A stretch of 64,000 bases of DNA from Methylophilus sp. 14 (GTDB lineage Bacteria; Pseudomonadota; Gammaproteobacteria; Burkholderiales; Methylophilaceae). The stretch lies in assembly GCF_015354345.1 (NCBI RefSeq), contig NZ_JADKYS010000002.1:124001-188000 (forward strand), written 5' to 3'. The position numbers and the translations under genes were made by a program. Of this stretch, positions 1-64,000 are shown piece by piece. The stretch's first letter is position 1; every line of letters begins with the position of its first letter. The notes under the pieces were generated by a model. The model searched no databases. It saw only the letters and a list, made by a program, of their open reading frames with translations, and was not told the origin of the DNA.

Positions 1-312
1 GAGGACGAAGATTATGATCCACTGGAAACCATCGAGGTTGAAAGTGCAGACAGCAACCCCGCCGATCAACTGGAGCGGTCGCAAATCATGGCCCTGATCG
101 AAAAGGCATTGGCAAAATTACCTTTACGTCAACGAGAAGCATTCGTGCTGCGTTATTGGGAAGAGTTGGATGTTGCTGAAACGGCATCGGTCATGGGTTG
201 TTCAGAAGGAAGTGTCAAAACGCATTGCTCGAGAGCGGTCAGTGCGTTATCTACATTGTTAGAGCAAGCCGGGATCGGAACCCGCAAGTTACAAAAAGGA
301 GTGAAGCCATGA
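1..312 (+). CDS. RNA polymerase ECF sigma factor, C-terminal part (partial)
   Basis: The reading frame is open from the first base, so the gene starts before the window and 103 residues are visible. The sequence is the sigma-70 region 4 helix-turn-helix: LPLRQREAFVLRYWEELD followed by a VAETASVMGCSEGSVKTH recognition segment, typical of ECF-type sigma factors that recognise the -35 element. Its stop codon overlaps the start of the next gene (ATGA at 309-312), so the two are translationally coupled. In betaproteobacteria this sigma factor is normally followed by DUF3619 and DUF3106 genes, exactly as here. The target regulon cannot be read from this fragment. Confidence 0.9.
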   Translation, partial: EDEDYDPLETIEVESADSNPADQLERSQIMALIEKALAKLPLRQREAFVLRYWEELDVAETASVMGCSEGSVKTHCSRAVSALSTLLEQAGIGTRKLQKGVKP

Positions 313-680
313 GGAAACAACGTCATCTAGAAGACGACTTGCCTACCCCTCTGCGCGAAGGTGTTGAGTGGCTGAAGCAAGATGATCGCCCTTTGTCGGC
401 TGAGGTGGAGGCGCGCCTGGCTGATGCGCGACAGGCGGCATTGCAGCAGTTCGCCAAATCAAGCCAGTCTGGGCATGCCTGGGCCGATGCGCTGTCCTGG
501 GCCTCTTTTGGCCACCCGCGCATGGCTGGTATGGCCGCCTTGTCTGTATTTTTTGCGGTTGGCCTATTTGTCCTTTCAGCCAGCCATAACGATGATGCCA
601 TGCTGCTGAGCGATGATTTGCCGGTCGAGGCCTTTGTTGATAGCGGATTTGACGCCTGGCAATATTCAGAAAATATTTAA
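309..680 (+). CDS. DUF3619 family protein
   Basis: A 123-residue protein starting at the ATG that overlaps the sigma factor stop. The N-terminal 65 residues are charged and cytosol-like (LSAEVEARLADARQAAL resembles the DUF3619 core), followed by one hydrophobic segment at about residues 75-93 (MAALSVFFAVGLFVLSA) and a short acidic C-terminus, predicted periplasmic. This topology, and the tight coupling to an ECF sigma factor, fit a membrane-bound anti-sigma or sigma-modulating protein. That role is inference; the family has no established function. A larger in-frame opening upstream lies inside the sigma gene and is not used. Confidence 0.8.
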   Translation: MRKQRHLEDDLPTPLREGVEWLKQDDRPLSAEVEARLADARQAALQQFAKSSQSGHAWADALSWASFGHPRMAGMAALSVFFAVGLFVLSASHNDDAMLLSDDLPVEAFVDSGFDAWQYSENI

Positions 681-750
681 GTGGCCAGGCTGGATACAAG
701 CAAATGCTGGGTGTGATGAAAAGAATAATGTGTTAATGGAACAATGAGAA

Positions 751-1251
751 ATGATGCGAAATCATTCTGTGTTATTAGGGTGGGTGGTGTGGTTGATGTG
801 TGCGCCAGTCAATGTGAATGCGGCTGATGATGAGTCCGGTCAGCGCTGGCTCGCCATGGCGGATATCGGTGCGATCAAGAATGATTTGTCCCCTGCTGAT
901 CCTGCGGCCAATGTGACTTGGTCACAGCTGACTGACCAGCAGCGCGCTGTGTTATCACCGCTGGGAGGTGAGTGGGATACCTTACGCCCATGGCAGCGTG
1001 AGAAGATGCTGGATATTGCCAAAGAGTACCCCAAAATGGATGCGCAAAAGCAGCAGCGTATTCAGCATCAGTTGGTGAAATGGAGCCGTATGACGCCGTA
1101 TGAGCGTGAAAATGCGCGCAAGCGTTATCAGCAGTTCCAGAATTTAAGCCCTGAGAAAAAAGAAGTGCTGCGCAAGCAGTGGAAAGAGCATAAGCAAAAA
1201 GCGGCGATCACTGAGGGTTATGATCCTGAGTTTGATGGCGCTGAACATTAG
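751..1251 (+). CDS. DUF3106 domain-containing secreted protein
   Basis: A 166-residue protein with an N-terminal signal peptide (about residues 1-25, ending VNVNAA). The mature part has DUF3106-like helical repeats rich in W, R, K and Q (WDTLRPWQREKMLDIAK, FQNLSPEKKEVLRKQW). It is the third gene of the sigma-DUF3619-DUF3106 module, 70 bp after DUF3619. Proteins of this type are thought to sit in the periplasm; no activity is known. A strong bidirectional terminator follows it. The start at 751 is preferred over the adjacent ATG at 754 only by length. Confidence 0.8.
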   Translation: MMRNHSVLLGWVVWLMCAPVNVNAADDESGQRWLAMADIGAIKNDLSPADPAANVTWSQLTDQQRAVLSPLGGEWDTLRPWQREKMLDIAKEYPKMDAQKQQRIQHQLVKWSRMTPYERENARKRYQQFQNLSPEKKEVLRKQWKEHKQKAAITEGYDPEFDGAEH

Positions 1252-1298
1252 CCTGATTGTTTTAGAGCCTGATTGTTTGGTGATCGGAATCGGATAAT

Positions 1299-1328
1299 AA
1301 AAAACCCGCGAATATCGCGGGTTTTTTA
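1299..1328. terminator. Bidirectional rho-independent terminator
   Basis: A perfect 12-bp stem (AAAAAACCCGCG with its complement) around a 5-nt loop, with an A tract on the left and a T tract on the right. It can end the DUF3106 transcript on the plus strand and the convergent peptidase gene on the minus strand. Confidence 0.9.
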
Positions 1329-1346
1329 TTTGAATCTATGCAGTGA

Positions 1347-2459
1347 TTAGTTGGCTTCGTCGCCCAGTGTTTTGCTCATTGAGAGGCCTGTCAGCACAAT
1401 GCCACCCTCGTTTTGTGAGCTCAGGGTGCTGTAGTTATGCTCCATCCATTTTTTAATGCGTCTGGCATCGCCGATACGGGTCAGTTTGCCCACGGAGTCC
1501 AGCAATACCAGGATTAATGGTTCGCCTGCGATCGTGGCTTGCATGACCAGGCAGCGGCCAGCTTCACTGATATAGCCGGTTTTGGAGAGGCCGATTTCCC
1601 AGCTGCTGTTCGTGCTCTCACGCACCAATGCATTGGTGTTGTGGAAGTGTATCGGTTGGCGTCTGCTGCCCACATTCAAATCGTAGTCGGAGGTGGTGGT
1701 GATTTGACGAATCAGCGGATATTGATAAGCCGCGTGTACCATCTTGGCCAGGTCCATGGCCGTGGATACATTGTTGCTGGTCAGGCCGGTAGAGTCTTCA
1801 AAATGGGTATTCATCATGCCCAGGCTGGCTGCTTTGGCATTCATGTCCTGAATAAAGCGTGCTTTGCCGCCCGGGTAATTGGTAGCCAATGCCGAAGCAG
1901 CGCGGTTTTCTGAGGCGATCAAGGCCAGGTTCAGCATGTCTTCGCGCGTCATGGTAGTGCCCACTGGCAGGCGTGAAGAAGTCCCTTTCAGGTAATCCAC
2001 GTCCATGTCGGTAATCGATACCTGGTCATTCAGGTTTAACTTTGCATCCAGCACGACCATGGCCGTCATCAATTTGGTGACTGACGCGATGGGTGTCGGC
2101 GTATCCAGGTTTTTGGAGTAGATGATTTCGTGCGTGTTCTGGTTCATCACCAAGGCTTTGGTGGAGGCGATGGATAAATTGCCATTGCTACCAGACTTGC
2201 CCTGGAATGAATCAAACATTTCTGCATCAATCGCAGGCCTGGCTGATTTTCTGGCATGCGCATGGAGTTTAACCGGGCGCATGGATTTGGTTTTTTCTGG
2301 GTTGACACGATATTGTGAAGATCGCGTGCTGTATTTTTTACTTTTGGCCGCAGAAACGGTCTGTTTTTTAGAAGGTGACTTTGCTATGGCTTGACCCGCA
2401 GGTGCGAAAGCGATGGAACACATTAGCAACACTTTAAGACAATGCTTGAAAAAACTCAT
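1347..2459 (-). CDS. pbpG: D-alanyl-D-alanine endopeptidase, PBP7 type (serine peptidase S11)
   Basis: A 370-residue periplasmic peptidoglycan hydrolase or carboxypeptidase of the S11 family. All three active-site motifs are present: SVTK at about 126-129, SEN at 183-185 and KTG at 293-295. An N-terminal signal peptide (about 1-26, ending AGQAIAK) is followed by a Lys/Ser-rich linker to about residue 95. The start at 2459 is chosen because a GGAAGG ribosome binding site precedes it and the signal peptide starts there; an in-frame start 18 codons further upstream would bury the signal peptide. The length and the lack of a C-terminal PBP5-like domain favour PBP7 (cleaving crosslinks) over DacA-type enzymes. 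It is convergent with DUF3106. Confidence 0.88.
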   Translation of the reverse strand: MSFFKHCLKVLLMCSIAFAPAGQAIAKSPSKKQTVSAAKSKKYSTRSSQYRVNPEKTKSMRPVKLHAHARKSARPAIDAEMFDSFQGKSGSNGNLSIASTKALVMNQNTHEIIYSKNLDTPTPIASVTKLMTAMVVLDAKLNLNDQVSITDMDVDYLKGTSSRLPVGTTMTREDMLNLALIASENRAASALATNYPGGKARFIQDMNAKAASLGMMNTHFEDSTGLTSNNVSTAMDLAKMVHAAYQYPLIRQITTTSDYDLNVGSRRQPIHFHNTNALVRESTNSSWEIGLSKTGYISEAGRCLVMQATIAGEPLILVLLDSVGKLTRIGDARRIKKWMEHNYSTLSSQNEGGIVLTGLSMSKTLGDEAN

Positions 2460-2637
2460 AATCAACCTTCCGAAAACCCGATTCATTATTGCCCAGTTAT
2501 TATTCAGAGTCAATCACTTATCGCAATTTTTTAGTGTAAAAAATTAAACAGTTTTTTGGCCGGTCTGAATAAGTTTTGGTGCGTTTCGCAGACTGTGGCA
2601 CAATAATTATCCACTAAACTTTTGATTTTTAAATCAT

Positions 2638-3009
2638 ATGTCAGCAGGCTTGAAATACTTCTTTTCTAAAGACCACACTTGGGCGGCGCAGGCCGAAGAC
2701 GGTGCATGGTTGGTTGGGGTTACCGATTACGCGCAGAATATGCTGGGTGATGTGGTTTTTGTGGATCCGCCAAAAGTGGGCCAATCCGTGCAGCAATTCA
2801 GTGTCTGCGGCTTGATTGAATCCGTTAAAACCGGTTCAGATATTTATGCGCCGCTGACAGGCGTGGTTCAAGCGGTCAATGAAGAGGCACTCTCTTCGCC
2901 GGAAAAGATCAACGACCATCCCTATGCCACCTGGATATTCAGGCTGGCGCCAGATGCGAGTGGTGTGGCGTCTTTGCTGGATCAGGCTGCTTACGACGCG
3001 CAGCTCTAA
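2638..3009 (+). CDS. gcvH: Glycine cleavage system H protein (lipoyl carrier)
   Basis: A 123-residue lipoyl-domain protein. It shows the H-protein layout: VGVTDYAQNMLGDVVFVDPP at about 27-45, and the lipoylation site ESVKTGSDIYAPLTG with Lys64 as the lipoyl-lysine. H-protein shuttles the aminomethyl group between the P, T and L proteins of glycine cleavage. No gcvT or gcvP gene is nearby, and the sequence departs from the usual pattern in places (HTW where HEW is common; KTGSDI where KAASDI is common). It may serve glycine cleavage encoded elsewhere or another lipoyl-dependent process. It is transcribed divergently from pbpG. Confidence 0.82.
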   Translation: MSAGLKYFFSKDHTWAAQAEDGAWLVGVTDYAQNMLGDVVFVDPPKVGQSVQQFSVCGLIESVKTGSDIYAPLTGVVQAVNEEALSSPEKINDHPYATWIFRLAPDASGVASLLDQAAYDAQL

Positions 3010-3029
3010 AAGCCATTGCGGCCCTTATT

Positions 3030-3236
3030 TCAGTTTTTTGATTTTGAGTGTCGTCTGATTTTGAGTGTCGGCTCGGCGTATAGCAAATCTGCCAGGTGTA
3101 AGGTCACCATTTTGTTGGATGGTGTCTGACTGTTAAATGTCAGCATGGTGTGATGGATGTTGAGGTCACGGCTGGCGAATCCTAGAAAAAACAGCATGGT
3201 CAGCATAAATGGTAGTTTGAGTGAGAGTTGTTGCAT
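3030..3236 (-). CDS. Small secreted or membrane-anchored hypothetical protein
   Basis: A 68-residue reading frame with a strong ribosome binding site (AAGGAG, about 8 bases before ATG) and a hydrophobic N-terminus (KLPFMLTMLFFLGFAS) that could be a signal peptide or anchor. The rest is polar with a basic C-terminus (KIRRHSKSKN). I do not recognise the family. The good ribosome binding site is the main reason to call it; it sits alone, convergent with gcvH and divergent from the FmdB gene. Confidence 0.5.
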   Translation of the reverse strand: MQQLSLKLPFMLTMLFFLGFASRDLNIHHTMLTFNSQTPSNKMVTLHLADLLYAEPTLKIRRHSKSKN

Positions 3237-3282
3237 GTCGTGCTCCTTAAAGTCTTTTCAATTCAAATACATCGCTGTGCTT

Positions 3283-3313
3283 TTGGTGATTTGTAACGCG
3301 AATCAGGTATAAT
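3283..3313 (+). promoter_or_regulatory. Putative promoter of fmdB-DUF502-aspS
   Basis: A perfect -10 hexamer TATAAT at 3308-3313, about 50 bp before the FmdB start. The best -35 candidate is TTGGTG at 3283-3288, with a 19-bp spacer that is longer than ideal, so the -35 call is weak. Confidence 0.45.
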
Positions 3314-3365
3314 TTGCGCTTGGTGAAATTTTTCCAGCAAGTTGCCCTTCAGGTTGTGTTAACAA

Positions 3366-3632
3366 ATGCCTATCTACGATTTTCAATGTACAGCGTGTGG
3401 TTACCAGCAAGAGCTGATGCGTAAGGTATCTGCGCCCTCTGTGGAGGCGTGCCCCAAGTGCGCGCAAGAGACCTTTAGCAAACAGGTGTCTGCCCCTAAT
3501 TTTCAGTTGAGCGGTAGTGGCTGGTATGCCACTGACTTCAAAAACGGTCAGCCTGCCTCCAGCGCTAAACCTGCCGAATCTGCCAGCACAGAGAGTGCTG
3601 CCAAGTGCAACCCAGGCTGTGCCTGCCATTAA
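3366..3632 (+). CDS. FmdB family zinc-ribbon protein
   Basis: An 88-residue protein with the FmdB start MPIYDFQC and a zinc ribbon formed by two CxxC pairs (C8/C11 and C29/C32). The second half is a low-complexity Ala/Ser/Pro stretch ending in a Cys-rich tail (CNPGCACH) that might bind a metal too. The family was named after a formamidase regulator, but in this position, just before DUF502 and aspS, it is a near-universal proteobacterial neighbour of unknown function. It is 12 bp from the next gene, so probably one transcript. Confidence 0.85.
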   Translation: MPIYDFQCTACGYQQELMRKVSAPSVEACPKCAQETFSKQVSAPNFQLSGSGWYATDFKNGQPASSAKPAESASTESAAKCNPGCACH

Positions 3633-3644
3633 AAAACAAGACGC

Positions 3645-4244
3645 ATGAAAAAATATTTCATTACAGGTTTGCTGGTGCTGGTCCCACTGTTTATTACGGT
3701 GTGGGTGCTTAAAACTTTAGTACAAACGCTGGACCAGAGTTTGCTGTTGCTGCCAGTGGCCTGGCGTCCAGAAGCCTTGCTTGGCGTTGATATCCCGGGC
3801 TTTGGCGTCATCTTGACCGTGGCAATTGTGCTGGCGACCGGACTGGTGGCGACCAATATTTTCGGCCAGCAGTTGATTGAGTTGTGGGAAGGCTTGCTGA
3901 TCCGCGTGCCGGTGGTGAAATCCATTTACTCCAGCGTCAAGCAAGTCTCTGACACCCTGTTTTCTGATTCCGGCAATGCTTTCCGCCAGGCACTGTTGAT
4001 CGAGTATCCGCGTCAAGGCTCATGGACCATTGCCTTTTTAACTGGCACCCCGGGTGGCGATGTCGCCAATCACTTGCAAGGCGAGTATGTCAGTGTCTAT
4101 GTGCCGACCACACCTAACCCGACGTCAGGTTTCTTTCTGATGTTGCCCAAGTCCGATGTCGTGGAGCTCGACATGAGCGTCGATCAGGCCTTGAAATACA
4201 TCATCAGCATGGGTACAGTGGCGCCCTTGCCTAAACATCATTAA
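3645..4244 (+). CDS. DUF502 domain-containing membrane protein
   Basis: A 199-residue protein with two transmembrane segments (about 3-23 and 50-72), then a cytoplasmic domain with the DUF502 signatures VVKSIYSSVKQVSDTLF and YVPTTPNPTSGFF. It lies between FmdB and aspS, with 12 and 32 bp gaps, an arrangement widely conserved in beta- and gammaproteobacteria. The biochemical function of the family is not established. The length is typical. Confidence 0.87.
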   Translation: MKKYFITGLLVLVPLFITVWVLKTLVQTLDQSLLLLPVAWRPEALLGVDIPGFGVILTVAIVLATGLVATNIFGQQLIELWEGLLIRVPVVKSIYSSVKQVSDTLFSDSGNAFRQALLIEYPRQGSWTIAFLTGTPGGDVANHLQGEYVSVYVPTTPNPTSGFFLMLPKSDVVELDMSVDQALKYIISMGTVAPLPKHH

Positions 4245-4276
4245 CCGCAACACCACTTTAACTTTATAAAATTATT

Positions 4277-6067
4277 ATGATGCGTACACATTATTGCGGT
4301 CACTTGAACCGCGAACATATTGGACAAACCGTGACACTGTGTGGCTGGGCCCATCGTCGTCGCGACCACGGGGGCGTGATTTTTATTGATTTGCGTGATC
4401 GCGAAGGTCTGGCGCAAATTGTGATTGACCCGGATACCAAAGACGCATTTGCGATTGCTGAAACCGTTCGCAGCGAGTTTGTGTTGCGCGTGGTCTGTAA
4501 AGTGCGTGCGCGTCCTGAAGGCACCGTGAATGCTAACTTGCCAACTGGCGAAGTCGAGATGCTGGCGACTGAAATTGAAGTGCTGAATGCTTCATTGACG
4601 CCACCATTTATGCTGGATGACGACAACCTGACCGAGACCGTGCGTCTGGAACATCGTTATATCGACCTGCGTCGTCCTGCCATGCAGAAAAACCTGATGT
4701 TGCGCTACAAAGTGGCTAAAAACCTGCGTGACTACCTGGATGACAACGGCTTTATCGAAGTGGAAACACCGATGCTGACACGCTCTACACCAGAAGGTGC
4801 GCGTGACTATCTGGTGCCATCCCGTGTGCACCACGGTATGTTCTTCGCCTTGCCACAATCTCCGCAATTGTTTAAACAGTTGCTGATGGTGTCCGGTTTT
4901 GATCGTTATTTCCAGATCACCAAATGCTTCCGTGACGAAGATTTGCGCGCGGACCGTCAGCCAGAATTCACCCAGGTCGATATTGAAACATCGTTCCTGG
5001 AAGAAAATGAAATCATGGACATCGTCGAAGAGATGATTCGCCGCATGCTGAAGAAAATTCAGGATGTCGACTTGCCGGCCAAATTCCCACGCATGCCTTT
5101 CGCTGAAGCCATGAACCGCTACGGTTCAGACAAGCCAGACATGCGCGTGACACTGGAAATCACAGAGCTCAGCGATGTGATGAAAGATGTCGATTTCAAA
5201 GTGTTTGCCGGTGCGGCCAATATGGCGGGTGGCCGCGTGGCTGCGATCCGCGTGCCTAACGGTGCGGCTATTAGCCGTTCAGAGATTGATGCTTACACTG
5301 AGTTTGTCAAAATTTACGGTGCCAAAGGTCTGGCGTATATCAAGATCAACGACATCACCAAACTGAACGAAGAAGGCCTGCAAAGCCCAATCGTGAAGAA
5401 TATTCACGTCAATGCGCTGCAAGCGATTATTGAGCGCACGGGCGCACAAAATGGCGACATCGTGTTCTTCGGTGCCGATAAAGCCAAAATCGTTAACGAA
5501 GCGCTGGGTGCCTTGCGTACCAAAGTCGGTCACGAAAAAGGCCATGTCGATGGTCGTCAGTGGGCGCCATTGTGGGTGGTGGATTTCCCGATGTTTGAAC
5601 ATGATGAAGAGGCTGACCGCTGGGTCGCCTTGCATCACCCGTTCACCGCACCTAAAGATGGCCATGAAGATTTGCTGGTCAGCAATCCTGGCGCATGCTT
5701 GTCTAAAGCTTATGACATGGTGCTCAACGGTTGGGAAGTGGGCGGCGGTTCAGTGCGTATCCACAAACAAGACATTCAGTCCAAAGTGTTTGATGCACTG
5801 AAAATCAGCAAGGAAGAAGCGCAAGAGAAGTTTGGCTTCTTGCTGGATGCGCTGCAGTACGGCGCGCCTCCGCACGGCGGCCTGGCTTTTGGTCTGGACC
5901 GTTTGGTGACCCTGATGACCGGTGCCGAGTCTATCCGTGACGTGATCGCTTTCCCGAAAACCCAGCGTGCGCAATGTCTGATGACCAATGCGCCAAACGA
6001 GGTGGACGAGAAACAACTGCGCGACTTGCATATCCGCGTGCGTCAGCAAAACGTCGCTGGCAACTAA
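4277..6067 (+). CDS. aspS: Aspartyl-tRNA synthetase
   Basis: A 596-residue class IIb aminoacyl-tRNA synthetase that charges tRNA-Asp with aspartate. An N-terminal OB-fold anticodon-binding domain (about 1-110) is followed by the catalytic core with class II motif 2 ([16 protein letters not shown]), the bacterial GAD insertion (about 300-420), and motif 3 (GLAFGLDRL) near the C-terminus. The length matches bacterial AspRS (about 590). Betaproteobacterial enzymes are often non-discriminating and act with GatCAB to make Asn-tRNA; the sequence here does not settle which kind this is. Start at 4277; an ATG directly behind it at 4280 is also possible. Confidence 0.95.
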
Positions 6068-6120
6068 GCCGATCGGCCTCGGTGACCAGCATGGGTGACC
6101 GGCCAGTGCAGGGAAACAAA

Positions 6121-6150
6121 GCGCGTCTACCAGGGGTAGGCGCGTTTTTT
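6121..6150 (+). terminator. Rho-independent terminator after aspS
   Basis: A GC-rich stem (GCGCGTCTACC with GGTAGGCGCG, one G-T pair) followed by a six-T tract, 54 bp downstream of the aspS stop. Confidence 0.8.
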
Positions 6151-6176
6151 ATTGGAGTGAATGCCTGAGGTGGCGC

Positions 6177-6707
6177 ATGATGGATATCCGCAGTTATATA
6201 CGCACCATTGCAGATTACCCTAAAGCGGGGATCCAGTTTCGTGATATCACGACCTTGCTCAAGGATGCGGCTGCTTTTAATGCCACGATTGATGCCCTGG
6301 CGCTGCATTATGCTGATCTCGCCCTGGATAAGGTGGTTGGTATTGAGGCGCGTGGTTTTGTGATTGGTGCGGCTTTGGCGAGCAAGCTGGGACTGGGCTT
6401 TGTGCCAGTACGCAAGCCTGGCAAGTTGCCTGGCGCGGCCATTTCACAAAGCTATGCGCTGGAGTATGGTGAAGATGCATTAGACATCCACTTGGATGCT
6501 ATTGCTGCAGGCGAACATATTTTGCTGATAGATGACTTGATCGCAACTGGTGGTACGGCCCTGGCAGCGGTTGCGCTGATCCGCCAACTGGGTGGTGTGG
6601 TAGAACATGCTGGTTTCGTCATTGACTTGCCAGACTTGGGCGGTTTGCAACATTTGCAGGCAAATGGCGTCCAACCCTTTGCCCTGTGTCAATTTGAAGG
6701 CCATTAG
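6177..6707 (+). CDS. apt: Adenine phosphoribosyltransferase
   Basis: A 176-residue purine salvage enzyme that makes AMP from adenine and PRPP in the cytoplasm. The PRPP-binding loop is clear at about 116-128 ([14 protein letters not shown]), and the N-terminal [10 protein letters not shown] and the [14 protein letters not shown] segment (about 55-68) are typical of Apt rather than of hypoxanthine or xanthine enzymes. The length is as expected (170-185). It follows the aspS terminator, so it probably has its own promoter. Two adjacent ATG codons (6177 and 6180) are possible starts. Confidence 0.93.
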
Positions 6708-6775
6708 TTTTTGTACTATATTGCGCAGATTGTTTGCACACACTTTTTATACGGCACTCATTAGATTGGAAAATC

Positions 6776-7207
6776 ATGCCATTGACAGGAATTGATCATG
6801 TCAACTTTCGCACAGACCGCGACACCATGCATCTGTTGCGCGACTTTTATTGTGACGTGTTGGGCTTGACGGTCGGTAAACGCGTGGCGAGTACCACTTA
6901 TGGCTACTGGCTGTATATAGGCAAACAGGCCGTGGTGCACCTGGCAGAATACAAAACTGCCGAGCCGCCACAGCTGCATGTGCATGGCACTTATGATCAT
7001 GTGTCATTTAACTGTAATGACATGGCAGCCATGGAGGCCAATCTGCAGGCACGGGGCGTGACTTACACCACGCGCATCCTCGCCAATGGTATCCGCCAGA
7101 TTAATATGCGTGACCCGGCGGGCAATGGCGTGGAGCTGAATTTTGCTGAATATGCCGACCCAAACTACGAAATGCGGCCTTCCGGTGACCCAAGCAAGCT
7201 GGCTTGA
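6776..7207 (+). CDS. VOC (glyoxalase/bleomycin resistance) family protein
   Basis: A 143-residue vicinal-oxygen-chelate fold protein. Two beta-alpha-beta-beta-beta modules are visible; the likely metal-ligand positions are the H of GIDHVNFRT (residue about 7), H of YDHVSFNC, and E of GNGVELNFAEY. VOC proteins include glyoxalases, dioxygenases and resistance proteins, and the substrate here cannot be read from the sequence. The start at 6776 gives the canonical N-terminus MPLTGIDHVN; an upstream in-frame ATG would add 14 unrelated residues. It follows apt by 68 bp. Confidence 0.85.
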   Translation: MPLTGIDHVNFRTDRDTMHLLRDFYCDVLGLTVGKRVASTTYGYWLYIGKQAVVHLAEYKTAEPPQLHVHGTYDHVSFNCNDMAAMEANLQARGVTYTTRILANGIRQINMRDPAGNGVELNFAEYADPNYEMRPSGDPSKLA

Positions 7208-7214
7208 GTCTGTG

Positions 7215-7230
7215 TGTGATGCGCATCACA
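7215..7230. promoter_or_regulatory. CRP/FNR-like palindromic operator
   Basis: A perfect 16-bp palindrome, TGTGATGCGCATCACA. It matches the CRP consensus TGTGA-N6-TCACA exactly. It lies 74 bp upstream of the SoxYZ-like carrier start, a usual distance for an activator site, and directly after the VOC gene. No T tract follows, so it is not a terminator. Confidence 0.65.
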
Positions 7231-7303
7231 TATTGTCGTTGGGCTTTCGTTAGACAATTATTTTCATGCAAATTAAATCAATGATTAAAGATGGGGGAAG
7301 ATC

Positions 7304-8095
7304 ATGAAAAATAGATGGATGATGACAGTAGTCGGGCTGTTGGCCTTGGGTGTGAGTGGCCTGGCGCAGGCAGAAGCCGACCCTAAATTATGGGCGGTGG
7401 TCAAAGAAGCCTTTTTTCCCAAGCGTGATATTCAGGAAGTCGATTTCCTGAAAATTGAAGCACCCCGCCGCGCTGAAAGCGGTGCCCAGGTGCCGGTGAC
7501 GCTGATTTATGACAAGGCCGCCGCCAATGGCGTCGCGCTTAAAAAACTCTATGTGATTGTCGATGCCAACCCGATTCAACTGGCTTCAACTTATCACTTA
7601 ACCGACATGCTCAACGGCTTTCAAATGGCCACCCGTATCCGCCAGGAAACGGATTCTTTTGTCAGGTTGATTGGTGAAACTGCCGATGGCAAGTTGTATA
7701 TGGGCAAGCGTGAAATTCGCGCCGCGGGTGGCTGTGGCGGCACCGTGGACAATAATGAAGCTGAAGTGCGCGCAGCCGCAGGCAAAATCAAGTTAAATGT
7801 GGATGCGCCCAAGTTTGGTGAGCCGGCCACGGCGACGTTTAATATCCGCCATGTCATGCGTACCGGCTTGCAGCGCGACCTGGTCTCGCAAGGCTATGTC
7901 CCTGCGTTTTATATCAACAAAACAACGTTTACCTACAACGGCAAAGAAGTGATGACCGTCGATGTGGGGGTAGGGACTAGCGAAGATCCTTATATGAAAT
8001 TTAGCTTTGTGCCGGACGCACCGGGCAAGCTGGAAGTAGTCGCCACGGATAATGAAGGGAAAACCTTTACGCAAAGTCTGGATGTACACAGCTAG
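7304..8095 (+). CDS. Quinoprotein dehydrogenase-associated SoxYZ-like carrier protein
   Basis: A 263-residue exported protein that looks like a fusion of a SoxY-like and a SoxZ-like domain. Residues 1-24 form a signal peptide (ending GLAQAEA). The first domain (about 25-150) ends in AAGGCGG, with Cys144 the only cysteine; this is the SoxY swinging-arm motif, which in SoxY carries sulfur intermediates but sits at the extreme C-terminus. The second domain (about 160-263) is the SoxZ-like beta sandwich. Such fusions are found near PQQ-dependent dehydrogenases in methylotrophs. No dehydrogenase or sox gene is adjacent here, so the partner must lie elsewhere. A GGGGGAAG-like ribosome binding site precedes ATG. 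Confidence 0.85.
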   Translation: MKNRWMMTVVGLLALGVSGLAQAEADPKLWAVVKEAFFPKRDIQEVDFLKIEAPRRAESGAQVPVTLIYDKAAANGVALKKLYVIVDANPIQLASTYHLTDMLNGFQMATRIRQETDSFVRLIGETADGKLYMGKREIRAAGGCGGTVDNNEAEVRAAAGKIKLNVDAPKFGEPATATFNIRHVMRTGLQRDLVSQGYVPAFYINKTTFTYNGKEVMTVDVGVGTSEDPYMKFSFVPDAPGKLEVVATDNEGKTFTQSLDVHS

Positions 8096-8112
8096 CAAAA
8101 AATGAGACAGCC

Positions 8113-8136
8113 AGGCCTCTTCGGAGGCCTTTTTTG
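8113..8136 (+). terminator. Rho-independent terminator with UUCG loop
   Basis: Stem AGGCCTC/GAGGCCT around a TTCG tetraloop, followed by six T residues, 17 bp after the SoxYZ-like gene. Confidence 0.92.
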
Positions 8137-8198
8137 TTTTATGGCAAATGACTTTTTCGGCAAGGTGCTAAAATAACCGCTTTGGGGAAAGGGACAAA

Positions 8199-8618
8199 AT
8201 GAAAAGTTTTCGTAAAGAGTTGTGGTTTAACATTTCGGCGCGTATGGACTTTAAAAACATTACGCAGGATGTGGTGGCGTGCGTGCGTGAAAGCGGTGTG
8301 AGAGAAGGTCTGGTGCTGATCAATGCCATGCATATTTCCGCCAGCGTGTTTATTAATGACGACGAGCGTGGCCTGCACCATGACTACAAAGTGTGGCTAG
8401 AGAAACTGGCGCCGCATGAGCCAGTGAGTGGTTATCGCCACAATGATACCGGCGAGGATAATGCCGACGCGCACATCAAGCGCCAGATTATGGGCCGCGA
8501 AGTGGTGGTGGCCATTACCGAAGGCCAACTGGATTTCGGTCCGTGGGAACAGATTTTTTACGGTGAGTTTGACGGCCGCCGTAATAAGCGTGTGTTGGTG
8601 AAAATTATCGGTGAATAA
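8199..8618 (+). CDS. Secondary thiamine-phosphate synthase enzyme (YjbQ/UPF0047)
   Basis: A 139-residue protein of the YjbQ/UPF0047 family. The family pattern is clear: [18 protein letters not shown], then [19 protein letters not shown] and a [18 protein letters not shown] ending. Conserved His, Asp and Glu residues in these stretches form the presumed active site. Family members can complement thiamine phosphate synthase mutants, but the true reaction is unsettled. The gene is 3 bp from trhP and probably cotranscribed with it. Confidence 0.87.
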
Positions 8619-8621
8619 AGA

Positions 8622-9971
8622 GTGATGAAGTGTCCTGAGTTATTAGCCCCGGCGGGTGACCTGGACCGCATGCGTACGGCATTTGATTATGGTGCGGATG
8701 CGGTATATGCGGGCCAGCCGCGTTACAGCCTGCGGGTGCGTGAAAATGATTTTTCGATGCAGAATCTGGCCATTGGTATTCAGGAGGCGCATGCGCGCGG
8801 CAAAAAGTTTTTTGTCGCCAGCAATATTTCTCCGCACAATGCCAAGGTAAAAACCTATATGCGCGATATGGCGCCGGTGATCGAGATGCAGCCGGATGCC
8901 CTGATTATGGCCGACCCTGGCCTGATCATGATGGTGCGCGAGCAATGGCCAGAAATGCCTATCCATTTATCTGTCCAGGCCAATGCGGTCAATTACGCCT
9001 CGGTGAAGTTCTGGCAGCGCATGGGGCTAACGCGGGTGATTTTGTCGCGCGAATTGTCCCTCGATGAAATTGCTGAAATCCGCCAGGAATGCCCAGACAT
9101 GGAACTTGAAGTGTTTGTGCACGGCGCTTTGTGCATTGCCTATTCTGGTCGCTGCCTGCTGTCTGGCTACTTTAATTCGCGTGACCCCAATCAAGGCACC
9201 TGTACCAACAGTTGCCGCTGGGATTACAAAGTGCATGATGCGCAGCCAGATGCGGCAGGCGTCATTCGTTTGCAAGAATTTGACTTTCAGGCGGAAATGG
9301 AGAAATCCAGCCTGTCGTCTTGTGGCTCCTTGCCACGCCATCCGGCGGCCGATCAGGTCTATTTGATTGAGGAAAAAGGCCGTCCCGGTGAGTTGCTGCC
9401 GATGATGGAAGACGAGCACGGCACTTACATCATGAACAGCAAAGACCTGCGCGCAATTGAGCATGTGGAAAAGCTGATTGCACTGGGCGTGGACTCACTC
9501 AAAATTGAAGGCCGTACCAAGTCCCGTTACTACGTGGCCCGTACCAGCCAGAATTACCGCCAGGCAATTGATGATGCCGTGGCCGGGCGCCCGTTTGACT
9601 GGCGCTTGCTGCGGGAGTTGGAGAACCTGGCGAACCGTGGTTACACCGATGGTTTTTATCAGCGCCACCATACCGCCGAGCATCAGAATTACGTGCAGGG
9701 GCATTCCAGTGCAAACCGCAGCCTGTATGTGGGCGATGTAGTGGAGTATGACGCCGAGCGCGGGCTGGCTTCAATTGAGGCACGCAATAAATTTGCCGTG
9801 GGCGACAAGTTGCAACTCATCCATCCTAGCGGTAATCGCGATATTGTGGTGGAGCAGTTGTTTGATAAGCGCGGCGAGCCGGTACAACAGGCAGCGGGCA
9901 GTGGTCACTTTGTAAAGTTGCCTATTGCCGCGGCTGCGCTGAATAATGCGATGGTCGCCAGATACTTATAA
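8622..9971 (+). CDS. trhP: Peptidase U32 family tRNA hydroxylase TrhP (YegQ)
   Basis: A 449-residue protein of the U32 collagenase-like family. The start MKCPELLAPAGDLDRMRTA, the GADAVYAGQPRYSLR segment, and the Cys cluster around GALCIAYSGRCLLSGYFN and GTCTNSCRWDY (iron-sulfur ligands) match YegQ. YegQ/TrhP performs the prephenate-dependent hydroxylation of U34 in tRNAs on the way to cmo5U/mo5U. The family is annotated as a peptidase by homology, but the tRNA role is the established one. Two adjacent ATGs at 8622 and 8625 are both possible. It is followed by a strong terminator shared with the CBS gene. Confidence 0.88.
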   Translation: MMKCPELLAPAGDLDRMRTAFDYGADAVYAGQPRYSLRVRENDFSMQNLAIGIQEAHARGKKFFVASNISPHNAKVKTYMRDMAPVIEMQPDALIMADPGLIMMVREQWPEMPIHLSVQANAVNYASVKFWQRMGLTRVILSRELSLDEIAEIRQECPDMELEVFVHGALCIAYSGRCLLSGYFNSRDPNQGTCTNSCRWDYKVHDAQPDAAGVIRLQEFDFQAEMEKSSLSSCGSLPRHPAADQVYLIEEKGRPGELLPMMEDEHGTYIMNSKDLRAIEHVEKLIALGVDSLKIEGRTKSRYYVARTSQNYRQAIDDAVAGRPFDWRLLRELENLANRGYTDGFYQRHHTAEHQNYVQGHSSANRSLYVGDVVEYDAERGLASIEARNKFAVGDKLQLIHPSGNRDIVVEQLFDKRGEPVQQAAGSGHFVKLPIAAAALNNAMVARYL

Positions 9972-9990
9972 GACGGCTTCAGCGATTGAA

Positions 9991-10015
9991 AAGGGGAGCT
10001 TGGCTCCCCTTTTTC
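9991..10015. terminator. Bidirectional rho-independent terminator
   Basis: Stem GGGGAGC/GCTCCCC with a 3-nt loop, flanked by A residues on the left and a T tract on the right. It separates the convergent trhP and CBS genes. Confidence 0.88.
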
Positions 10016-10023
10016 TATAGATG

Positions 10024-10458
10024 CTAGCTATGGATATAGCTTTCCAGTTGCTTGATCAGTTCCTGCTGGTAACTGATGGTTTCCTTGAGAATGTCGCCGA
10101 TAGACAGCATGCCCAGCATTTTGCCATTGTCTAGCACCGGTAAGTGGCGGATGCGTTTATCCAGCATGGTACTCATGGCTGATTCCACCAGTTCTGTTGG
10201 TTTGCCAGTGATGACCTTGTGCGTCATCACATCACTGATGGGGGTGTTTTTTGAGGATCTGCCCTTTAGGATGACTTCTCGCGCATAGTCGCGTTCCGAG
10301 AAAATGCCGACCAGTTCGCCGTCCTTAATCACGGCCAGCGCACCAATTTTATATTCCGCCAGAATGACGAGTGCGTCATAAACAGGGCGGTTGGGCGCTA
10401 TGCTGATCATCCCCTGATGTGTTTTCTGATTGAGTACTTGTTGAAGAGTCTTCATCAC
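10024..10458 (-). CDS. CBS domain-containing protein
   Basis: A 144-residue protein made of two CBS motifs: VYDALVILAEYKIGALAVI...GIFSERDYAR (about 24-62) and ISDVMTHKVITGKPTELVE...MLSIGDILKE (about 75-130). Tandem CBS pairs form a Bateman module that binds adenine nucleotides or NAD and usually signals energy state. There is no fused enzyme domain, so the target is unknown. A AAAGGAGG ribosome binding site lies just before ATG. It is divergent from the MarR gene. Confidence 0.87.
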   Translation of the reverse strand: MMKTLQQVLNQKTHQGMISIAPNRPVYDALVILAEYKIGALAVIKDGELVGIFSERDYAREVILKGRSSKNTPISDVMTHKVITGKPTELVESAMSTMLDKRIRHLPVLDNGKMLGMLSIGDILKETISYQQELIKQLESYIHS

Positions 10459-10541
10459 TGCCTCCTTTCATTTTCACGGATTAATAATATACACCTATGT
10501 TGTGAGTAGTAACATATTTGTTTCACTCGTCTGTATTTGTC

Positions 10542-10582
10542 TTGACATAATTAGCTAGCTAACTATAATGAGGCTAATTATG
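10542..10582 (+). promoter_or_regulatory. Sigma-70 promoter with nested palindromic operator for marR
   Basis: TTGACA (10542-10547), a 16-bp spacer and TATAAT (10564-10569) form a near-consensus promoter. A perfect 12-bp palindrome, TTAGCTAGCTAA, fills 10551-10562 between the two hexamers. In addition CATAATTAGC (10546-10555) and its exact complement GCTAATTATG (10573-10582) flank the -10 box. A bound MarR dimer here would block RNA polymerase, the usual mode of MarR autorepression. The predicted start of transcription lies only about 5 bases before the ATG at 10580. Confidence 0.8.
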
Positions 10583-11098
10583 TTGCAACTTAGAGATCTC
10601 CCTACCCAAGAAGTCCTGCAGCGGTTTGCCCAACGGTACCCCGCCGCGGATGTGACTGCTATTGCCAGCTTTTTAATGCTGCTGCGTGTGGCGACGGATT
10701 TGTCGGTGGCGCTTGATGCTTGCCTGAGCAAGCATGATTTGCTGCAAGGGCGTTGGTGGGTGCTGATTTTACTCATGCGCGAAACCGACCTGACCTCGAC
10801 GCCATCGGTGCTGGCAGAAAAACTGGGTGTGACGCGTGCCACGATGACGGGGTTGCTCGACGGCCTGGAACAGGGCGGTCTGGTGCAGCGTATCTCGGTG
10901 CCCGAAGACCGGCGTAGCGTGAAAATCAAGCTCACCGCAGCGGGCCAGGCCAAGCTGGATGCCGTGATGCCGGATTACTACACGCGCTTACGGTTATGCA
11001 TGCAAGGCTTAAGTGAGCAGCAACGCAATGATTTGCAAGCCATTTTAGGCGTGATAGACCACGGGATGTCCGCCTGGGATTTTAATCAGTCAATTTAG
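10580..11098 (+). CDS. MarR family transcriptional regulator
   Basis: A 172-residue winged-helix repressor of the MarR family: LQGRWWVLILLMRE (dimer/HTH lead-in), PSVLAEKLGVTRATMTGLLDGLEQ (recognition helix) and the wing RISVPEDRRSVKIKLTAAG with the signature D-R-R-S. MarR proteins release DNA on binding small phenolic or oxidising ligands. The start at 10580 is chosen because the upstream ATG at 10568 lies inside the -10 box of the promoter and cannot be in the transcript; the mRNA would be almost leaderless. It leads an apparent operon with an NTF2-like protein (23 bp) and an EamA transporter (36 bp), its likely targets. Confidence 0.88.
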   Translation: MLQLRDLPTQEVLQRFAQRYPAADVTAIASFLMLLRVATDLSVALDACLSKHDLLQGRWWVLILLMRETDLTSTPSVLAEKLGVTRATMTGLLDGLEQGGLVQRISVPEDRRSVKIKLTAAGQAKLDAVMPDYYTRLRLCMQGLSEQQRNDLQAILGVIDHGMSAWDFNQSI

Positions 11099-11121
11099 TT
11101 TTTTAATGAAGGAGTTTCACC

Positions 11122-11499
11122 ATGGCAACTGTTGTAGATACTTTAATCGCATTGAACCAGCAATTTGACGCCGCATTTAACAGCAAAAACGCGCAGGCGA
11201 TTGCAGCTTTGTATGCTGCTGATGCGATTGTGATGCCAGCACCTGCTGGTGCCGTTGTCAAAGGCCGCCAAGCGGTGGCTGAGTTCTTTGGTGGCTTGAT
11301 TCAAGCTGGCGTGATTGAACATGCATTAACCATGAAAGAAGCCATTGTGACTGACACGCTGGCAACGCAAACGGGCAACTGGGCTGCTGCTTTGATTGGC
11401 GAAGATGGCGCTAAGCAGCAATTTGGCGGCAATGTGCAAGTGGTATTCCAGAAACAAGCTGATGGCCAATGGTTGGCAGTGACACATATCTGGAATTAA
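11122..11499 (+). CDS. NTF2-like / SgcJ-EcaC family protein (DUF4440-like)
   Basis: A 125-residue protein with the SnoaL/NTF2-like cone fold pattern: FDAAFNSKNAQAIAALYAAD, then GRQAVAEFFGGLIQAG and a C-terminal beta strand WLAVTHIWN. The family includes small isomerases and binding proteins of unknown substrate. A strong AAGGAG ribosome binding site precedes the ATG. Its place between MarR and a drug/metabolite exporter suggests a small-molecule stress role; this is inference from position only. Confidence 0.8.
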   Translation: MATVVDTLIALNQQFDAAFNSKNAQAIAALYAADAIVMPAPAGAVVKGRQAVAEFFGGLIQAGVIEHALTMKEAIVTDTLATQTGNWAAALIGEDGAKQQFGGNVQVVFQKQADGQWLAVTHIWN

Positions 11500-11535
11500 C
11501 ACACACGCAACATACCTCTTTGGAACACAGGGCTT

Positions 11536-12438
11536 ATGGATCAACTCATTAAACAACGTTCGCAAGCGCTGACCGCGCTGCTGGTACTCACCATCATCTG
11601 GGGTTATAACTGGGTGGTGATGAAGAGCGCGCTGCAATATGCCGGGCCGTTCCAGTTCGCGGCCATGCGTACGTTTTTTGGTGCGCTGGTGTTGTTCCTG
11701 GTGTTGTATGTGACGCGCCGTCCTATGGGGCTCACTGAGTTCCCAACCATGCTGCTACTGGGCATTTTGCAAAACGTTGGTTTTACAGGGGTGCTGATGT
11801 GGGCGCTGGTAGAAGGCGGCGCAGGCAAAACGGCGGTGCTGACCTATACCATGCCGTTCTGGACGCTATTATTTGCCTGGCCGATGCTGGGTGAACGTGT
11901 ACACGGTTGGCAATGGCTGGCGGTGATCGCTGCGGTGCTGGGCATGCTGTTTATTTTTGACCCGCTGCATATCCGTGCCGATAGTTTTAGCATGTTGCTG
12001 GCGGTGTTGTCTGGCGTGTCATGGGCGCTGTCTGCCATTATGACCAAGCAGTTGCACAGGCGTCATCCGAGGCTGGATTTGATCAACCTGACGGCGTGGC
12101 CGATGTTGCTGGGCTCGTTGCCTATGGTGCTGATTGCCTGGCTGGTGCCTGCACCGCCGATAGACTGGTCGCCGTACCTGATCGGTGCCGTGTTGTTTAA
12201 CGTCGTGTTGTGTGGTGCGCTGGCCTGGTTGTTGTGGCTGTTTGCCTTGCAACGGCTGCCTGCTGGGGTGGCCAGCATGGCGTCTATGTTGGCGCCAGTG
12301 ATTGGTGTGATTGCGGCGTGGATACAGTTGAACGAAGTGCCGGACCATCTGGAAATGACCGGCATGGCGTTGATTATCTTTTCACTCAGCCTGATCTCTA
12401 TTCTCATGATGCGGCCCGGTTACGGCAAGAGCCAGTAA
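11536..12438 (+). CDS. DMT superfamily transporter (EamA domain)
   Basis: A 300-residue inner membrane protein with about ten transmembrane helices and two EamA repeats (about 12-145 and 155-290). The N-terminal motif ALLVLTIIWGYNWVVMKSAL is typical of drug/metabolite exporters of the RhaT/YdcZ/EamA group. Substrates vary from amino acids to drugs and cannot be told from sequence. It is the last gene of the marR operon and is followed by a strong terminator. Confidence 0.88.
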   Translation: MDQLIKQRSQALTALLVLTIIWGYNWVVMKSALQYAGPFQFAAMRTFFGALVLFLVLYVTRRPMGLTEFPTMLLLGILQNVGFTGVLMWALVEGGAGKTAVLTYTMPFWTLLFAWPMLGERVHGWQWLAVIAAVLGMLFIFDPLHIRADSFSMLLAVLSGVSWALSAIMTKQLHRRHPRLDLINLTAWPMLLGSLPMVLIAWLVPAPPIDWSPYLIGAVLFNVVLCGALAWLLWLFALQRLPAGVASMASMLAPVIGVIAAWIQLNEVPDHLEMTGMALIIFSLSLISILMMRPGYGKSQ

Positions 12439-12458
12439 TCCAACGCGAGTGTTTAATG

Positions 12459-12486
12459 AAGGCCTGACAATGTCAGGCCTTTTTTG
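12459..12486 (+). terminator. Rho-independent terminator after EamA gene
   Basis: Stem AAGGCCTGACA/TGTCAGGCCTT followed by a run of T residues. Confidence 0.9.
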
Positions 12487-12581
12487 TTGTGCGCGACGGT
12501 CGCTTGGCGATCAGGTGGCTGTGGTAAAATCAGCGGGTTAAATTACCTCAACAACGTTGTTAAAAAATACAAGGAAGCACT

Positions 12582-13310
12582 ATGGCTGGGCATAGTAAAT
12601 GGGCCAATATTCAGCATCGTAAAGGCCGTCAGGACGCCAAACGCGGCAAAATCTTCACCAAACTGATTAAAGAAATCACGGTTTCCGCACGCATGGGCGG
12701 CGGTGATACGGCCATGAACCCTCGTTTGCGTGCGGCAGTCGCGGCAGCAAAAGAAGAAAACATGCCGTCAGACAATATCACGCGCGCGATTAAAAAAGGC
12801 ACGGGTGAACTGGAAGGCGTGAATTACGAAGAAATCCGTTATGAAGGTTATGGCATCAATGGCGCCGCCATCATTATTGATTGTCTGACAGACAACCGCC
12901 AGCGCGCAGTGATGGATGTGCGTCACGCGTTAACCAAGCACGGCGGCAATTTGGGTACTGACGGCAGCGTGGCGTTTATGTTCAAACACTGTGGTCAACT
13001 GGTGTTTGAGCCCGGCGTCTCAGAAGATGCAGTGATGGAAGTGGCGCTGGAAGCAGGCGCAGAAGATGTGATTACTGACGACGATGGCAGTATTGAAGTG
13101 GTGACTGCACCGGGTGACTTTGTGACTGTTAAGGAAGCACTGGAAGCCGCTGGGCTCAAAGCGGTGATGGCGCAAGTGACCATGAAATCACTCAATGAAG
13201 TGGTGTTCACCGGCGATGATGCGGTCAAAATGCAGAAAATCCTCGATATGCTGGAAGACCTGGATGACGTGCAGGATGTGTACACCTCTGCTGTGATTGA
13301 AGAGGCGTAA
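12582..13310 (+). CDS. yebC: YebC/PmpR family regulator or translation factor
   Basis: A 242-residue protein with the invariant start [20 protein letters not shown] and the [18 protein letters not shown] core. YebC proteins were described as DNA-binding regulators; recent work on the family links them to translation of proline-rich stretches. The gene sits directly before ruvC, as in many proteobacteria. The length is typical. The start has a GGAAGC-like ribosome binding site. Confidence 0.92.
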
Positions 13311-13351
13311 TTGATGCTGTTTGCTGCTGGCATGCGGTCAAAAGACGTCTG

Positions 13352-13912
13352 ATGGCGGTACAACGCATTTTAGGCATAGACCCCGGTTTGAGAATCACCG
13401 GCTTTGGGGTGATTGAAGCGGTGGATGGCAAGTTGTCTTATGTCACCAGCGGCGTGATTAAAACGGCTGCGGCTAAGAAAAGTGCAGAGGGCGAGCCGGA
13501 AAAAGAAGCCTTGCCTGAGCGGCTTAAAGTGATTCTGGATGGCTTGTTTGAAGTGATTGCGACTTACCAGCCGACGCAAGTGGCGATTGAAAAAGTGTTC
13601 GTCAACGTCAACCCGCAGTCGACCTTATTGCTAGGCCAGGCGCGTGGCGCCGCCATTTCAGCGGCGGTGATCCGTCAATTGTCAGTGGCGGAATATACGG
13701 CATTGCAAGTCAAACAGTCGGTGGTTGGCAATGGCCATGCGCAAAAAGAGCAGGTGCAAGAGATGGTTAAACGCTTACTCAAATTGCCTGCAACGCCCAG
13801 CCCGGATTCGGCGGATGCATTGGCGTGTGCCATCTGTCATGCGCATGGCGGCCAGGGTTTGGGCGCATTGGCCACGACCGGATTTAGAGTCAGAAATGGA
13901 AGATTAGTATGA
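13352..13912 (+). CDS. ruvC: Holliday junction endonuclease RuvC
   Basis: A 186-residue RNase H-fold endonuclease that cuts Holliday junctions. [18 protein letters not shown] carries the first catalytic Asp (about D10); [14 protein letters not shown] carries the catalytic Glu; [13 protein letters not shown] carries the last acidic pair. The stop overlaps the ruvA start by four bases (ATGA at 13909-13912), so translation is coupled. A small insertion around residues 45-55 ([13 protein letters not shown]) is longer than in E. coli. Confidence 0.95.
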
Positions 13913-14484
13913 TTGCGCGTTTGCAGGGAAAATTGCTGGAAAAGTCACCGCCTTTGATCGTGATTGACTGCAATGGCGTCGGTTATGAAGTGGAGGTGCC
14001 CATGAGCACCTTTTATAACCTGCCCGAGCTCGGGCAGCCCGTGCAGGTGTTAACCCACATGGTGGTGCGCGAAGATGCGCAATTGCTGTATGGATTTGGC
14101 AGCGAGCAGGAAAAAAACACTTTCAAGCAATTGCTTAAAGTGAATGGCATAGGCGCCAAATCTGCGTTGTCTATCCTTAGTGGCGTCAGCGTCAATGATT
14201 TAATGCTGGCGGTGAGCCAGCAAGAGGTGCCCATGCTCACGCGCATTCCCGGCATTGGCAAAAAAACTGCCGAGCGCTTGTTGCTGGAGTTGAAAGATAA
14301 GTTTGTGGTGACCGGTTCTACCTCGGCGCAACCGGCTGCCAAGGCCGCCACTGATGATATCCTCAATGCGCTGGTGGCATTGGGTTACAACGAGCGTGAA
14401 GCGTCTGCGACCGTCAAATTGCTGGAGCCTGGGGTCAGCGTCAGTGATGGCATCCGCCAGGCCTTGAAGTATCTGGCCAAGTGA
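13909..14484 (+). CDS. ruvA: Holliday junction branch migration protein RuvA
   Basis: A 191-residue protein that binds four-way junctions as a tetramer and recruits RuvB. The N-terminal OB fold starts [12 protein letters not shown]; two helix-hairpin-helix motifs follow ([17 protein letters not shown] at about 75-91 and [16 protein letters not shown] at about 110-125); the C-terminal RuvB-binding domain (about 145-191) contains [15 protein letters not shown]. It is coupled to ruvC and lies 139 bp before ruvB. Confidence 0.95.
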
Positions 14485-14623
14485 GACATCACGCGTATGC
14501 GCCATGGTCTGTAATAGTCAAACGCCGCATGGTATCATCACAAAAAATAACTTACTTCTTTAGTGACCGGCAATGAGGCTTTGCGTTGACTAAATTTGCT
14601 TTGCACTTCATTACCGACCACCC

Positions 14624-15670
14624 ATGATTGAAACCGATAGACTCGTCGCTCCTGCCACTGCCAGCGTCCAAGAAGAAGCGCTGGAACGTGCCTTGCGCCC
14701 CAAAGTGCTGGATGAGTATGTGGGGCAGGAAAAAGCACGTGGTCAACTCGAGATTTTCATCAATGCCGCGCGTGGCCGCCAAGAGGCGTTAGACCATGTG
14801 CTGTTGTTCGGCCCACCTGGCTTAGGTAAAACCACGCTTGCCCATATTATTGCCAAAGAAATGGGTGTCAACCTGCGCATGACTTCCGGCCCGGTGCTGG
14901 AACGCGCGGGCGATTTGGCTGCCCTGCTGACCAATCTTGAACCCAACGATGTGCTGTTTATTGACGAAATCCACCGTTTAAGTCCGGTGGTCGAAGAGAT
15001 TTTGTACCCGGCCATGGAAGATTACCGACTGGACATCATGATCGGTGAAGGTCCGGCTGCGCGCAGTGTGCGCCTGGATCTGCCACCGTTTACGCTGGTC
15101 GGTGCCACTACGCGTGCCGGGATGCTCACCAATCCCTTACGTGACCGCTTTGGCATCGTCGCGCGCCTGGAGTTTTACAGCCATGACGAGTTAGCCAAGA
15201 TTGTCAGCCGTTCTGCCAGCTTGCTTGAAGTCGAAATGCAGCAAGCGGGTGCCTCTGAGATTGCCCGTCGCGCCCGTGGCACGCCACGTATTGCTAACCG
15301 CTTGCTGCGCCGCGTGCGTGATTACGCGCAAGTGAAATCCGATGGCGTGGTGACGGACAAAGTGGCGGATGCCGCACTGAAAATGCTCGATGTCGACCAG
15401 CAAGGGTTGGATGTGATGGACCGCAAATTGCTGCAAGCAGTGGTGGAAAAATTTGGTGGCGGTCCTGTTGGCCTGGATAACCTGGCGGCGGCGATTGGCG
15501 AAGAGCGCGACACGATAGAAGATGTGCTGGAACCTTATTTGATTCAGCAGGGCTATCTCATGCGTACGCCGCGCGGTCGTGTTGCGACGCTGATGACCTA
15601 CCAGCATTTTGGCCTCAAAGCCCCTGCCAGCATGGTGTCTGGCGAGTTGTGGCAAGAAGCCGGGCAGTAA
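14624..15670 (+). CDS. ruvB: Holliday junction branch migration ATPase RuvB
   Basis: A 348-residue AAA+ motor that drives branch migration with RuvA. Walker A is [11 protein letters not shown] (about 64-74), Walker B is [10 protein letters not shown] (about 110-119), sensor 1 lies in LVGATTRAG, and the C-terminal winged helix contains [12 protein letters not shown]. The length is typical (330-355). It ends one base before ybgC, so it belongs to the same transcript as the tol-pal genes. Confidence 0.96.
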
Positions 15671-15671
15671 T

Positions 15672-16067
15672 ATGTTTGTGTTCCCGGTGCGTGTGTATTA
15701 TGAAGATACCGATGCGGGTGGCGTGGTCTATCACAGCCGTTACCTGAACTTTATGGAGCGCGCGCGGACAGAATGGTTGCGGGCTGCGGGCTTTGTCCAG
15801 AGCGCATTAAAAGACCAAGAGCAGGTGTTGTTTGTGGTGCATAGCATGCAACTGCAATTTAAAAAACCAGCCAGGCTGGATGACCAGTTACAGGTAGTGT
15901 CTCGCTTGATGGAGATGAAGCGAGGCAGTTTTAGCTGCCAGCAGCAGATTCTGTGTGGCGAAACGATGTTAATAGAGGCGCAGGTCAAGGTGGCCTGCGT
16001 GGATGCGGATTCATTTAAACCAACGGGTATTCCGGCCCGACTCAAAATTGCACTGGAGTCTTCATGA
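15672..16067 (+). CDS. ybgC: Tol-Pal associated acyl-CoA thioesterase YbgC
   Basis: A 131-residue hot-dog fold thioesterase. The catalytic motif YYEDTDAGGVVYHSRYL (about residues 8-24) has the Asp and His of the 4-hydroxybenzoyl-CoA thioesterase type. YbgC acts on acyl-CoA or acyl-ACP and is associated with phospholipid metabolism, near universally encoded just before tolQ. The start at 15672 gives the canonical MFVFPVRVYYEDTD; further upstream in-frame codons lie in ruvB. Its stop overlaps the tolQ start (ATGA). Confidence 0.93.
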   Translation: MFVFPVRVYYEDTDAGGVVYHSRYLNFMERARTEWLRAAGFVQSALKDQEQVLFVVHSMQLQFKKPARLDDQLQVVSRLMEMKRGSFSCQQQILCGETMLIEAQVKVACVDADSFKPTGIPARLKIALESS

Positions 16068-16738
16068 ATGTAGCGAACGATATGTCGATTTTTACCCTGG
16101 TGAGTGGGGCCAGTTTGCCAGTTCAACTGGTCATGCTGATCCTGCTGCTGACCTCGCTGGTCTCCTGGTGGTATATCTTCATTAAAGTGTTTTCATTAAA
16201 GGCCGCCAATGAAAACGTTGACCAGTTTGAAGCCCAGTTCTGGTCCGGCGGTGATCTCAACGAGTTGTATGAGCGCATTACTGCAGGCAGAAAAACGCCA
16301 CAAGGCATGGCCAGTATTTTTCAGGCCGGCCTGAAAGAATTTATTCGCTACAAACAGCAAAAAGATACCGAAGTGAGTGACGTGATGGAGGCCACCCGCC
16401 GCGCCATGCGTGCCGCTTACAACCGTGAGCTGGATTATCTGGATTCGCATTTGCCGTTCCTGGCTTCAGTTGGTTCTGTCAGCCCTTACATCGGTTTGTT
16501 CGGCACCGTGTGGGGCATTATGAACGCGTTCCGTGGCTTGTCTAACGTGGCGCAAGCCACTTTGAGCCAGGTCGCACCTGGCATTGCCGAGGCGCTGGTG
16601 GCCACTGCGATTGGCCTGTTTGCAGCGATTCCGGCGGTGATTGCCTACAACCGCTTTGCGGCGGGCGTAGACCGCTTGTCTGTGCGCTACGAGAGCTTTA
16701 TCGAAGAATTTACCAACATTTTGCAACGTAGAGCCTGA
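16064..16738 (+). CDS. tolQ: Tol-Pal system proton channel subunit TolQ
   Basis: A 224-residue MotA/TolQ/ExbB family inner membrane protein with three transmembrane segments (about 15-37, 133-155 and 165-190). The characteristic stretch LPFLASVGSVSPYIGLFGTVWGIM is intact. TolQ with TolR uses the proton motive force to energise TolA for outer membrane constriction at division. It overlaps ybgC by four bases. A second in-frame ATG lies six codons in and could be the true start. Confidence 0.95.
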   Translation: MNVANDMSIFTLVSGASLPVQLVMLILLLTSLVSWWYIFIKVFSLKAANENVDQFEAQFWSGGDLNELYERITAGRKTPQGMASIFQAGLKEFIRYKQQKDTEVSDVMEATRRAMRAAYNRELDYLDSHLPFLASVGSVSPYIGLFGTVWGIMNAFRGLSNVAQATLSQVAPGIAEALVATAIGLFAAIPAVIAYNRFAAGVDRLSVRYESFIEEFTNILQRRA

Positions 16739-16749
16739 TCGGAGCCGCC

Positions 16750-17142
16750 ATGAGCAGAACGCGTAAACGGCGCATGATGAACCAGATTAATGTCGTGCCT
16801 TATATTGACGTCACGCTGGTATTGTTGGTGATTTTTATGGTGACCGCGCCCATGACCAACCCTGGCATGGTCGAGTTGCCCAAGGTTGGGCAGGCGCTCA
16901 AGCAAAGTGGCGACCCGATTGTCATCACCGTGCAAAAAGAAGGCACCGTGCTCATGGAGGGCAAGGAAATGCAGCGTGACGATATGCTGGCATTGATCCG
17001 CCAACGCCTGGCTGAGGCACAAAAGCCGGTGGTGGTGTCTGCCGACAAAAATACACCTTATGGTGAAGTGGTGTCGGTGATGGACTTGCTGAAACAGGCG
17101 CAGGTTAATCAGGTGGGCTTGTTGTTTCAGAACGAGAAGTAA
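16750..17142 (+). CDS. tolR: Tol-Pal system protein TolR
   Basis: A 130-residue ExbD/TolR family protein. The N-terminal cytoplasmic tail is followed by one transmembrane helix (about 17-38, NVVPYIDVTLVLLVIFMVTA) with the essential Asp in YIDV that carries protons with TolQ. The periplasmic domain ends with MDLLKQAQVNQVGLLF. It lies 11 bp after tolQ. The length is slightly shorter than E. coli TolR (142). Confidence 0.95.
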   Translation: MSRTRKRRMMNQINVVPYIDVTLVLLVIFMVTAPMTNPGMVELPKVGQALKQSGDPIVITVQKEGTVLMEGKEMQRDDMLALIRQRLAEAQKPVVVSADKNTPYGEVVSVMDLLKQAQVNQVGLLFQNEK

Positions 17143-17163
17143 GTAGTCAGTGATTTAAAACAG

Positions 17164-17994
17164 ATGAAAATCGCATTGTCTCCACAAGATCAGGTCATAC
17201 GCAAACGCGCAGCGGTGTTGTCTGTGCTCATGCATGTGCTGCTATTCCTGGGCATGATCTTTATGGTCGACTGGAAAGCGGTGCACGTGAGTCCTAGCGT
17301 GATGGAAGCCACATTATGGGACAGTTTGCCCAGCAAACAGCCCTCCAAAGCGCTGACTAAACCTGTGGAACCACCGCCTCCGCCGCCACCACCTGAGCCT
17401 AAGCCAGAACCCAAACCACCTGAGCCTAAGCCGCCGGAAAAAGCACCGCCGCCGGAGCCGCAAGTCAAACAGGCGGAACAAGAGGCCGACATTGCACTCA
17501 AAAAACGGGAAGATGAGAAAAAACGCCTGTTAGAAGAAGAGAAAAAGAAAGAACTTGAGCAGAAAAAGCAGGAAGAAAAGCTGAAAAAAATTCAGGAAGC
17601 GCTGCGCAAGCAAGAGGAAGAAGACAAGCTGAAGAAAATCCAGGACGCCCTGCGTCAACAGGATATGGATGCACAGCAGTCAGCCGCTGCGGCAGCGGTT
17701 GACCCTTCTGTGCTCAACTACTATATGGGGCTGATGAGCCGTAAAATTCGCAATAATGTGAACTCTGGCTTGTGTCCAGTGACCAACCCAGAACTATTGG
17801 TTGACATACAAATGACCAATTCGGGTGATATATCTGGCATGCCCAAGCTGGTTAAAGGGTCTGGCGATGCCGTGTGTGATGATGCGGTCATCCGTGCCAT
17901 TCTTGCGGCAAAACCGTTTGATATGCCCGACGATCCGGCTGCGCGCAAGAGGATGGTGGATCAGATACGTTTGAAGTTCAGGCCGCGTAGCTAA
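17164..17994 (+). CDS. tolA: Cell envelope integrity protein TolA
   Basis: A 276-residue protein with the three TolA domains: an N-terminal membrane anchor (about 15-36), a long Pro-rich then Lys/Glu/Gln-rich helical domain (about 60-175, with a seven-proline run), and a C-terminal domain with two Cys (LCPVTN and AVCDD) that binds TolB, colicins and phage in relatives. TolA links the inner membrane motor to Pal at the outer membrane. It is shorter than E. coli TolA (421), mainly in the helical domain, as is usual in betaproteobacteria. Confidence 0.92.
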   Translation: MKIALSPQDQVIRKRAAVLSVLMHVLLFLGMIFMVDWKAVHVSPSVMEATLWDSLPSKQPSKALTKPVEPPPPPPPPEPKPEPKPPEPKPPEKAPPPEPQVKQAEQEADIALKKREDEKKRLLEEEKKKELEQKKQEEKLKKIQEALRKQEEEDKLKKIQDALRQQDMDAQQSAAAAAVDPSVLNYYMGLMSRKIRNNVNSGLCPVTNPELLVDIQMTNSGDISGMPKLVKGSGDAVCDDAVIRAILAAKPFDMPDDPAARKRMVDQIRLKFRPRS

Positions 17995-18052
17995 TACAGC
18001 CATGACGGTGAACACGCTTTTCGTTATAATTCTTGTCTATAAGCAAACCAAA

Positions 18053-19387
18053 ATGAATAAAACTGTGACCATGCAAAACTTCAAAAATGGTTTGATCCAT
18101 TTTTTGTCTCAAACAATCGGTGCTGGCGTACTGCTCTGGATGTTTGCGCTTCCCGCCCAGGCTGCCCTCGAACTTGAGATCAGTGGCGGTAGCGCGATCC
18201 AGATTCCGGTCGCGATTTTGCCTATGGCTGAATCCGGCGCGACGTCATCCGGCAGCCGTTTGCATGAAATCATCAGCAATGACCTGCGCGGCAGCGGCAT
18301 GTTCCGCATTATCAATACCAGCGGCATGCCTGCCTTGCCAACCAGCGCCTCACAAATTAAATATACCGACTGGACCGCACTCAAAGCACAAGGCCTGAGC
18401 CTGGGCGAGGTGCAGCAGGTGGGTGGTAATTTGAAAGTGTCTGTACAAGTGATGGATGTGTTGCGCCAGACCGCCTTGTTGCAACTGACTTACACTGTTT
18501 CCCCTAGCCAATACCGCCATGTGGCACACCTGATTGCCGACCAGATCTATGAAAAGTTTACCGGCCAGCCAGGGGCGTTTTCGACACGTATCGCCTACGT
18601 GACCAAGGTAGGGAAACGTTTCACCTTGCAGATCGCAGATTACGATGGCTTTAATGCGCAAACGCTGGTGTCCTCCAATGAGCCGATTATTTCCCCAGCC
18701 TGGTCGCCAGATGGCAGCAAAATGGCGTATGTCTCGTTTGAGAAAAAGAAGCCGATTGTATTTGTGCAATCGCTGTATACCGGCGAACGCAAAATAGTGG
18801 CCAATTTTAAAGGTAATAACAGTGCGCCAGCCTGGTCGCCAGATGGCAGCAAATTGGCCGTGGTGCTGACGTATGGGGCTAACTCGCAGATTTATACCAT
18901 TTCTGCCGATGGCTCCAATTTGCAGCAAGTGACCAAGAGCAGCTCCATTGATACTGAGCCTGCCTTCTCACCTGATGGCCAATCGATTTATTTCAGTTCT
19001 GACCGTGGTGGACGCCCACAGATTTATAAAGTGCCCGCGTCAGGCGGCTCTGCCTCTCGTGTGACATTTGAAGGTAGTTATAATGTGAGTCCGCGCTTTT
19101 CACCAGATGGCAAATACCTGACCTATATCCGCAATGACGGCGGTGCGTTCAAGGTGGCGGTGCAGGATTTGGGCACTGGTGATGTGAAGGTGCTGAGCAC
19201 CGGCTCGCAAGATGAATCGCCCAGCTTTGCCCCTAATTCGCGTACCATTATGTACGCAACCCGTGTTGGCGGCAAAGGTACGCTGGCGACCGTCACTGTT
19301 GATGGTTTGGTCCGACAGCGCTTGTCCGAAGCGGGCGGAGATATTCGTGAACCTGCCTGGGGACCTGCTCAAGCAGCGCCCAAGTAG
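18053..19387 (+). CDS. tolB: Tol-Pal system beta-propeller protein TolB
   Basis: A 444-residue periplasmic protein: signal peptide to about residue 41 (ending FALPAQAAL), an N-terminal alpha/beta domain, and a C-terminal propeller with WD40-like PD40 repeats (PAWSPDGSKMAYVS, PAWSPDGSKLAVVL, PAFSPDGQSIYFSS, PRFSPDGKYLTYIR). TolB binds Pal and TolA. The start is uncertain: 18053 and 18071 both give a signal peptide, and neither has a good ribosome binding site. A codon at 18002 would add 17 residues but lies before a TATAAT box (18025-18030) that may be an internal promoter. Confidence 0.92.
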   Translation: MNKTVTMQNFKNGLIHFLSQTIGAGVLLWMFALPAQAALELEISGGSAIQIPVAILPMAESGATSSGSRLHEIISNDLRGSGMFRIINTSGMPALPTSASQIKYTDWTALKAQGLSLGEVQQVGGNLKVSVQVMDVLRQTALLQLTYTVSPSQYRHVAHLIADQIYEKFTGQPGAFSTRIAYVTKVGKRFTLQIADYDGFNAQTLVSSNEPIISPAWSPDGSKMAYVSFEKKKPIVFVQSLYTGERKIVANFKGNNSAPAWSPDGSKLAVVLTYGANSQIYTISADGSNLQQVTKSSSIDTEPAFSPDGQSIYFSSDRGGRPQIYKVPASGGSASRVTFEGSYNVSPRFSPDGKYLTYIRNDGGAFKVAVQDLGTGDVKVLSTGSQDESPSFAPNSRTIMYATRVGGKGTLATVTVDGLVRQRLSEAGGDIREPAWGPAQAAPK

Positions 19388-19433
19388 GCTATCCGTGGTC
19401 AATCTATTTAGTCACTCATTTTAAGGAGAAAGT

Positions 19434-19988
19434 ATGAACAAGACAATTTGGACAGTTGCAGCACTTGCATTGGTGTTGACTGCTTGTAAAAGCACCCCGA
19501 TGAACCCAGCTAAAGTGGAAGACTCCAGCGTGACTCGCCCGATGACGAACTCACAAGGCAAATCAGGCGCTGACAGCTCTGCCAGCACCGACAAAATCAA
19601 CATCAAAACTGTCGACGTTGACACTAGCAAAGATGAGTTGAGCGCTGCTGAGTTGGCAAAACGTCAAGTATTCTTTGACTATGACAGCGATGCGATTCGT
19701 GAAGAGTACAAAGCACTGGTGGCTAACCACGCTAAATACCTGGTGGCTCACCCGCAAACTAAAGTGGTGCTGCAAGGCAACACCGATGAGCGCGGTACAC
19801 ACGAGTACAACCTGGCATTGGGCCAACGCCGTTCAGTCGCTGTTAAAAATGCGCTGAATGTGTTGGGCGTAAGTGATAGCCAAATCGAAACAGTTAGCTA
19901 CGGTGAAGAGCGTTCCAAGCAAAACTGCGCAGATGACGGTTGCTTCCAGCAAGACCGTCGCGTAGACATCGTCTATGCAGGTCAGTAA
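19434..19988 (+). CDS. pal: Peptidoglycan-associated lipoprotein Pal
   Basis: A 184-residue outer membrane lipoprotein. The lipobox is LTAC (Cys18), followed by a flexible region and an OmpA-like peptidoglycan-binding domain (about 75-184) with QGNTDERGTHEYNLALGQRR, which holds the Asp and Arg that bind diaminopimelate. Pal anchors the outer membrane to peptidoglycan and is recycled by Tol. A good AAGGAG ribosome binding site precedes ATG. The stop overlaps the ybgF start by 14 bases. Confidence 0.95.
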   Translation: MNKTIWTVAALALVLTACKSTPMNPAKVEDSSVTRPMTNSQGKSGADSSASTDKINIKTVDVDTSKDELSAAELAKRQVFFDYDSDAIREEYKALVANHAKYLVAHPQTKVVLQGNTDERGTHEYNLALGQRRSVAVKNALNVLGVSDSQIETVSYGEERSKQNCADDGCFQQDRRVDIVYAGQ

Positions 19989-20838
19989 TTTGCGGCTCTC
20001 TGCTGCTTTGATCGCCTTGGGGCTGGCTGTTTCATCGGCCAGCCAGGCGGCTTTGTTTGATGACACCGAGGCCAGAAAACGGATTCTCGAGCTGGAAAAC
20101 AGGCAAACATCTGATCATGATGCGCAACAAAAAGCCATCACTGACCTGACGCGTACCCAGCAATCGCTGGACCGGCGTGTGCAAAGCCTGGAAGCCCTGA
20201 TTAATGGTAAGGGCTTGCTGGATATGCAAAACCAGCTGGAACAGATCAGGCAAGATGTGGCGCAGCTCAAGGGCGACCTTGAGGTGGTAACTCACCAGCT
20301 GGAAGATATGCGTACCAAGCAAAGTGCTTCATACACTGACCTTGATACACGTGTACGCAAGCTGGAAACGCTGGCGCAGTCTGTGACCAGTGGTCAAATG
20401 CCGGTGTCCTCTGCTAACGGTAACGGTAGTGGTGATGCCAAGCCTGACGTTTCACAGCAGGAATCGAGTGCCTTTGCTGAGGCGGAGTCTTTAAACCAGG
20501 CAGGTAAGTACAAAGAGGCATTTAATGCTTATGATGCTTTTTTGAAAAACCACGCGGCGAGCAAGCTGGCACCTGATGCACTGTATGGCATGGGTTACAC
20601 CCAGTTTGCATTGAAGAGCTACAAATCGTCTGCTGCGACGCAGCAGAAGTTTTTGGATAGCTATGCTACACATGCGTTGGCGCCCAATGCCATGCTCAAT
20701 CTAGCGAACAGCCAGATTCAGTTGGGGCAGATTCCGGCCGCCAAAAAGACCTTGAAGGACTTGATTGCGGCTTATCCCTCAGCTGAGGTGACGCCAAGTG
20801 CGCAAAAACGTTTGAAGGTGCTGGAAAGTATCAAATAG
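19975..20838 (+). CDS. cpoB: Tol-Pal system coordinator YbgF/CpoB
   Basis: A 287-residue periplasmic protein with a signal peptide (about 1-26), an N-terminal coiled coil that trimerises (about 30-125, with SLDRRVQSLEALING heptads) and C-terminal TPR repeats (about 165-287: FAEAESLNQAGKYKEAFNAY, LAPDALYGMGYTQFALKSYK, APNAMLNLANSQIQLGQ). CpoB ties Tol function to PBP1B-driven peptidoglycan synthesis. It overlaps pal and closes the tol-pal cluster; a terminator follows. Confidence 0.92.
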   Translation: MQVSNLRLSAALIALGLAVSSASQAALFDDTEARKRILELENRQTSDHDAQQKAITDLTRTQQSLDRRVQSLEALINGKGLLDMQNQLEQIRQDVAQLKGDLEVVTHQLEDMRTKQSASYTDLDTRVRKLETLAQSVTSGQMPVSSANGNGSGDAKPDVSQQESSAFAEAESLNQAGKYKEAFNAYDAFLKNHAASKLAPDALYGMGYTQFALKSYKSSAATQQKFLDSYATHALAPNAMLNLANSQIQLGQIPAAKKTLKDLIAAYPSAEVTPSAQKRLKVLESIK

Positions 20839-20880
20839 CAGATTTTCGTTATTGAAATTACTTTATTTCGGCGATAATAG

Positions 20881-20914
20881 CGGGCAGATAGCAATATCTG
20901 CCCGTTTATTTTTT
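20881..20914 (+). terminator. Rho-independent terminator between cpoB and queE
   Basis: A perfect 10-bp stem (CGGGCAGATA/TATCTGCCCG) with a 4-nt loop, then TTTATTTTTT. It ends the tol-pal transcript and sits only 9 bp before the queE start, so queE expression depends on read-through or on a promoter overlapping this region. Confidence 0.88.
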
Positions 20915-20922
20915 GCATCCCC

Positions 20923-21564
20923 ATGACCACACTCAGAATTTTCGAGATTTTCTATTCCTTGCAGGGCGAAAGCTCACGCGTTGGCCTGCCTACCATTTTT
21001 ATCCGTCTGACCGGTTGCCCACTACGCTGTGGCTATTGTGATACCGAATACGCGTTTAAAGGCGGCAGCAATATGACGCTGGATGAGATCATGCAGCAGA
21101 TTGCTGCTTACGGCACACCTTATGTCTGTGTGACCGGTGGCGAGCCATTGGCACAAAAGCCATGCATCGAATTGTTGACCCGCTTGAGTGATGCCGGTTA
21201 CCAGGTGTCACTGGAGACCAGTGGCGCCATGGATATTGCACCCGTCGACCAGCGCGTCAAAGTGGTGATGGACATTAAAACGCCCGGCTCGGGTGAGGTT
21301 GAAAAAAACCGCTGGGAAAACCTGCCACTGCTGAAAGCGGGAGACGAAGTGAAGTGGGTGATTTGTAGTCGCGAAGATTTTGACTGGGCCAAGCAGATGT
21401 TAGAAACGCGGCCGTTTCCTGCACACTGCGACCAGTTGTTTTCACCGAGTTTTCATGATGTGAGTGGCGAAACACTGGCCAGCTGGATTTTGCAGGACCA
21501 CCTCAAGGTGCGTATGCAATTGCAATTGCACAAAATCCTCTGGGGCGAGAAACAAGGAGTTTAA
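20923..21564 (+). CDS. queE: 7-carboxy-7-deazaguanine synthase QueE
   Basis: A 213-residue radical SAM enzyme of queuosine and 7-deazapurine synthesis. It converts carboxytetrahydropterin to 7-carboxy-7-deazaguanine. The cluster motif C32-x3-C36-x2-C39 lies in [14 protein letters not shown], preceded by [14 protein letters not shown], which is typical of QueE. The SAM-binding [10 protein letters not shown] follows at about 72-81. It is 2 bp upstream of queC, the next pathway enzyme. Confidence 0.93.
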
Positions 21565-21566
21565 GT

Positions 21567-22268
21567 TTGCTTGCAACACAAAAACCAAAAGCCGTTATTT
21601 TGCTCTCTGGCGGGCTGGATTCCAGTACCGTGCTGGCAATTGCTAAATCCCAAGGCTATGACTGCTACTGCCTGAGTCTGGACTACCACCAGCGCCATAA
21701 TGTGGAGTTGTTGGCGGCGCAACGCGTGGCGACTGCGCTGGGAGCGACCGAGCATAAAACCGTGCAACTGGATTTGTCGCTGTTTGGCGGCTCTGCGCTC
21801 ACTGACAGCAGTATCGCTGTGCCCGAGCAGGAATCGCAAGGTATTCCCGTGACGTATGTGCCTGCGCGCAACACTATTATGCTATCTCTGGCATTGGCCT
21901 GGGCCGAGGTGTTGCAGGCACGTGATATTTTTATCGGCGTCAATGCGCTGGATTATTCAGGTTACCCGGATTGCCGTGGTGAATATGTCAAAGCTTTCCA
22001 GCAAATGGCTAACCTGGCAACCAAGGCCGCGGTAGAAGGACAGACCATCACCGTGCATGCACCATTGATTGATATGACCAAGGCGGATATTATTCGCAGC
22101 GGCCATGCGCTGGGGCTAGATTACGGGTTAACCGTCTCTTGCTACCAGGCCAATCAGCAGGGCGCTGCCTGTGGTGTATGTGACTCCTGCCGTTTCCGCA
22201 AGGCAGGGTTCGCCCAAGCCGGGGTAGTTGATCCTACACCGTATGTAGGCACATCTTCTGGTGCGTGA
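21567..22268 (+). CDS. queC: 7-cyano-7-deazaguanine synthase QueC
   Basis: A 233-residue ATP-dependent enzyme that turns 7-carboxy-7-deazaguanine into preQ0. The PP-loop is [13 protein letters not shown] (about 12-24), and the C-terminal zinc site is [17 protein letters not shown]. The start codon is TTG at 21567, supported by a perfect AAGGAG site (21554-21559) seven bases upstream and by the lack of a nearby ATG. It forms a pair with queE. Confidence 0.93.
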
Positions 22269-22275
22269 AAAACAC

Positions 22276-22305
22276 TTGCCATGCTTTGATAATATCAAGT
22301 ATAAT
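22276..22305 (+). promoter_or_regulatory. Promoter of the rpsP-rimM-trmD-rplS operon
   Basis: TTGCCA (22276-22281), an 18-bp spacer and TATAAT (22300-22305), about 45 bp before rpsP. Confidence 0.7.
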
Positions 22306-22349
22306 CCGCGCCTTTCTGCAAAGAAATTCAATTTTAAGAGAACAAGATT

Positions 22350-22802
22350 ATGGTCGTTATTCGTTTATCACGTGGTGGCTCCAAAAAGAACCCGTTTTAC
22401 AGCGTAGTTGTGGCAGAGTCCCGCAACCGTCGTGACGGTCGTTTTATCGAGCGCGTTGGTTTCTACAATCCATCTGCACGCGCTGGCGCTGAAGGCTTGC
22501 GTATCGATGAAGCACGTACACGATACTGGGTGGACAACGGTGCACAACTGTCTGACACCGTGGCTCGTTTGGTAAAATTCCACGCTAAAGGCGCTGAAGG
22601 TATGGCTGCTGTTAAAGCTAAAGAAGTTGCCAAGGCCGAAGCTGCTAAAGAAAAAGCAATCGCTGAAGCTGCTGCTAAAGTGAAAGCTGAAGCTGACGCC
22701 GCTGCTGCAGAAGCTGCCGCTAAAGCCAAAGCAGATGCTGAAGCTGAAGCTGCTGCCGCTGCGGAAGCCGCTGCTGCTGCTGAAACACCAGCTGCTGAGT
22801 AA
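22350..22802 (+). CDS. rpsP: 30S ribosomal protein S16 with long Ala-rich C-terminal extension
   Basis: A 150-residue protein. The first 82 residues are normal S16 ([33 protein letters not shown]), a small-subunit assembly protein that binds 16S rRNA. Residues 83-150 are an extension of Ala, Lys and Glu in helix-forming repeats ([20 protein letters not shown] and so on), turning from Lys-rich to acidic at the end. Typical S16 is 80-90 residues, so the tail nearly doubles it. The reading frame is intact and the stop is followed at 22 bp by rimM, so this is not a fusion artefact. Confidence 0.95.
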
Positions 22803-22824
22803 TTGTTTCCGCGCCTGAGTTTAT

Positions 22825-23376
22825 ATGGCGTCTGAGAACATGGTCGTAATGGGGCGCATCGTCGCCCCATATGGCGTTTATGGCTGGGTCAAAGTGGTGC
22901 CGGACACCGAATACCTCGATGGCTTGCTGGATTACGATGCCTGGTGGGTAGGTAAAGCTCCTGACTGGCGTGAAGTCACGGTTGAGCAAGCCAAGCTGCA
23001 TAATGATGTATTGCTGATCAAGCTGGCGGGTGTTGCTGATCGCGATGCTGCGTTTAGCCTCAAGGGGCAACAAATTGCGGTGCCGCGTGAGTCGTTGCCT
23101 GAGCCTGAAGACGGTGAGTATTACTGGTCTGACTTGATTGGGCTGAGTGTGACCAACACTGAAGGTGTGGCATTTGGCAACATCACGCAAGTGTTTGAAA
23201 CCGGCGCCAATGACGTGATTGTGGTGCGTGAAGCGCAACCGACCAGTGTCAAGGGCAAAGACGGTAAGCTGCGCGAAGAATATCGTGAACGCTTGATTCC
23301 GTTTACCAGCGATGCCGTGCCAGAGGTGAATATAAAAGCTGGGACGGTGCTGGTGGATTGGGATGCTGATTTTTAA
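22825..23376 (+). CDS. rimM: 16S rRNA processing protein RimM
   Basis: A 183-residue ribosome maturation factor acting on the 30S head near S19. The N-terminal RimM domain starts with [18 protein letters not shown], and the C-terminal PRC-barrel domain begins about residue 97 with [14 protein letters not shown]. It contains the usual ANDVIVV motif. It is in the canonical rpsP-rimM-trmD-rplS operon, with 22 bp and 14 bp to its neighbours. Confidence 0.95.
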
Positions 23377-23390
23377 AGAAAGCGCAGCTC

Positions 23391-24134
23391 ATGATGCAGA
23401 TTGAAGTCATCAGTTTGTTTCCTGAGATGTTTGCAGCACTGACTGAATATGGCATTACCAGCCGTGCCAGACAGCGTGGGTTGTATCAGTTAACACTGAC
23501 CAATCCTCGGCAATATACGCAGGACGTGCATCATACGGTGGATGACAGGCCTTATGGTGGTGGTCCCGGCATGGTGATGCTGGCAGAGCCGTTGGCTGCT
23601 GCCATTGGTGATGCCAAAGCGCGTTTGCAGGCGCAAGGGATTGCGCCCAGGGTGGTGCATTTATCACCGCGTGGCAAACCGCTGACGCACGAGAAAGTGT
23701 TGCAGCTCAAAGAATGTCAGGGGCTGGTGTTGTTAGCCAGTCGCTATGAAGGCGTAGACCAGCGTGTGCTGGATACACTGGTGGATGAAGAAGTCTCCAT
23801 TGGTGACTATGTGTTAAGTGGTGGTGAGTTGCCCGCCATGGTGTTGCTGGATGCGATTATTCGGCAATTACCAGGTGCGTTGGGGGATGCCGATTCGGCG
23901 CAGGAAGATTCATTTGTGAATGGCCTGCTCGATTATCCGCACTACACGCGCCCGGAAGAATTTGCAGGATTAAAGGTGCCCGAAGTATTACTCTCCGGGC
24001 ATCATGAAAAGATTAGACAATGGCGATTACAGCAATCGCTACTGCTAACCAGGGCAAAACGCCCTGATTTATTGGCCGCAAGGCCGTTGACGAAAGAAGA
24101 GGCTAGGCTACTCAAAGAGTGCCAAGGCAATTGA
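23391..24134 (+). CDS. trmD: tRNA (guanine-N1)-methyltransferase TrmD
   Basis: A 247-residue SPOUT methyltransferase that makes m1G37 in tRNAs. The trefoil-knot SAM site is visible as [13 protein letters not shown] and [14 protein letters not shown]; the start [11 protein letters not shown] and the [10 protein letters not shown] loop are diagnostic. Two adjacent ATGs are possible starts (23391 and 23394). It is separated from rplS by 168 bp, wider than usual, because a structured repeat lies between them. Confidence 0.95.
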
Positions 24135-24150
24135 GTCAAGAGCGAGCGTG

Positions 24151-24256
24151 ATTGGATACAAGGCGCGCGGCGCGCAAACACCGGAATGTACTGGAGTACA
24201 TGAGGATGTTGAGCACCGTGCAACGCAGTAGACGGCACGCGTAGTCTTGAATAAAT
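24151..24256. repeat. Structured intergenic repeat (MITE-like) between trmD and rplS
   Basis: The 168-bp trmD-rplS gap contains an element with dyad-like ends (left TACAAGGCGCGCGGCGCGC, right GACGGCACGCGTAGTCTTG, imperfect complements) and a perfect internal hairpin TGTACT-GG-AGTACA at 24187-24200. It has no start or ribosome binding site and no second copy in this window. The shape resembles short dispersed palindromic elements of betaproteobacterial genomes; that identification is from memory of the style, not a match I could run. Confidence 0.5.
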
Positions 24257-24302
24257 GGTCTTGGGAGTAGGAACGAGCTCTTTACAATTAAAAGGAACCG
24301 AT

Positions 24303-24692
24303 ATGGCAGACATTATCAAAATGTTAGAGCAAGAAGAAATTGCTCGTTTAAACAAAACCATCCCTAGCTTTGCGCCAGGCGACACCGTGATCGTTGGTGT
24401 AAACGTGGTTGAAGGTACACGTAAACGTGTGCAGGCTTACGAAGGCGTAGTCATCGCTATCCGTAACCGTGGCCTGAACTCCTCATTTATCGTGCGTAAA
24501 ATCTCTTCAGGCGAAGGCGTTGAGCGTACATTCCAGACTTACTCTCCACAAATCGCTTCTATCGAAGTGAAACGCCGTGGTGATGTTCGCCGCGCTAAAC
24601 TGTACTACTTGCGTGAGCGTTCAGGTAAATCTGCACGTATTAAAGAAAAATTGGTTGCTCGCGAGAAAGACATCGCTGCAAACAACGCTTAA
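24303..24692 (+). CDS. rplS: 50S ribosomal protein L19
   Basis: A 129-residue large-subunit protein at the 30S-50S interface. Typical segments are [37 protein letters not shown] and the basic C-terminal [12 protein letters not shown]-like region. The start [13 protein letters not shown] at 24303 follows an AAGGAACC ribosome binding site; further upstream in-frame codons lie in the repeat. It closes the rpsP operon and is followed by a strong terminator. Confidence 0.95.
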
Positions 24693-24704
24693 TTTAAACG
24701 TTGC

Positions 24705-24736
24705 ACAAAAAAGCCCTTCATCAGAAGGGCTTTTTT
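24705..24736 (+). terminator. Rho-independent terminator after rplS
   Basis: Stem AAGCCCTTC/GAAGGGCTT with a 4-nt loop and a six-T tract. Confidence 0.93.
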
Positions 24737-24795
24737 ATTGTCATGGCACATTGACGCTGGTTGCAGCCGGGGCGAGATTACAGTTTAATACGCTC

Positions 24796-25272
24796 ATGAA
24801 GAGCCTTGATGATGAACTTGATGCCTTGGTCCCGGCGCCTTTTGGCTTCGTTGGCGTGCGTTGCGATGAGCTGGGGGAAACGTTGCAGTTTTTATTGCAT
24901 GCCTTACCAGTCAGGCCTAAGCCTCATCAACGTGCGCAAGCCGTGGCTAACCAGGTAGCCGCTTACCTCGAGCATCCAGACCACGTTTGGCAGCCGATAG
25001 TCTCGCAGCGCGGCACGCCGTTCCAGCAACGTGTCTGGCAAGCCATGCGCGAGATTCCCGTGGGTGAAACGCGCACCTATAGCCAGTTAGCCGCTGCCGT
25101 ACGGTCTGGTCCGCGTGCAGTCGCTAATGCCTGTGGCGCCAATCCCTTACCTTTGTTTAATCCTTGCCACCGTATTGTCGCCAGCAACGGCCTGGGTGGC
25201 TTTATGCAAGGCATAGACGGCGGCCTGGAAATCAAACGCTGGTTGTTGGCACACGAGCAGCGACGCAAGTAA
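24796..25272 (+). CDS. ogt: Methylated-DNA--protein-cysteine methyltransferase
   Basis: A 158-residue suicide repair protein that takes methyl groups from O6-methylguanine. The active site NPCHRIV (Cys124) and the helix-turn-helix GETRTYSQLAAAVRSGPRAV with its Arg finger are intact. The N-terminal ribonuclease-like domain is short (about 1-70). The ATG at 24796 is used; the frame is open further upstream into rplS DNA, and a TTG-initiated protein 14 codons longer cannot be excluded. It ends 8 bp before xerD. Confidence 0.88.
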   Translation: MKSLDDELDALVPAPFGFVGVRCDELGETLQFLLHALPVRPKPHQRAQAVANQVAAYLEHPDHVWQPIVSQRGTPFQQRVWQAMREIPVGETRTYSQLAAAVRSGPRAVANACGANPLPLFNPCHRIVASNGLGGFMQGIDGGLEIKRWLLAHEQRRK

Positions 25273-25280
25273 GTGATCAG

Positions 25281-26216
25281 ATGCGGCAAAAAAAGAATTC
25301 TTTAGTGGCAGCGCCAGATTCGCCCCAGCCGGTCACGTTTCCTGAAATCGATACCTTTATCGACCAGCTTTGGCTGGAGGATGGCTTGTCAGCCAATACC
25401 TTATCCAGCTATCGCAATGATTTAAAGGGGTTTGCCGAGTGGTGCGGCCAACAGGCGCTGACCTTGTGGCAAGTGCAGTCACAGCATGTGCAAGCCTATT
25501 TGGCCCACCGTTTTCCATTGGTAAAAGTGCGTAGTATCAACCGCCTGATTGCCACGCTGCGCCGTTTTTATCGCTATGCCTTGCTGGCAAATCTCATCAA
25601 GCAAGATCCGACGCTGCATATTGAAGCGCCCAAGATGCCGAAATCACTACCCAAAACACTGAGTGAGTCGCAGGTGGAAGACTTACTGCATGCACCGGAT
25701 GTGAATACACCGTTGGGCTTGCGCGACCGTGCCATGCTGGAGTTGTTATATGCCAGCGGCTTGCGTGTCTCGGAGTTGGTGAATGTGAGTATTGCTGAAG
25801 TCAGCACGCAAGATGGCGTGGTACGTGTTACTGGTAAGGGTAGTAAAACGCGCTTGGTGCCCATGGGGCAAGAGGCGGCGGAATGGATAGACCGCTATTT
25901 GGCGAATGCCAGGCCGGAGATATTGAAAGGCAGCTTGAGCGACTCTGTGTTCGTCACCACACGCGGCGCGGCCATGACGCGGCATGCGTTCTGGCATATT
26001 ATCCAGCGCTATGCTTTGCAGGCGGGCATTTCACAACATATTAGCCCGCATGTGTTGCGCCATGCGTTTGCCACGCATTTATTGAATCACGGCGCAGATT
26101 TGCGCGTGGTGCAGATGCTGCTTGGGCATGCGGATATTTCTACGACGCAGATTTATACGCATGTGGCCAGGGAGCGGTTGCAGCAGTTGCATAAGGTGCA
26201 TCATCCTAGAGGGTGA
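25281..26216 (+). CDS. xerD: Site-specific tyrosine recombinase XerD
   Basis: A 311-residue tyrosine recombinase that resolves chromosome dimers at dif with XerC. The N-terminal SAM-like DNA-binding domain spans about 20-105 (LSANTLSSYRNDLKGF). The catalytic residues are all present: R162 (ASGLRVSEL), K186, H257 and R260 (HVLRHAFATH), H283 (LGHADIST) and Y292 (IYTHV). XerD is favoured over XerC by the match of the N-terminus and the length. The start follows the ogt stop; upstream in-frame codons lie within ogt. Confidence 0.92.
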   Translation: MRQKKNSLVAAPDSPQPVTFPEIDTFIDQLWLEDGLSANTLSSYRNDLKGFAEWCGQQALTLWQVQSQHVQAYLAHRFPLVKVRSINRLIATLRRFYRYALLANLIKQDPTLHIEAPKMPKSLPKTLSESQVEDLLHAPDVNTPLGLRDRAMLELLYASGLRVSELVNVSIAEVSTQDGVVRVTGKGSKTRLVPMGQEAAEWIDRYLANARPEILKGSLSDSVFVTTRGAAMTRHAFWHIIQRYALQAGISQHISPHVLRHAFATHLLNHGADLRVVQMLLGHADISTTQIYTHVARERLQQLHKVHHPRG

Positions 26217-26225
26217 TTTTTGGGG

Positions 26226-26330
26226 TTCGTCATTCCGGCGTCTGCTGGAATCCCAGCGTGGTGAGATTGCAATAAAAGGTTATTCTTTAAATTCGTTGTC
26301 TTACTCGTAGGGTGGGCATGGTTGCCCACG
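26226..26330. repeat. Cluster of small hairpin repeats downstream of xerD
   Basis: Two short palindromic motifs lie here: ATTCCGGCGTCTGCTGGAAT (26231-26250) and GTGGGCA-TGGT-TGCCCAC (26312-26329). Both resemble dispersed intergenic repeats common in proteobacterial genomes. No coding potential is evident. Confidence 0.45.
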
Positions 26331-26358
26331 CGGTTGTGGATGTTTGTTAGTTTTTTTC

Positions 26359-26901
26359 GCTTTTACAGCGAGTTACTTTTCTTTGCTTGCACAAAGAATA
26401 AGTAACCAAAAGAAAGTGCACCCCAGCTTCCGCTTGTTCCCTGCGTTGCTCGTCAAAATAAGCGGTCACGAAACTCAACCTTGTAGCTCACACAGAACGT
26501 GAGCTACTGCGGGATTCGAACAGTCGCTCCCTTCCTCCTTATTTTGCCTGCGCTACTCGGCGCGTCAGATGGGGACCCCGAACACCATGCGACTGCAACC
26601 GTTGATGATTATAAGAAAAGAATTGTTTTTTTAAACTATCCAAACTTCGCCAATGTGAGTTTTGCGAGAATAATCCCATTCCATCACGCTGAGTAGCGGA
26701 GACAAAATAAGAGTAGAGGGAGCGACTGTCTGAGCTCCGCGGCAGCTTGCGTAGTGTGCAAGCTGCTAGGGCGAGTTTCGTGACCGGCTTATTTTGTTGA
26801 GCAACGCAAGGGAGCCTTTAGGCCGTGATGGCTGGGTGCCCTCTTTTTGGTTACTTTTTTGGGGCAAGCAAAAAAAGTAACTCGCCCACAAGGCGAAAAG
26901 C
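26359..26901. repeat. 543-bp imperfect inverted-repeat element
   Basis: The whole stretch is a near-palindrome. The left end (26359-26424) and right end (26834-26901) are complements, sharing GCGAGTTACTTTT, TTTGCTTGC and AGTAACCAAAA. The match continues inward through CAAAATAAGC...GGTCACGAAACTC and CAGTCGCTCCCT, leaving a centre of roughly 100 bp. Each arm holds its own hairpin: GTAGCTCAC/GTGAGCTAC (26483-26507) on the left and GCAGCTTGC/GCAAGCTGC (26742-26766) on the right, both with 7-nt loops. Short openings in it (for example 26499-26696) lack ribosome binding sites. It is probably a non-autonomous mobile or structural repeat. Confidence 0.75.
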
Positions 26902-26922
26902 TTTTCAGTAACGTCCCAGTCG

Positions 26923-27273
26923 TTATGTCGTACGGTAAATCTGAATGCCCAAAGCCTTCAACCCTGGCAATATCCCCGGTTTACTCACTTTCAACTTCAC
27001 ATTCTGCGCTTTAAACTCCAGCAAAATCAGCTGGCAGACATGCTCGCCTAATGCTTCAACAAGTTTAAAACTGTGTTCTGCCAGGGTTTCCCGAATGCGC
27101 GCCGCCACTTGTCCATAATCAATGGTGTCTTCAATGGCGTCGCTTTGGCAGGCCTTGCTAAAGTCATAACCAATTTCAATATCCAGAATCACGGTCTGCG
27201 CGACCGCGCGCTCCCAGTCGGGTACGCCGAGGTTGGTTTGTACTTTTACTTGTTCGAGAAAGATAATATCCAT
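26923..27273 (-). CDS. folB: Dihydroneopterin aldolase
   Basis: A 116-residue enzyme of folate synthesis that cleaves 7,8-dihydroneopterin. It starts MDIIFLEQVKVQTNLGVPDWER (the G-V-x-x-x-E motif carries the conserved Glu), and contains DTIDYGQVAARI and SFKLVEALGEHV. The length is typical. It is divergent from plsY, an arrangement found in many proteobacteria, with about 114 bp between them. The repeat element ends 21 bp after its stop. Confidence 0.9.
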   Translation of the reverse strand: MDIIFLEQVKVQTNLGVPDWERAVAQTVILDIEIGYDFSKACQSDAIEDTIDYGQVAARIRETLAEHSFKLVEALGEHVCQLILLEFKAQNVKLKVSKPGILPGLKALGIQIYRTT

Positions 27274-27387
27274 CAGCGCTGTTCCTTGTTCTTATTTCCG
27301 CATAGGCCGGAATCCAGTATGATTCGGCATCATACAACATCGTGCAGTGGCTGGCGTAAGCGACTGCATTTCAGTGGAATTTAAAGC

Positions 27388-27999
27388 ATGAACGAAATTG
27401 GGTTTGATATTGAGGCGCTGGTGTGGGTGGTAGCGGCTTATTTGATTGGGTCGATTGCCTTTGGCATTATCATCAGCAAGCTATATCGCTTGCCTGACCC
27501 GCGCACGGTGGGGAGCGGTAATATTGGTGCGACCAATGTCGCGCGTAGCGGTAAAAAATCTGCTGCGATTTTGACTTTGCTGGGCGATGCGTTTAAAGGC
27601 TGGTTGCCGACATGGTTGGCGTTACAAGCCGGCATGCTGATGGACGTGGTCGCGCTGGTCGGTTTGGCAGTATTTATCGGCCATTTGTACCCGATTTATC
27701 ACAAGTTTAAAGGCGGTAAAGGGGTTGCTACTGCGCTGGGTGTGATGATCGCTTTTTCCGGCTGGCTGGCATTGAGTGTGGTGGTGGTTTGGCTGGCGGT
27801 GTTTTTAATCAGCCGCATTTCTTCTCTCTCTGCCTTGGTGGCTGCCGTACTGGCTCCCGTGATTGCCTGGCAGTTTTTGTCGCCGTACCCCGTGTATGTG
27901 GCGGTCGTTGTCGTGATGACAGCGTTTTTAATTATTCGTCATCAATCCAATATTGAAAAATTGCTGGCAGGCACTGAGACGCGCTTTGGAAAGAAATAG
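27388..27999 (+). CDS. plsY: Glycerol-3-phosphate acyltransferase PlsY
   Basis: A 203-residue inner membrane protein with about five to six transmembrane segments. It transfers acyl groups from acyl-phosphate to glycerol 3-phosphate, the first step of phospholipid synthesis. Three family motifs are clear: GSGNIGATNVARSGKK (about 43-58), HLYPIYHKFKGGKGVAT (about 98-114), and IIRHQSNIEKLLAGTE near the C-terminus. The length is typical. Confidence 0.93.
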   Translation: MNEIGFDIEALVWVVAAYLIGSIAFGIIISKLYRLPDPRTVGSGNIGATNVARSGKKSAAILTLLGDAFKGWLPTWLALQAGMLMDVVALVGLAVFIGHLYPIYHKFKGGKGVATALGVMIAFSGWLALSVVVVWLAVFLISRISSLSALVAAVLAPVIAWQFLSPYPVYVAVVVVMTAFLIIRHQSNIEKLLAGTETRFGKK

Positions 28000-28102
28000 T
28001 TAACCGCAGATGAGGTGGGTTGTTTTGCGGTTTTTAGAAGATTTTATCGGCGTGCATCCGCGTTCATCGGCGGAAAAAGAAGTTTAGTCTTTTGAGTATC
28101 TA

Positions 28103-29122
28103 CTAAGGCGCTTGTAACTCTGCCAAGTCCCAGCGTGGGCGGATGCTGAAGCTGTAATCTTGTTTTACTGCCTGCATGGCGTGCAGGCGCATGGCACCGG
28201 CAAACGCAATCATGGCGCCGTTGTCGGTGCAAAATTCCAGCCGTGGATAACTGACGCTGATGCCGCGTTTGCTGGCTGCTTCATTTAGCCGGGTGCGCAA
28301 ACGCTTGTTGGCGCCGACACCACCGGAAACGACCAGTCGATTCAGTTTGGTCTGCTTGAGGGCTTTAAGGCATTTATGCACCAGGATCTCGGTGACTGAC
28401 TCCTGAAATTCCCAGGCAATATCTTTGACGGTTTCATCATCCATGTGTGGCTGGTTATTAACCAGGGTGAGCACAGCGGTTTTCAGGCCACTAAAGCTAA
28501 AATTCAAATCTTTGCTGTTGAGCATGGGGCGCGGCAACTCAAAATGTGGTTTGCCCTGGTCTGCCAATTTAGAGACGGCCGGACCACCAGGGTAACCTAG
28601 CCCTAATAATTTGGCGGTTTTATCAAACGCTTCGCCAGCCGCGTCATCCAGGGTGTCGCCTAATAACTCGTATTGGCCTATGCCGTCTACACGCATGAGT
28701 TGGCTGTGGCCACCCGAAACCAGCAAGGCGACAAACGGGAACGCAGGTGGATTTTCCTCCAGCATAGGTGCCAGCAAATGACCTTCAAGATGATGGACGC
28801 CTATAGAAGGCACATTCAGTGCCATCGCCAGTGATTGTGCGATGCTGGTGCCAACCAGCAGGGCGCCAGCCAGGCCGGGGCCTTGGGTATAGGCAATGCC
28901 TTCGATCTCTTGCAGGGTTTTATCGGCCTCAGCTAACACCTGTTGCGTGAGTGGGAGTGCACGGCGGATATGGTCGCGCGAGGCGAGCTCTGGCACCACG
29001 CCGCCGTAAGCGGCATGCATGTCGATTTGTGAGTGCAGCGCGTGCGCCAGCAGGCCGCGGCGCGTGTCATACAGCGCGACCCCGGTTTCATCACAAGAAG
29101 ATTCAATGCCTAATACCAACAT
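28103..29122 (-). CDS. tsaD: tRNA N6-threonylcarbamoyladenosine transferase TsaD
   Basis: A 339-residue ASKHA-fold protein that, with TsaB and TsaE, adds threonylcarbamoyl to A37 of ANN-decoding tRNAs. The start [19 protein letters not shown] is canonical, and the metal-binding HHLEGH motif gives His111 and His115. LVSGGHSQL and KGLKTAVL-like segments follow. The start at 29122 is chosen for this N-terminus; the frame is open 32 codons further upstream but that part is unrelated. It is divergent from rpsU, the classic arrangement. Confidence 0.94.
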
Positions 29123-29158
29123 ATGTGTTTGCTCGCAGACAATATTTTGCGGAAATGA

Positions 29159-29187
29159 TTGATAAATCCAAATAAGCGCGATAGAAT
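29159..29187 (+). promoter_or_regulatory. Promoter of the rpsU-yqeY-dnaG-rpoD operon
   Basis: TTGATA (29159-29164), a 17-bp spacer and TAGAAT (29182-29187), about 84 bp before rpsU, in the tsaD-rpsU divergent gap. Confidence 0.6.
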
Positions 29188-29270
29188 ACGCGGTTTTCAG
29201 TGCTGCATCAATCCGCAAGCACTAAATCGACTAACAAGTTACCAACCATTTTTGAAGGATAGGGATTTAC

Positions 29271-29483
29271 ATGACCGCTATTCGTGTGAAAGAGAACGAA
29301 CCGTTTGACGTTGCAATGCGCCGCTTCAAGCGTTTGATTGAAAAAACCGGTTTGTTGAACGACTTGCGTGCACGCGAGTTCTACGAGAAGCCAACTTGGG
29401 AACGTAAACGTAAAGCGGCTGCTGCGGTTAAACGTCAGTACCGTCGTCTGCGCAACCAACAGTTGCCAACAAAACTCTACTAA
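29271..29483 (+). CDS. rpsU: 30S ribosomal protein S21
   Basis: A 70-residue basic ribosomal protein ([40 protein letters not shown]). S21 helps base-pairing of the mRNA ribosome binding site with 16S rRNA. A GAAGGATAGG ribosome binding site precedes ATG. It heads the macromolecular synthesis operon. Confidence 0.96.
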
Positions 29484-29612
29484 TTTTTAGTGGGTGTGAA
29501 TGGTTAACCACGTGTTGGTTAACCGATGATGCGAAGGTTGTGGATTTCCGCAACCTTTAGCTATTTATACGGCCTACATTTGAGCCCCGTTTATCCAGAT
29601 AAAGATCATTCT

Positions 29613-30056
29613 ATGAGCCTGAAAGCACAAATCTCCGAAGACATGAAAACCGCCATGCGTGCCAAAGACATGCAAAAGCTGGGTGTGATTCGTTTGTTGC
29701 AAGCTGCGATCAAGCAGCGCGAAGTCGATGAGCGTATTGAGTTGGATGATGATGCTGTGATTGCTGCGATTGAGAAAATGCTCAAGCAGCGCCGTGATTC
29801 GATTGCTGCCTTTGAAGGCGCTAATCGTCACGACCTGGCAGATCAGGAAAAGTTTGAAGTGACTGTGTTGCAGGCCTACCTGCCAGCGCAATTGTCTGAG
29901 GACGAAATCAACGCCATCATCGCCAAAGTAGTGGCCGAGACTGGTGCTGCAGGTGCCAAGGATATGGGTAAAGTAGTGGGTGCGGTGAAGCCGCTGGTGG
30001 CAGGTAAGGCCGATATGGCTAAAGTATCTGGCCTGATTAAAGCTGCTTTAGGTTAA
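29613..30056 (+). CDS. GatB/YqeY domain-containing protein
   Basis: A 147-residue protein of the YqeY family, with the typical start MSLKAQISEDMKTAMRAKD and VIRLLQAAIKQREVDERIEL. The C-terminal half (DMGKVVGAVKPLVAGKADM) is shared with the tail of GatB, where it contacts tRNA. The function of free YqeY is not established. It lies between rpsU and dnaG, the usual place in many proteobacteria. The start at 29613 is preferred over an in-frame ATG 29 codons upstream, which gives an unrelated N-terminus. Confidence 0.9.
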   Translation: MSLKAQISEDMKTAMRAKDMQKLGVIRLLQAAIKQREVDERIELDDDAVIAAIEKMLKQRRDSIAAFEGANRHDLADQEKFEVTVLQAYLPAQLSEDEINAIIAKVVAETGAAGAKDMGKVVGAVKPLVAGKADMAKVSGLIKAALG

Positions 30057-30078
30057 TCTGTACTTGATCGCATGAACC

Positions 30079-30108
30079 AAGGGGCGCATTTGGCGCCCTT
30101 TGTTTTTT
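30079..30108 (+). terminator. Hairpin terminator or attenuator between yqeY and dnaG
   Basis: GGGCGC/GCGCCC stem with a short loop, followed by TTTGTTTTTT. In the macromolecular synthesis operon an attenuator before dnaG is known in E. coli and lowers primase levels; this hairpin could do the same. Confidence 0.7.
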
Positions 30109-30134
30109 AGTGCGCATAAGCGATACTTGCATCT

Positions 30135-31874
30135 ATGATCCCCGAAAGTTTTATTCAAGAGCTGCTGAATCGTGTAGATATTGTCGAAGTCATCGACAAG
30201 GCTGTGCCGCTGAAAAAAGCCGGGGCCAATTACTCGGCCTGTTGTCCGTTTCATAACGAAAAATCCCCCAGTTTTACCGTCAGCCCAACCAAGCAGTTTT
30301 ATCATTGTTTTGGCTGTGGCGCACATGGCTCGGCCTTGAGCTTTTTGATGGAATATAACGGCCTCAGTTTTGTCGAGGCGATTCATGATCTGGCCAAGCA
30401 GATTGGCATGATCGTACCGCAAGAGCAGCGCGACCCGAATCAACCGGCGCCACCGTCCAAGGCCGTGTTGTTGAGTTTGCAAGAAACCTTGCAGCAGGCG
30501 GCCAATTATTACAAAGCCGAGTTAAAAAAGTCACCGCGCGCGATTGATTACCTGAAAAACCGCGGTTTAAGCGGGCAGGTGGCTGCCAAGTTCCAGGTGG
30601 GCTATGCTCCGGCTGGCTGGCAAAATCTGCAAACGGTGTTTCCGCAATATGATGCTGAGGCGCTCGAAACCGCCGGGCTGGTGGTGCAGAACGAGCAAGG
30701 GCGGCGTTATGACCGCTTTCGTGACCGTATTATTTTCCCTATCCATAACCAAAAAGGCGAAGTGATTGGCTTTGGCGGGCGGGTGATTAACCCTGAGGAC
30801 AGCCCCAAATATTACAACTCGCCAGAAACGCCGCTGTTTCAAAAAGGCCATGAGTTATATGGCTTGTTTATGGCGCGCCGCGCGATTCGCGATGCGGGTC
30901 GCGTGCTGGTGGTTGAAGGATATATGGATGTAGTGGCGTTGGCGCAATATGGCATTGAATATGCCGTGGCTGCGCTGGGCACGGCGACGACGCCGTTTCA
31001 TATCGCCAAGCTGATGCGGCAAACCGATGAGATTGTCTTCAGCTTCGATGGCGACAAAGCCGGGCGTACTGCCGCCTGGCGCGCAGTGATGAATGCCTTG
31101 CCCGCGATTAAAGATGGCCTCAAGTTGCGCTTTTTATTTTTGCCTGCCGAGCATGACCCCGACAGTTTTGTGCGTGAGTTTGGTAAAGAGGCGTTTGAGG
31201 CTGAAATGGATAAAGCCATGCCGTTGTCGCAATACATCATTCAGCATTTGAGCGAGCATAACCCGATGGCCTCGCAAGAGGATAAATTACAGTTTTTGAA
31301 TGATGCTGAACCTATCCTCAAGCAGATCCAGGCGCCGCGTTATGCCATGCTGCTGCGTAAAAAAGTGGCCGAGATGACCGGGCTGGCTGGCGGTGAAATG
31401 CAGCGCATGCTCAAGTTACCTGATCCAGTTAAAACCAAAGAAAAAGCCGTGCGCCAGCGCTCGCGCACGCCATTATCGCTCTATGTGCGCCTGGCCCTGA
31501 TGTTGCTCATGCGGCCGCAATGGGCCAAGCCTGAGTTGATGGCTGAGATTGTTGGTGAGGGCGATGAAGAGCAGATGTTGCGCGTGGTGGTGAGGGCTGC
31601 CATCGCCAAGCCGGAATCGCGGCCAGTCGTCCTGCTGCAAATGATCGCCCCCTATATTTCTGAAGTCTTGCGACACCAATTGCAGCGCGAGTTGTCTTTA
31701 TTGGACGAAACGCTGGACTTCACGCTTGAATTTGAAGGGGCCTGTACCCAATTATCAGACATGGCGCTCATCGCGCGTGAAAAGTCCCTGTTGGGGCGGC
31801 TGACTGAAAAGCCATTTTCTACGCTGTCGGATGCTGAGCGTGAGGCCTTGCGGCAGTTAACCAGCAAGCGCTAG
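30135..31874 (+). CDS. dnaG: DNA primase DnaG
   Basis: A 579-residue primase that makes RNA primers at the replication fork. The CHC2 zinc finger is C37-x2-H40...C58-x2-C61. The RNA polymerase core (about 120-330) includes FRDRIIFPIHNQKGEVIGFGGR, and the Toprim motif VVEGYMDVVAL lies at about 255-265, with FSFDGDKAGRTA following. The C-terminal helicase-binding domain follows. The length is typical (580-600). No ribosome binding site of note is visible, which suits low expression. Confidence 0.95.
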   Translation: MIPESFIQELLNRVDIVEVIDKAVPLKKAGANYSACCPFHNEKSPSFTVSPTKQFYHCFGCGAHGSALSFLMEYNGLSFVEAIHDLAKQIGMIVPQEQRDPNQPAPPSKAVLLSLQETLQQAANYYKAELKKSPRAIDYLKNRGLSGQVAAKFQVGYAPAGWQNLQTVFPQYDAEALETAGLVVQNEQGRRYDRFRDRIIFPIHNQKGEVIGFGGRVINPEDSPKYYNSPETPLFQKGHELYGLFMARRAIRDAGRVLVVEGYMDVVALAQYGIEYAVAALGTATTPFHIAKLMRQTDEIVFSFDGDKAGRTAAWRAVMNALPAIKDGLKLRFLFLPAEHDPDSFVREFGKEAFEAEMDKAMPLSQYIIQHLSEHNPMASQEDKLQFLNDAEPILKQIQAPRYAMLLRKKVAEMTGLAGGEMQRMLKLPDPVKTKEKAVRQRSRTPLSLYVRLALMLLMRPQWAKPELMAEIVGEGDEEQMLRVVVRAAIAKPESRPVVLLQMIAPYISEVLRHQLQRELSLLDETLDFTLEFEGACTQLSDMALIAREKSLLGRLTEKPFSTLSDAEREALRQLTSKR

Positions 31875-32025
31875 TCGGCACTATTCCCTAAAAACCGTGT
31901 GGGCATGCTTAAAAAACGTGCAAAAATCTGGTAAAATAAAGGGTTTCCCGTAATGTTAAATCGAGTGATGTGCCAGCAGTCGTCGCCAGCACTCGGCATC
32001 AATCATTTTAGAGGTGGAATCGGCC

Positions 32026-33975
32026 ATGGCCAGACCCAAAGCAGATAAAAGTTTAGACAAAGAACTCGGAATTAACGAAGTCGAAACACACAAAGACCCC
32101 GCCACCCAGGCAATGGATGCCGAGGCACGCCGTACCCGCCTGAAAACCCTGATTGTTCTGGGTAAAGAACGTGGCTACCTGACCTACGCCGAAATTAACG
32201 ACCACCTGCCGGACGATGTACAAGACTCCGAGCAGATCGAGAGCATTATTGGCATGATCAACGACATGGGTATCCAGGTCTATGAAGAAGCGCCGGATGC
32301 CGAAGTGTTGCTGATGTCTGATGCGCCACCAGCAGTGACTGACGAAGATGCAGCAGAAGAAGCTGAGCAAGCCCTGGCCACGGTAGACTCCGAGTTCGGC
32401 CGCACGACAGACCCAGTGCGTATGTATATGCGCGAAATGGGGACGGTAGACCTGTTGACACGTGAAGGCGAAATCGAGATCGCCAAACGTATCGAAGATG
32501 GTCTCAAACACATGGTGCAGGCGATTGCCGCCTGTCCAACCACCATCGCCCAGTTGCTGGAGATGGTCGATAAAGTTGAAAAAGACGAGATGAGCGTCGA
32601 TGAACTGGTAGACGGTTTGATCGATAGCGACCTCGGCTTGGATGACGCCTTGGCCGTGGCTGACGCTGAAGAAGAGGAAGCGGCTGACGAAGAAGAGGAT
32701 GAAGACGACGAAGATGGCGATGCCAAAGCATCTGCCTTGTCCGCTGAAGCGCTGGCCAGACTCAAAGACGAGGTGTTGTCACGTTTCGCAGTCATTCGCG
32801 CGGCTAACACGCAAATGAACAGCATCCGCGAAGCCAAAGGCACCAATGATGCAGAATACAAAACCCTGCATCAACAAGTGCTGGACGAACTGACTGCGTT
32901 CCGCTTCTCAGCCAAGCAAGTAGAAGCCTTGTGTGACCAGGTGCGTAACATGGTCGAAGAAGTGCGCACGCATGAACGCAAAATCATGGATTTCTGCGTG
33001 GAAAAAGCAGGCATGCCGCGTCAGCAATTCATCAAGAGCTTTGTCGGCAACGAAATCAACCTGGAATGGTTGGATGGCGAACTGGCAGGTAATCCAGCGT
33101 ACGCCGAGCGTTTGAGCCGTTTCAGACACTCTATCCTTGACCAGCAAGAGCGCCTGCAAAACCTGCAAAACCGTGTGGGCTTGCCAATCAAAGAGCTGCG
33201 TGAAATCAACAAACAAATGACCACCGGTGAAGCCCGTGCCCGTCGCGCCAAACGCGAAATGATCGAGGCCAACCTGCGTCTGGTGATTTCTATCGCTAAA
33301 AAATACACCAATCGTGGCTTGCAGTTCCTCGACCTGATCCAGGAAGGCAACATCGGCCTGATGAAAGCCGTGGATAAGTTTGAATACCGCCGTGGTTACA
33401 AGTTTTCTACCTATGCAACATGGTGGATTCGCCAGGCCATCACGCGTTCGATCGCCGACCAGGCACGTACCATCCGTATCCCGGTACACATGATCGAAAC
33501 CATCAACAAGATGAACCGTATCAGCCGCCAGATTCTGCAAGAAACCGGCCTCGAACCTGATCCGGCCACCCTGGCTGAAAAAATGGAAATGCCGGAAGAA
33601 AAAATCCGCAAAATCCTCAAAATCAGCAAAGAGCCGATCTCAATGGAAACGCCGATTGGTGACGACGAAGACTCCCATTTGGGCGACTTTATCGAAGACA
33701 ACACCACACTGGCGCCTATGGACGCAGCGGTTTACGCCAGCCTGCGCGACGCTACCAGTGAAGTGCTGGAGTCGCTGACCCCGCGCGAAGCAAAAGTGCT
33801 GCGTATGCGTTTTGGTATCGAAATGAACACCGACCACACCCTCGAAGAAGTGGGCAAACAGTTTGACGTTACGCGTGAGCGTATCCGTCAGATTGAAGCA
33901 AAAGCACTGCGTAAACTGCGCCACCCAACGCGCTCCGAACGCCTGCGCAGCTTCTTAGAAAACGGACAAGATTAG
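32026..33975 (+). CDS. rpoD: RNA polymerase primary sigma factor RpoD (sigma-70)
   Basis: A 649-residue housekeeping sigma factor. Region 1.1 lies at about 30-95; an acidic low-complexity stretch ([19 protein letters not shown]) lies in the non-conserved region at about 220-240; region 2 contains the -10 reading helix ([20 protein letters not shown]); region 4.2 contains [20 protein letters not shown]. The ATG at 32026 is chosen because AGAGGTGG (32010-32017) precedes it at good spacing; an in-frame GTG four codons earlier is less likely. It ends 20 bp before the tRNA gene. Confidence 0.96.
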
Positions 33976-33977
33976 TT

Positions 33978-33983
33978 TATAAT
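33978..33983 (+). promoter_or_regulatory. Putative -10 box of the tRNA-Ile gene
   Basis: TATAAT immediately after the rpoD stop codon, 12 bp before the tRNA 5' end. The matching -35 position (33955-33960, TTAGAA) is inside rpoD and weak. Confidence 0.5.
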
Positions 33984-33995
33984 CGAACGCTTTTC

Positions 33996-34053
<58 letters not shown>

Positions 34054-34074
<21 letters not shown>

Positions 34075-34118
34075 TTTATAGAGAGACTCAAGGTTAACGC
34101 CTTGGGTCTTTTTTGTTT
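34054..34118 (+). repeat. tRNA 3'-end plus terminator, first copy of direct repeat (attachment site)
   Basis: These 65 bases, from the T loop of tRNA-Ile through its terminator, recur at 35886-35950 with only one or two changes. The first 27 bases (34054-34080) are identical. Direct repeats of a tRNA 3' end are the usual left and right borders of DNA inserted by site-specific recombination. Confidence 0.8.
34085..34114 (+). terminator. Rho-independent terminator of tRNA-Ile
   Basis: Stem GACTCAAGG/CCTTGGGTC around TTAACG, then six T residues. Close variants of the same terminator recur at 35917, 36687, 37635 and 44108. Confidence 0.88.
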
Positions 34119-34169
34119 TTGGGTGCTAATATATAACTGATTTACTAACCTTGAATAGTTGACCGAGCC

Positions 34170-34628
34170 ATGGAGAAATCAAGTATTAAATGTAAATGTG
34201 CAACACTAAATACTGTCGTCTTAGGTAAAACATCAAAATTACCCACAAAATATGCAGAATTTATTGCTTCAAAGCCACATCCTGAAGGATTTAAAATACT
34301 CCCGACTGGTGGTTCTTTCATCTCACTTTTTCGATGCGAGGTCTGTTCTCAGCATTGGCAAGCTGACGGAATGCAAGGGCGCATTAAACAACTTATAAGC
34401 TGGCCTTTGGTGTGTATAAAAGTTTCCGACTCAACAAATTGGAAAACCTTCAATGATTATTCTCTCAGGCAGCAACATTTTCCGGAAATTGTTAATGACG
34501 TTACTAGATTTCGAAGATGTGCAACAGAAAAATGTAATTCTCTTCCTGTCAAAGGCCTACATTATTGCGCAAACTGCGCCTGCTTAAATCGCTCAAAAGG
34601 TATTGCACTTCTACCTATTGATGAATGA
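34170..34628 (+). CDS. Cysteine-rich hypothetical protein (accessory region)
   Basis: A 152-residue protein with nine cysteines in clusters: C8/C10, C56/C59 (FRCEVCSQHW), C117/C122 and C133/C136/C138 (HYCANCAC). This suggests one or two zinc ribbons. No signal peptide is seen, so it is probably cytoplasmic. I do not recognise the family. It is the first gene of the AT-rich region that follows tRNA-Ile, and its base composition differs from rpoD upstream. In this setting a role as an immunity or accessory cargo protein is possible but unproven. Confidence 0.7.
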   Translation: MEKSSIKCKCATLNTVVLGKTSKLPTKYAEFIASKPHPEGFKILPTGGSFISLFRCEVCSQHWQADGMQGRIKQLISWPLVCIKVSDSTNWKTFNDYSLRQQHFPEIVNDVTRFRRCATEKCNSLPVKGLHYCANCACLNRSKGIALLPIDE

Positions 34629-34688
34629 AACCAAGACATGAGTGAGCGATCTGCACTCTCTAAACTAATGAAGATTAAATAGTCAAAT

Positions 34689-35321
34689 ATGAAAAAAATC
34701 TATCTTTTTGCAGTCATCGCAACATTCATGCTCAGTGGTTGTGCAACTGCATGGGTGGCTGGAGGAACAACATCCAGTGACCGTCTTGTATATGAAGATA
34801 CGATAGTGGCAATGGGTGAAACTAAGAAAAACAAAAACCTGGTTCTGCTTGGTGAAAAGAAAACCTATTTGATTACATACGGCGGGGAGAGACTCTCCGT
34901 CTTAGCCAACCTTGATCCCGAAAAGATAACTATAGATAATGATAAGGTAATTACTCTCGTTCTGACAAAAGAAGGTTTTTCGACGGAATTAAGTGTTAAA
35001 TATTCACCTGAAGCTTACTCTGAGCAAGAGAATAAGCTACTGACTTCAAAAGAGTATTATAAGAAAGCCTATCCTGATCGCCCCGGAAGCTTCTACACGG
35101 CAAGTGTCTCTATCAGAGGTCAGGTTTTTGATAAAAGTGACAAAGACTTGGCGGCATACAAGTTGAGGCAGGGGCGTAAGATCAGGGTTGAATCTGTAAC
35201 TTCAGATGCAAGTCCAAGACCGGATAAGTTCGTTACCGTGCCTATGGCAATAGCATTTGACGTTGTTACGTCACCTCTTCAATTGTTTATATTTTCTCTC
35301 CCTCAGAGTTCTAGCGAGTAG
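34689..35321 (+). CDS. Putative lipoprotein (accessory region)
   Basis: A 210-residue protein with a lipoprotein signal peptide, lipobox LSGC (Cys18). The mature part is mixed alpha/beta with a Lys-rich middle and a hydrophobic stretch near the C-terminus (FDVVTSPLQLFIFSLP). I do not recognise the family. It follows the Cys-rich gene by 60 bp on the same strand. The codon use is AT-rich. The tail repeat starts right after its stop. Confidence 0.7.
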   Translation: MKKIYLFAVIATFMLSGCATAWVAGGTTSSDRLVYEDTIVAMGETKKNKNLVLLGEKKTYLITYGGERLSVLANLDPEKITIDNDKVITLVLTKEGFSTELSVKYSPEAYSEQENKLLTSKEYYKKAYPDRPGSFYTASVSIRGQVFDKSDKDLAAYKLRQGRKIRVESVTSDASPRPDKFVTVPMAIAFDVVTSPLQLFIFSLPQSSSE

Positions 35322-35344
35322 ATGCCCGGAATCTGCTGCCTAAC

Positions 35345-35475
35345 CTGACGCATAGTCATACGCCTTGAGCCACAGGCCAACAAACGGGGGCTGGCTGATA
35401 CGACGGTGATCCTGAATGAGATCGTTGGCCGTTATGTTGGCTTGGTGTGTGAGCTGGGGTTTATTCAGATTTGAC
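35345..35475 (+). repeat. Tail repeat, copy A
   Basis: First of four copies of a roughly 110-bp sequence, sharing CTGGCTGATACGACG and GAGATCGTTGGCCGTTAT with the copies at 36530 and 37470. In this copy only, one frame stays open across the core and would encode a peptide containing RGLADTTVILNEIVGRYVG and ending GFIQI before a stop at 35472-35474. It may be the leftover 3' end of a lost gene. No start codon fits. Confidence 0.7.
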
Positions 35476-35479
35476 GCTG

Positions 35480-35812
35480 CTAGCCGTTTGTATCTGACTC
35501 ACTGATGGGTAACAGTATTTCTTCAAACGCTTGCCATGTAGAAGCAAGTTTGATTGCAACATCTGGTTTCATTCCTATGAGTGGTAGGTAAACAATCTCA
35601 TTGGTTGGCGAAATTGCATACATTTCCCCTCCACAGTTTGTCGCAAAGCCAAAATAACCTAGAGCATAGATAGGGAGTTGATATTCTTCATTAAATTTTA
35701 CCAATTCATTTTCTGGCCAGAATTCACAGATATATGGCGAAACTTCAAGCTCGCAAACTAAGGGCTTGTTCGATGAGTAGTAATCAAGAAGCTCTTTGGA
35801 TGGATTAGGCAT
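35480..35812 (-). CDS. SUKH (SMI1/KNR4) family immunity-like protein
   Basis: A 110-residue protein with the SUKH pattern: an N-terminal ligand segment, FWPENELVKFNEEY (W-x-x-x-E type motif), then ALGYFGFATNCGGEMYAIS, the conserved G-x-x-G-G-G/E region, and YLPLIGM. SUKH proteins neutralise nuclease and deaminase toxins delivered by contact-dependent systems in many bacteria; orphans are common. No toxin gene is adjacent. It is the only minus-strand gene between the first two tRNA-end repeats. ATG at 35812 is used; an in-frame TTG two codons upstream is less likely. Confidence 0.7.
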   Translation of the reverse strand: MPNPSKELLDYYSSNKPLVCELEVSPYICEFWPENELVKFNEEYQLPIYALGYFGFATNCGGEMYAISPTNEIVYLPLIGMKPDVAIKLASTWQAFEEILLPISESDTNG

Positions 35813-35885
35813 AGTCAACGAATTCTTAACGTATGTTTTATTCTAGCGTAACTTAAAATTTACTACATTAAAATGTCAATAAATC

Positions 35886-35950
35886 CGACTCACAGAGGGG
35901 CCACCATTTATAAAGAGACTCAAGGTTAACGCCTTGGGTCTTTTTTGTTT
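35886..35950 (+). repeat. Second copy of the tRNA-Ile 3' end plus terminator (attachment site)
   Basis: Near-identical to 34054-34118. It contains the tRNA 3' end with CCA and the terminator, but no 5' half, so it is not a functional tRNA. It closes a 1.83-kb segment that begins in the true tRNA gene. The bases after it (GAGGTGAGGTAAACTGG) recur after the terminator at 36687 too. Confidence 0.8.
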
Positions 35951-36021
35951 TGAGGTGAGGTAAACTGGTCGATATAAAAAGTAATTAGGCAGTCAATTTC
36001 TAATAATAAGGCTAGCAAGTT

Positions 36022-36363
36022 ATGGGAAATAAGATCACTCGAATTGGAAAGATTATTATGCTTATTTGCCCTTTGATTGTTTTAATCGGGGTGAGTGCAT
36101 GGATGTTTATGCCTGGGTGTCAAGCTGGTAGTATCGGACCTGCTTCAGGATGCATCCTGCTTGGTGTTAATCTAAATTGGTTTATCAATTTAACAATTTT
36201 GGCATTTATGGGAGCATTCTTATTTGTCCCACTTGGCCTAGTTATTTGGATTGTTGGAGTATTTCTATCACCTAAACGTGCGACTTTAAGCCAAGAGGCT
36301 ACCGATAAGAATTATAGTTTGCGGGCGTTAGAGGCTGAAAGTAATAAAAAGCCAGAGAAATAA
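36022..36363 (+). CDS. Small two-helix membrane protein (accessory region)
   Basis: A 113-residue protein with two strongly hydrophobic segments (about 10-30, IIMLICPLIVLIGVSAWMF, and about 53-80, WFINLTILAFMGAFLFVPLG), a short extracytoplasmic loop with two cysteines (MPGCQAGS, SGCILLG) and a polar C-terminal tail. I do not recognise the family. It is the single gene of the second repeat-bounded module (35951 to about 36720). Confidence 0.65.
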   Translation: MGNKITRIGKIIMLICPLIVLIGVSAWMFMPGCQAGSIGPASGCILLGVNLNWFINLTILAFMGAFLFVPLGLVIWIVGVFLSPKRATLSQEATDKNYSLRALEAESNKKPEK

Positions 36364-36521
36364 GAAGGAAGTCATACGGAGTTATCTAATTTAATTATTT
36401 GCTACGTAATACTCGGTCAATCATTGCTGTAAAAAAATCCTAACCCACCCCGAAACTCACCTACTCGCAGCCTCAAACCCTGGCCATAGCCGCCCGCTTC
36501 AGCCCACATCCTACCAATAGC

Positions 36522-36737
36522 CGCACGTCTTGAGCCATAGGCAGGCAAATAGGAGCTGGCTGATACGACGTCCCGGCTGAGATCGTTGGCCGTTATGTTG
36601 GCTTGGTGTAGGAAGTCAGATTTGTCCAGGCGGAAGGGATTAGCATTGATATTCAGATTCGATTGTTAGGTGGGCAGTTCTAGATGAGACTTTAGGTTAA
36701 CGCCTTGAGTCTTTTTTGTTTTGGAGTGAGTTAAACT
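36522..36737 (+). repeat. Tail repeat copy B with terminator
   Basis: The 401-bp gap between two genes is filled by this repeat. It contains the tail core (36553-36612), the GTTAGGTGGGCAGTT motif shared with copy C (36664-36678), and a variant of the tRNA terminator (36687 onward) followed by GTGAGTTAAACTGG as after the copy at 35917. The left part of the gap (36364-36521) is unassigned. Confidence 0.7.
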
Positions 36738-36764
36738 GGAGAGTGTAAATTAAAAAAGTGTTCA

Positions 36765-37433
36765 ATGAGTAAAAGTGACTATGATTCAAATCTTATGCTT
36801 AGACTACATCACATTATTGTTTTTCTTATCCTTCTAATTTCACCACTGATTGCTCTTTCGAGTGATAACTGGTGTTCATCAGATGGAGCAAATGGCCCAT
36901 ATAAATTCGAATGGAAGCCCAATAATCCAAAGGGAGCATCAGAGGGCACTTTGAAAATTACTGAACGCTCAACAGGTAAGATCTTCCAAGAAGTCTCAGG
37001 GTATGTAAGCGAAGAGAATTGGAGTCCGGATTTCTCTGATTTGAATTTTGATGGATGTCCGGATATAGGATGGATAGAGTTTAATGCTAGAGCATCAGCC
37101 AACGTAATCCTGCTTTATGATCGAGCCAAACAACGATTTGAGCACTCGGTGCTTTTATCAGAGCTCTTAGAGCCTACCGTTATAAGTAAAAAGAACAAAT
37201 GTCTGCAATCTACAATGGCAGGTAGAGGTAGTTCTGGAGGTAATGAAATTCATTGCTGGCGTGGTAATAAGTTAGTTCATGTTGAATCAACTTATTGGGA
37301 TTGGAATGAAAAGAAAGAATGCCAAGAGACTGTGGTTGAGCGATTAAAAAAGGGAAAGCTAAGAAAAGTATCTGTTAAGTGCGAGAAAATTGAACAAGAT
37401 GATTCTGTTTGGCAAGGAATGTATAAAAGATGA
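36765..37433 (+). CDS. Secreted hypothetical protein with VCBS/FG-GAP-like segment (accessory region)
   Basis: A 222-residue protein with an N-terminal signal peptide (hydrophobic HHIIVFLILLISPLIAL) and a mature domain that contains DLNFDGCPDIGWIEF, a calcium-loop-like pattern seen in FG-GAP/VCBS proteins and in XAC2610-type secreted proteins. Several cysteines suggest disulfides. The start may be the in-frame ATG at 36795, which places the signal peptide at the very N-terminus. It is the cargo of the third repeat-bounded module. Confidence 0.65.
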   Translation: MSKSDYDSNLMLRLHHIIVFLILLISPLIALSSDNWCSSDGANGPYKFEWKPNNPKGASEGTLKITERSTGKIFQEVSGYVSEENWSPDFSDLNFDGCPDIGWIEFNARASANVILLYDRAKQRFEHSVLLSELLEPTVISKKNKCLQSTMAGRGSSGGNEIHCWRGNKLVHVESTYWDWNEKKECQETVVERLKKGKLRKVSVKCEKIEQDDSVWQGMYKR

Positions 37434-37461
37434 AAGCTAAACTGCATCTAATTCACCACTA

Positions 37462-37667
37462 GTTGCACATCTTGAACAATAGCCATGCAATCAGGAGCTG
37501 GCTGATACGACGGTAATCCCGGCGAGATCGTTGGCCGTTATATTGGCTTGGTGTGGGGAGTGGGATTTGTACAGGCGGAAGCTGCTTGACGCTATTATCA
37601 GGCTCGAATGTTAGGTGGGCAGTTAAATAAGAGAGACTTGAGGTTAACGCCTTGGGTCTTTTTTGTT
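37462..37667 (+). repeat. Tail repeat copy C with terminator
   Basis: Contains the tail core (GAGCTGGCTGATACGACGG at 37495-37513, GAGATCGTTGGCCGTTAT), ACAGGCGGAAG, GTTAGGTGGGCAGTT (37610-37624) and another variant of the tRNA terminator (stem from 37635, T tract ending near 37670). The T tract touches the stop codon of the convergent gene at 37669. Confidence 0.72.
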
Positions 37668-37668
37668 T

Positions 37669-38073
37669 TTAAGAAGATTTCTCTTTATTTAGATATTGAG
37701 GCAATTGTGGGGAAGTGATTTCATTTTTCTTAATATGAATATCTAGCTCATACCCATTTTCTATGTAGCCAGCATTGAAGTGTAATTTTCTGCCTGAATC
37801 AAAACTTACATCTATTATGAAGTTTCCTTCACCCATTGGGAAGTATTTCACATTAATGCTTTTACCATTTTGAGGTGGGGGGACTATTAAATTGCCTGAT
37901 ATCTGACTTTCAAAATGCAACTCCAAGTTTTGAGGGGTTTCGCCTGATAAGTTTTTAATGTGGATAGAAACTGGCAAGGTGTAAAAGTAGAATATGCCAT
38001 ATAGGCAATAAGTTATCTTGATCACAATTGCAATTGATGCCGCTATGAGGGAGAGCTTCAAGACTTTTGTCAT
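37669..38073 (-). CDS. Membrane-anchored hypothetical protein (accessory region)
   Basis: A 134-residue protein with one N-terminal hydrophobic segment (about 7-33, signal anchor) and an extracytoplasmic beta-rich domain (VSIHIKNLSGETPQNLELHF and IIDVSFDSGRKLHFNAGY). I do not recognise the family. It is on the minus strand, convergent with the third module. Base composition is AT-rich like its neighbours. Confidence 0.6.
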   Translation of the reverse strand: MTKVLKLSLIAASIAIVIKITYCLYGIFYFYTLPVSIHIKNLSGETPQNLELHFESQISGNLIVPPPQNGKSINVKYFPMGEGNFIIDVSFDSGRKLHFNAGYIENGYELDIHIKKNEITSPQLPQYLNKEKSS

Positions 38074-38149
38074 TAATCTTGCCTATGATTATCAATTGGT
38101 AAGTAAATTTAAGTATCTCAGCTTTTCATCATTTCGACTATGGTTGAGC

Positions 38150-38255
38150 TTTTGAACTATTAGTAACTGGCTGATAGACGGTTACTCGACTGAGTTGTTG
38201 GCCGTGATGTCGACTTGGCGTAGAAGTTGGAATTTATCTAGACGGGGGATAGTAA
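38150..38255 (+). repeat. Tail repeat, copy D (degenerate)
   Basis: ACTGGCTGATAGACGG, GAGTTGTTGGCCGTGATGT and GACTTGGCGTAGAAGT match copies A-C with many changes. No terminator copy follows. It sits between two minus-strand genes. Confidence 0.55.
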
Positions 38256-38259
38256 AAGA

Positions 38260-38691
38260 TTAATTCTCAAACTCTTGTTCATATTTAAGCAGATCTAAAG
38301 CTCGAGATCGAACTAGTTGCATCCCTAAGTTTGTACCTGAAAGTTGATGAATGGTACCTTGTTGGGTTGAAACGATTTCTAATATTGTATTACCTTCAGC
38401 ATCTCTATATTTAAGCCATTGCTGTTGTGATTTACGCAAGGCTGCCTGTTGTTTTGGACTCAGCCTTTTCATCAACCGTTGATATACAACATTCAATTCG
38501 TTATCCCATTTAATCCGTGCTTGATTGGTAAGGTCACGCATATCGGCAGTAGAGACAACTGACTCATTGGCCATTTTTGCTTCATACCACGCATCTATTG
38601 GATGTTGAGTAGGTTTTATATCAACATCTGCATGCGTTGTTGCTGATAAGAAAGCAAAGACCGCAGCAAGTAAGAACTTTAATAAATTCAT
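38260..38691 (-). CDS. Lysozyme inhibitor LprI family protein (DUF1311)
   Basis: A 143-residue secreted protein: signal peptide about 1-21 (ending ATTHA), then an LprI N-terminal-type helical domain (ELNVVYQRLMKRLSPKQQAA and SQQQWLKYRDAEG), the diagnostic pattern of DUF1311. The mycobacterial LprI inhibits lysozyme; in proteobacteria the family is broad and its role uncertain. It marks the edge of the accessory region next to the cytochrome b561 genes. Confidence 0.78.
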   Translation of the reverse strand: MNLLKFLLAAVFAFLSATTHADVDIKPTQHPIDAWYEAKMANESVVSTADMRDLTNQARIKWDNELNVVYQRLMKRLSPKQQAALRKSQQQWLKYRDAEGNTILEIVSTQQGTIHQLSGTNLGMQLVRSRALDLLKYEQEFEN

Positions 38692-38793
38692 ATTCGTTAC
38701 TAATCCTTTTGTCGGTCGGTCTATGATCTGTTGCCCAAATGGCTAAATATTAGATCAGTTTAGCGCACTTATCTCTTAGAAGTGCCCGGTTTT

Positions 38794-39339
38794 TCAACCC
38801 CTGCCAAGCATTCTCAATAAGGTCAAGTCGCGGTCTAAAAAGTGGTGTTTTACTGCGCCTAAAATATGCAGGCTGATTGCAATGACCAACACATATCCCA
38901 CGCTGGTATGTGTGATATCGCCAACCTGAGACAAAAACTCGTTGTAAGGAATGGCTTCACCATTGGCAGCATGCTGTCCTGCAACAAGCTCCCATCCAAA
39001 CATACTTACGCCATGTCCGCTAAAGGATGAAAGCATAAAGCCGGAAACGGGCATCAAAATGGACCCAATGATCAAAACCCAATGAGTCATATGTGCCATG
39101 AATTGTTCTATTTTGGGGTATTGCCTGACGGGTGTTGGCCAGCCATTGATGAATCGCCACCAGGCTCTTAGCAGTACAAAGATGGCAATCAATACACCAA
39201 TGCTTTTGTGAATCGGATAGAGTGCAAATACTTCAAAATTCTTCATGTATAGGCCCAAACAGGTGAGGCCTATGATCGTCAATCCAACGATCCAATGTAG
39301 GAAGATTGTTACGCGACTGAACTTACGGGCTGAATCCAT
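38794..39339 (-). CDS. Cytochrome b561 family protein
   Basis: A 181-residue inner membrane protein with four transmembrane helices and the conserved heme-ligand histidines: FLHWIVG (about H15), YPIHKSIG (about H44), and two in the C-terminal half (THTSVGYVLVIAISLHILG). CybB-type proteins move electrons from quinol and, in E. coli, oxidise quinol with superoxide. The ATG at 39339 has a GAGAG ribosome binding site; an in-frame TTG lies one codon upstream. It is downstream of, and probably linked to, a second b561 gene. Confidence 0.85.
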   Translation of the reverse strand: MDSARKFSRVTIFLHWIVGLTIIGLTCLGLYMKNFEVFALYPIHKSIGVLIAIFVLLRAWWRFINGWPTPVRQYPKIEQFMAHMTHWVLIIGSILMPVSGFMLSSFSGHGVSMFGWELVAGQHAANGEAIPYNEFLSQVGDITHTSVGYVLVIAISLHILGAVKHHFLDRDLTLLRMLGRG

Positions 39340-39530
39340 CAAAATCTCTCTTATTTATTACCGACTAACACACGGTGACCGCTGTCATTTTATGATCATT
39401 TAAAGCAATAAATAACCACTGTGAGTTGGTCAGACTGTCTCAAGTGAGTTGACAATGATGTGATAGATGTCCCAATGAATCTGGGCGCTACATTAAAACC
39501 AGAATCCCATCCCGCTAAAAGTATTTCTAT

Positions 39531-40064
39531 TTATGCATGGTCCTCTATCAGGCCAAAAATTTGATGGTAGATGGCGGCGCTAATGTGGACAGCGAATAAG
39601 GGGTAAATCATCACCGACATTAAGTAGTGCAAGCCTAATATGGTTTGGTGAATGGGATGGGGTTTTTCGAGTAAAGCCGGTAATTCAAAGACATCGAAAA
39701 AGTGAAAGGTGTCACCGCTTGTGAGCAGCATCAATAGGCCTAAAAAGCATTGAGTAATGATGATGATGTATATGGATCGGTGCAGCGAAATAGCCAGCAG
39801 TTTTTGCCAGGGTTGGATGCTGTAAGAATGAATGGGGTTGGGGTTCAGGTGTCGCCATCTGAGCCTGGCCAGCATTAATATTAATAACAGCATGCCAAGG
39901 GAGGCATGTTGGGAGATCAATGCCAGCTTTTCAGGTATGGAAGTTTGCTCTGTGAGCTGGCTAGCCACCACGATGATGGTTAATAGCATTGCAACACTGC
40001 TCCAGTGCAAAACTCTGGCGATCAACCCATATTGTGTTGGCGAGTTTTTGAGATGAATGCTCAT
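39531..40064 (-). CDS. Cytochrome b561 family protein, second copy
   Basis: A 177-residue membrane protein with four hydrophobic segments and b561-like histidines (RVLHWSSVAMLL at about H20; SLHRSIYIII; TILGLHYLMS; AVHISAAIYHQ). It is clearly divergent from the copy at 38794 and lacks the usual HK pair there, so heme binding may differ. The ATG at 40064 has AAGGG at a good distance; an in-frame ATG at 40106 directly follows the stop of the upstream gene and would add 14 residues. Confidence 0.78.
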   Translation of the reverse strand: MSIHLKNSPTQYGLIARVLHWSSVAMLLTIIVVASQLTEQTSIPEKLALISQHASLGMLLLILMLARLRWRHLNPNPIHSYSIQPWQKLLAISLHRSIYIIIITQCFLGLLMLLTSGDTFHFFDVFELPALLEKPHPIHQTILGLHYLMSVMIYPLFAVHISAAIYHQIFGLIEDHA

Positions 40065-40106
40065 TGTGGCGGGCCCTTCAGATGATTGTTTTGCGCCAGA
40101 GAGCAT

Positions 40107-40517
40107 TTATTTGAGGGAGTATCTGAGCGTTTTAATGGCGGCCATGCCAAACCCAAACGTGGTTAACGATAGGGTTGTGTAAAGGAACACAATATATGGC
40201 AATGAATGGATTTTGGGGGCAATTGCCAACACCAGGAATGCCGTTGGGTTGCCTATGGAGCCGAGTGCCATCGGCCAGAGGACAAACTTAGGCAAGGGGA
40301 TTTTTGATGCGTAAAAACCTAATAACAACATGGTCATCATCAAGTAGTCCAAGTGGCCGGACAATAGGTTTTCTGTGCTGGTAAATAGATTGAGCATGTA
40401 AGGAATTTTCATGCCGCGGGTCATTACCAGGCACCAGGCCAGGACCAGTCCCGCAAGTAATGTAATACAGGCTGTTCTCAGTAAGATGACATTGCCAGCA
40501 TGTTTATCTTGATTCAT
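40107..40517 (-). CDS. Four-helix membrane protein of unknown function
   Basis: A 136-residue protein with four predicted transmembrane helices (about 12-30, 55-72, 78-100, 106-130) and a His-Leu-Asp in the second (SGHLDYLMMTMLLLGF). A GGGGA ribosome binding site precedes the ATG. It is directly upstream of the second b561 gene, so they are likely cotranscribed and it could be a partner. I do not recognise the family with confidence. Confidence 0.65.
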   Translation of the reverse strand: MNQDKHAGNVILLRTACITLLAGLVLAWCLVMTRGMKIPYMLNLFTSTENLLSGHLDYLMMTMLLLGFYASKIPLPKFVLWPMALGSIGNPTAFLVLAIAPKIHSLPYIVFLYTTLSLTTFGFGMAAIKTLRYSLK

Positions 40518-40783
40518 TTTTCATTTCCCCTAACCGTCTTTGTTTTAATTAAGCGTCGCTTTTAAGCCACCTGACCTGGCGTCATTCAAAACCCTTATAG
40601 GATGATATTGGTTAAAATAAGGCAGACAGGTCTGTTCACAGTGTATAAATTTTTTTTGGCTTATGCAAGGGGGCTGTATCGAAGGCTATTTTGATGGTGA
40701 ACGCTGAGTATGTGATATTCGATCAATGGTGGGATAGGTAAAGAGGGGCCGCTATTGCTCCTCATGCTATGTTGAAATGACAT

Positions 40784-41119
40784 TCACCGCATTTCATAAG
40801 TATCGCGATGGGAGAGGGCGATGGAGGGGGAGGCCGCGCCCAGGAGGATGGCTAGGGCGTGATATAAATAAGGCACAAACGTAATGGCAGCGAGGGCTGG
40901 CGTTAAATCGAACACAAAGGCCACAGAAGGGATGAGCACCAGCCAATGTTTGCCGATGATGGTGCCTCTGAGCAGGCAGATTGCCCATATCCCCACCATA
41001 GACAAAGCATACAGTAGTGAGTTGTTTGCGATCATGCCGGCGTCAGCCAAATAGGTTGGCAAAGCCAGGACAAGATAAGTCATGATGAATAATCTGGTAT
41101 TGGAAAAGGCTTTATACAT
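40784..41119 (-). CDS. Small membrane protein of unknown function
   Basis: A 111-residue hydrophobic protein with three to four transmembrane segments (LFIMTYLVLALPTYLADAG, SLLYALSMVGIWAICLL, LVLIPSVAFVFDLTPAL). An AAGGA ribosome binding site precedes ATG. It is divergent from the LysR gene (124 bp between starts), which suggests that it is a target of that regulator. The 266 bp between it and the next gene downstream hold no clear feature. Confidence 0.65.
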   Translation of the reverse strand: MYKAFSNTRLFIMTYLVLALPTYLADAGMIANNSLLYALSMVGIWAICLLRGTIIGKHWLVLIPSVAFVFDLTPALAAITFVPYLYHALAILLGAASPSIALSHRDTYEMR

Positions 41120-41243
41120 GGCTCAGGATCCTTGCTTATGCTTCATTTGAGAGTGCATTCAAGTCGTATGGTATACATTTCTGTGGATAAAATTAGTCCT
41201 TCAGATTGCATATAACTGTTTCTTATTGGGATACAATCAGAGC

Positions 41244-42149
41244 ATGTATGATTTGAACCTAATGATCATTTTTGCCCATGTGGTTAATGAGCAAAGTTTT
41301 TCGGCGGCCTCCAGGAAGCTGGGTATGACCAAGTCGTCGGTGAGCAAGGCGGTTGCCAAGCTAGAGCATGCGCTGGGTGCGAGCTTGTTGAATCGTAGTA
41401 CCCGGCATCTCAGCCTGACCGAAATTGGCGCCAGCTTTTATGACTATTGCACGCGCATCCGTGATGAAGCCGAAGAAGCGCAGCAAATGATTGAAAGCCT
41501 GAATGCGCAGCCCAGAGGCGTGCTCAAAGTGGCTGCCTCCGTGGCTTTTGGCACCTTGCATGTTGCGCCTGCCATTGCTGAGTTTATGGATAGATACCCG
41601 CAGTTGGAAATCGACATGACGATTACTGACCGCTTGGTGGATGTGACTGAAGAAGGTTACGACGTCGTGATTGCGATCACCAGGGATTTGCCGCAAAGTC
41701 TGGTGGCCAGAAAGCTGGCGCCGATCCGCAGAAACCTGTGCGCAACGCCCAAATACTTTGAGCGTCATGGCATCCCGGTCGTCCCGCAAGAGTTAGTTCA
41801 TCACAATTGTCTCGACTACATTCACTCTGGCGACAAAGGCCTGTGGCGCTTTAATGGGCCTGAAGGCGAGGTCACGGTGAATGTCTCTGGCAGATTGCGG
41901 ATCAATGACGATGAAGCATTATCGCAAGTAGTGTTGGGCGGCTTTGGTTTAGCGCTATTGCCTACCTTTATTATTGGTAAAGACCTGCAGGCCAAGCGCC
42001 TAAAATCGGTGTTGTCTGAATACATCCCTGTCGAGCAACACGTCTACGCATTGTATTTACCCAAGCGTAACCTGCCGTTGAAAACCCGTGTTTTCATCGA
42101 CTATCTGTCTGAACGATTTGGTGCAGAACCTTATTGGGATAAAGGCTAG
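41244..42149 (+). CDS. LysR family transcriptional regulator
   Basis: A 301-residue regulator. The N-terminal winged helix-turn-helix (FSAASRKLGMTKSSVSKAVA, about 20-40) is followed by a substrate-binding domain like that of the CrgA/DmlR subgroup (PRGVLKVAASVAFGTLHVAP). It is divergent from a small membrane gene and the b561 cluster, its likely targets. The ATG at 41244 is used; an in-frame TTG six codons upstream is less likely. A 13-bp inverted pair (ATATAACTGTTTC before the gene, its complement after it) flanks the gene. Confidence 0.88.
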   Translation: MYDLNLMIIFAHVVNEQSFSAASRKLGMTKSSVSKAVAKLEHALGASLLNRSTRHLSLTEIGASFYDYCTRIRDEAEEAQQMIESLNAQPRGVLKVAASVAFGTLHVAPAIAEFMDRYPQLEIDMTITDRLVDVTEEGYDVVIAITRDLPQSLVARKLAPIRRNLCATPKYFERHGIPVVPQELVHHNCLDYIHSGDKGLWRFNGPEGEVTVNVSGRLRINDDEALSQVVLGGFGLALLPTFIIGKDLQAKRLKSVLSEYIPVEQHVYALYLPKRNLPLKTRVFIDYLSERFGAEPYWDKG

Positions 42150-42301
42150 CGCGTCAGGTTGCCACTGTCAGGTTGCAAAGTCATTGTAGCTCGATTGGAA
42201 ACAGTTATATTCTATTAAACAGGCTTATTTTTTCCATCCGTCCCGATTATTCTGTCGGCTTGCCCTTCAGGGATGATTAGCATTTGGTATGGTTGGGAAA
42301 T

Positions 42302-42661
42302 ATGGAATCTGAAAACTTAATATTGTCGGATCAAGACTACGCACGCTTATCCATGCTTGCAAATGATGAGTTGTTACGGGATGAGTTAGGCAGGGCGGTG
42401 GTCGTTGCTGCGGATCAGGTGCCTGAGGATGTGGTGAGAATGCACTCCCGCGTGATTTACCTGGATAAAAGCAACGATTTAAAAAGGGAAGTGGAGTTAT
42501 GTTTTCCTGACGAGGCCGATTTGAAACAGGGCAAGATTTCTGTATTTTCACCGGTGGGAACTGCTTTGCTTGGGTTAAAAGTCGGCCAAGAAATTGATTG
42601 GCCATTTCCTAATGGGGAGTCGCGGCGCTTGCAGGTGATGAACGTGATGCATGCGCCTTAG
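42302..42661 (+). CDS. rnk: Nucleoside diphosphate kinase regulator Rnk
   Basis: A 119-residue GreA/GreB C-terminal-domain protein. The start is followed by ILSDQDYARLSMLA, and the FKBP-like domain contains VIYLDKSNDLKREVELCFP and ISVFSPVGTALLGLKVGQEI. Rnk binds RNA polymerase and competes with Gre factors; it also affects nucleotide metabolism. Without the coiled coil it has no cleavage activity. The ATG at 42302 is used; an upstream in-frame TTG adds six unrelated residues. Confidence 0.88.
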   Translation: MESENLILSDQDYARLSMLANDELLRDELGRAVVVAADQVPEDVVRMHSRVIYLDKSNDLKREVELCFPDEADLKQGKISVFSPVGTALLGLKVGQEIDWPFPNGESRRLQVMNVMHAP

Positions 42662-42835
42662 GCCTTATTCCCGACATTCTTGGGAAAAACTCCCATATGC
42701 AAAACGGTTAGCTGGCCTCATGATGGAGTCAAGGGCATGTTTTGCCACTAGGACCGGTTAAATTAGGGTGACTTATTTTAAACGGGGTAAGCATTCCCTA
42801 CCCGCATTTGATTAACTGCATATTGATCTCAATGC

Positions 42836-42866
42836 AAAAGGCATCTCCTCCGAGGTGCCTTTTTAC
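42836..42866. terminator. Bidirectional rho-independent terminator
   Basis: Stem AAAGGCATCTC/GAGGTGCCTTT with a 4-nt loop, A residues to the left and T residues to the right. It overlaps the stop codon region of the minus-strand gene at 42863. Confidence 0.8.
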
Positions 42867-43543
42867 TTTTCTAGCTTATGTGCGCCTGTGCATTTGTCTT
42901 TGTAGGCGGCTAGCGTATTGTTAAAAGTCTTTTTCCGTTCATTAAACGCACTGGTTTTGGCGTTAATCTGATCCAGCTGGTTTTTTAAGTCTTGCAGGCT
43001 GCCATTGAATTGCTGTTGCTTGGCTTTTAATTGCTGTGCTTTTTCAGTGAGCGCGGATGAGTCGGCATTAAATTGCAGCGTGTCTTTATTAAATTGGTCG
43101 ACTTGTTGATTGATTTTTTTGGCTGTCTCGGCATCTACTTTCTGGCGTGTCTGCGCGGAGAGTGCTTGCTTTCTTTTGGCGAGCGCGTCATTGCGTGCGT
43201 TCATGTCTACAATGTCTGCCTGCACGCCGTTTGCCTCTTTTTCTAGCGCTAACCTTGCATTTTGGTTGGCTTGAACGAGATTTTCGGCGTTGAGTACTTC
43301 GTCGTTCATGCGCTTGGTTTCAAGTTGAAAACTGTCAAATTGCTGTCGGATTGTGGTATCCGTGCTCATGCATTGCTCCAACTCATCAAACGTAATGGCT
43401 GGCATGTCTTGCGAGTCTTTTGCCCACAGGTGATAAATGCCAGGCAATCTGATCGTCGTTGCTTGAGGTGTTTCTTCGGCCGCTAAACTGGCGTTTGCCA
43501 TGATGAACATTGCACAAAGGGTGACAGGTAAAAGGAAATTCAT
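42863..43543 (-). CDS. Secreted coiled-coil protein of unknown function
   Basis: A 226-residue protein with a signal peptide (about 1-22, ending NASLAAE). Residues about 65-215 are an almost continuous coiled coil rich in Q, K, N and A (for example AKQQQFNGSLQDLKNQLDQ). A pair of cysteines (EQCMST and DKCTGA) at the two ends of the coil could form a disulfide. I do not recognise the family. It is probably periplasmic and monocistronic. Confidence 0.7.
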   Translation of the reverse strand: MNFLLPVTLCAMFIMANASLAAEETPQATTIRLPGIYHLWAKDSQDMPAITFDELEQCMSTDTTIRQQFDSFQLETKRMNDEVLNAENLVQANQNARLALEKEANGVQADIVDMNARNDALAKRKQALSAQTRQKVDAETAKKINQQVDQFNKDTLQFNADSSALTEKAQQLKAKQQQFNGSLQDLKNQLDQINAKTSAFNERKKTFNNTLAAYKDKCTGAHKLEK

Positions 43544-43726
43544 TTTTATTTTCGATTGAGCGTGTGATTTAAGTATATGACGAGTCTCGATACTTTAATG
43601 CATTATTAATGTATTTGTTATGGCGGGATAGGATGCGTAAAGTTGATTTACTTGACCAGTTAATTCAAACTTTTTAACAGGCGCCTGTCATATAATGCCG
43701 GGCAGTTAAGTATGCAGCATTAGCCC

Positions 43727-44068
43727 ATGTCTTCCAGTAGTTTGCACAATACCTCAATAGACAAGAATCGTCGCTCGTGGCACAAAAGATCGCAGTTGGT
43801 CGATAGCGCAGGCGATAAATATATCGTGTTCACACACGATATCTCTCTGATGGGAATGAGTCTTTTCGCTGACAAGCAATATAAACCAGGGCAGATATGT
43901 AATATCGATGTGCCGGTATTTGTCGGGTCCGCTTTGCGTAATTACCGGTTTAATTGCCGGGTGATTTTTTCATCATTGTGTGGCATGAAGGGGTTTAGAA
44001 CCAATCTGGAGTTTCTGGATGTGCCCGCAGAAAATAGAAGCTTGATTCAGTCCGTGATGGCGAGATAG
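43727..44068 (+). CDS. PilZ domain protein (cyclic-di-GMP effector)
   Basis: A 113-residue stand-alone PilZ domain. NRRSWHKRSQ at about 14-23 is the likely RxxxR motif but in degenerate form, and DISLMGMSLF at about 38-47 matches the D/N-x-S-x-x-G motif. PilZ proteins bind cyclic-di-GMP and act on motility, polysaccharide or pilus systems. Four GGDEF/EAL proteins lie 5-17 kb downstream, so its ligand is made nearby. Its target is not visible. Confidence 0.78.
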   Translation: MSSSSLHNTSIDKNRRSWHKRSQLVDSAGDKYIVFTHDISLMGMSLFADKQYKPGQICNIDVPVFVGSALRNYRFNCRVIFSSLCGMKGFRTNLEFLDVPAENRSLIQSVMAR

Positions 44069-44102
44069 CCTGCATCAGCTCAGTTTAAAAACGCTATGGA
44101 TA

Positions 44103-44138
44103 AAAAAGACTCAAGGAGAACGCCTTGGGTCTTTTTTG
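44103..44138. terminator. Bidirectional terminator, same family as the tRNA-Ile terminator
   Basis: Stem GACTCAAGG/CCTTGGGTC around AGAACG, then six T residues; A residues precede it. It separates the PilZ gene from the small lipoprotein gene. The stem is identical to that of the tRNA-Ile terminator 10 kb away. Confidence 0.88.
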
Positions 44139-44159
44139 TTTTGGTCTAGAGCATATGGC

Positions 44160-44363
44160 TTACTTTTGACCTGAGCGCTCTTTTTCATATTCTTCATAGG
44201 TTTTCGTATTGAGTCTTTCCAGGCAAGCGTCGACCTCACTGGCGGGCTGACCGCGGCAGTTGTTTCTTGCCCCTTCTTTGACGCCTTCGTACCAGGCTTT
44301 ATTGGTACAAGCGGAGGTGGTGATGACAAGAATAATCAGTAGTAGCCATGGGTTGATGCGCAT
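44160..44363 (-). CDS. Small lipoprotein
   Basis: A 67-residue protein with a lipoprotein signal (lipobox TSAC, Cys19), then a short mature part with three more cysteines, two of which (NNCRG and DACLE) may form a disulfide. A GGAGAGAG ribosome binding site precedes ATG. The family is not recognised; it resembles other short entericidin-size lipoproteins only in general form. It ends at the shared terminator. Confidence 0.7.
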   Translation of the reverse strand: MRINPWLLLIILVITTSACTNKAWYEGVKEGARNNCRGQPASEVDACLERLNTKTYEEYEKERSGQK

Positions 44364-44618
44364 GTAAGTGTCTCTCTCCGTATGAATAGCGAGTGTTCGG
44401 GGTGGATAAGGTTGAGTGTATAGCGAACATGCCTCACTTTCCTACATCCGTTTTATTCTTAATGTCAGTTGGCTGTGATGCTATCAGGCCAATAAACGAT
44501 GGGATGCCCTGATTTTAATCAGCTTGAGTTAGCCATTATCAATCAATCGCTTATGGCATTCACCCACAGAAGACCGTACATTTTATCCACAGAGAATGTG
44601 GATAGCCAGCACGATGGT

Positions 44619-45023
44619 TCATGAATGCCGGCTGTTTAGCCTGCCCTGTATTGCCGCTTTCATGAGCCGCCTGAAAGTGGGGCATTCCAGATGGGATGGC
44701 GCCTTGCAAGTGGCGGCGTGCTTCAGACTATCACTCATGATGCTCAATCGCTTGATTGTCTCGTCTATCTGGTCGGCTTTGGCCAGCAATTGATGTCTGT
44801 CTACTTGAAAATGTTGACCTTTACCGAACATGGCGCTGATTTCTGCCAGTGTAAAGTTGGCACATTTGGCGAGCGAGATCAGTGCCAGTTGGTCAAGAAT
44901 GCTTGCTGGGAAAGTTCTTTGTAGCCCATGTCTGCCTAGCGATTGAATCAGACCAATCTCTTCGTAATATCGCAGCGTGGATGCGGCAATGCCGGTTTTC
45001 TTCACGACTTCAGAAATGTTCAT
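44619..45023 (-). CDS. MerR family transcriptional regulator
   Basis: A 134-residue MerR-type activator: ISEVVKKTGIAASTLRYYEEIGLI is the helix-turn-helix, followed by the second wing and a dimerisation helix (about 78-105). The C-terminus has C-x8-C (TCKAPSHLEC), not the four-Cys iron-sulfur site of SoxR nor the metal site of CueR or MerR, so the signal is unknown. It is divergent from DUF2938 and DUF2798 genes, with a MerR-type promoter between them that it should control. Confidence 0.87.
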   Translation of the reverse strand: MNISEVVKKTGIAASTLRYYEEIGLIQSLGRHGLQRTFPASILDQLALISLAKCANFTLAEISAMFGKGQHFQVDRHQLLAKADQIDETIKRLSIMSDSLKHAATCKAPSHLECPTFRRLMKAAIQGRLNSRHS

Positions 45024-45030
45024 AAATCGC

Positions 45031-45061
45031 TTGACCTCAAGTTAACTTGAACTTGTATAGT
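45031..45061 (+). promoter_or_regulatory. MerR-type promoter with 19-bp spacer and SoxR-like palindrome
   Basis: TTGACC (45031-45036) and TATAGT (45056-45061) are separated by 19 bp, the overlong spacing that MerR activators correct by DNA untwisting. A perfect 14-bp palindrome, TCAAGTTAACTTGA (45037-45050), fills the spacer; it equals the core of the known SoxR box. The promoter points to the DUF2938 gene and lies just upstream of the merR-type gene, so it can control both. Confidence 0.87.
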
Positions 45062-45105
45062 GCTTTACACAATGTGCATGCGTCAAGAAAAGGAGCGATA
45101 GGAAT

Positions 45106-45594
45106 ATGCAGATCACCATTGTATTGAATGGCGTTTTACTGGGGGTGGTGGCAACCGCGTTGTTTGATGGCTGGTTGTGGTTGCAGAAACAGCTGGGGGG
45201 CAGAGCACTCAATTTTGCCTATCTTGGCCGCTGGGTCGGGCATTTCACACAGATGAAATTCGTGCATGCCAATATCGGGCAAGCCCCGGCATTGGCCAAT
45301 GAATGGGGCATCGGGGTGGTGGCGCATTATGCGATTGGCATATTGATCGCCGGGCTGTTACTGCTGGGGTATGGAGATCAGTGGTTGCGCGAACCGGAGA
45401 TTGGCGCTGCGCTGGTGGTGGGGATGCTGACGGTGGTTTTTCCGCTGTTGATCATGCAGCCAGGCATGGGCGGCGGCCTGGCATTTCGCAAGACGCCGCA
45501 GCCAATGATGAACTGCCTCAGAAGCCTGTTTAACCATAGCATATTTGGCGTGTGCCTGTTTTTGGCCGCTGAGATGCTCAAACTGGTGCGCTAA
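45106..45594 (+). CDS. DUF2938 family membrane protein
   Basis: A 162-residue inner membrane protein with four transmembrane segments (about 5-22, 70-92, 98-118, 140-158). The DUF2938 features are the N-terminal GVVATALFDGWLWLQK, the loop with NWxxRWVGH-like LGRWVGHF, and LIMQPGMGGGLAFRKTP. The function is unknown. It is the first gene controlled by the MerR-type promoter, 20 bp before DUF2798. An AAGGAG site lies 10 bases upstream of the ATG. Confidence 0.84.
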   Translation: MQITIVLNGVLLGVVATALFDGWLWLQKQLGGRALNFAYLGRWVGHFTQMKFVHANIGQAPALANEWGIGVVAHYAIGILIAGLLLLGYGDQWLREPEIGAALVVGMLTVVFPLLIMQPGMGGGLAFRKTPQPMMNCLRSLFNHSIFGVCLFLAAEMLKLVR

Positions 45595-45613
45595 CTAAAA
45601 CGGAGAGATGAAT

Positions 45614-45847
45614 ATGCGTTATAAACTACCACGCAAATATATGCAGCTTGTATTTGCTTTTTATATGTCGGCGGTCATGGCCTTACTAATGTGCATGGTG
45701 ATTGTTGCCATTAATACAGGTGTCGGTGGACATTATTTCATCAGAGTCATCCAAGCCTATGCACTGGCGATGCCAACGGCATTTGTTTTTCTGCAATTGG
45801 TGAGGCCGCTCGTTGTCAGGCTGGTGAATGCAACGGTAGCAGGCTGA
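45614..45847 (+). CDS. DUF2798 family small membrane protein
   Basis: A 77-residue protein with two transmembrane helices (LVFAFYMSAVMALLMCMVIV and AYALAMPTAFVFLQLVRPL). DUF2798 proteins often lie with DUF2938 under MerR or LysR regulators. The function is unknown. The ATG at 45614 has GGAGAG six bases upstream; the in-frame ATG at 45608 is too close to that site. Confidence 0.8.
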   Translation: MRYKLPRKYMQLVFAFYMSAVMALLMCMVIVAINTGVGGHYFIRVIQAYALAMPTAFVFLQLVRPLVVRLVNATVAG

Positions 45848-45882
45848 TCATATAATATGGGCAGATGATATCGGGAGTGGTC

Positions 45883-46437
45883 ATGGGTAAGCAGTTTCAA
45901 GCATTAAGTACGGCACATATGCAGTTTATCGCCGAACAGAAAGTGTTTTTTGTTGGCACTGCAGTGGATCAGGGGCGAGTCAATATTTCACCTAAAGGCA
46001 TGAACAGCTTGAAAGTGGTTTCGCCGCAGCAGGTGATGTGGTTGAACGTGACCGGCAGCGGTAATGAAACAGCCGCTCATGTGCAACAGAATGCCAGAAT
46101 GACGATGATGTTTATGGCCTTGTCAGGGGACCCCTTAATTCTGCGTTTATACGGCCAGGCCAACGTCATCCACAAGCATGACCCGGCGTGGCAGACATTA
46201 ATTGGCCAGTTTGACCCTTTGCCAGGCGCGCGGCAGATATTTGAGTTGAATATTGAGCTGGTGCAAACCTCTTGTGGCATGTCTGTGCCCTACATGGATT
46301 ATGTCGGAGAGCGGGAGCAGCTCAACCATTGGGCAGCGGCGAAAGGTGAGGCCGGGATTGAGGCCTACTGGCAGGCAAGAAATCACACCAGTATTGATGG
46401 GTTGCCTACCTACATTAACGGCAAAGAGGGCGATTGA
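45883..46437 (+). CDS. Pyridoxamine 5'-phosphate oxidase family protein
   Basis: A 184-residue split-barrel flavin-binding protein. The pattern FFVGTAVDQGRVNISPKG (about 22-39) followed by VMWLNVTGSGNETAAHV matches the PNPOx-like group rather than PdxH itself. Substrates in this group range from FMN to heme and F420 partners. It follows DUF2798 by 35 bp and may belong to the MerR-controlled operon. The ATG at 45883 has GGGAGTGG upstream; an in-frame ATG at 45865 has none. Confidence 0.82.
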   Translation: MGKQFQALSTAHMQFIAEQKVFFVGTAVDQGRVNISPKGMNSLKVVSPQQVMWLNVTGSGNETAAHVQQNARMTMMFMALSGDPLILRLYGQANVIHKHDPAWQTLIGQFDPLPGARQIFELNIELVQTSCGMSVPYMDYVGEREQLNHWAAAKGEAGIEAYWQARNHTSIDGLPTYINGKEGD

Positions 46438-46440
46438 GCC

Positions 46441-46776
46441 TTAGTGTGCAACCGCTTTTGAGAATACATTCATGATAATCACCCCGGCCAGGATGAGCGC
46501 GATGCCAATCAGGGCCGGGGTATCCAGCGCCTGGCCAAAAAATATCCACCCAACCAGGGCTAATAGCACGATGCCCAGGCCTGCCCACACCGCGTAAGCA
46601 ATGCCGATGGGGATCTCTTTTAATACCAGCGATAAAAAGTAAAACGACAAACCATAACCGACCACGACGATGACGGACGGGATGACTTTGGTAAACCCTG
46701 CGCTGGCTTTGAGTGACGAGGTCGCAGTCACTTCACTGAGAATCGCTGCGAACAAAAACAACCAATACTTAAGCAT
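46441..46776 (-). CDS. Small multidrug resistance (SMR) efflux protein, EmrE/QacE type
   Basis: A 111-residue protein with four transmembrane helices. The key Glu15 lies in AAILSEVTATSSLKAS, the EmrE-type motif, and GIAYAVWAGLGIVLLA is the helix 3 signature. SMR dimers export cationic drugs or guanidinium-like compounds by proton antiport; the T-S-S-L-K-A pattern favours the EmrE/Qac group over the SugE/Gdx group. A GGAGG site overlaps the end of the upstream gene, so the two are coupled. It is convergent with the flavin-binding protein, 3 bp apart. Confidence 0.88.
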   Translation of the reverse strand: MLKYWLFLFAAILSEVTATSSLKASAGFTKVIPSVIVVVGYGLSFYFLSLVLKEIPIGIAYAVWAGLGIVLLALVGWIFFGQALDTPALIGIALILAGVIIMNVFSKAVAH

Positions 46777-46792
46777 CTACTGTTTTCCTCCA

Positions 46793-47062
46793 TTATTTCT
46801 TTGGGGCTGCAGATTTTTTCCAGCCGCCATTTTGTTTCCAGGCACCTGTTTTTTTCAAGGTAAAAGTACCGCAGGTGATCAGGTACAAAATCGCCGAAAA
46901 GATATTCAGGACAGGCACCATGCTCCTGAAAGCCAGGAAAAATGCCTTGCTCAAGGCGTGCCTCGGTGTATCAAACTCACAGTTCCTGAACTCAATTAAA
47001 CCACCTATCGCTGAGATAAACAGCGGTACTAGATAAAATGCAGACAGAACGTTGAAGTCCAT
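46793..47062 (-). CDS. Small membrane protein upstream of the SMR gene
   Basis: An 89-residue protein with two hydrophobic segments (FYLVPLFISAIGGLIEF, about 9-25, and VPVLNIFSAILYLITCGTF, about 49-67) and a Lys-rich C-terminus. A GAGGA site precedes the ATG. The family is not recognised. Only 16 bp separate it from the SMR exporter, suggesting one transcript. Confidence 0.65.
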   Translation of the reverse strand: MDFNVLSAFYLVPLFISAIGGLIEFRNCEFDTPRHALSKAFFLAFRSMVPVLNIFSAILYLITCGTFTLKKTGAWKQNGGWKKSAAPKK

Positions 47063-47155
47063 GGTTTTCCTCGTGCAGATGTGGCTGTGTGACCTTTATT
47101 ATAAAACGAGAGCGAGGATGGCGGCATAGGCGCATCGCCTCCAGAGGGGATGTCG

Positions 47156-47183
47156 TGTCCGATAATTCCTACAACAGATTCAG
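47156..47183 (+). repeat. Short intergenic repeat, copy 1
   Basis: TGTCCGATAATTCCTACAA followed by CAGATTCAG; the same pattern recurs at 54019-54046 with three changes. AGGCGCATCG lies within 35 bp of both copies. Confidence 0.5.
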
Positions 47184-47269
47184 CGTGAGTGGGATAGGGC
47201 GTGACTGGGCAGTGCGGCATGATGGCATATGTATTGATTTGACCAAAATCTAAAACCGGGAGGCTGCTC

Positions 47270-47719
47270 ATGAAAAAATCCAATCCAGTGCCAAATGCAT
47301 CAACATTGCAAGGTACATCAAGACAAGGTGCAACCAGCGTCATGTCTTTGATCGCGATCACGGCGGGCACAGTATCTGCTGCGCTGGTGATTATGTTTAT
47401 CGGATTTTTTATGACAGTCGTTTCGATTGGATCCAGCGCACCAAGTGACATGCATGCTGCACATTTGACTGACTCCGTGGTTGCAAGCCAGGTACTGGTG
47501 GCCGATGCGTCGCTGGGCAAGGCCGCGCGTGCCGCTAAGCCAGCGCACAAAGCGGAAAAAGGACATTTTATGGATGCCTTGCTGCGGGAGGATGCGCATA
47601 GCCCTTCTGCCGCGGCAGCCCAAGGATATGGACAGCCAGCCGCAAAAGCGACGCGTATTTTTGCTAACCCGATGTCCATGCAGTTTGTATCAGAGAAATC
47701 CCGTGTAACCAGAATTTAA
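47270..47719 (+). CDS. Hypothetical single-pass membrane protein
   Basis: A 149-residue protein with one transmembrane helix (about 29-52, LIAITAGTVSAALVIMFIGF) and an Ala/Lys-rich extracytoplasmic or cytoplasmic part. GGGAGG stands about 8 bases before ATG, which supports translation. The family is not recognised. It precedes another single-pass protein of similar composition, 138 bp away. Confidence 0.6.
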   Translation: MKKSNPVPNASTLQGTSRQGATSVMSLIAITAGTVSAALVIMFIGFFMTVVSIGSSAPSDMHAAHLTDSVVASQVLVADASLGKAARAAKPAHKAEKGHFMDALLREDAHSPSAAAAQGYGQPAAKATRIFANPMSMQFVSEKSRVTRI

Positions 47720-47857
47720 CGGCCTGCTTCAAACAGGCTAGATACATGAAGCCCGAAATACATGAATTCAGTACGAATTCTTGAATCTTGGGCAGTTTTA
47801 GTGCATTGTTCGACATTGAGCAGAAGATTGGTATCAACACACCATATAACAGAATTT

Positions 47858-48649
47858 ATGAGAAATATGCTTCATCCTGGAAACACACATGCTAGCCGCG
47901 CCTCGGCGCCATGGTTGGCGGGAGATGAAAAACGCTCCGTGAAGTCGCCAAGTTGCGAGCGCGGTTCGGTCGATATTGGCAAAGTCAATGTCATATTGAT
48001 CGGTTTGATCGTGGTCATTCTATTTGGCTTACTATCCAAGGAAGAAGGCAATACCGCCCTTTCACGCCAGGAAATGCGCATACAGACGCAGATTGCATCA
48101 GAGGCTGGCCCTGAGCTGGATGTGTCTGATGTGACGGCTGAAGCGTCGGCCACTACCAGCGGAGTGCAAGATGAGGCAGCGGCGGCCCCTGTGGCCCCGG
48201 CAAAATCTGTGTCCAAGCCGGGCAGCAAAAAATCTAAAAAAACTGACAGCAGTGAACTTGAACCGGCTCAGGCCCCAGTGGTGGAGATGCATGCCAGTCA
48301 GGCACTACCGGTGGCCGAGCCTGTGCAGCAAAAAGAAACCTCCAGAAAAATGCTGGTTTTTAATATCTGGAGTGTGTCTGAGCTGCGATTAAGAAGTGCT
48401 TATACGAACGTGATGAACGACAGCTCTATCCCGGCTTCACAGCTGGAGGCCAGGAAAAAAGATTATTTGAATTTTGTGAATCACCGGGCCAAAAAGTGCG
48501 GTGAACTCGACAATAAATTTGCCGGTAATATCAACACCGTTGAACGGCTGACTTTTAGCAAAGGTGACGTCGATATTCTGGAATGTCACGCTGCCGAAAA
48601 TAATAGCGAGCTGGATAAATTACACGCCTCTCGCGAGCAGAGTTTCTAG
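47858..48649 (+). CDS. Hypothetical single-pass membrane protein
   Basis: A 263-residue protein with one transmembrane helix (about 45-62, VNVILIGLIVVILFGLL), an Ala/Pro/Lys-rich linker (about 100-170) and a C-terminal charged domain with two cysteines (KKCGELD and LECHAAE). The frame is open to 47762, and the true start is uncertain; 47858 removes an N-terminus that looks unlike protein. The family is not recognised. It ends at a strong terminator. Confidence 0.6.
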   Translation: MRNMLHPGNTHASRASAPWLAGDEKRSVKSPSCERGSVDIGKVNVILIGLIVVILFGLLSKEEGNTALSRQEMRIQTQIASEAGPELDVSDVTAEASATTSGVQDEAAAAPVAPAKSVSKPGSKKSKKTDSSELEPAQAPVVEMHASQALPVAEPVQQKETSRKMLVFNIWSVSELRLRSAYTNVMNDSSIPASQLEARKKDYLNFVNHRAKKCGELDNKFAGNINTVERLTFSKGDVDILECHAAENNSELDKLHASREQSF

Positions 48650-48675
48650 CCGTTAAGGCATGTCGTTTTGTGATG

Positions 48676-48706
48676 AAAAGACGCCAGCTTCAGGCGTCTT
48701 TTTTAT
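48676..48706. terminator. Bidirectional rho-independent terminator
   Basis: Stem AAAGACGCC/GGCGTCTTT with a 7-nt loop, A residues before and T residues after. It separates convergent genes. Confidence 0.9.
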
Positions 48707-48715
48707 TTTATGGGT

Positions 48716-50905
48716 TTATAAATCACCCAGGTCGGATGGCCGCGCCCGGTAATAGCCTTGTGAGTACTGGCAGCCCATCTCCTTCAGCATATTCTCCTGC
48801 GCCAGTGTTTCAACGCCTTCGGCAATAAGTTTGATATTCAGCTGCTTACCCATGAAGATAATGGTTTTGCATAAAGCCTGGTCATTCAGGTTGGTCGTAA
48901 TATGCTTGATAAACGATTTATCAATTTTGACGTAATCAATCTTGAATTTGTTGAGGTAGGCCAACGACGAGTAACCGGTGCCAAAGTCATCAATCGCCAG
49001 TTTGATGCCGTGCTCATGAATGCTGTTGAGCGTTTCAATCACATTGCCTGAAGGCTCTAACAGCAGCCCTTCAGTGATTTCAAAACAAAAGTGGTCACCA
49101 GAAATGCTGCGGGCGGCCAGGTTGGAGAGAAAGTGATGAATGGGCGCTGGTTGCGAAAATTGCAAAGGCGAAATGTTAATGCAGATTTCTACCTGGCCAA
49201 AACGCTGGCTAATCTGCTCGAAGTCGCGGATTGTTTGCTGGAATACCCACTCGCCAAGCTCAATGATATAACCGTTTTCTTCTGCGATGTTGATAAACAC
49301 TTCCGGAGGAATGGCGCCAAATTCGGGATGTTGCCAGCGTAATAGCGCTTCTAGCTTGTCGCAGCGTAAATCATTCAAATGGAAGATCGGCTGGTATTGC
49401 AGGTGCAACTGGTTTTTTTGCACGGCGTAGCGCAATTCATTACTCAGCAGTGTTCTTCTGGTAAAGGCATCGTGCATGCCTTCATTAAACAAAATAAACT
49501 TGTTCTTGCCCGTGCGCTTGGCCTGGTAAAGCGCCTGGTCCGCGAACATGATGAGTTCTTCCGCCTGCAGACTATGGTCTGGAAACAGCGAGACACCAAT
49601 GCTGATCGAAGCCACAAAAGATTTGTGCTGGATATCAAATGGCGGGGCCATGGCTGCAATCAATTGCGCGCAGAGGTCGCGCAGTTTCTCTTCGCTGGCC
49701 TCCTGCTGGATCACAATCAGAAACTCATCTCCGCCAAACCTGGCCGTGAAGTTGGGGGGTAAGATGATGGACTGGATACGCGCAGCCACTTTAATCAGCA
49801 CTTCATCACCCACGGCATGGCCCGCCGTATCATTAATTTCCTTGAAGTTGTCCAAGTCGATAATCATGATCCCCATTCTGGTTGAACGATGAGTGGAGAT
49901 TTGCAAGGCCTGATGCAGCTCGTTTTTGAGCTGAAACCGGTTAGGCAGGCTGGTTAGAAAGTCATGGTTGGCCTGAAACCAGATCTGATGCTGTGCAGCG
50001 AGCGCCTGTGTTTTGTTGGTCCTGTATTGTTTCAATAACTGAATCAGCAACAGCGCGGCAAAAAAAGCGAGCGCCGACACCAGGTATGGGGTGAGCGGAT
50101 TGTCCGGGTTTCTGCGCCAGGTTTCCAGGATGTCAGGCGGGTTGGTGCCTATGTGCAAAGTGGCTTTGTTTAAAATGCTTTGCAGCACGGGATCGGCATG
50201 ATTGGCTGCCATAAACACGGTGCTGGTGATCGGCGTCATGCCACTTTTCCGGATGGATTTTATCCTGTGAAAGTCCAGGTGGTAATCCAGCACCAGTTCA
50301 TTCCCTACGTAAGCATCGATCAGGCCCGCGTCTAGGTACTCAAACGCCTCATCCGCAATATCCACCAGTTTTATCTTGATCCCTGGCACGGTTGCCTTTA
50401 GCTTCTGGGCGAGCGGGCCGCCTCTGAATACCGCTACGGTCTGGTTGGCAAGCTGGCTGAGTGTGATCTCCCTTTGGTAGAGGTCGTGATGCGCTGCGAC
50501 ATAAATCGCATTGGGAGTGTCCAGGTAGGGGCTGGAGAGCAGGCTGAATCCTGCAGGCATGTGATTGCCGCGGATCCCGGTAATCACGGAGACCTCCTCT
50601 ACAGAAAGGTCATCATGGTAGTCAACAATGGTAAATTTCAAGCCGGTTAACTGGCTGATTTTTTGTAGGTATTGAATCGAGACGCCTTTGTGTTTCTGGC
50701 TCTCTAACTGGAATTCAATCGGCATCCAGCCGTTTCTGACAGCGACACGCACCACTGGATGCTGCTTAATCCAAAGGCGTTCCTGTGCTGAAAATTGCAA
50801 TGGCTGCAGTGTTTCTGCTGCCTGCGGATTGCCAGGTTTTATCTCTTGCGCGGATAACTGCCAGGCAATACATACTCCGATGAGGCAGGTGATATATTTG
50901 ATCAT
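48716..50905 (-). CDS. SBP-sensor GGDEF-EAL cyclic-di-GMP enzyme
   Basis: A 729-residue dual-domain protein. A signal peptide (about 1-20) leads into a periplasmic solute-binding (SBP_bac_3-like) domain (about 45-255), a transmembrane helix (about 270-290, LVSALAFFAALLLIQLL), then GGDEF (intact RFGGDEFLIV) and EAL (intact LEALLRWQHPE and IDDFGTGYSSLAYL). Both catalytic motifs look complete, so it may make and break cyclic-di-GMP in response to a periplasmic ligand. The ATG at 50905 starts the signal peptide; the frame is open 17 codons further. Confidence 0.9.
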   Translation of the reverse strand: MIKYITCLIGVCIAWQLSAQEIKPGNPQAAETLQPLQFSAQERLWIKQHPVVRVAVRNGWMPIEFQLESQKHKGVSIQYLQKISQLTGLKFTIVDYHDDLSVEEVSVITGIRGNHMPAGFSLLSSPYLDTPNAIYVAAHHDLYQREITLSQLANQTVAVFRGGPLAQKLKATVPGIKIKLVDIADEAFEYLDAGLIDAYVGNELVLDYHLDFHRIKSIRKSGMTPITSTVFMAANHADPVLQSILNKATLHIGTNPPDILETWRRNPDNPLTPYLVSALAFFAALLLIQLLKQYRTNKTQALAAQHQIWFQANHDFLTSLPNRFQLKNELHQALQISTHRSTRMGIMIIDLDNFKEINDTAGHAVGDEVLIKVAARIQSIILPPNFTARFGGDEFLIVIQQEASEEKLRDLCAQLIAAMAPPFDIQHKSFVASISIGVSLFPDHSLQAEELIMFADQALYQAKRTGKNKFILFNEGMHDAFTRRTLLSNELRYAVQKNQLHLQYQPIFHLNDLRCDKLEALLRWQHPEFGAIPPEVFINIAEENGYIIELGEWVFQQTIRDFEQISQRFGQVEICINISPLQFSQPAPIHHFLSNLAARSISGDHFCFEITEGLLLEPSGNVIETLNSIHEHGIKLAIDDFGTGYSSLAYLNKFKIDYVKIDKSFIKHITTNLNDQALCKTIIFMGKQLNIKLIAEGVETLAQENMLKEMGCQYSQGYYRARPSDLGDL

Positions 50906-51441
50906 ACCGATATTGCCTATGGTTGAACGCTGCAACCATATTCGCCTTTCCCTCAATATTCTATCTATTTTATGTAAATTAAATTGTATGCGGTAGCTAG
51001 ATCGTGGAAAGTCAGGATCAGCGACTAATTTATGCGGGTGTTAACTGTTTTTAGTCAGTTGTTTTGCTGGCTGGCTTGGTCTGCAGGCAATTAATATTTA
51101 TATAAATTAGTTTTATAGGGGATGTCAATAAAGTTTGCAAATTTTCTTAAAAAGTGTAATAAATGACCTTGATAAAGCAGCATTGCTACGCGTAGGCGCT
51201 GTAAAAGTGTCTCAGCTGAGTCCTCTCTTGCATCTATCCGTTAGTCATTGAGTAACCTGTGCCAAGGCAATTCGACCGGCATGGCTGGATTTTCTTGACA
51301 CTGGTGATGGTCAATTTGAGGGCGCTGGATGCCTTGTGGCGACCGCTATCAGACAAAAAAACTGCTGTCAGGTGATGAGTGACATTTGACTGCTGGCTGT
51401 GCGAATTTGAAATCATGTGAGCAGGGATGGGAGTCCGGTGA
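50906..51441. other. Intergenic region without a supported gene
   Basis: About 536 bp between the GGDEF-EAL gene and a small lipoprotein gene. An AT-rich part (50990-51180) precedes a more normal part. Openings on either strand have no ribosome binding site and no recognisable product. No repeat or terminator was seen. Confidence 0.5.
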
Positions 51442-51897
51442 ATGAAGCGTTTAGGTGTATTAATGGCAGTGTTGGGTATGCTGTCAGGTTGTTCCGTCAA
51501 CATGGTGAAACTGGGCGTCTATCAAAACAAAGCGCAATTGATCGGTTTGGATGGCACGGTCTATCCTGGCAATATCCTGATTAATGATATTAGCAATGAT
51601 GGTGATATCGAGTTTGAAGCGTCCCCTTATGGCAAACTGAACGGCAAGTGGACAGCGACCAGCACGGTAGCCGCGACCGCTAAGCCCGTTTCTGCGGATG
51701 GGCAGGCTGAGGCGGTGGTGCGCCGCGCTTATGCAGGCAAGAGCTTTTTGCTTGCCAACCAGAAGGCGGTGCTTAATTGCGACTTTAAAGTGAATATTGA
51801 AGGTGATGGCTTGCTGGGCAGCGTGTTTGTGATTGGGGATGGTGTGTGCGTGGATGACCAGAAACGCAGTATTCCTATCCAGTTTTTCAAGTCTTGA
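51442..51897 (+). CDS. Putative lipoprotein
   Basis: A 151-residue protein with lipobox LSGC (Cys17) and a beta-rich mature domain. Cysteines in VLNCDFKVN and DGVCVDDQ probably form a disulfide. The family is not recognised, although short surface-exposed lipoproteins of this kind are common in Methylophilaceae-like genomes. It is followed by a terminator. Confidence 0.7.
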   Translation: MKRLGVLMAVLGMLSGCSVNMVKLGVYQNKAQLIGLDGTVYPGNILINDISNDGDIEFEASPYGKLNGKWTATSTVAATAKPVSADGQAEAVVRRAYAGKSFLLANQKAVLNCDFKVNIEGDGLLGSVFVIGDGVCVDDQKRSIPIQFFKS

Positions 51898-51933
51898 TCT
51901 TGCATGCCTGTCGCCACAAGCTGGACGACAATG

Positions 51934-51956
51934 GCCCGCTCATGGCGGGCTTTTTC
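51934..51956 (+). terminator. Rho-independent terminator after lipoprotein gene
   Basis: Stem GCCCGC/GCGGGC with a 5-nt loop, followed by five T residues. Confidence 0.85.
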
Positions 51957-52010
51957 TCGTCTTGGTTTTTCTGAGATGGTTAGTCCTGGCTGCCCGGTGT
52001 GAGTGCTTGC

Positions 52011-53606
52011 TTATGTTGTATGCTTTTCCAGGTAGCTATAAAACTCTTTACGCTTGAGGGATTTTGAAAACAGCCAGCCTTGTACGTATTTGACACCGCG
52101 CGCTTGCAGAATGTCTGCTTGCGCTGCGGTTTCCACGCCTTCGGCAACCATATCCAGGGTCAGTGTTTTAGCCATTTCTATAATATGAAAAGCGACATGG
52201 CTGGTCACTGCATCGGTACCGACAGAGTCGACAAAGGTTTTGTCAATTTTGAGGTAATCCAGCTGAAATTTGGTCAGGTAGGATAAGCTGGAATAGCCAG
52301 TGCCAAAATCATCAATGGCCACGCGTACGCCACAATCACGGATATTTTTGATGGTGGTCAGCGCTTCTTCATCGTCGAGAAAACCACGCTCGGTCACTTC
52401 TATCAGGATTTGCTTGCCTTGGGCGTCCGTGGTTTTGATCAACTGTTGAATCAGTGCTAAGAGCGCTCCTGACCGGATGTCATGTGAGGAGATATTGATG
52501 CCGACATGAAAGTCAGGGTGCGTATTCAAGGCACTACGCATATCTCTGGCAACCAGTTCAAACACCCGTTGTGTAATCTGGCAAATGACGCCGGAGGCTT
52601 CTGCGGCAGGAATAAACGTATCTGGGCTGATGATTGTATTGTCTGCTGTTTTCCATCGGATCAAGGCTTCGGCGCCAACGCAGGTATTGCTATGCAAATG
52701 CATGATCGGTTGGTATTCCAGGTAAAACTCATGGTTTGCCAGCGCCCGCAGAATGGCTGATTTTGTGGAGTATCTGGTGCGCTGCATATACACAAACAGG
52801 CCCCCTAGTAGCAAGCCGACAATCAGCGCCAGTGGAATCAGGATCTGGATAAATGCCACAATATCGTCATTGATATCTTTGAGCGGCGTGGCGGCGACCA
52901 CGGCGGTCGAGTTCAGCTTGTTGGGCGCAATATAGACCAGCATATGACGCTCTTTGTCGATAAAAGTAAGTACTTGCTCTCCGTTATAACGCTGTATCCA
53001 GGATGGATTGATCTCACCCCTGGCGGTATATAGCCGACGCGATGCTATGCCAAAAACACCCATGGAAGTTTCGCTGTTTCCCAAGGCCTGCAGTGCATGG
53101 CTGGGTACAAACATCACCGCCCAGCCTGATTTTTCCAGCATCACCAGATGGTGGTCCTGCCAGTCAGCGATTTTAATATTGGTCCAAACCCGCGTGCCAT
53201 CAGCTTCAGTCCGGATGGGTGCACCCAGTGTCATGCCATCGAAAACCTCTGAAATCGACGAGCAGACGATGCGGTTATCACGAACATGGGCCACGGCTTG
53301 CAGGAAAATTCCACTGACGTTGAATTCCTGCATTTTCTGGATATGTGCTGGCAGGCAGGCATCATTTTCGGCCACGCTAGAAAAGTGCTGCACGATCTCG
53401 GTGAATTGCGCGCGCGTTGTACTCATGCGCATCAACACGCCATTGGTCATTTCACGCAGGTGTTTGGTTTCTTTTGAGATGACCTGCTTCTGGGCGATCA
53501 TTAAAGATAAGAAAATGGAGATAAACGCGGTAGCAATAATCAGCAGGGCAGTCACTCCCGTCACAATGTGCTTATTCCACCAGCCTTTCTTTAATACACC
53601 ATCCAT
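52011..53606 (-). CDS. CSS-motif EAL-domain cyclic-di-GMP phosphodiesterase
   Basis: A 531-residue inner membrane protein. Two transmembrane helices (about 15-37 and 250-272) enclose a periplasmic CSS-motif sensor domain (VCSSISEVFDGMTLG, about 110-125, plus an earlier Cys in NDACLPAH). The C-terminal EAL domain (about 290-531) has EALIRWK, NISSHD, IEVTERG, DDFGTGYSSLSY and AEGVET, all needed for activity. In E. coli relatives the periplasmic cysteines respond to the DsbA/DsbB redox state. The ATG at 53606 has a perfect AAGGAGG; a further upstream start is unlikely. Confidence 0.9.
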   Translation of the reverse strand: MDGVLKKGWWNKHIVTGVTALLIIATAFISIFLSLMIAQKQVISKETKHLREMTNGVLMRMSTTRAQFTEIVQHFSSVAENDACLPAHIQKMQEFNVSGIFLQAVAHVRDNRIVCSSISEVFDGMTLGAPIRTEADGTRVWTNIKIADWQDHHLVMLEKSGWAVMFVPSHALQALGNSETSMGVFGIASRRLYTARGEINPSWIQRYNGEQVLTFIDKERHMLVYIAPNKLNSTAVVAATPLKDINDDIVAFIQILIPLALIVGLLLGGLFVYMQRTRYSTKSAILRALANHEFYLEYQPIMHLHSNTCVGAEALIRWKTADNTIISPDTFIPAAEASGVICQITQRVFELVARDMRSALNTHPDFHVGINISSHDIRSGALLALIQQLIKTTDAQGKQILIEVTERGFLDDEEALTTIKNIRDCGVRVAIDDFGTGYSSLSYLTKFQLDYLKIDKTFVDSVGTDAVTSHVAFHIIEMAKTLTLDMVAEGVETAAQADILQARGVKYVQGWLFSKSLKRKEFYSYLEKHTT

Positions 53607-53667
53607 TGATACCTCCTTCCTATCGTCAGTTTTATCACTATCTCGGGTTAGCACAGCGCGGCCAGTA

Positions 53668-53880
53668 TCACTGGCCGACGAGCATCAGGGGATAGGCGTC
53701 TGTAACCTGGAGGTCATGGGGGATGTATGGCGTGTAAGAGTGATAAGCATCATATTTTTCGTTAGTATTATTGAGTATCGATCTTGATGTATCTCGCCAT
53801 GTTGGACATGGCGTATCTACATCGTCTTCCACTACAGGGTGATCGGCAGGTAAGGGCCGATTTGTAGTGTTTTTAGCCAT
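53668..53880 (-). CDS. Possible small hypothetical protein
   Basis: A 70-residue opening just upstream of the CSS-EAL gene on the same strand. It has a polar, Pro/Asp-rich composition and no signal peptide or known motif. No ribosome binding site is visible, so it may not be translated. Confidence 0.25.
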   Translation of the reverse strand: MAKNTTNRPLPADHPVVEDDVDTPCPTWRDTSRSILNNTNEKYDAYHSYTPYIPHDLQVTDAYPLMLVGQ

Positions 53881-54018
53881 GGCATGTTAATTTTTTTATT
53901 GTTAACGCGAGAATAGCAGTTACGCCGATTAAATTCATTGTTGCTTATCGTGGTGAATAATGCCGGGCAGACAGCTATCGCGCATGGTTTGTGTGTTGCC
54001 AGGCTTCGTATGGGGGCC

Positions 54019-54046
54019 TGTCCGATGATTCCTACAGCAAATTCAG
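54019..54046 (+). repeat. Short intergenic repeat, copy 2
   Basis: TGTCCGATGATTCCTACAG followed by CAAATTCAG, closely matching 47156-47183. AGGCGCATCG follows at 54051. Confidence 0.5.
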
Positions 54047-54153
54047 TCTAAGGCGCATCGTATTTTTGACTGACTGACGGCATGATGAAATTGACCTGTG
54101 CTTTATCCACGGATTGATTGCCCGTCACTAGATGATTGTGGGAGGAGAATGAC

Positions 54154-54318
54154 ATGCTTGGAACACTGCTCATTGTGTTGGTCGCCCTTGCTTTAATTCA
54201 CGTTTTGCGTACGGGCCTGTCTCCGGTCAATGGGCGTGTAGACCCGGGGCGGGCATTGAGTGTGCTGGTGGCCGTGCTGATTATTCTGGCCTTTGCGATT
54301 GGTTTTGTAGATTTGTAG
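54154..54318 (+). CDS. Small two-helix membrane protein
   Basis: A 54-residue protein with two hydrophobic helices (LGTLLIVLVALALIHVL and ALSVLVAVLIILAFAIGF) joined by a short loop. GGGAGGAG lies seven bases before the ATG, a strong sign of translation. It may be related to DUF3309-like small membrane proteins, but the match is loose. It stands alone before a diguanylate cyclase gene. Confidence 0.6.
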   Translation: MLGTLLIVLVALALIHVLRTGLSPVNGRVDPGRALSVLVAVLIILAFAIGFVDL

Positions 54319-54480
54319 TGGGCCGCTCTATGGTATTTTGTTGGTCATCACACTTCTTGCGACATTTAGTATCGCGTGAAGTATTCTGACAATTAAACAG
54401 TAAATAGGTTGTTCTTTGGTTGAAAGGAAACGAGTTGTCTGGCGTAACATTTCAAACAGACCTCATTGCGAACTGAGCCA

Positions 54481-55824
54481 GTGCCACGAAAATTAAGTCA
54501 AACCATCAAAAGTCAGTTGATTGCTGTGTTAGCGACCATGCTGGCTTTTCTGTTCTGGCATTTCTTGCTGGACTACCAGCGCCAGAAAAGTGAGAGTGAA
54601 GCCTACATCGAAGCGGCTGCTTACGGCAGCCTGTTGCGTGCCGAGTTAGACCGCGAGTTAAATTCCCTGCTGTTTATTTCTAACGGCTTATCCAGCTTTA
54701 TCAAGGTTTACCGCAATGAACTTGAGCCGGACAAGGTGCAGGCGATTCTGACAGACCTGTGGTCGAATGCGCGGCATGTGAGAAATATTGCCGTGGCGGT
54801 CGAGTATAAGCTCACCTATGTGTATCCCGAACAAAGCAATCAAAAGCTCATAGGCATAGACTATCGTGATGTGGCGTCACAATGGCCCAAGGTCAAACTG
54901 GCGATTGATTCCAGGGAAGGGGTGCTGGATGGGCCGATCGAGTTGATACAAGGCGGTAACGGTATGATTTACCGTTTTCCAATTTTTGTCGACGACCATT
55001 ACTGGGGCATGATGTCGACCGTGATTGATACACATAGTTTTTTGCAGTCCGCTTTCAAGGATGTGCAGAATCCACAGTTTGCTTTTGCGATCCGGACCGC
55101 CGATCGCAAAAGCGTGTTCCATGGTGATGCGGCGTTATTTGAGCAAAAAAATATATTTATCCAGCAAAGCAGTGTCCCCAATGGCAAGTGGGAGTGGGCG
55201 ATAGAAAATAAAAGGATTCATAACCTGCCTGGTCCTGGCTTGGGGTTGCTGCTAAGTGTGGTGCTGAGTCTAGCCGTGGGGGCCTTGGCTTATTTTTTCG
55301 CCCAGGAACGTTATTATTTGTCTGAAGGTGCTCTCATGGATAGCCTGACCGGTTTGCCGAATCGTCGGCTACTGGACAGCCGCCTGAATTATGCCCACTC
55401 TGAAGCCAAGCGTGATCGTAAACGATTCGGCTTGATGGCGTTGGATGTTGACCATTTTAAAGCGATTAATGACCAGTATGGCCATGATGTGGGTGATGAA
55501 GTCATCAAGGCGGTTGCCGCCAGACTGAAATCCAATATCCGCGATATGGATACGGTCAGCCGCCTCGGTGGTGACGAATTTGTTATTGTGGTGAAAGACC
55601 AGTTGTCCGAACAGGGGCTGGTGAAAGTGGCGACCAAGCTGCTGGATATTTTTAATGTCCCCATGGTCATCAATGGCCATGAAATCCAGGTGCATTTGAG
55701 CCTGGGATTGACCCTGTTTGACCACGCCTCTGAAGTCACCTTAAAGCAGTTGCTGAAGCAGGCGGATATGGCGCTCTACCAGGCAAAACGCGCAGGTAGA
55801 AATACCTACAGCGTCTGGAAGTAA
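54481..55824 (+). CDS. CHASE-GGDEF diguanylate cyclase
   Basis: A 447-residue membrane protein. Two transmembrane helices (about 12-30 and 255-277) flank a CHASE-type extracellular sensor domain (about 40-240, with YVYPEQSNQKLIGIDYRD and IYRFPIFVDDHYWGMMS). The cytoplasmic GGDEF domain (about 285-447) has intact RLGGDEFVIV and is expected to make cyclic-di-GMP; an inhibitory RxxD may lie upstream of it. The start is uncertain: GTG at 54481 is used, and TTG at 54466 is also possible; neither has a clear ribosome binding site. Confidence 0.88.
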   Translation: MPRKLSQTIKSQLIAVLATMLAFLFWHFLLDYQRQKSESEAYIEAAAYGSLLRAELDRELNSLLFISNGLSSFIKVYRNELEPDKVQAILTDLWSNARHVRNIAVAVEYKLTYVYPEQSNQKLIGIDYRDVASQWPKVKLAIDSREGVLDGPIELIQGGNGMIYRFPIFVDDHYWGMMSTVIDTHSFLQSAFKDVQNPQFAFAIRTADRKSVFHGDAALFEQKNIFIQQSSVPNGKWEWAIENKRIHNLPGPGLGLLLSVVLSLAVGALAYFFAQERYYLSEGALMDSLTGLPNRRLLDSRLNYAHSEAKRDRKRFGLMALDVDHFKAINDQYGHDVGDEVIKAVAARLKSNIRDMDTVSRLGGDEFVIVVKDQLSEQGLVKVATKLLDIFNVPMVINGHEIQVHLSLGLTLFDHASEVTLKQLLKQADMALYQAKRAGRNTYSVWK

Positions 55825-55913
55825 CTAGCGTCGATTCAACGCTTGATTACATCGGACGTTCACGCCCGCATCTGGCGTGGTAGTATGGTGTTTTTATTGA
55901 TGTAAATATATTA

Positions 55914-56672
55914 ATGAAATGCACTGATGTTCTGTTGGTCGCCAGCCTGGTGGCCTGTTCGCCGCTTTACGCCTCCGATATCAAGCTTGAACCACGCTTT
56001 GCCGAGCCTGATGCTGCGCATAGTACGCGGCTGTCTCGCATTCCGGAGCCCATGGTCTACGACCTGGTGCGTCCTTTGGGCGTCAGGCAGGGCGAAATGG
56101 AAATCAATGCGCTGGGCGACTATAACCCCTATACCGGCGATATTAATTGGGCACCTGAGTTAGAGTACGGCCTGGCAGATGACCTGGCGATTGAAATCGA
56201 GCTGCCGTTTGAGAATGCCAGCCATGAACGGTATAAAGTGGCGATTCAGCAAACATTGAACATTGATGAAGCGCAAGGCATGGCCAATGGTTGGCAGGCA
56301 TTTGTCGACGTCAATAAGCATACTAAAGCCGTGTCTGCCGATGCGACGTATATTCATGCCTTGAAATGGGCGGACCAATGGTCGTCGTTGAGTATGCTGG
56401 GTCTGCGTGTGCACGACATCAACCGCAGTGCCCAAGTGGATTATTTGTTGAATAACACGGTTTTCTATGACGTCTCGTCACGGCTGACCTTGGGCCTGGA
56501 GCTGAACCAGGAAGTCAGTAGTGGCGGCACCTGGCGCTACCGGCTGACGCCGCAGCTGCATTATGATGCCAGCCAGTCTTACACGGTGCAGTTGGGCACC
56601 GCCTGGTCTACACTGGATCATCCGGATAAAACGCAACGTTTGTGGAGTTTCCGGTTAATCCGGGTGTTTTAA
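55914..56672 (+). CDS. Predicted outer membrane beta-barrel protein
   Basis: A 252-residue secreted protein with a short signal peptide (about 1-20, ending PLYAS), then alternating beta strands with aromatic girdles (YGLADDLAIEIELPF, LTLGLELNQEVSSG, YTVQLGTAWSTL), ending in a strand with terminal Phe (FRLIRVF), the pattern of an outer membrane barrel. I do not know the family or substrate. No clear ribosome binding site is seen before the ATG. Confidence 0.65.
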   Translation: MKCTDVLLVASLVACSPLYASDIKLEPRFAEPDAAHSTRLSRIPEPMVYDLVRPLGVRQGEMEINALGDYNPYTGDINWAPELEYGLADDLAIEIELPFENASHERYKVAIQQTLNIDEAQGMANGWQAFVDVNKHTKAVSADATYIHALKWADQWSSLSMLGLRVHDINRSAQVDYLLNNTVFYDVSSRLTLGLELNQEVSSGGTWRYRLTPQLHYDASQSYTVQLGTAWSTLDHPDKTQRLWSFRLIRVF

Positions 56673-56789
56673 TGACAGTCCTGCCTGAAGCTCCTACAAT
56701 AGCGCCGTCTGAGGTGAGTTTTAACGCTGCGTCCAGTATCTTGGCAAGGACTGGCAACGCACATTATTCATGATTCTGGAGGGGGTAAT

Positions 56790-57449
56790 ATGAGTCGTTT
56801 GTTTGGAGAAACGCATCGCAAGGTGCAGGATGAGCAAGGGACCAGGAAACTGGCTGACCGCATTGAGGAAATCGCCTGCAAGACGGAGATTGATGACGAT
56901 GCCAAAGGATTTATTGAATCGCTGGATATGTTTTTCCTGTCTACGGTGGATCATAACGGACGACCAACCGTCTCATATAAAGGGGGCTTTACTGGTTTTG
57001 TGCGCGTGATTGATGACAAAACACTCATTTTTCCGATCTACAACGGTAATGGTATGCAGCTTTCGGTGGGCAATATGGTCGAGAATGCAGATATTGGCAT
57101 GTTGTTTATGTCTTTTGAGCGCCCGCACCGCATACGCTTGCAAGGAGTGAGCCAGGTATCCACAGACCCTGCGCTGCTGGCTTTGTACCAGGAGGCTGAA
57201 TTTGTGGTCAAAGTGACGTTGTCCGAGCTGTGGCAGAACTGCCCGCGCTATATTCACCGCTATACACGAGACAGTGCTTCACGCTATGTGCCCAGTGCCC
57301 AATGTAAAACGCCTTTGGCTGAGTGGAAACGGTTGGAGTTTGTGCAGGATGTGATTTCTGAAGAGGATGCCCAAAAGGCCCAGGCGGCTGGTTTTATCCA
57401 GGTAGAAGACTGGATCGCGAAAATCAAAGCCGGCGCACCAGATGTGTAG
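56790..57449 (+). CDS. Pyridoxamine 5'-phosphate oxidase family protein (second)
   Basis: A 219-residue split-barrel protein. MFFLSTVDHNGRPTVSYKGG and IFPIYNGNGMQLSVGNM form the flavin-binding half of the PNPOx-like fold, and RIRLQGVSQVSTDP follows. The C-terminal half includes NCPRYIHRYT. It is a member of the general family, not PdxH; substrate unknown. A GGAGGGGG ribosome binding site precedes the ATG. It is unrelated in detail to the copy at 45883. Confidence 0.8.
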   Translation: MSRLFGETHRKVQDEQGTRKLADRIEEIACKTEIDDDAKGFIESLDMFFLSTVDHNGRPTVSYKGGFTGFVRVIDDKTLIFPIYNGNGMQLSVGNMVENADIGMLFMSFERPHRIRLQGVSQVSTDPALLALYQEAEFVVKVTLSELWQNCPRYIHRYTRDSASRYVPSAQCKTPLAEWKRLEFVQDVISEEDAQKAQAAGFIQVEDWIAKIKAGAPDV

Positions 57450-57483
57450 CATCCGCTGCATCTTCTCTTAACAACGGTTCAGC

Positions 57484-57518
57484 AAGGCGTTCAGGATTTT
57501 ACTGGCGCCTTTTTTGAT
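57484..57518 (+). terminator. Possible rho-independent terminator
   Basis: AAGGCG/CGCCTT stem with a long 16-nt loop, followed by T residues. The long loop makes it a weaker call than the others. Confidence 0.45.
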
Positions 57519-57647
57519 TGGAATTCGCGTGCATCTGTGTCCGTTGAACGTACTGTAAAAGACAATTGTCGTAAATGTTTGTATTATTCTGTCGATAATA
57601 CCCATCACCATTTTTTGACCAATTGCAGGGTGTACACCTCATTACCC

Positions 57648-60296
57648 ATGAATAACTTTGCAGCCAGGCCTGCACGGCGCGATGTCTATCGCGTTCTGTC
57701 TTGGTTTTGCCGCTTGCTCTGTTGCGTCTTGCTGGGCGCAGGCATCGTCGCGTCTACGGTATGGGCAGAAGACAATGCCATCACCGTGATCAGTGACGAT
57801 AATTATCCGCCTTATTTGTTCAAAGACGCCAATGGCAATACGGTGGGTATCGTGGCTGATTACTGGAAGCTGTGGGAGCAACGGACCGGCGTCAAGGTGA
57901 CGCTGCTCTCAACGGCTTGGGAGCAGGCGCAGCAGCAATTGTTAAGCGGACATGCTGATGTGATTGAAATGATTTTCCGCAACCCTGAGCGAGAGCAGAC
58001 TTATACGTTTACCCCGGCTTATGCCACTGTTCCGGTGGGCATCTATGTGCATGAGAGTCTGAGTGGATTAGTGGCGCCAGGCGGGCTGAGCGGATTCACC
58101 GTCGGGGTGCAGAAAGGGGATGGCTGCATCTTCAGGCTCAAAGAAGCTGGTGTGAAGTCGTTCCGGCTGTATAACAATTATGAAGAGATTATTCAGGCGA
58201 CCCTAAACGGCCAGGTCAAAATCGTCTGCATGGACGATTATCCTGCCAGCTACTATTTGTACCGCATGGATGCTGATAGCCAGATTCTGCGTGCCTTTAC
58301 GCTGTATCAGGGACAGTTCCATCGCGCAGTCAAAAAGGGCAATACGCAGATGCTTGAACTCATTGCGCGTGGCACGGATGCCATTAGCCCAACAGACATG
58401 GCGGCCCTGGAGGCTAAGTGGAAAGGTCGTCGTTTGCAGCGTGACGTGACCAGCAGGCAGGTGAAGATTGTGCTGGGGCTGATCCTGGTTGTGGCTGTGA
58501 CGCTGGTGTTGCTTATTTTTATGTTGCGCATTGCCGTCAAAAGAAAAACGGCTGAAATTCAAAGCAAGCGGCAGGAGCTCGAGCTCGAGCGTATGCGGCT
58601 CACCGATATTATTGATGCGACCCGCGCAGGCACCTGGGAGTGGGAGATGCAAACCGGCACGCTGCAGTTGAATCGGCGGTGGGCTGAGATACTCGGTTAT
58701 ACGCTGGAGGAGTTAAGCCCGCATAATCTCGAAACCGCCAGGCGATTGACGCATCCTGATGACTGGCAAGCCTCCATGGCGTTAGTGAATCGTCACTTGC
58801 AAGGGGAGATTGCATTTTACGAATGTGATATCCGTATGCGTCATAAAAATGGGGATTGGGTCTGGATTGTGGACCGTGGTCGTTTGATCTCACGTACGCC
58901 GTCCGGTGAGCCTGCCATGATGCGCGGGACGCATATCGACATTACAGATAAAAAACAAGCCGACGCCGCGATCTGGCAGCAAGCCAATTATGACAGCCTG
59001 ACCAAGCTGCCCAACCGGCACTATTTTCACCAGCAACTCAAAGAGGCCATCGCTGCGGCTGCCCTCGCACAACAACATTTAACCCTGCTGTTGCTCGATT
59101 TGGATCGCTTTAAAGAGGTCAATGACAGCCTGGGTCACAGGCATGGCGACGAACTGTTGATAGAGGTTGGGCAGCGTCTCTTGCGCGCTGCCTCGGTGCC
59201 GGCAACGGTGGCTAGACTGGGCGGAGATGAGTTTGCCATCATTGTCCCGGAAGGCCTGCGTGCTGACCTGCAAAGCTTGTGCAATCAGCTGATGCAGGAA
59301 ATTTCCAAGGCCTATATCCTCGGCGGTGAGCGCGTGTTCGTGACAGTCAGTATCGGCATCAGCCAATACCCTGAAGACGCATTGCATGCTGAAGAAATGA
59401 TTCAGCATGCCGATCAGGCCATGTACGATGCCAAAAGCCGCGGCCGTAATAGTGTGCGTTTCTTCTCATTGGCCATCCGGGATGCGTTGTCACAACGCGT
59501 CAACCTTGCGCGCGATTTGCGCACTGCGCTGGAAAATAATGAGTTGCGTGACTACTACCAGCCTATCGTCAGTTTGCATGATGGCAAGATTATCAAGGCC
59601 GAAGCCCTGATGCGCTGGCAGCATCCAGAGCGCGGCCTGATTAGTCCTGCTTTGTTTATCCCGGTGGCAGAAGAGACGGGGGATATTTTGGCCATGGGCG
59701 ACTGGATTTTCCATCAGGCCGCGCAGCGCGCCATACAATGGCAGCCATTGATGGGCGATGGCGATGACTTTGCTATCAGTGTCAATAAATCGCCGGTGCA
59801 GTTTGTTGAGCAATTCAATTTGCAGAATGACTGGGTACACGCTTTGCGTGTCATGGGCGTAGACGGTAAGCGTATCGTGGTGGAAATCACCGAAGGCTTG
59901 CTGCTTAATCCGGATCCGGTGGTCGAAGAGCGTTTGCTGCAATTTAGGGACATGGGCATCCAGGTCGCGATTGATGATTTCGGTACTGGCTACTCTTCGC
60001 TTTCCTATCTCAGCAAGTTTGATATTGATTACCTTAAAATTGACCAGTCATTCACGCGCAACCTTAACGCAGGTAATGAAAGTTATGTCTTGTGTGAGGC
60101 CATTATTGTCATGGCACATAAACTGGGCCTGAAGGTGATTGCCGAAGGCGTCGAAACCGCACTGCAGCGCGACTTGCTGATGGACATTCACTGCGATTAT
60201 GCGCAGGGCTTTTTCTATTCGCCGCCCGTTCCGGCGGATGCTTTTGAGCAGATGCTGGTGCAGCAGTCACGGCAGGAGGCTGCCACTGCACGGTGA
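57648..60296 (+). CDS. SBP-PAS-GGDEF-EAL cyclic-di-GMP enzyme
   Basis: An 882-residue sensor enzyme. A signal peptide (about 15-41) leads to a periplasmic SBP_bac_3-like domain (about 45-255, AITVISDDNYPPYLFKDANG), a transmembrane helix (about 270-293), a PAS/PAC domain (about 325-445: GTWEWEMQTGTLQLNRRW and HIDITDKKQADA), then GGDEF (intact RLGGDEFAII) and EAL (intact KAEALMRWQHPE, DDFGTGYSSLSY). The ATG at 57648 is used; a GTG 37 codons upstream is less likely. It has the same SBP input as the protein at 48716 but an added PAS domain. Confidence 0.9.
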   Translation: MNNFAARPARRDVYRVLSWFCRLLCCVLLGAGIVASTVWAEDNAITVISDDNYPPYLFKDANGNTVGIVADYWKLWEQRTGVKVTLLSTAWEQAQQQLLSGHADVIEMIFRNPEREQTYTFTPAYATVPVGIYVHESLSGLVAPGGLSGFTVGVQKGDGCIFRLKEAGVKSFRLYNNYEEIIQATLNGQVKIVCMDDYPASYYLYRMDADSQILRAFTLYQGQFHRAVKKGNTQMLELIARGTDAISPTDMAALEAKWKGRRLQRDVTSRQVKIVLGLILVVAVTLVLLIFMLRIAVKRKTAEIQSKRQELELERMRLTDIIDATRAGTWEWEMQTGTLQLNRRWAEILGYTLEELSPHNLETARRLTHPDDWQASMALVNRHLQGEIAFYECDIRMRHKNGDWVWIVDRGRLISRTPSGEPAMMRGTHIDITDKKQADAAIWQQANYDSLTKLPNRHYFHQQLKEAIAAAALAQQHLTLLLLDLDRFKEVNDSLGHRHGDELLIEVGQRLLRAASVPATVARLGGDEFAIIVPEGLRADLQSLCNQLMQEISKAYILGGERVFVTVSIGISQYPEDALHAEEMIQHADQAMYDAKSRGRNSVRFFSLAIRDALSQRVNLARDLRTALENNELRDYYQPIVSLHDGKIIKAEALMRWQHPERGLISPALFIPVAEETGDILAMGDWIFHQAAQRAIQWQPLMGDGDDFAISVNKSPVQFVEQFNLQNDWVHALRVMGVDGKRIVVEITEGLLLNPDPVVEERLLQFRDMGIQVAIDDFGTGYSSLSYLSKFDIDYLKIDQSFTRNLNAGNESYVLCEAIIVMAHKLGLKVIAEGVETALQRDLLMDIHCDYAQGFFYSPPVPADAFEQMLVQQSRQEAATAR

Positions 60297-60421
60297 GGCC
60301 GCACGACAGTGATGTACCCGAGTGGGCTATTCGGTATCAGAGGTAAAACTGTTATAAGTCACTTATACCATCATAAAATATTATTTATGATAATCATTAT
60401 TTGACTTTGAAAAGGTGCTGT

Positions 60422-61348
60422 ATGAATTGGATGTGTAAAAGTGCAATCGTTGCAACACTGGCGATGCAAAGCATGGTGGCCTCTGCGGATGTGCTGGATT
60501 TCGGCGTTGCAGGCCAGTTTAATGTGTTTGTATTTGGGGATTTCACCAGCAGTAATAGTGACGTTGAGGGCGCAGTTGCCGTCGGCGGCAGTTTTAATGC
60601 CAGCAGCTACTCTGTCAATGAACTCAATAAAGCGGTGGCTGGTAATGCGCTGGTGGTGGCAAACAACCTGAGCTTTCAAAATGGCAGCGTGAAGAACGGT
60701 AATATTGATGTCGGTGGTAGCCGCACGACTTCAGGCTTTGGCTTTACCGGCAGTTATACCGACAGCGACCCGATCAATTTCGCCAATGAGCGTATTTATC
60801 TGCAAAACCTGTCTACCAGCCTCAACGCCCTGGCGAATACCGGTACCGCGACTTACAACTATAGTGGCTTGCAACTCACAGCCAGCAATAGTAGCTCTGT
60901 ACAGATTTTTGATATTGATGGCAGTTTCTTCAACTCCAGAAACAATACAACATTCAGCGGCTTTTCTAACGGCCAGACCATTATCCTGAATATTTCCGGC
61001 AACGGCCTGACCTTCAATGGCGGCACCGGCACTGATTTCAGCGCGTATGGTTTCAACGTGGTGTATAACTTTTATGAAGCTACAGCCTTGAGCACTGGCT
61101 CTGGTGCAACTGGGACTATCCTGGCGCCATTGGCCAATATCACGGGCGGCTATACGGCGATTAACGGTAATGTGATTGCCAATAGCTGGAATACCAATAC
61201 CCAGGTCAATGTAAAAGGCATGTTCAAACCGACAGAAATCACTGGCTTGGTGGTCACTCCAGTGCCTGAACCAGAAACCTATGGCATGTTGCTGGCTGGC
61301 TTGGCGTTTGTTGGTCTGTTGGCACGCAGACGTCAGTCTCTCGCCTGA
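60422..61348 (+). CDS. Choice-of-anchor A family PEP-CTERM protein
   Basis: A 308-residue exported protein. The signal peptide (about 1-22, ending VASADV) is followed by a choice-of-anchor A domain (VLDFGVAGQFNVFVFGDF, NSDVEGAVAVGGSF, NALVVANNLSF) and a PEP-CTERM tail: VPEPETYGMLLAGLAFVGLL then RRR (about 285-308). The tail is cut by exosortase so the protein is delivered to the surface, often with an exopolysaccharide. An AAAGG site precedes ATG. This implies an exosortase elsewhere in the genome. Confidence 0.88.
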   Translation: MNWMCKSAIVATLAMQSMVASADVLDFGVAGQFNVFVFGDFTSSNSDVEGAVAVGGSFNASSYSVNELNKAVAGNALVVANNLSFQNGSVKNGNIDVGGSRTTSGFGFTGSYTDSDPINFANERIYLQNLSTSLNALANTGTATYNYSGLQLTASNSSSVQIFDIDGSFFNSRNNTTFSGFSNGQTIILNISGNGLTFNGGTGTDFSAYGFNVVYNFYEATALSTGSGATGTILAPLANITGGYTAINGNVIANSWNTNTQVNVKGMFKPTEITGLVVTPVPEPETYGMLLAGLAFVGLLARRRQSLA

Positions 61349-61364
61349 TTAGGTGACTGACAAT

Positions 61365-61398
61365 AAAAAAGACTCAAGCGCATGCTTGAGTCTTTTTT
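61365..61398. terminator. Bidirectional rho-independent terminator
   Basis: Perfect stem AAAAAAGACTCAAGC/GCTTGAGTCTTTTTT around GCAT. It separates the PEP-CTERM gene from the convergent porin gene. Confidence 0.93.
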
Positions 61399-61413
61399 GT
61401 TTCTACGCTTGCG

Positions 61414-62877
61414 TTAGAACTTCATACGCAAACCGGCACCGTAGCTGGTCACGTTAGTATAGTTCGAGGCGCTTGGGTATTTGTCACCTGAAAAGTGGTT
61501 GGTGGTATAAGCCAGATAAGTATCGAAACGTTTATTCAGCTTATAGTCCAGCATCGCCGTCCAGGTATCAATCTTGCCCTGTGAGTTGGTTGAAACAGTA
61601 GGGCCGTCAATGGCGTCCGCCTTGGTCAGGTAGTAACCAATCGAGGTGGTCAGGCCAGCCAGGGCAGGCACACGTTGTGCAAAGTCAAAGTTGGCACCCA
61701 GATAATACACATAGTTATCCTGTTTATAGCCTGGTTTCAATGCTGAGTTTGCTACGCCACCAAACACGGTTTGATCATAGATTGAGTGATAATCAATCGA
61801 ACGTGAAGAGGATGGTTGTAATTGATACCATTCCGCACCACCAATGATTTTCAGGTCTTTGGTTGGCATCCATCTGCCGGTCAGTAATACCGCTTGAGTG
61901 TTATACAGCGACACTGCAATGGTGTCATTAGCCAAAGGATTGCCTGGCGCAGCCGTACCTGACTTCACTGAGTCGAAAAATCTATCGTAGGCCAACTGCA
62001 CGCCGAATGAGCTGCTCTCGTAGCCCAGTTGTGTGGTGTAGCCATTGCCGTGCGAGGTGCCCGCTGAGTTGCCGAACTGGTTGATCACGGCATAATTGAT
62101 TTTGTCATGGCTTTCCAGCTCGTAAGTGTTCGCGTACTTGATGGAGTTTTTCATGCGTGAGTTTTCAGACACGCCACCACCACCGCCCACGGTGCCGCTT
62201 TCACCCAGTGGTGAAAAGCTGTCGGCCTTACCGTTAGGATCATAAGTCACGGTGATTTCAAAGAACGGGTTGTATTGCGTACCATAAGTCAATTTACCCC
62301 ATGAGCCAGCATCAATCCCTGCCCAGGCTTGGCGGGTAAACAACTCACCGTTCATGGAGGAGTTGGCGCTGACGCTGGAGTTGGCATTGGTACCGGAGTT
62401 ATCGGCCAGGGTTTGTGCTGCATCATGCAATTTCATATCCAGCGTATTAAAACCCGCTTCGAGTTGGTAGATAAATTTAAAGTCGTGATCCCATGCTTGC
62501 AGCTTGGCGACCTCACCTTTAAAGCCCAGACGTGAACCTTGCCAGCCGCCATTCACCCAGTTAGTTCTGGATGTGGTTCTGGCTGTTTTTTTAGCACCGG
62601 AATAAGGATAAAAGTTGTTTGCTAACTCATAGTTCTCAGGCAGAGAGTGATTGATATGGGTCAGGCCAATATCCACCAAACCATAGACCTGGAAGTAAGA
62701 AGGATGATCACCCAAATCGAAATTGATGCGGAATGGATTATCATCAATCATGAAACGGGATACAAGAGAAGGGGATTCTTGTGAGGTTGTGCTGGCTTGG
62801 TCTGCTGCCTGGGCTGCGAATGCCTGGCTAATTGCCAGCGGCAGTAAAGCCAGTTTGAAAAAGTGCGCTATGGTCAT
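61414..62877 (-). CDS. Gram-negative general porin
   Basis: A 487-residue outer membrane protein with a signal peptide (about 1-24, ending AAQAADQ). The mature part alternates beta strands and loops (VYGLVDIGLTHINHS, GSRLGFKGEVAKL, YQLEAGFNTLD, FTRQAWAGIDAGSWGKLTYG) of the betaproteobacterial Porin_4/OmpC type, with a large Gly-rich loop (SGTVGGGGGVSEN) and a C-terminal Phe (LRMKF) needed for barrel assembly. It is longer than the usual 350-400 residues, mainly in loops. The substrate is unknown. An AGGA ribosome binding site precedes ATG. Confidence 0.88.
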   Translation of the reverse strand: MTIAHFFKLALLPLAISQAFAAQAADQASTTSQESPSLVSRFMIDDNPFRINFDLGDHPSYFQVYGLVDIGLTHINHSLPENYELANNFYPYSGAKKTARTTSRTNWVNGGWQGSRLGFKGEVAKLQAWDHDFKFIYQLEAGFNTLDMKLHDAAQTLADNSGTNANSSVSANSSMNGELFTRQAWAGIDAGSWGKLTYGTQYNPFFEITVTYDPNGKADSFSPLGESGTVGGGGGVSENSRMKNSIKYANTYELESHDKINYAVINQFGNSAGTSHGNGYTTQLGYESSSFGVQLAYDRFFDSVKSGTAAPGNPLANDTIAVSLYNTQAVLLTGRWMPTKDLKIIGGAEWYQLQPSSSRSIDYHSIYDQTVFGGVANSALKPGYKQDNYVYYLGANFDFAQRVPALAGLTTSIGYYLTKADAIDGPTVSTNSQGKIDTWTAMLDYKLNKRFDTYLAYTTNHFSGDKYPSASNYTNVTSYGAGLRMKF

Positions 62878-63011
62878 CTTCTATCCTAAAAAGCGGTGTG
62901 TCGGTGTGTTTCAAGACAGGCATTTTCAAGGCGTTAGATGAAGATTAAATGACAAGCGGCTTACACGAAACTTACACGCTGAAATAAGTGCGGATAACAG
63001 GCGGGATGAAT

Positions 63012-63041
63012 CAGCCGTGATGCCATCAGCAATCACGGCTG
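63012..63041. other. Perfect 10-bp hairpin in the gap before the FadL gene stop
   Basis: CAGCCGTGAT/ATCACGGCTG with a 10-nt loop, just downstream of the FadL-type gene (minus strand). No T tract follows on either strand, so it is more likely an mRNA 3'-end stabilising stem than a simple terminator. Confidence 0.4.
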
Positions 63042-63070
63042 GAGAGAGGTATGGCTAGGCCCGGAGCGGC

Positions 63071-64000
63071 TTAGAACTGGTGTGTGAATTGCATGCTGAA
63101 GATGTCGGCACTGCCGTCATATTTACCGCTAACAAGACCTCTGCTCGGCACCAATGATGTTTGGTCATCATGAATCCTGGCTTCTTTGATAAAAAGATGC
63201 GCATAACCGACGTCAAATTTAGTCTGCGGACTATATTGCCAACTGGCGCCAAAAGAAAGCCAAATACGATCATTGCCAGGGATGCGGGGGGTTCTATGAT
63301 TATTATCAATGGCTTCTTCATCATAAGCGACGCCGGTGCGCAGTTTGATGGTATCTGTGTAACGATAGTTGACCCCTACAGAGTAGCGCAGTGTGTTGTT
63401 CCAGTGCTCTTGGGTCGTGCCTACCGCTGTATTGGAGCCATTGTCACGCATAATGCTGAGTGACTTAAATTGGCTCCAGCGAGTCCAGGTTACGTCTGTC
63501 AGTAAGTCCCAACGATCATTCAGATGGCTAAAGCTGCTGAAAGAAAGTGTTTCTGGCAAGGTGAGGTCGGCAGTAATGTCTGTATTCAAGGTTCTGCCAG
63601 GAATAGCGTTTAATCCGGTAAAAGGTGAGCGCGCATCGCCTTTTAAATGTTGTTCTACTTTTGAGCGAAATGACAAACCTAATCGTGTGTCAGGGGTGAC
63701 TTGATAAATCGCTCCCAAGTTGTACCCAAAACCCCAATCTTTGCCCTTATTGTTTATGGAGGATTCCGTCGCGCCTAAGTTAACTGCGCTGGTGAGTTCG
63801 GCTTGCGCCCACATGGCCGAAACGCCAAAGCCAAATGACCATTGGTCATTCAGTTTCCAGGCCAATGATGGATTAATATTGACTGTTTTCAGTTCTGATT
63901 TGATTGCCTGAAAGCGCCCCAGCCAGTTCTTGTCATACTCGGTTTTGAGGCCAAACGGCGTGCTGATGCCTAGGCCAAACTTGAGTTGTTCGTTGATATC
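63071..64000 (-). CDS. FadL/OmpP1 family outer membrane transporter (partial)
   Basis: The gene runs off the window at its 5' end; 309 C-terminal residues are visible. The visible part includes GISTPFGLKTEYDKNWLGRF, NINPSLAWKLNDQWSFGFG and GWDFG-like segments, the FadL/TodX hallmarks of a hydrophobic-compound channel. It ends in a beta strand with terminal Phe (MQFTHQF). Substrates may be fatty acids or other hydrophobic compounds; cannot be told. It is upstream of the porin on the same strand, 193 bp away. Confidence 0.88.
   Translation of the reverse strand, partial: DINEQLKFGLGISTPFGLKTEYDKNWLGRFQAIKSELKTVNINPSLAWKLNDQWSFGFGVSAMWAQAELTSAVNLGATESSINNKGKDWGFGYNLGAIYQVTPDTRLGLSFRSKVEQHLKGDARSPFTGLNAIPGRTLNTDITADLTLPETLSFSSFSHLNDRWDLLTDVTWTRWSQFKSLSIMRDNGSNTAVGTTQEHWNNTLRYSVGVNYRYTDTIKLRTGVAYDEEAIDNNHRTPRIPGNDRIWLSFGASWQYSPQTKFDVGYAHLFIKEARIHDDQTSLVPSRGLVSGKYDGSADIFSMQFTHQF

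Follow-up and report, generated by a model that had tools for sequence, protein, structure and literature searches.

A likely tandem stack of short, integrase-less elements behind a tRNA gene in Methylophilus

Layout of the array behind the CAT tRNA gene

Methylophilus is a bacterium that lives on methanol. The window, the whole stretch of DNA analysed here, comprises 64,000 nt of Methylophilus sp. 14 (GCF_015354345.1, NZ_JADKYS010000002.1, positions 124,001-188,000, forward strand). Its genome is designated G000 and its rpoD-side locus L018. A tRNA gene with the anticodon CAT is followed there by small genes separated by repeats. Open reading frames (ORFs) were called with a plain longest-ORF script, and the tail copies listed were located by nhmmer.

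33996..34074, +, tRNA gene, anticodon CAT, anchor of the array (putative attB/attL; ARAGORN)
34085..34114, +, terminator GACTCAAGG-TTAACG-CCTTGGGTC-T6, 3' of the anchor tRNA
34170..34628, +, segment 1 ORF, 152 aa, Cys-rich, without Pfam match
34689..35321, +, segment 1 ORF, 210 aa, likely lipoprotein (LPAM_1 15.1 bits, below the cut-off of 20)
35351..35501, +, tail copy 1 (L018 4352-4502, E=4e-36)
35480..35818, -, 112-aa ORF, weakly SMI1/KNR4 (SUKH)-like (Pfam 17.0 bits, below the cut-off of 25.4)
35886..35951, +, copy of the tRNA 3' end (tRNA positions 57-79) with terminator, attR-type junction
36022..36363, +, segment 2 ORF, 113 aa, putative two membrane helices, without Pfam match above the cut-off
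36516..36664, +, tail copy 2, proposed P arm (L018 5517-5665, E=2e-40)
36657..36717, +, class II junction: diverged tRNA 3'-end-like core (ATTCGATTGTTAGGTGGGCAGT) with terminator
36765..37433, +, segment 3 ORF, 222 aa, at most FG-GAP-like (E=0.066)
37460..37609, +, tail copy 3 (L018 6461-6610, E=2e-39)
37604..37669, +, class II junction: diverged tRNA 3'-end-like core with terminator
37669..38073, -, segment 4 ORF, 134 aa
38155..38274, +, tail copy 4, diverged (L018 7156-7275, E=3e-16)
38260..38691, -, LprI-family protein gene (Pfam LprI 62.9 bits)
38794..39342, -, first cytochrome b561 gene, within the part that the relative G016 does not share
39531..40106, -, second cytochrome b561 gene, where the right flank conserved with G016 begins

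ARAGORN labels the anchor tRNA Met; its GGCCC acceptor stem makes Ile2 more probable. An earlier note on this DNA had described three plus-strand segments behind this gene, each ending in the same terminator, and these repeats were located in the window. The 72-nt repeat family D1 occurs at 34054, 35886 (96%), 36657 (61%) and 37604 (63%). The 35886 copy agrees with 34054-34125 at 69 of 72 nt and consists of the last 23 nt of the anchor tRNA plus its terminator; the supposed 'flank' is thus a tRNA remnant. It is the one true repeat of the tRNA 3' end within the window, the other two being diverged. The note had reported a tail at two junctions. Two terminator junctions do carry this sequence of about 150 nt, but a profile found four tails, at 35351, 36516, 37460 and 38155; the corresponding repeat families D2 and D3 lie at about 35348-35475, 36513-36636, 37455-37581 and, in part, 38191-38248. 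The common leader was likewise present, as GTGAGGTAAACTGG and GTGAGTTAAACTGG behind the terminator in the copies at 35886 and 36657. The case for the leader as a conserved P' arm is weak: across 49 junctions, ungapped identity dropped to the background level no more than about 30 nt from the terminator. Exact 14-mer repeat pairs between 33900 and 38400 numbered 126, against 0 in each of 20 two-base-block shuffles. The G+C content of the array is 40.1%, that of the window 49.7%.

The longest ORF in any of 300 mononucleotide shuffles had 180 aa, a length that the ORFs of 222 and 210 aa surpass and those of 152, 134, 113 and 112 aa do not. Gene identities proposed earlier could be kept only loosely: the SUKH match is weak (17.0 versus 25.4 bits) and lends no support to the idea of 'immunity genes', and the VCBS-like label comes down to the FG-GAP match. 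In a comparison with 369 genomes of the class, its own included, the 222-aa protein matched only itself, and the Cys-rich protein matched one other genome, weakly and over 38 aa. The Cys-rich protein had no BLASTP match across the 42 loci compared below, nor had the likely lipoprotein any match in the 21 other Methylophilus genomes. Distant relatives of the 222-aa ORF (32-36%) lie outside arrays in G002 and G011, with a very weak one in G017. The 134-aa ORF matches DNA of the rpoD-side array in G011 (L135) at 73% over 186 nt. The LprI gene matches DNA of a tRNA-Lys array in the same genome (L104) at 72%; that match of about 500 nt starts inside the tail and continues through the gene.

Comparison with related loci

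The sample comprised 42 loci from 22 Methylophilus genomes, one genome per species; loci interrupted by contig ends include L080, L093, L095, L098 and L114. The expectation that flanks stay while cargo differs was borne out by the pairs compared in this sample, even where the rpoD-side flanks are about 96-99% identical. On the rpoD side, G002 and G003 are 95.8% identical as far as the final tRNA base, and identity resumes at 99.2% from positions 4518/610; between these points G002 carries a 3.7-kb, two-gene insert with a tRNA copy at its end and G003 is near-empty. G005 and G010 are 97.5% identical to 2 nt beyond the tRNA and 96.3% identical in the right flank, with unlike content between and with tRNA 3'-end pieces about 60 and 20 nt ahead of that flank. 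The tRNA-Lys loci of both pairs, like the rpoD-side loci of G000 and G016, have common flanks and no cargo DNA in common. G016 is the nearest relative of G000, and their DNA identity (88%) returns at 39530 (L018 8531). The array had been taken to extend to 38260; against G016 its variable region continues to about 39530.

The earlier proposal of recombination between arbitrary shared flanks was not borne out in that form. The unit ends are tRNA 3'-end attachment sites and the variable region has its edge at the tRNA, which points to tandem accretion at tRNA genes. Counting against accretion, a final att copy could not be discerned at the right flank of G000. Of the 20 rpoD-side loci that can be read (the 21st, L095, is cut), 10 have this terminator behind the tRNA, and G003 has another terminator there in an otherwise near-identical flank. 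Since it varies among relatives, the terminator at 34085-34114 was perhaps itself brought in by elements.

Two tRNA genes with a common anticodon-arm core

Repeats of the tRNA 3' end with terminator occur behind two tRNA genes, the rpoD-side gene and tRNA-Lys, co-oriented with the tRNA; G000 also has an array at tRNA-Lys. Altogether 31 tRNA copies bear the anticodon-arm word TAATCCGTT (one mismatch allowed), and the anticodon triplet is kept to its left in 20. Related cassettes occur behind both genes. In one such case (L014 10369-11566 and L100 509-1705), a 74.7% match diverges at its right end into tRNA-Lys and tRNA-Ile, the change from one tRNA sequence to the other falling directly past TAATCCGTT, which both share.

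Distribution and context of the tail

Further copies of tail and terminator, which the note had proposed to look for, were found across the genome and the genus. In keeping with the suggestion of a genus-specific system, the tail was found in 13 of the 14 Methylophilus genomes drawn and in none of the 106 other family genomes, so that within the family genomes searched it is found only in Methylophilus. Searches for the tail by blastn gave no plasmid or phage match, the exact 22-nt core was absent from the viral contigs searched, and an Rfam scan returned only the tRNA and one sub-threshold antisense match. Tail orientation was uniform in all 61 tails of 52 loci. When 59 tail-model matches were sorted by hand, 51 lay behind the two tRNA genes, all co-oriented with the tRNA, and 8 elsewhere; two tails in G006 stand beside tRNA-Arg, antiparallel to it. 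Those 8 are what speaks for the tail being an independent MITE-like repeat that inserts near tRNA genes by chance. This reading is quite improbable, given the co-orientation of the 51, the many tails that adjoin a tRNA-like core, and the lack of inverted repeats bracketing the window units (33800-39000).

The same tail accompanies different cargo in different species. In G005 a tail is directly followed by TAATTCGTT, the 3' half of the tRNA and a terminator like that of G003. Tail-type junctions mostly have a diverged core unable to rebuild a tRNA, so many of them may be inactive. There are also 10 places, in 9 of the 42 loci, where a terminator of the tRNA-Lys type is followed by a tail at a distance of 94-162 nt, and three matches between species in which the tail travels with its downstream gene. 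A simple model of the tail as a P arm can account for this only with empty or eroded units.

The association of tail and downstream gene also speaks for a swapping of cassettes much as in minimal mobile elements, with incoming DNA recombining by homology at the repeated tails, terminators and tRNA 3' ends. Tails and terminators supply the repeated homology, and linkage along the tail is weak (r=0.14-0.30 between neighbouring blocks, -0.15 to 0.26 between more distant ones). Mantel tests on 36 of 62 copies revealed no sharp crossover within the tail. Homologous exchange is nevertheless judged unlikely: tail pairs are mostly 70-85% alike among the BLAST matches listed, a poor substrate, and on the rpoD side G002 and G003 cease to be alike at the edge of the tRNA, G005 and G010 2 nt beyond that edge.

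Comparison with integrons

Sedentary chromosomal integrons and CALINs (integron cassettes without integrase) are arrays of mostly single-gene cassettes with a common, co-oriented site, and the Methylophilus arrays resemble them in these respects. IntI above the curated cut-off occurs in 20 of the 22 genomes, and the tail consensus forms a long hairpin (87% of cells paired versus 32-48% with slid partners, a control that favours a consensus-derived structure). It is nonetheless very improbable that the tail is an attC site. The IntI of G000 lies on C9 (68313-69245) beside an array of its own, whose attC is different and ends in CAAACGTTAG, and the tail array lies on C8; the word CAAACGTTA, by which attC boxes were judged, is absent from L018. 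Folding with ribosum scoring in RNAalifold gave -37.7 versus -22.5 +/- 3.9 in 30 column shuffles, and -39.8 on a 35-copy alignment. A structured RNA or attC was rejected all the same, as default scoring gave -5.1 kcal/mol on the 35 copies, and -5.0, and covariation (0.162) did not rise above that of shuffles (0.161). The array is not an integron: IntI and the real attC sites are elsewhere in the genome, and the tail hairpin is without covariation.

Recombinases and unit size

The observation that no integrase is visible holds for the window array but not for the relatives, nine of which carry integrases or remnants behind the same tRNA genes. The G000 arrays gave no tyrosine or serine recombinase match, and Pfam searches of nine window proteins revealed no transfer gene. 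Integrases were found behind the two tRNA genes in G006, G008, G011, G014, G017, G019 and G021, and remnants in G005 and G016. In the 22 genomes no recombinase could be tied to tail-type units. The tail is the nearest left landmark of a related integrase, several kb off, in G006, G011 and G021, but it was rejected as the left end of these islands because the sequences directly after it are unlike. In G017 the integrase adjoins tRNA-Lys and a right-hand tRNA-Lys copy is present; this island was dismissed as an autonomous tail element, since that right end is tail-less and the tail ends the next unit. A family of integrases of about 400 aa, considered as a conserved trans-acting enzyme, occurs in at least 10 genomes, but at tmRNA, tRNA-Leu or tRNA-Met. 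G014 has a short member behind its rpoD-side tRNA, a locus in which the search detected no tail. Serine recombinases gave 19 matches in 11 of the 22 genomes, of which the only one within the examined regions lies inside the G017 island.

The arrays were divided into 75 segments, with a median of 1.2 kb. One of them, L018 7276-13104 (nine ORFs), is chromosomal flank set off by a chance terminator match and was kept in the segment-size and cargo-recurrence counts. The units could be passive decay products, in which large integrase islands inserted at the tRNA were eroded and the small segments that remain are immobile. The insertion step would be the same as under accretion, and the difference concerns the present nature of the units. 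Integrase-bearing segments of up to 10 kb in the same arrays, the remnants in G005 and G016 and a short one in G014, and the diverged class II cores all make decay a real possibility, if not one that we favour. It accounts less well for the regular cargo (among the 55 segments between 150 and 2500 nt long, 35 have a single ORF of at least 70 aa and 14 have two) or for the recurrence of one tail with unlike cargo in several species. Counted against accretion was that, of 159 cargo ORFs, only 10 have a counterpart in another array segment at 40% identity or more.

Tandem accretion and its proposed mechanism

The array is probably a tandem stack of short integrative elements inserted successively at the tRNA attachment site. 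Support comes from breakpoints at the tRNA edge, co-oriented tRNA copies, the shared core, the switch of a cassette between tRNAs, the integrases of relatives and low G+C. Counting against it are the lack of a G000 recombinase match, the diverged cores, the tails after terminators and the 8 of 59 tails elsewhere. A tyrosine integrase acting at the TAATCCGTT core would have made the insertions, each restoring the tRNA 3' half and terminator and displacing older units outward. The tail may be the P arm of one element lineage, and tail, tRNA-like core and terminator together would form an attP-like junction that stays behind between neighbouring units of the stack. The integrase-less units of the window may have decayed or been moved by an integrase in trans.

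A bolder version, which we think rather unlikely, is that Methylophilus possesses integron-like gene capture with a double-stranded site. Small single-gene circles with an attP of about 230 nt (tail, tRNA-like core and terminator) would be inserted by a helper integrase in trans at two tRNA platforms sharing an anticodon-arm core, and genes would be stockpiled and swapped between them. Helper-driven mobility of this kind, if true, would give integron-like cassette arrays a second way to arise. Stacking by accretion already suggests how a stock of accessory genes could build up behind tRNA genes in steps of one or two and with no integron, and that a single cassette pool could serve two tRNA genes whose anticodon arms are the same. 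Near-identical genomes are wholly unlike in content at the array site, and many of the genes there are of unknown function.

Relation to known islands

The stacking fits known site-specific insertion at tRNA genes; the tiny enzyme-less units and the genus-limited end sequence are what is unusual here. The array abuts a tRNA 3' end, contains direct repeats of it and has conserved flanks with variable content and near-empty counterparts in relatives. Its units lack integrase and, by Pfam on the nine window proteins, transfer genes. They are best read as mini-elements, or 'additive islands', resembling CIMEs, which are integrase-less units that keep their att sites and are stacked at one site by later integrations (PMC5704250). 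In contrast to the CIME, ICE and IME accretion described in that source, Methylophilus units often hold one gene, and in many genomes the array lacks an autonomous partner. The ssrA islands of Dehalococcoides also carry many direct repeats of an RNA gene 3' end and lie in tandem, and 15 without an integration module might be CIMEs; they use the serine recombinase DsiB and tmRNA, as opposed to tyrosine integrases and two tRNAs with a common anticodon arm (PMC3146451).

Within the family, close genomes of Lake Washington Methylophilaceae, including Methylophilus methylotrophus, differ by islands, often beside tRNA genes and with tyrosine recombinases, and site-specific recombination was proposed; single-gene arrays, repeated tRNA ends and the tail do not feature in the parts of that account cited here (PMC4109929). 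Tycheposons, as described in PMC10872708, are tRNA-anchored cargo elements of 4-200 kb with a tyrosine recombinase; the window array has no recombinase and far smaller units. That source also describes the additive flexible genomic island fGI-2 of 'Ca. Methylopumilus', with tRNA-Lys(ctt) end repeats, variable islands of 330 bp-42 kb (1-63 CDS), 79-80% of proteins of unknown function and small insertions without bona fide integrons. A repeated tRNA-Lys end, variable content, mostly unknown genes and no integron are common to both. fGI-2 belongs to another genus, uses other tRNA genes and has a 20-nt repeat, and the description cited includes neither a tail of about 150 nt nor a tRNA-to-tRNA switch (PMC10872708).

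Layout of the array

Small segments follow a tRNA gene downstream of rpoD (here the rpoD-side tRNA, probably tRNA-Ile). Related segments occur in other Methylophilus genomes (G002 onwards, one per species; G000 is the window's own genome, the window being positions 124001-188000 of its contig C8), both there and behind a second gene, tRNA-Lys. The window features are as follows.

33996-34074, tRNA with anticodon CAT, downstream of rpoD
to about 38275, small segments behind the rpoD-side tRNA
35886, 36657 and 37604, junctions (tRNA 3'-end-like copy plus terminator)
35351, 36516, 37460 and 38155, tails (a shared sequence of about 150 nt)

The repeated ends of successive segments, described in an earlier note, are real: 126 exact 14-mer pairs occur within 33900-38400, and each of 20 shuffles gave 0. 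The copy at 35886 comprises tRNA positions 57-79 and the tRNA's terminator, with 69 of 72 nt matching. At both tail-bearing junctions (36657 and 37604), a ATTCGATTGTTAGGTGGGCAGT-like word precedes the terminator and, though diverged, was aligned by eye to the tRNA T arm and acceptor. In relatives, intact tRNA-Ile-type and tRNA-Lys-type 3' halves are repeated downstream of both tRNA genes. By sequence, the shared segment ends are evidently tRNA remnants. The terminator of the rpoD-side tRNA itself (34085-34114 in the window, and in relatives) varies from species to species even where the flanks are nearly identical, as though incoming elements replaced it.

Orientation is uniform across 52 loci, 49 of which took their orientation from a tRNA-Ile or tRNA-Lys locus or extend one (L015, L148 and L149 were kept as fetched). 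All 61 tails run in one direction, as do all 53 tRNA-Ile and 46 tRNA-Lys profile matches, totals to which the tRNA genes and some cross-hits contribute. Segments of at least 150 nt (n = 75) have a median length of 1214 nt. Among the 55 segments no longer than 2.5 kb, 35 contain a single ORF of at least 70 aa, 14 contain two and six none; 45 of these ORFs are co-directional with the tRNA and 18 opposed.

Constant flanks and variable cargo

Regions behind both tRNA genes were compared at 42 loci from 22 genomes, several ended by contig ends. The earlier note had proposed a cassette array in which flanks stay constant between strains while cargo differs, and this was seen in all five comparisons, made between different species. 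On the rpoD side, G002 and G003 are 95.8% identical in the left flank through the tRNA's final base and 99.2% in the right; G002 holds two genes within 3.7 kb that end in a tRNA copy, and G003 is near-empty, with a different terminator. Between G005 and G010, identity stops 2 nt past the tRNA and returns 20-60 nt beyond a fragment of a tRNA 3' end. No cargo DNA is shared on the rpoD side between G000 and G016 (flanks 96.5 and 87.6% identical, the right resuming at window 39530) or, at tRNA-Lys, between G002 and G003 (88.6 and 99.6%) or G005 and G010 (96.2 and 93.8%). The near-empty site of G009 reads tRNA, terminator, tail, diverged core and flank.

A homologue of at least 40% in another array segment exists for only 10 of the 159 cargo ORFs. 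Cargo is nevertheless shared across sites, one example being a gene pair of G007 on the rpoD side and G008 at tRNA-Lys (94% and 89%), and the window LprI gene also follows a tail in the tRNA-Lys array of G011. The protein scan covered 64 cargo proteins (62 of 63 small-segment ORFs and two of G002): eight matched PEP-CTERM, others matched single families (MFS, HIUase and HxlR among them), and candidate defence or restriction models were the match for some. PADLOC at E 0.01 gave no match for the window's six cargo ORFs or for four others. Distant relatives of Orf222 occur in G002 and G011, and G017 has a very weak one; all lie outside the arrays.

A probable point of exchange

The tRNA copies begin in or near the anticodon loop, and tRNA-Ile and tRNA-Lys have in common AGAGCAGCGGACT, then three bases, then TAATCCGTT. 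Allowing one mismatch, and leaving uncounted four longer copies flagged as tRNA bodies, 31 copies carry the core TAATCCGTT: 10 Ile-Ile, eight Lys-Lys, 11 with another left edge and two Ile-Lys chimeras. A PEP-CTERM cassette at tRNA-Lys is 74.7% identical over 1.2 kb between G000 and its relative in G004. Its right end has TCATAATCCGTT in both, then tRNA-Lys sequence in G000 whereas tRNA-Ile sequence follows in G004, a split consistent with the trace expected from exchange at the core.

At L014 9863 and 11558, L077 2605 and L100 1697 (tRNA-oriented), cargo genes, PEP-CTERM-like judged by their ends, terminate inside a tRNA copy, where TAATCC of the anticodon arm supplies TAA as their stop codon.

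Distribution and proposed role of the tail

The tail is a sequence of about 150 nt conserved at the DNA level, and its recurrence beyond the window, which the earlier note had left to be checked, was confirmed. In a sample of 120 genomes from 24 genera of the family, a strictly filtered model matched 13 of the 14 genomes listed under the genus and none of the 106 others, 87 matchless genomes being counted collectively only. Of its 59 matches, 51 follow one or the other of the two tRNA genes, co-oriented with it, and eight are elsewhere. Tails in G017 and G021 came to light in further searches; blastn found none in five genomes. There were no matches in plasmid and phage collections, and covariation in the tail hairpin did not exceed that of shuffles.

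In G005 the tail is followed directly by the core, the tRNA 3' half and a terminator like that of G003, the P-O-B' arrangement of an attR; the tail is therefore read as the P arm of a single element lineage. A simple version of this reading is at odds with two findings: the tail lies 94-162 nt behind a tRNA-Lys-type terminator in 10 places, and it can travel with the gene downstream of it.

At tRNA-Arg(CCG) (L149 6016-7897, L151 5803-7016), tRNA-Lys 3' copies and a tail occur in G007, and tails in the opposite orientation in G006; this looks like a further docking place.

Recombinases and known systems

The array in the window gave no match to a tyrosine or serine recombinase, in agreement with the earlier remark that no integrase is visible there. 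Nine relatives carry tyrosine integrases or their remnants behind the rpoD-side tRNA or tRNA-Lys. Those of G006 and G011 (rpoD-side tRNA) and G021 (tRNA-Lys) are 48-72% identical, so that both sites are served by related enzymes. In each of these genomes, the nearest left landmark is a tail and the nearest right a tRNA copy; this was not counted as a pairing of tail and integrase, because the sequences adjoining the tail are unlike.

The process is already known in kind, also within Methylophilaceae. As far as the consulted parts of these papers go, tRNA-flanked islands with tyrosine recombinases were reported in the family, M. methylotrophus included, with site-specific recombination proposed (PMC4109929); additive islands marked by tRNA-Lys end repeats were described in the same family (PMC10872708); and tandem islands, accretion and CIMEs, integrase-less units keeping att sites, were covered elsewhere (PMC3146451; PMC5704250). 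Consulted portions of the Methylophilus literature on genomic islands, tRNA and integrons yielded no account of the array or tail, which does not prove absence. Small size, a genus-restricted end, a pool shared by two tRNA genes and the missing recombinase distinguish the array as a variant deserving tests.

Integrons and other elements

In 20 of the 22 Methylophilus genomes IntI scored above the curated cut-off, and that of G000 has its own array with a different attC. At L121 7200-12720 (contig C9 of G000), IntI and at least eight attC-like repeats (CCTAACCCATC...CAAACGTTAG) mark what is, by sequence, evidently a sedentary chromosomal integron. The long rpoD-side array of G011 contains eleven attC-end-like CAAACGTTA words (L133 17318-19379 and L134 69-4385, tRNA-oriented), as though the array had absorbed a block of integron cassettes.

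A family of integrases of about 400 aa uses varied tRNA and tmRNA sites across Methylophilus species:

Sites of the 400-aa integrase family
L155, L163, tmRNA
L158-L160, L164-L166, tRNA-Leu
L172, L173, tRNA-Met

At tRNA-Lys in G017, an island of about 22 kb (L099 326 to L194 2193) has an integrase, a tRNA-Lys copy at its right end and genes that we take to be relaxase-like; it is perhaps an integrative mobilizable element.
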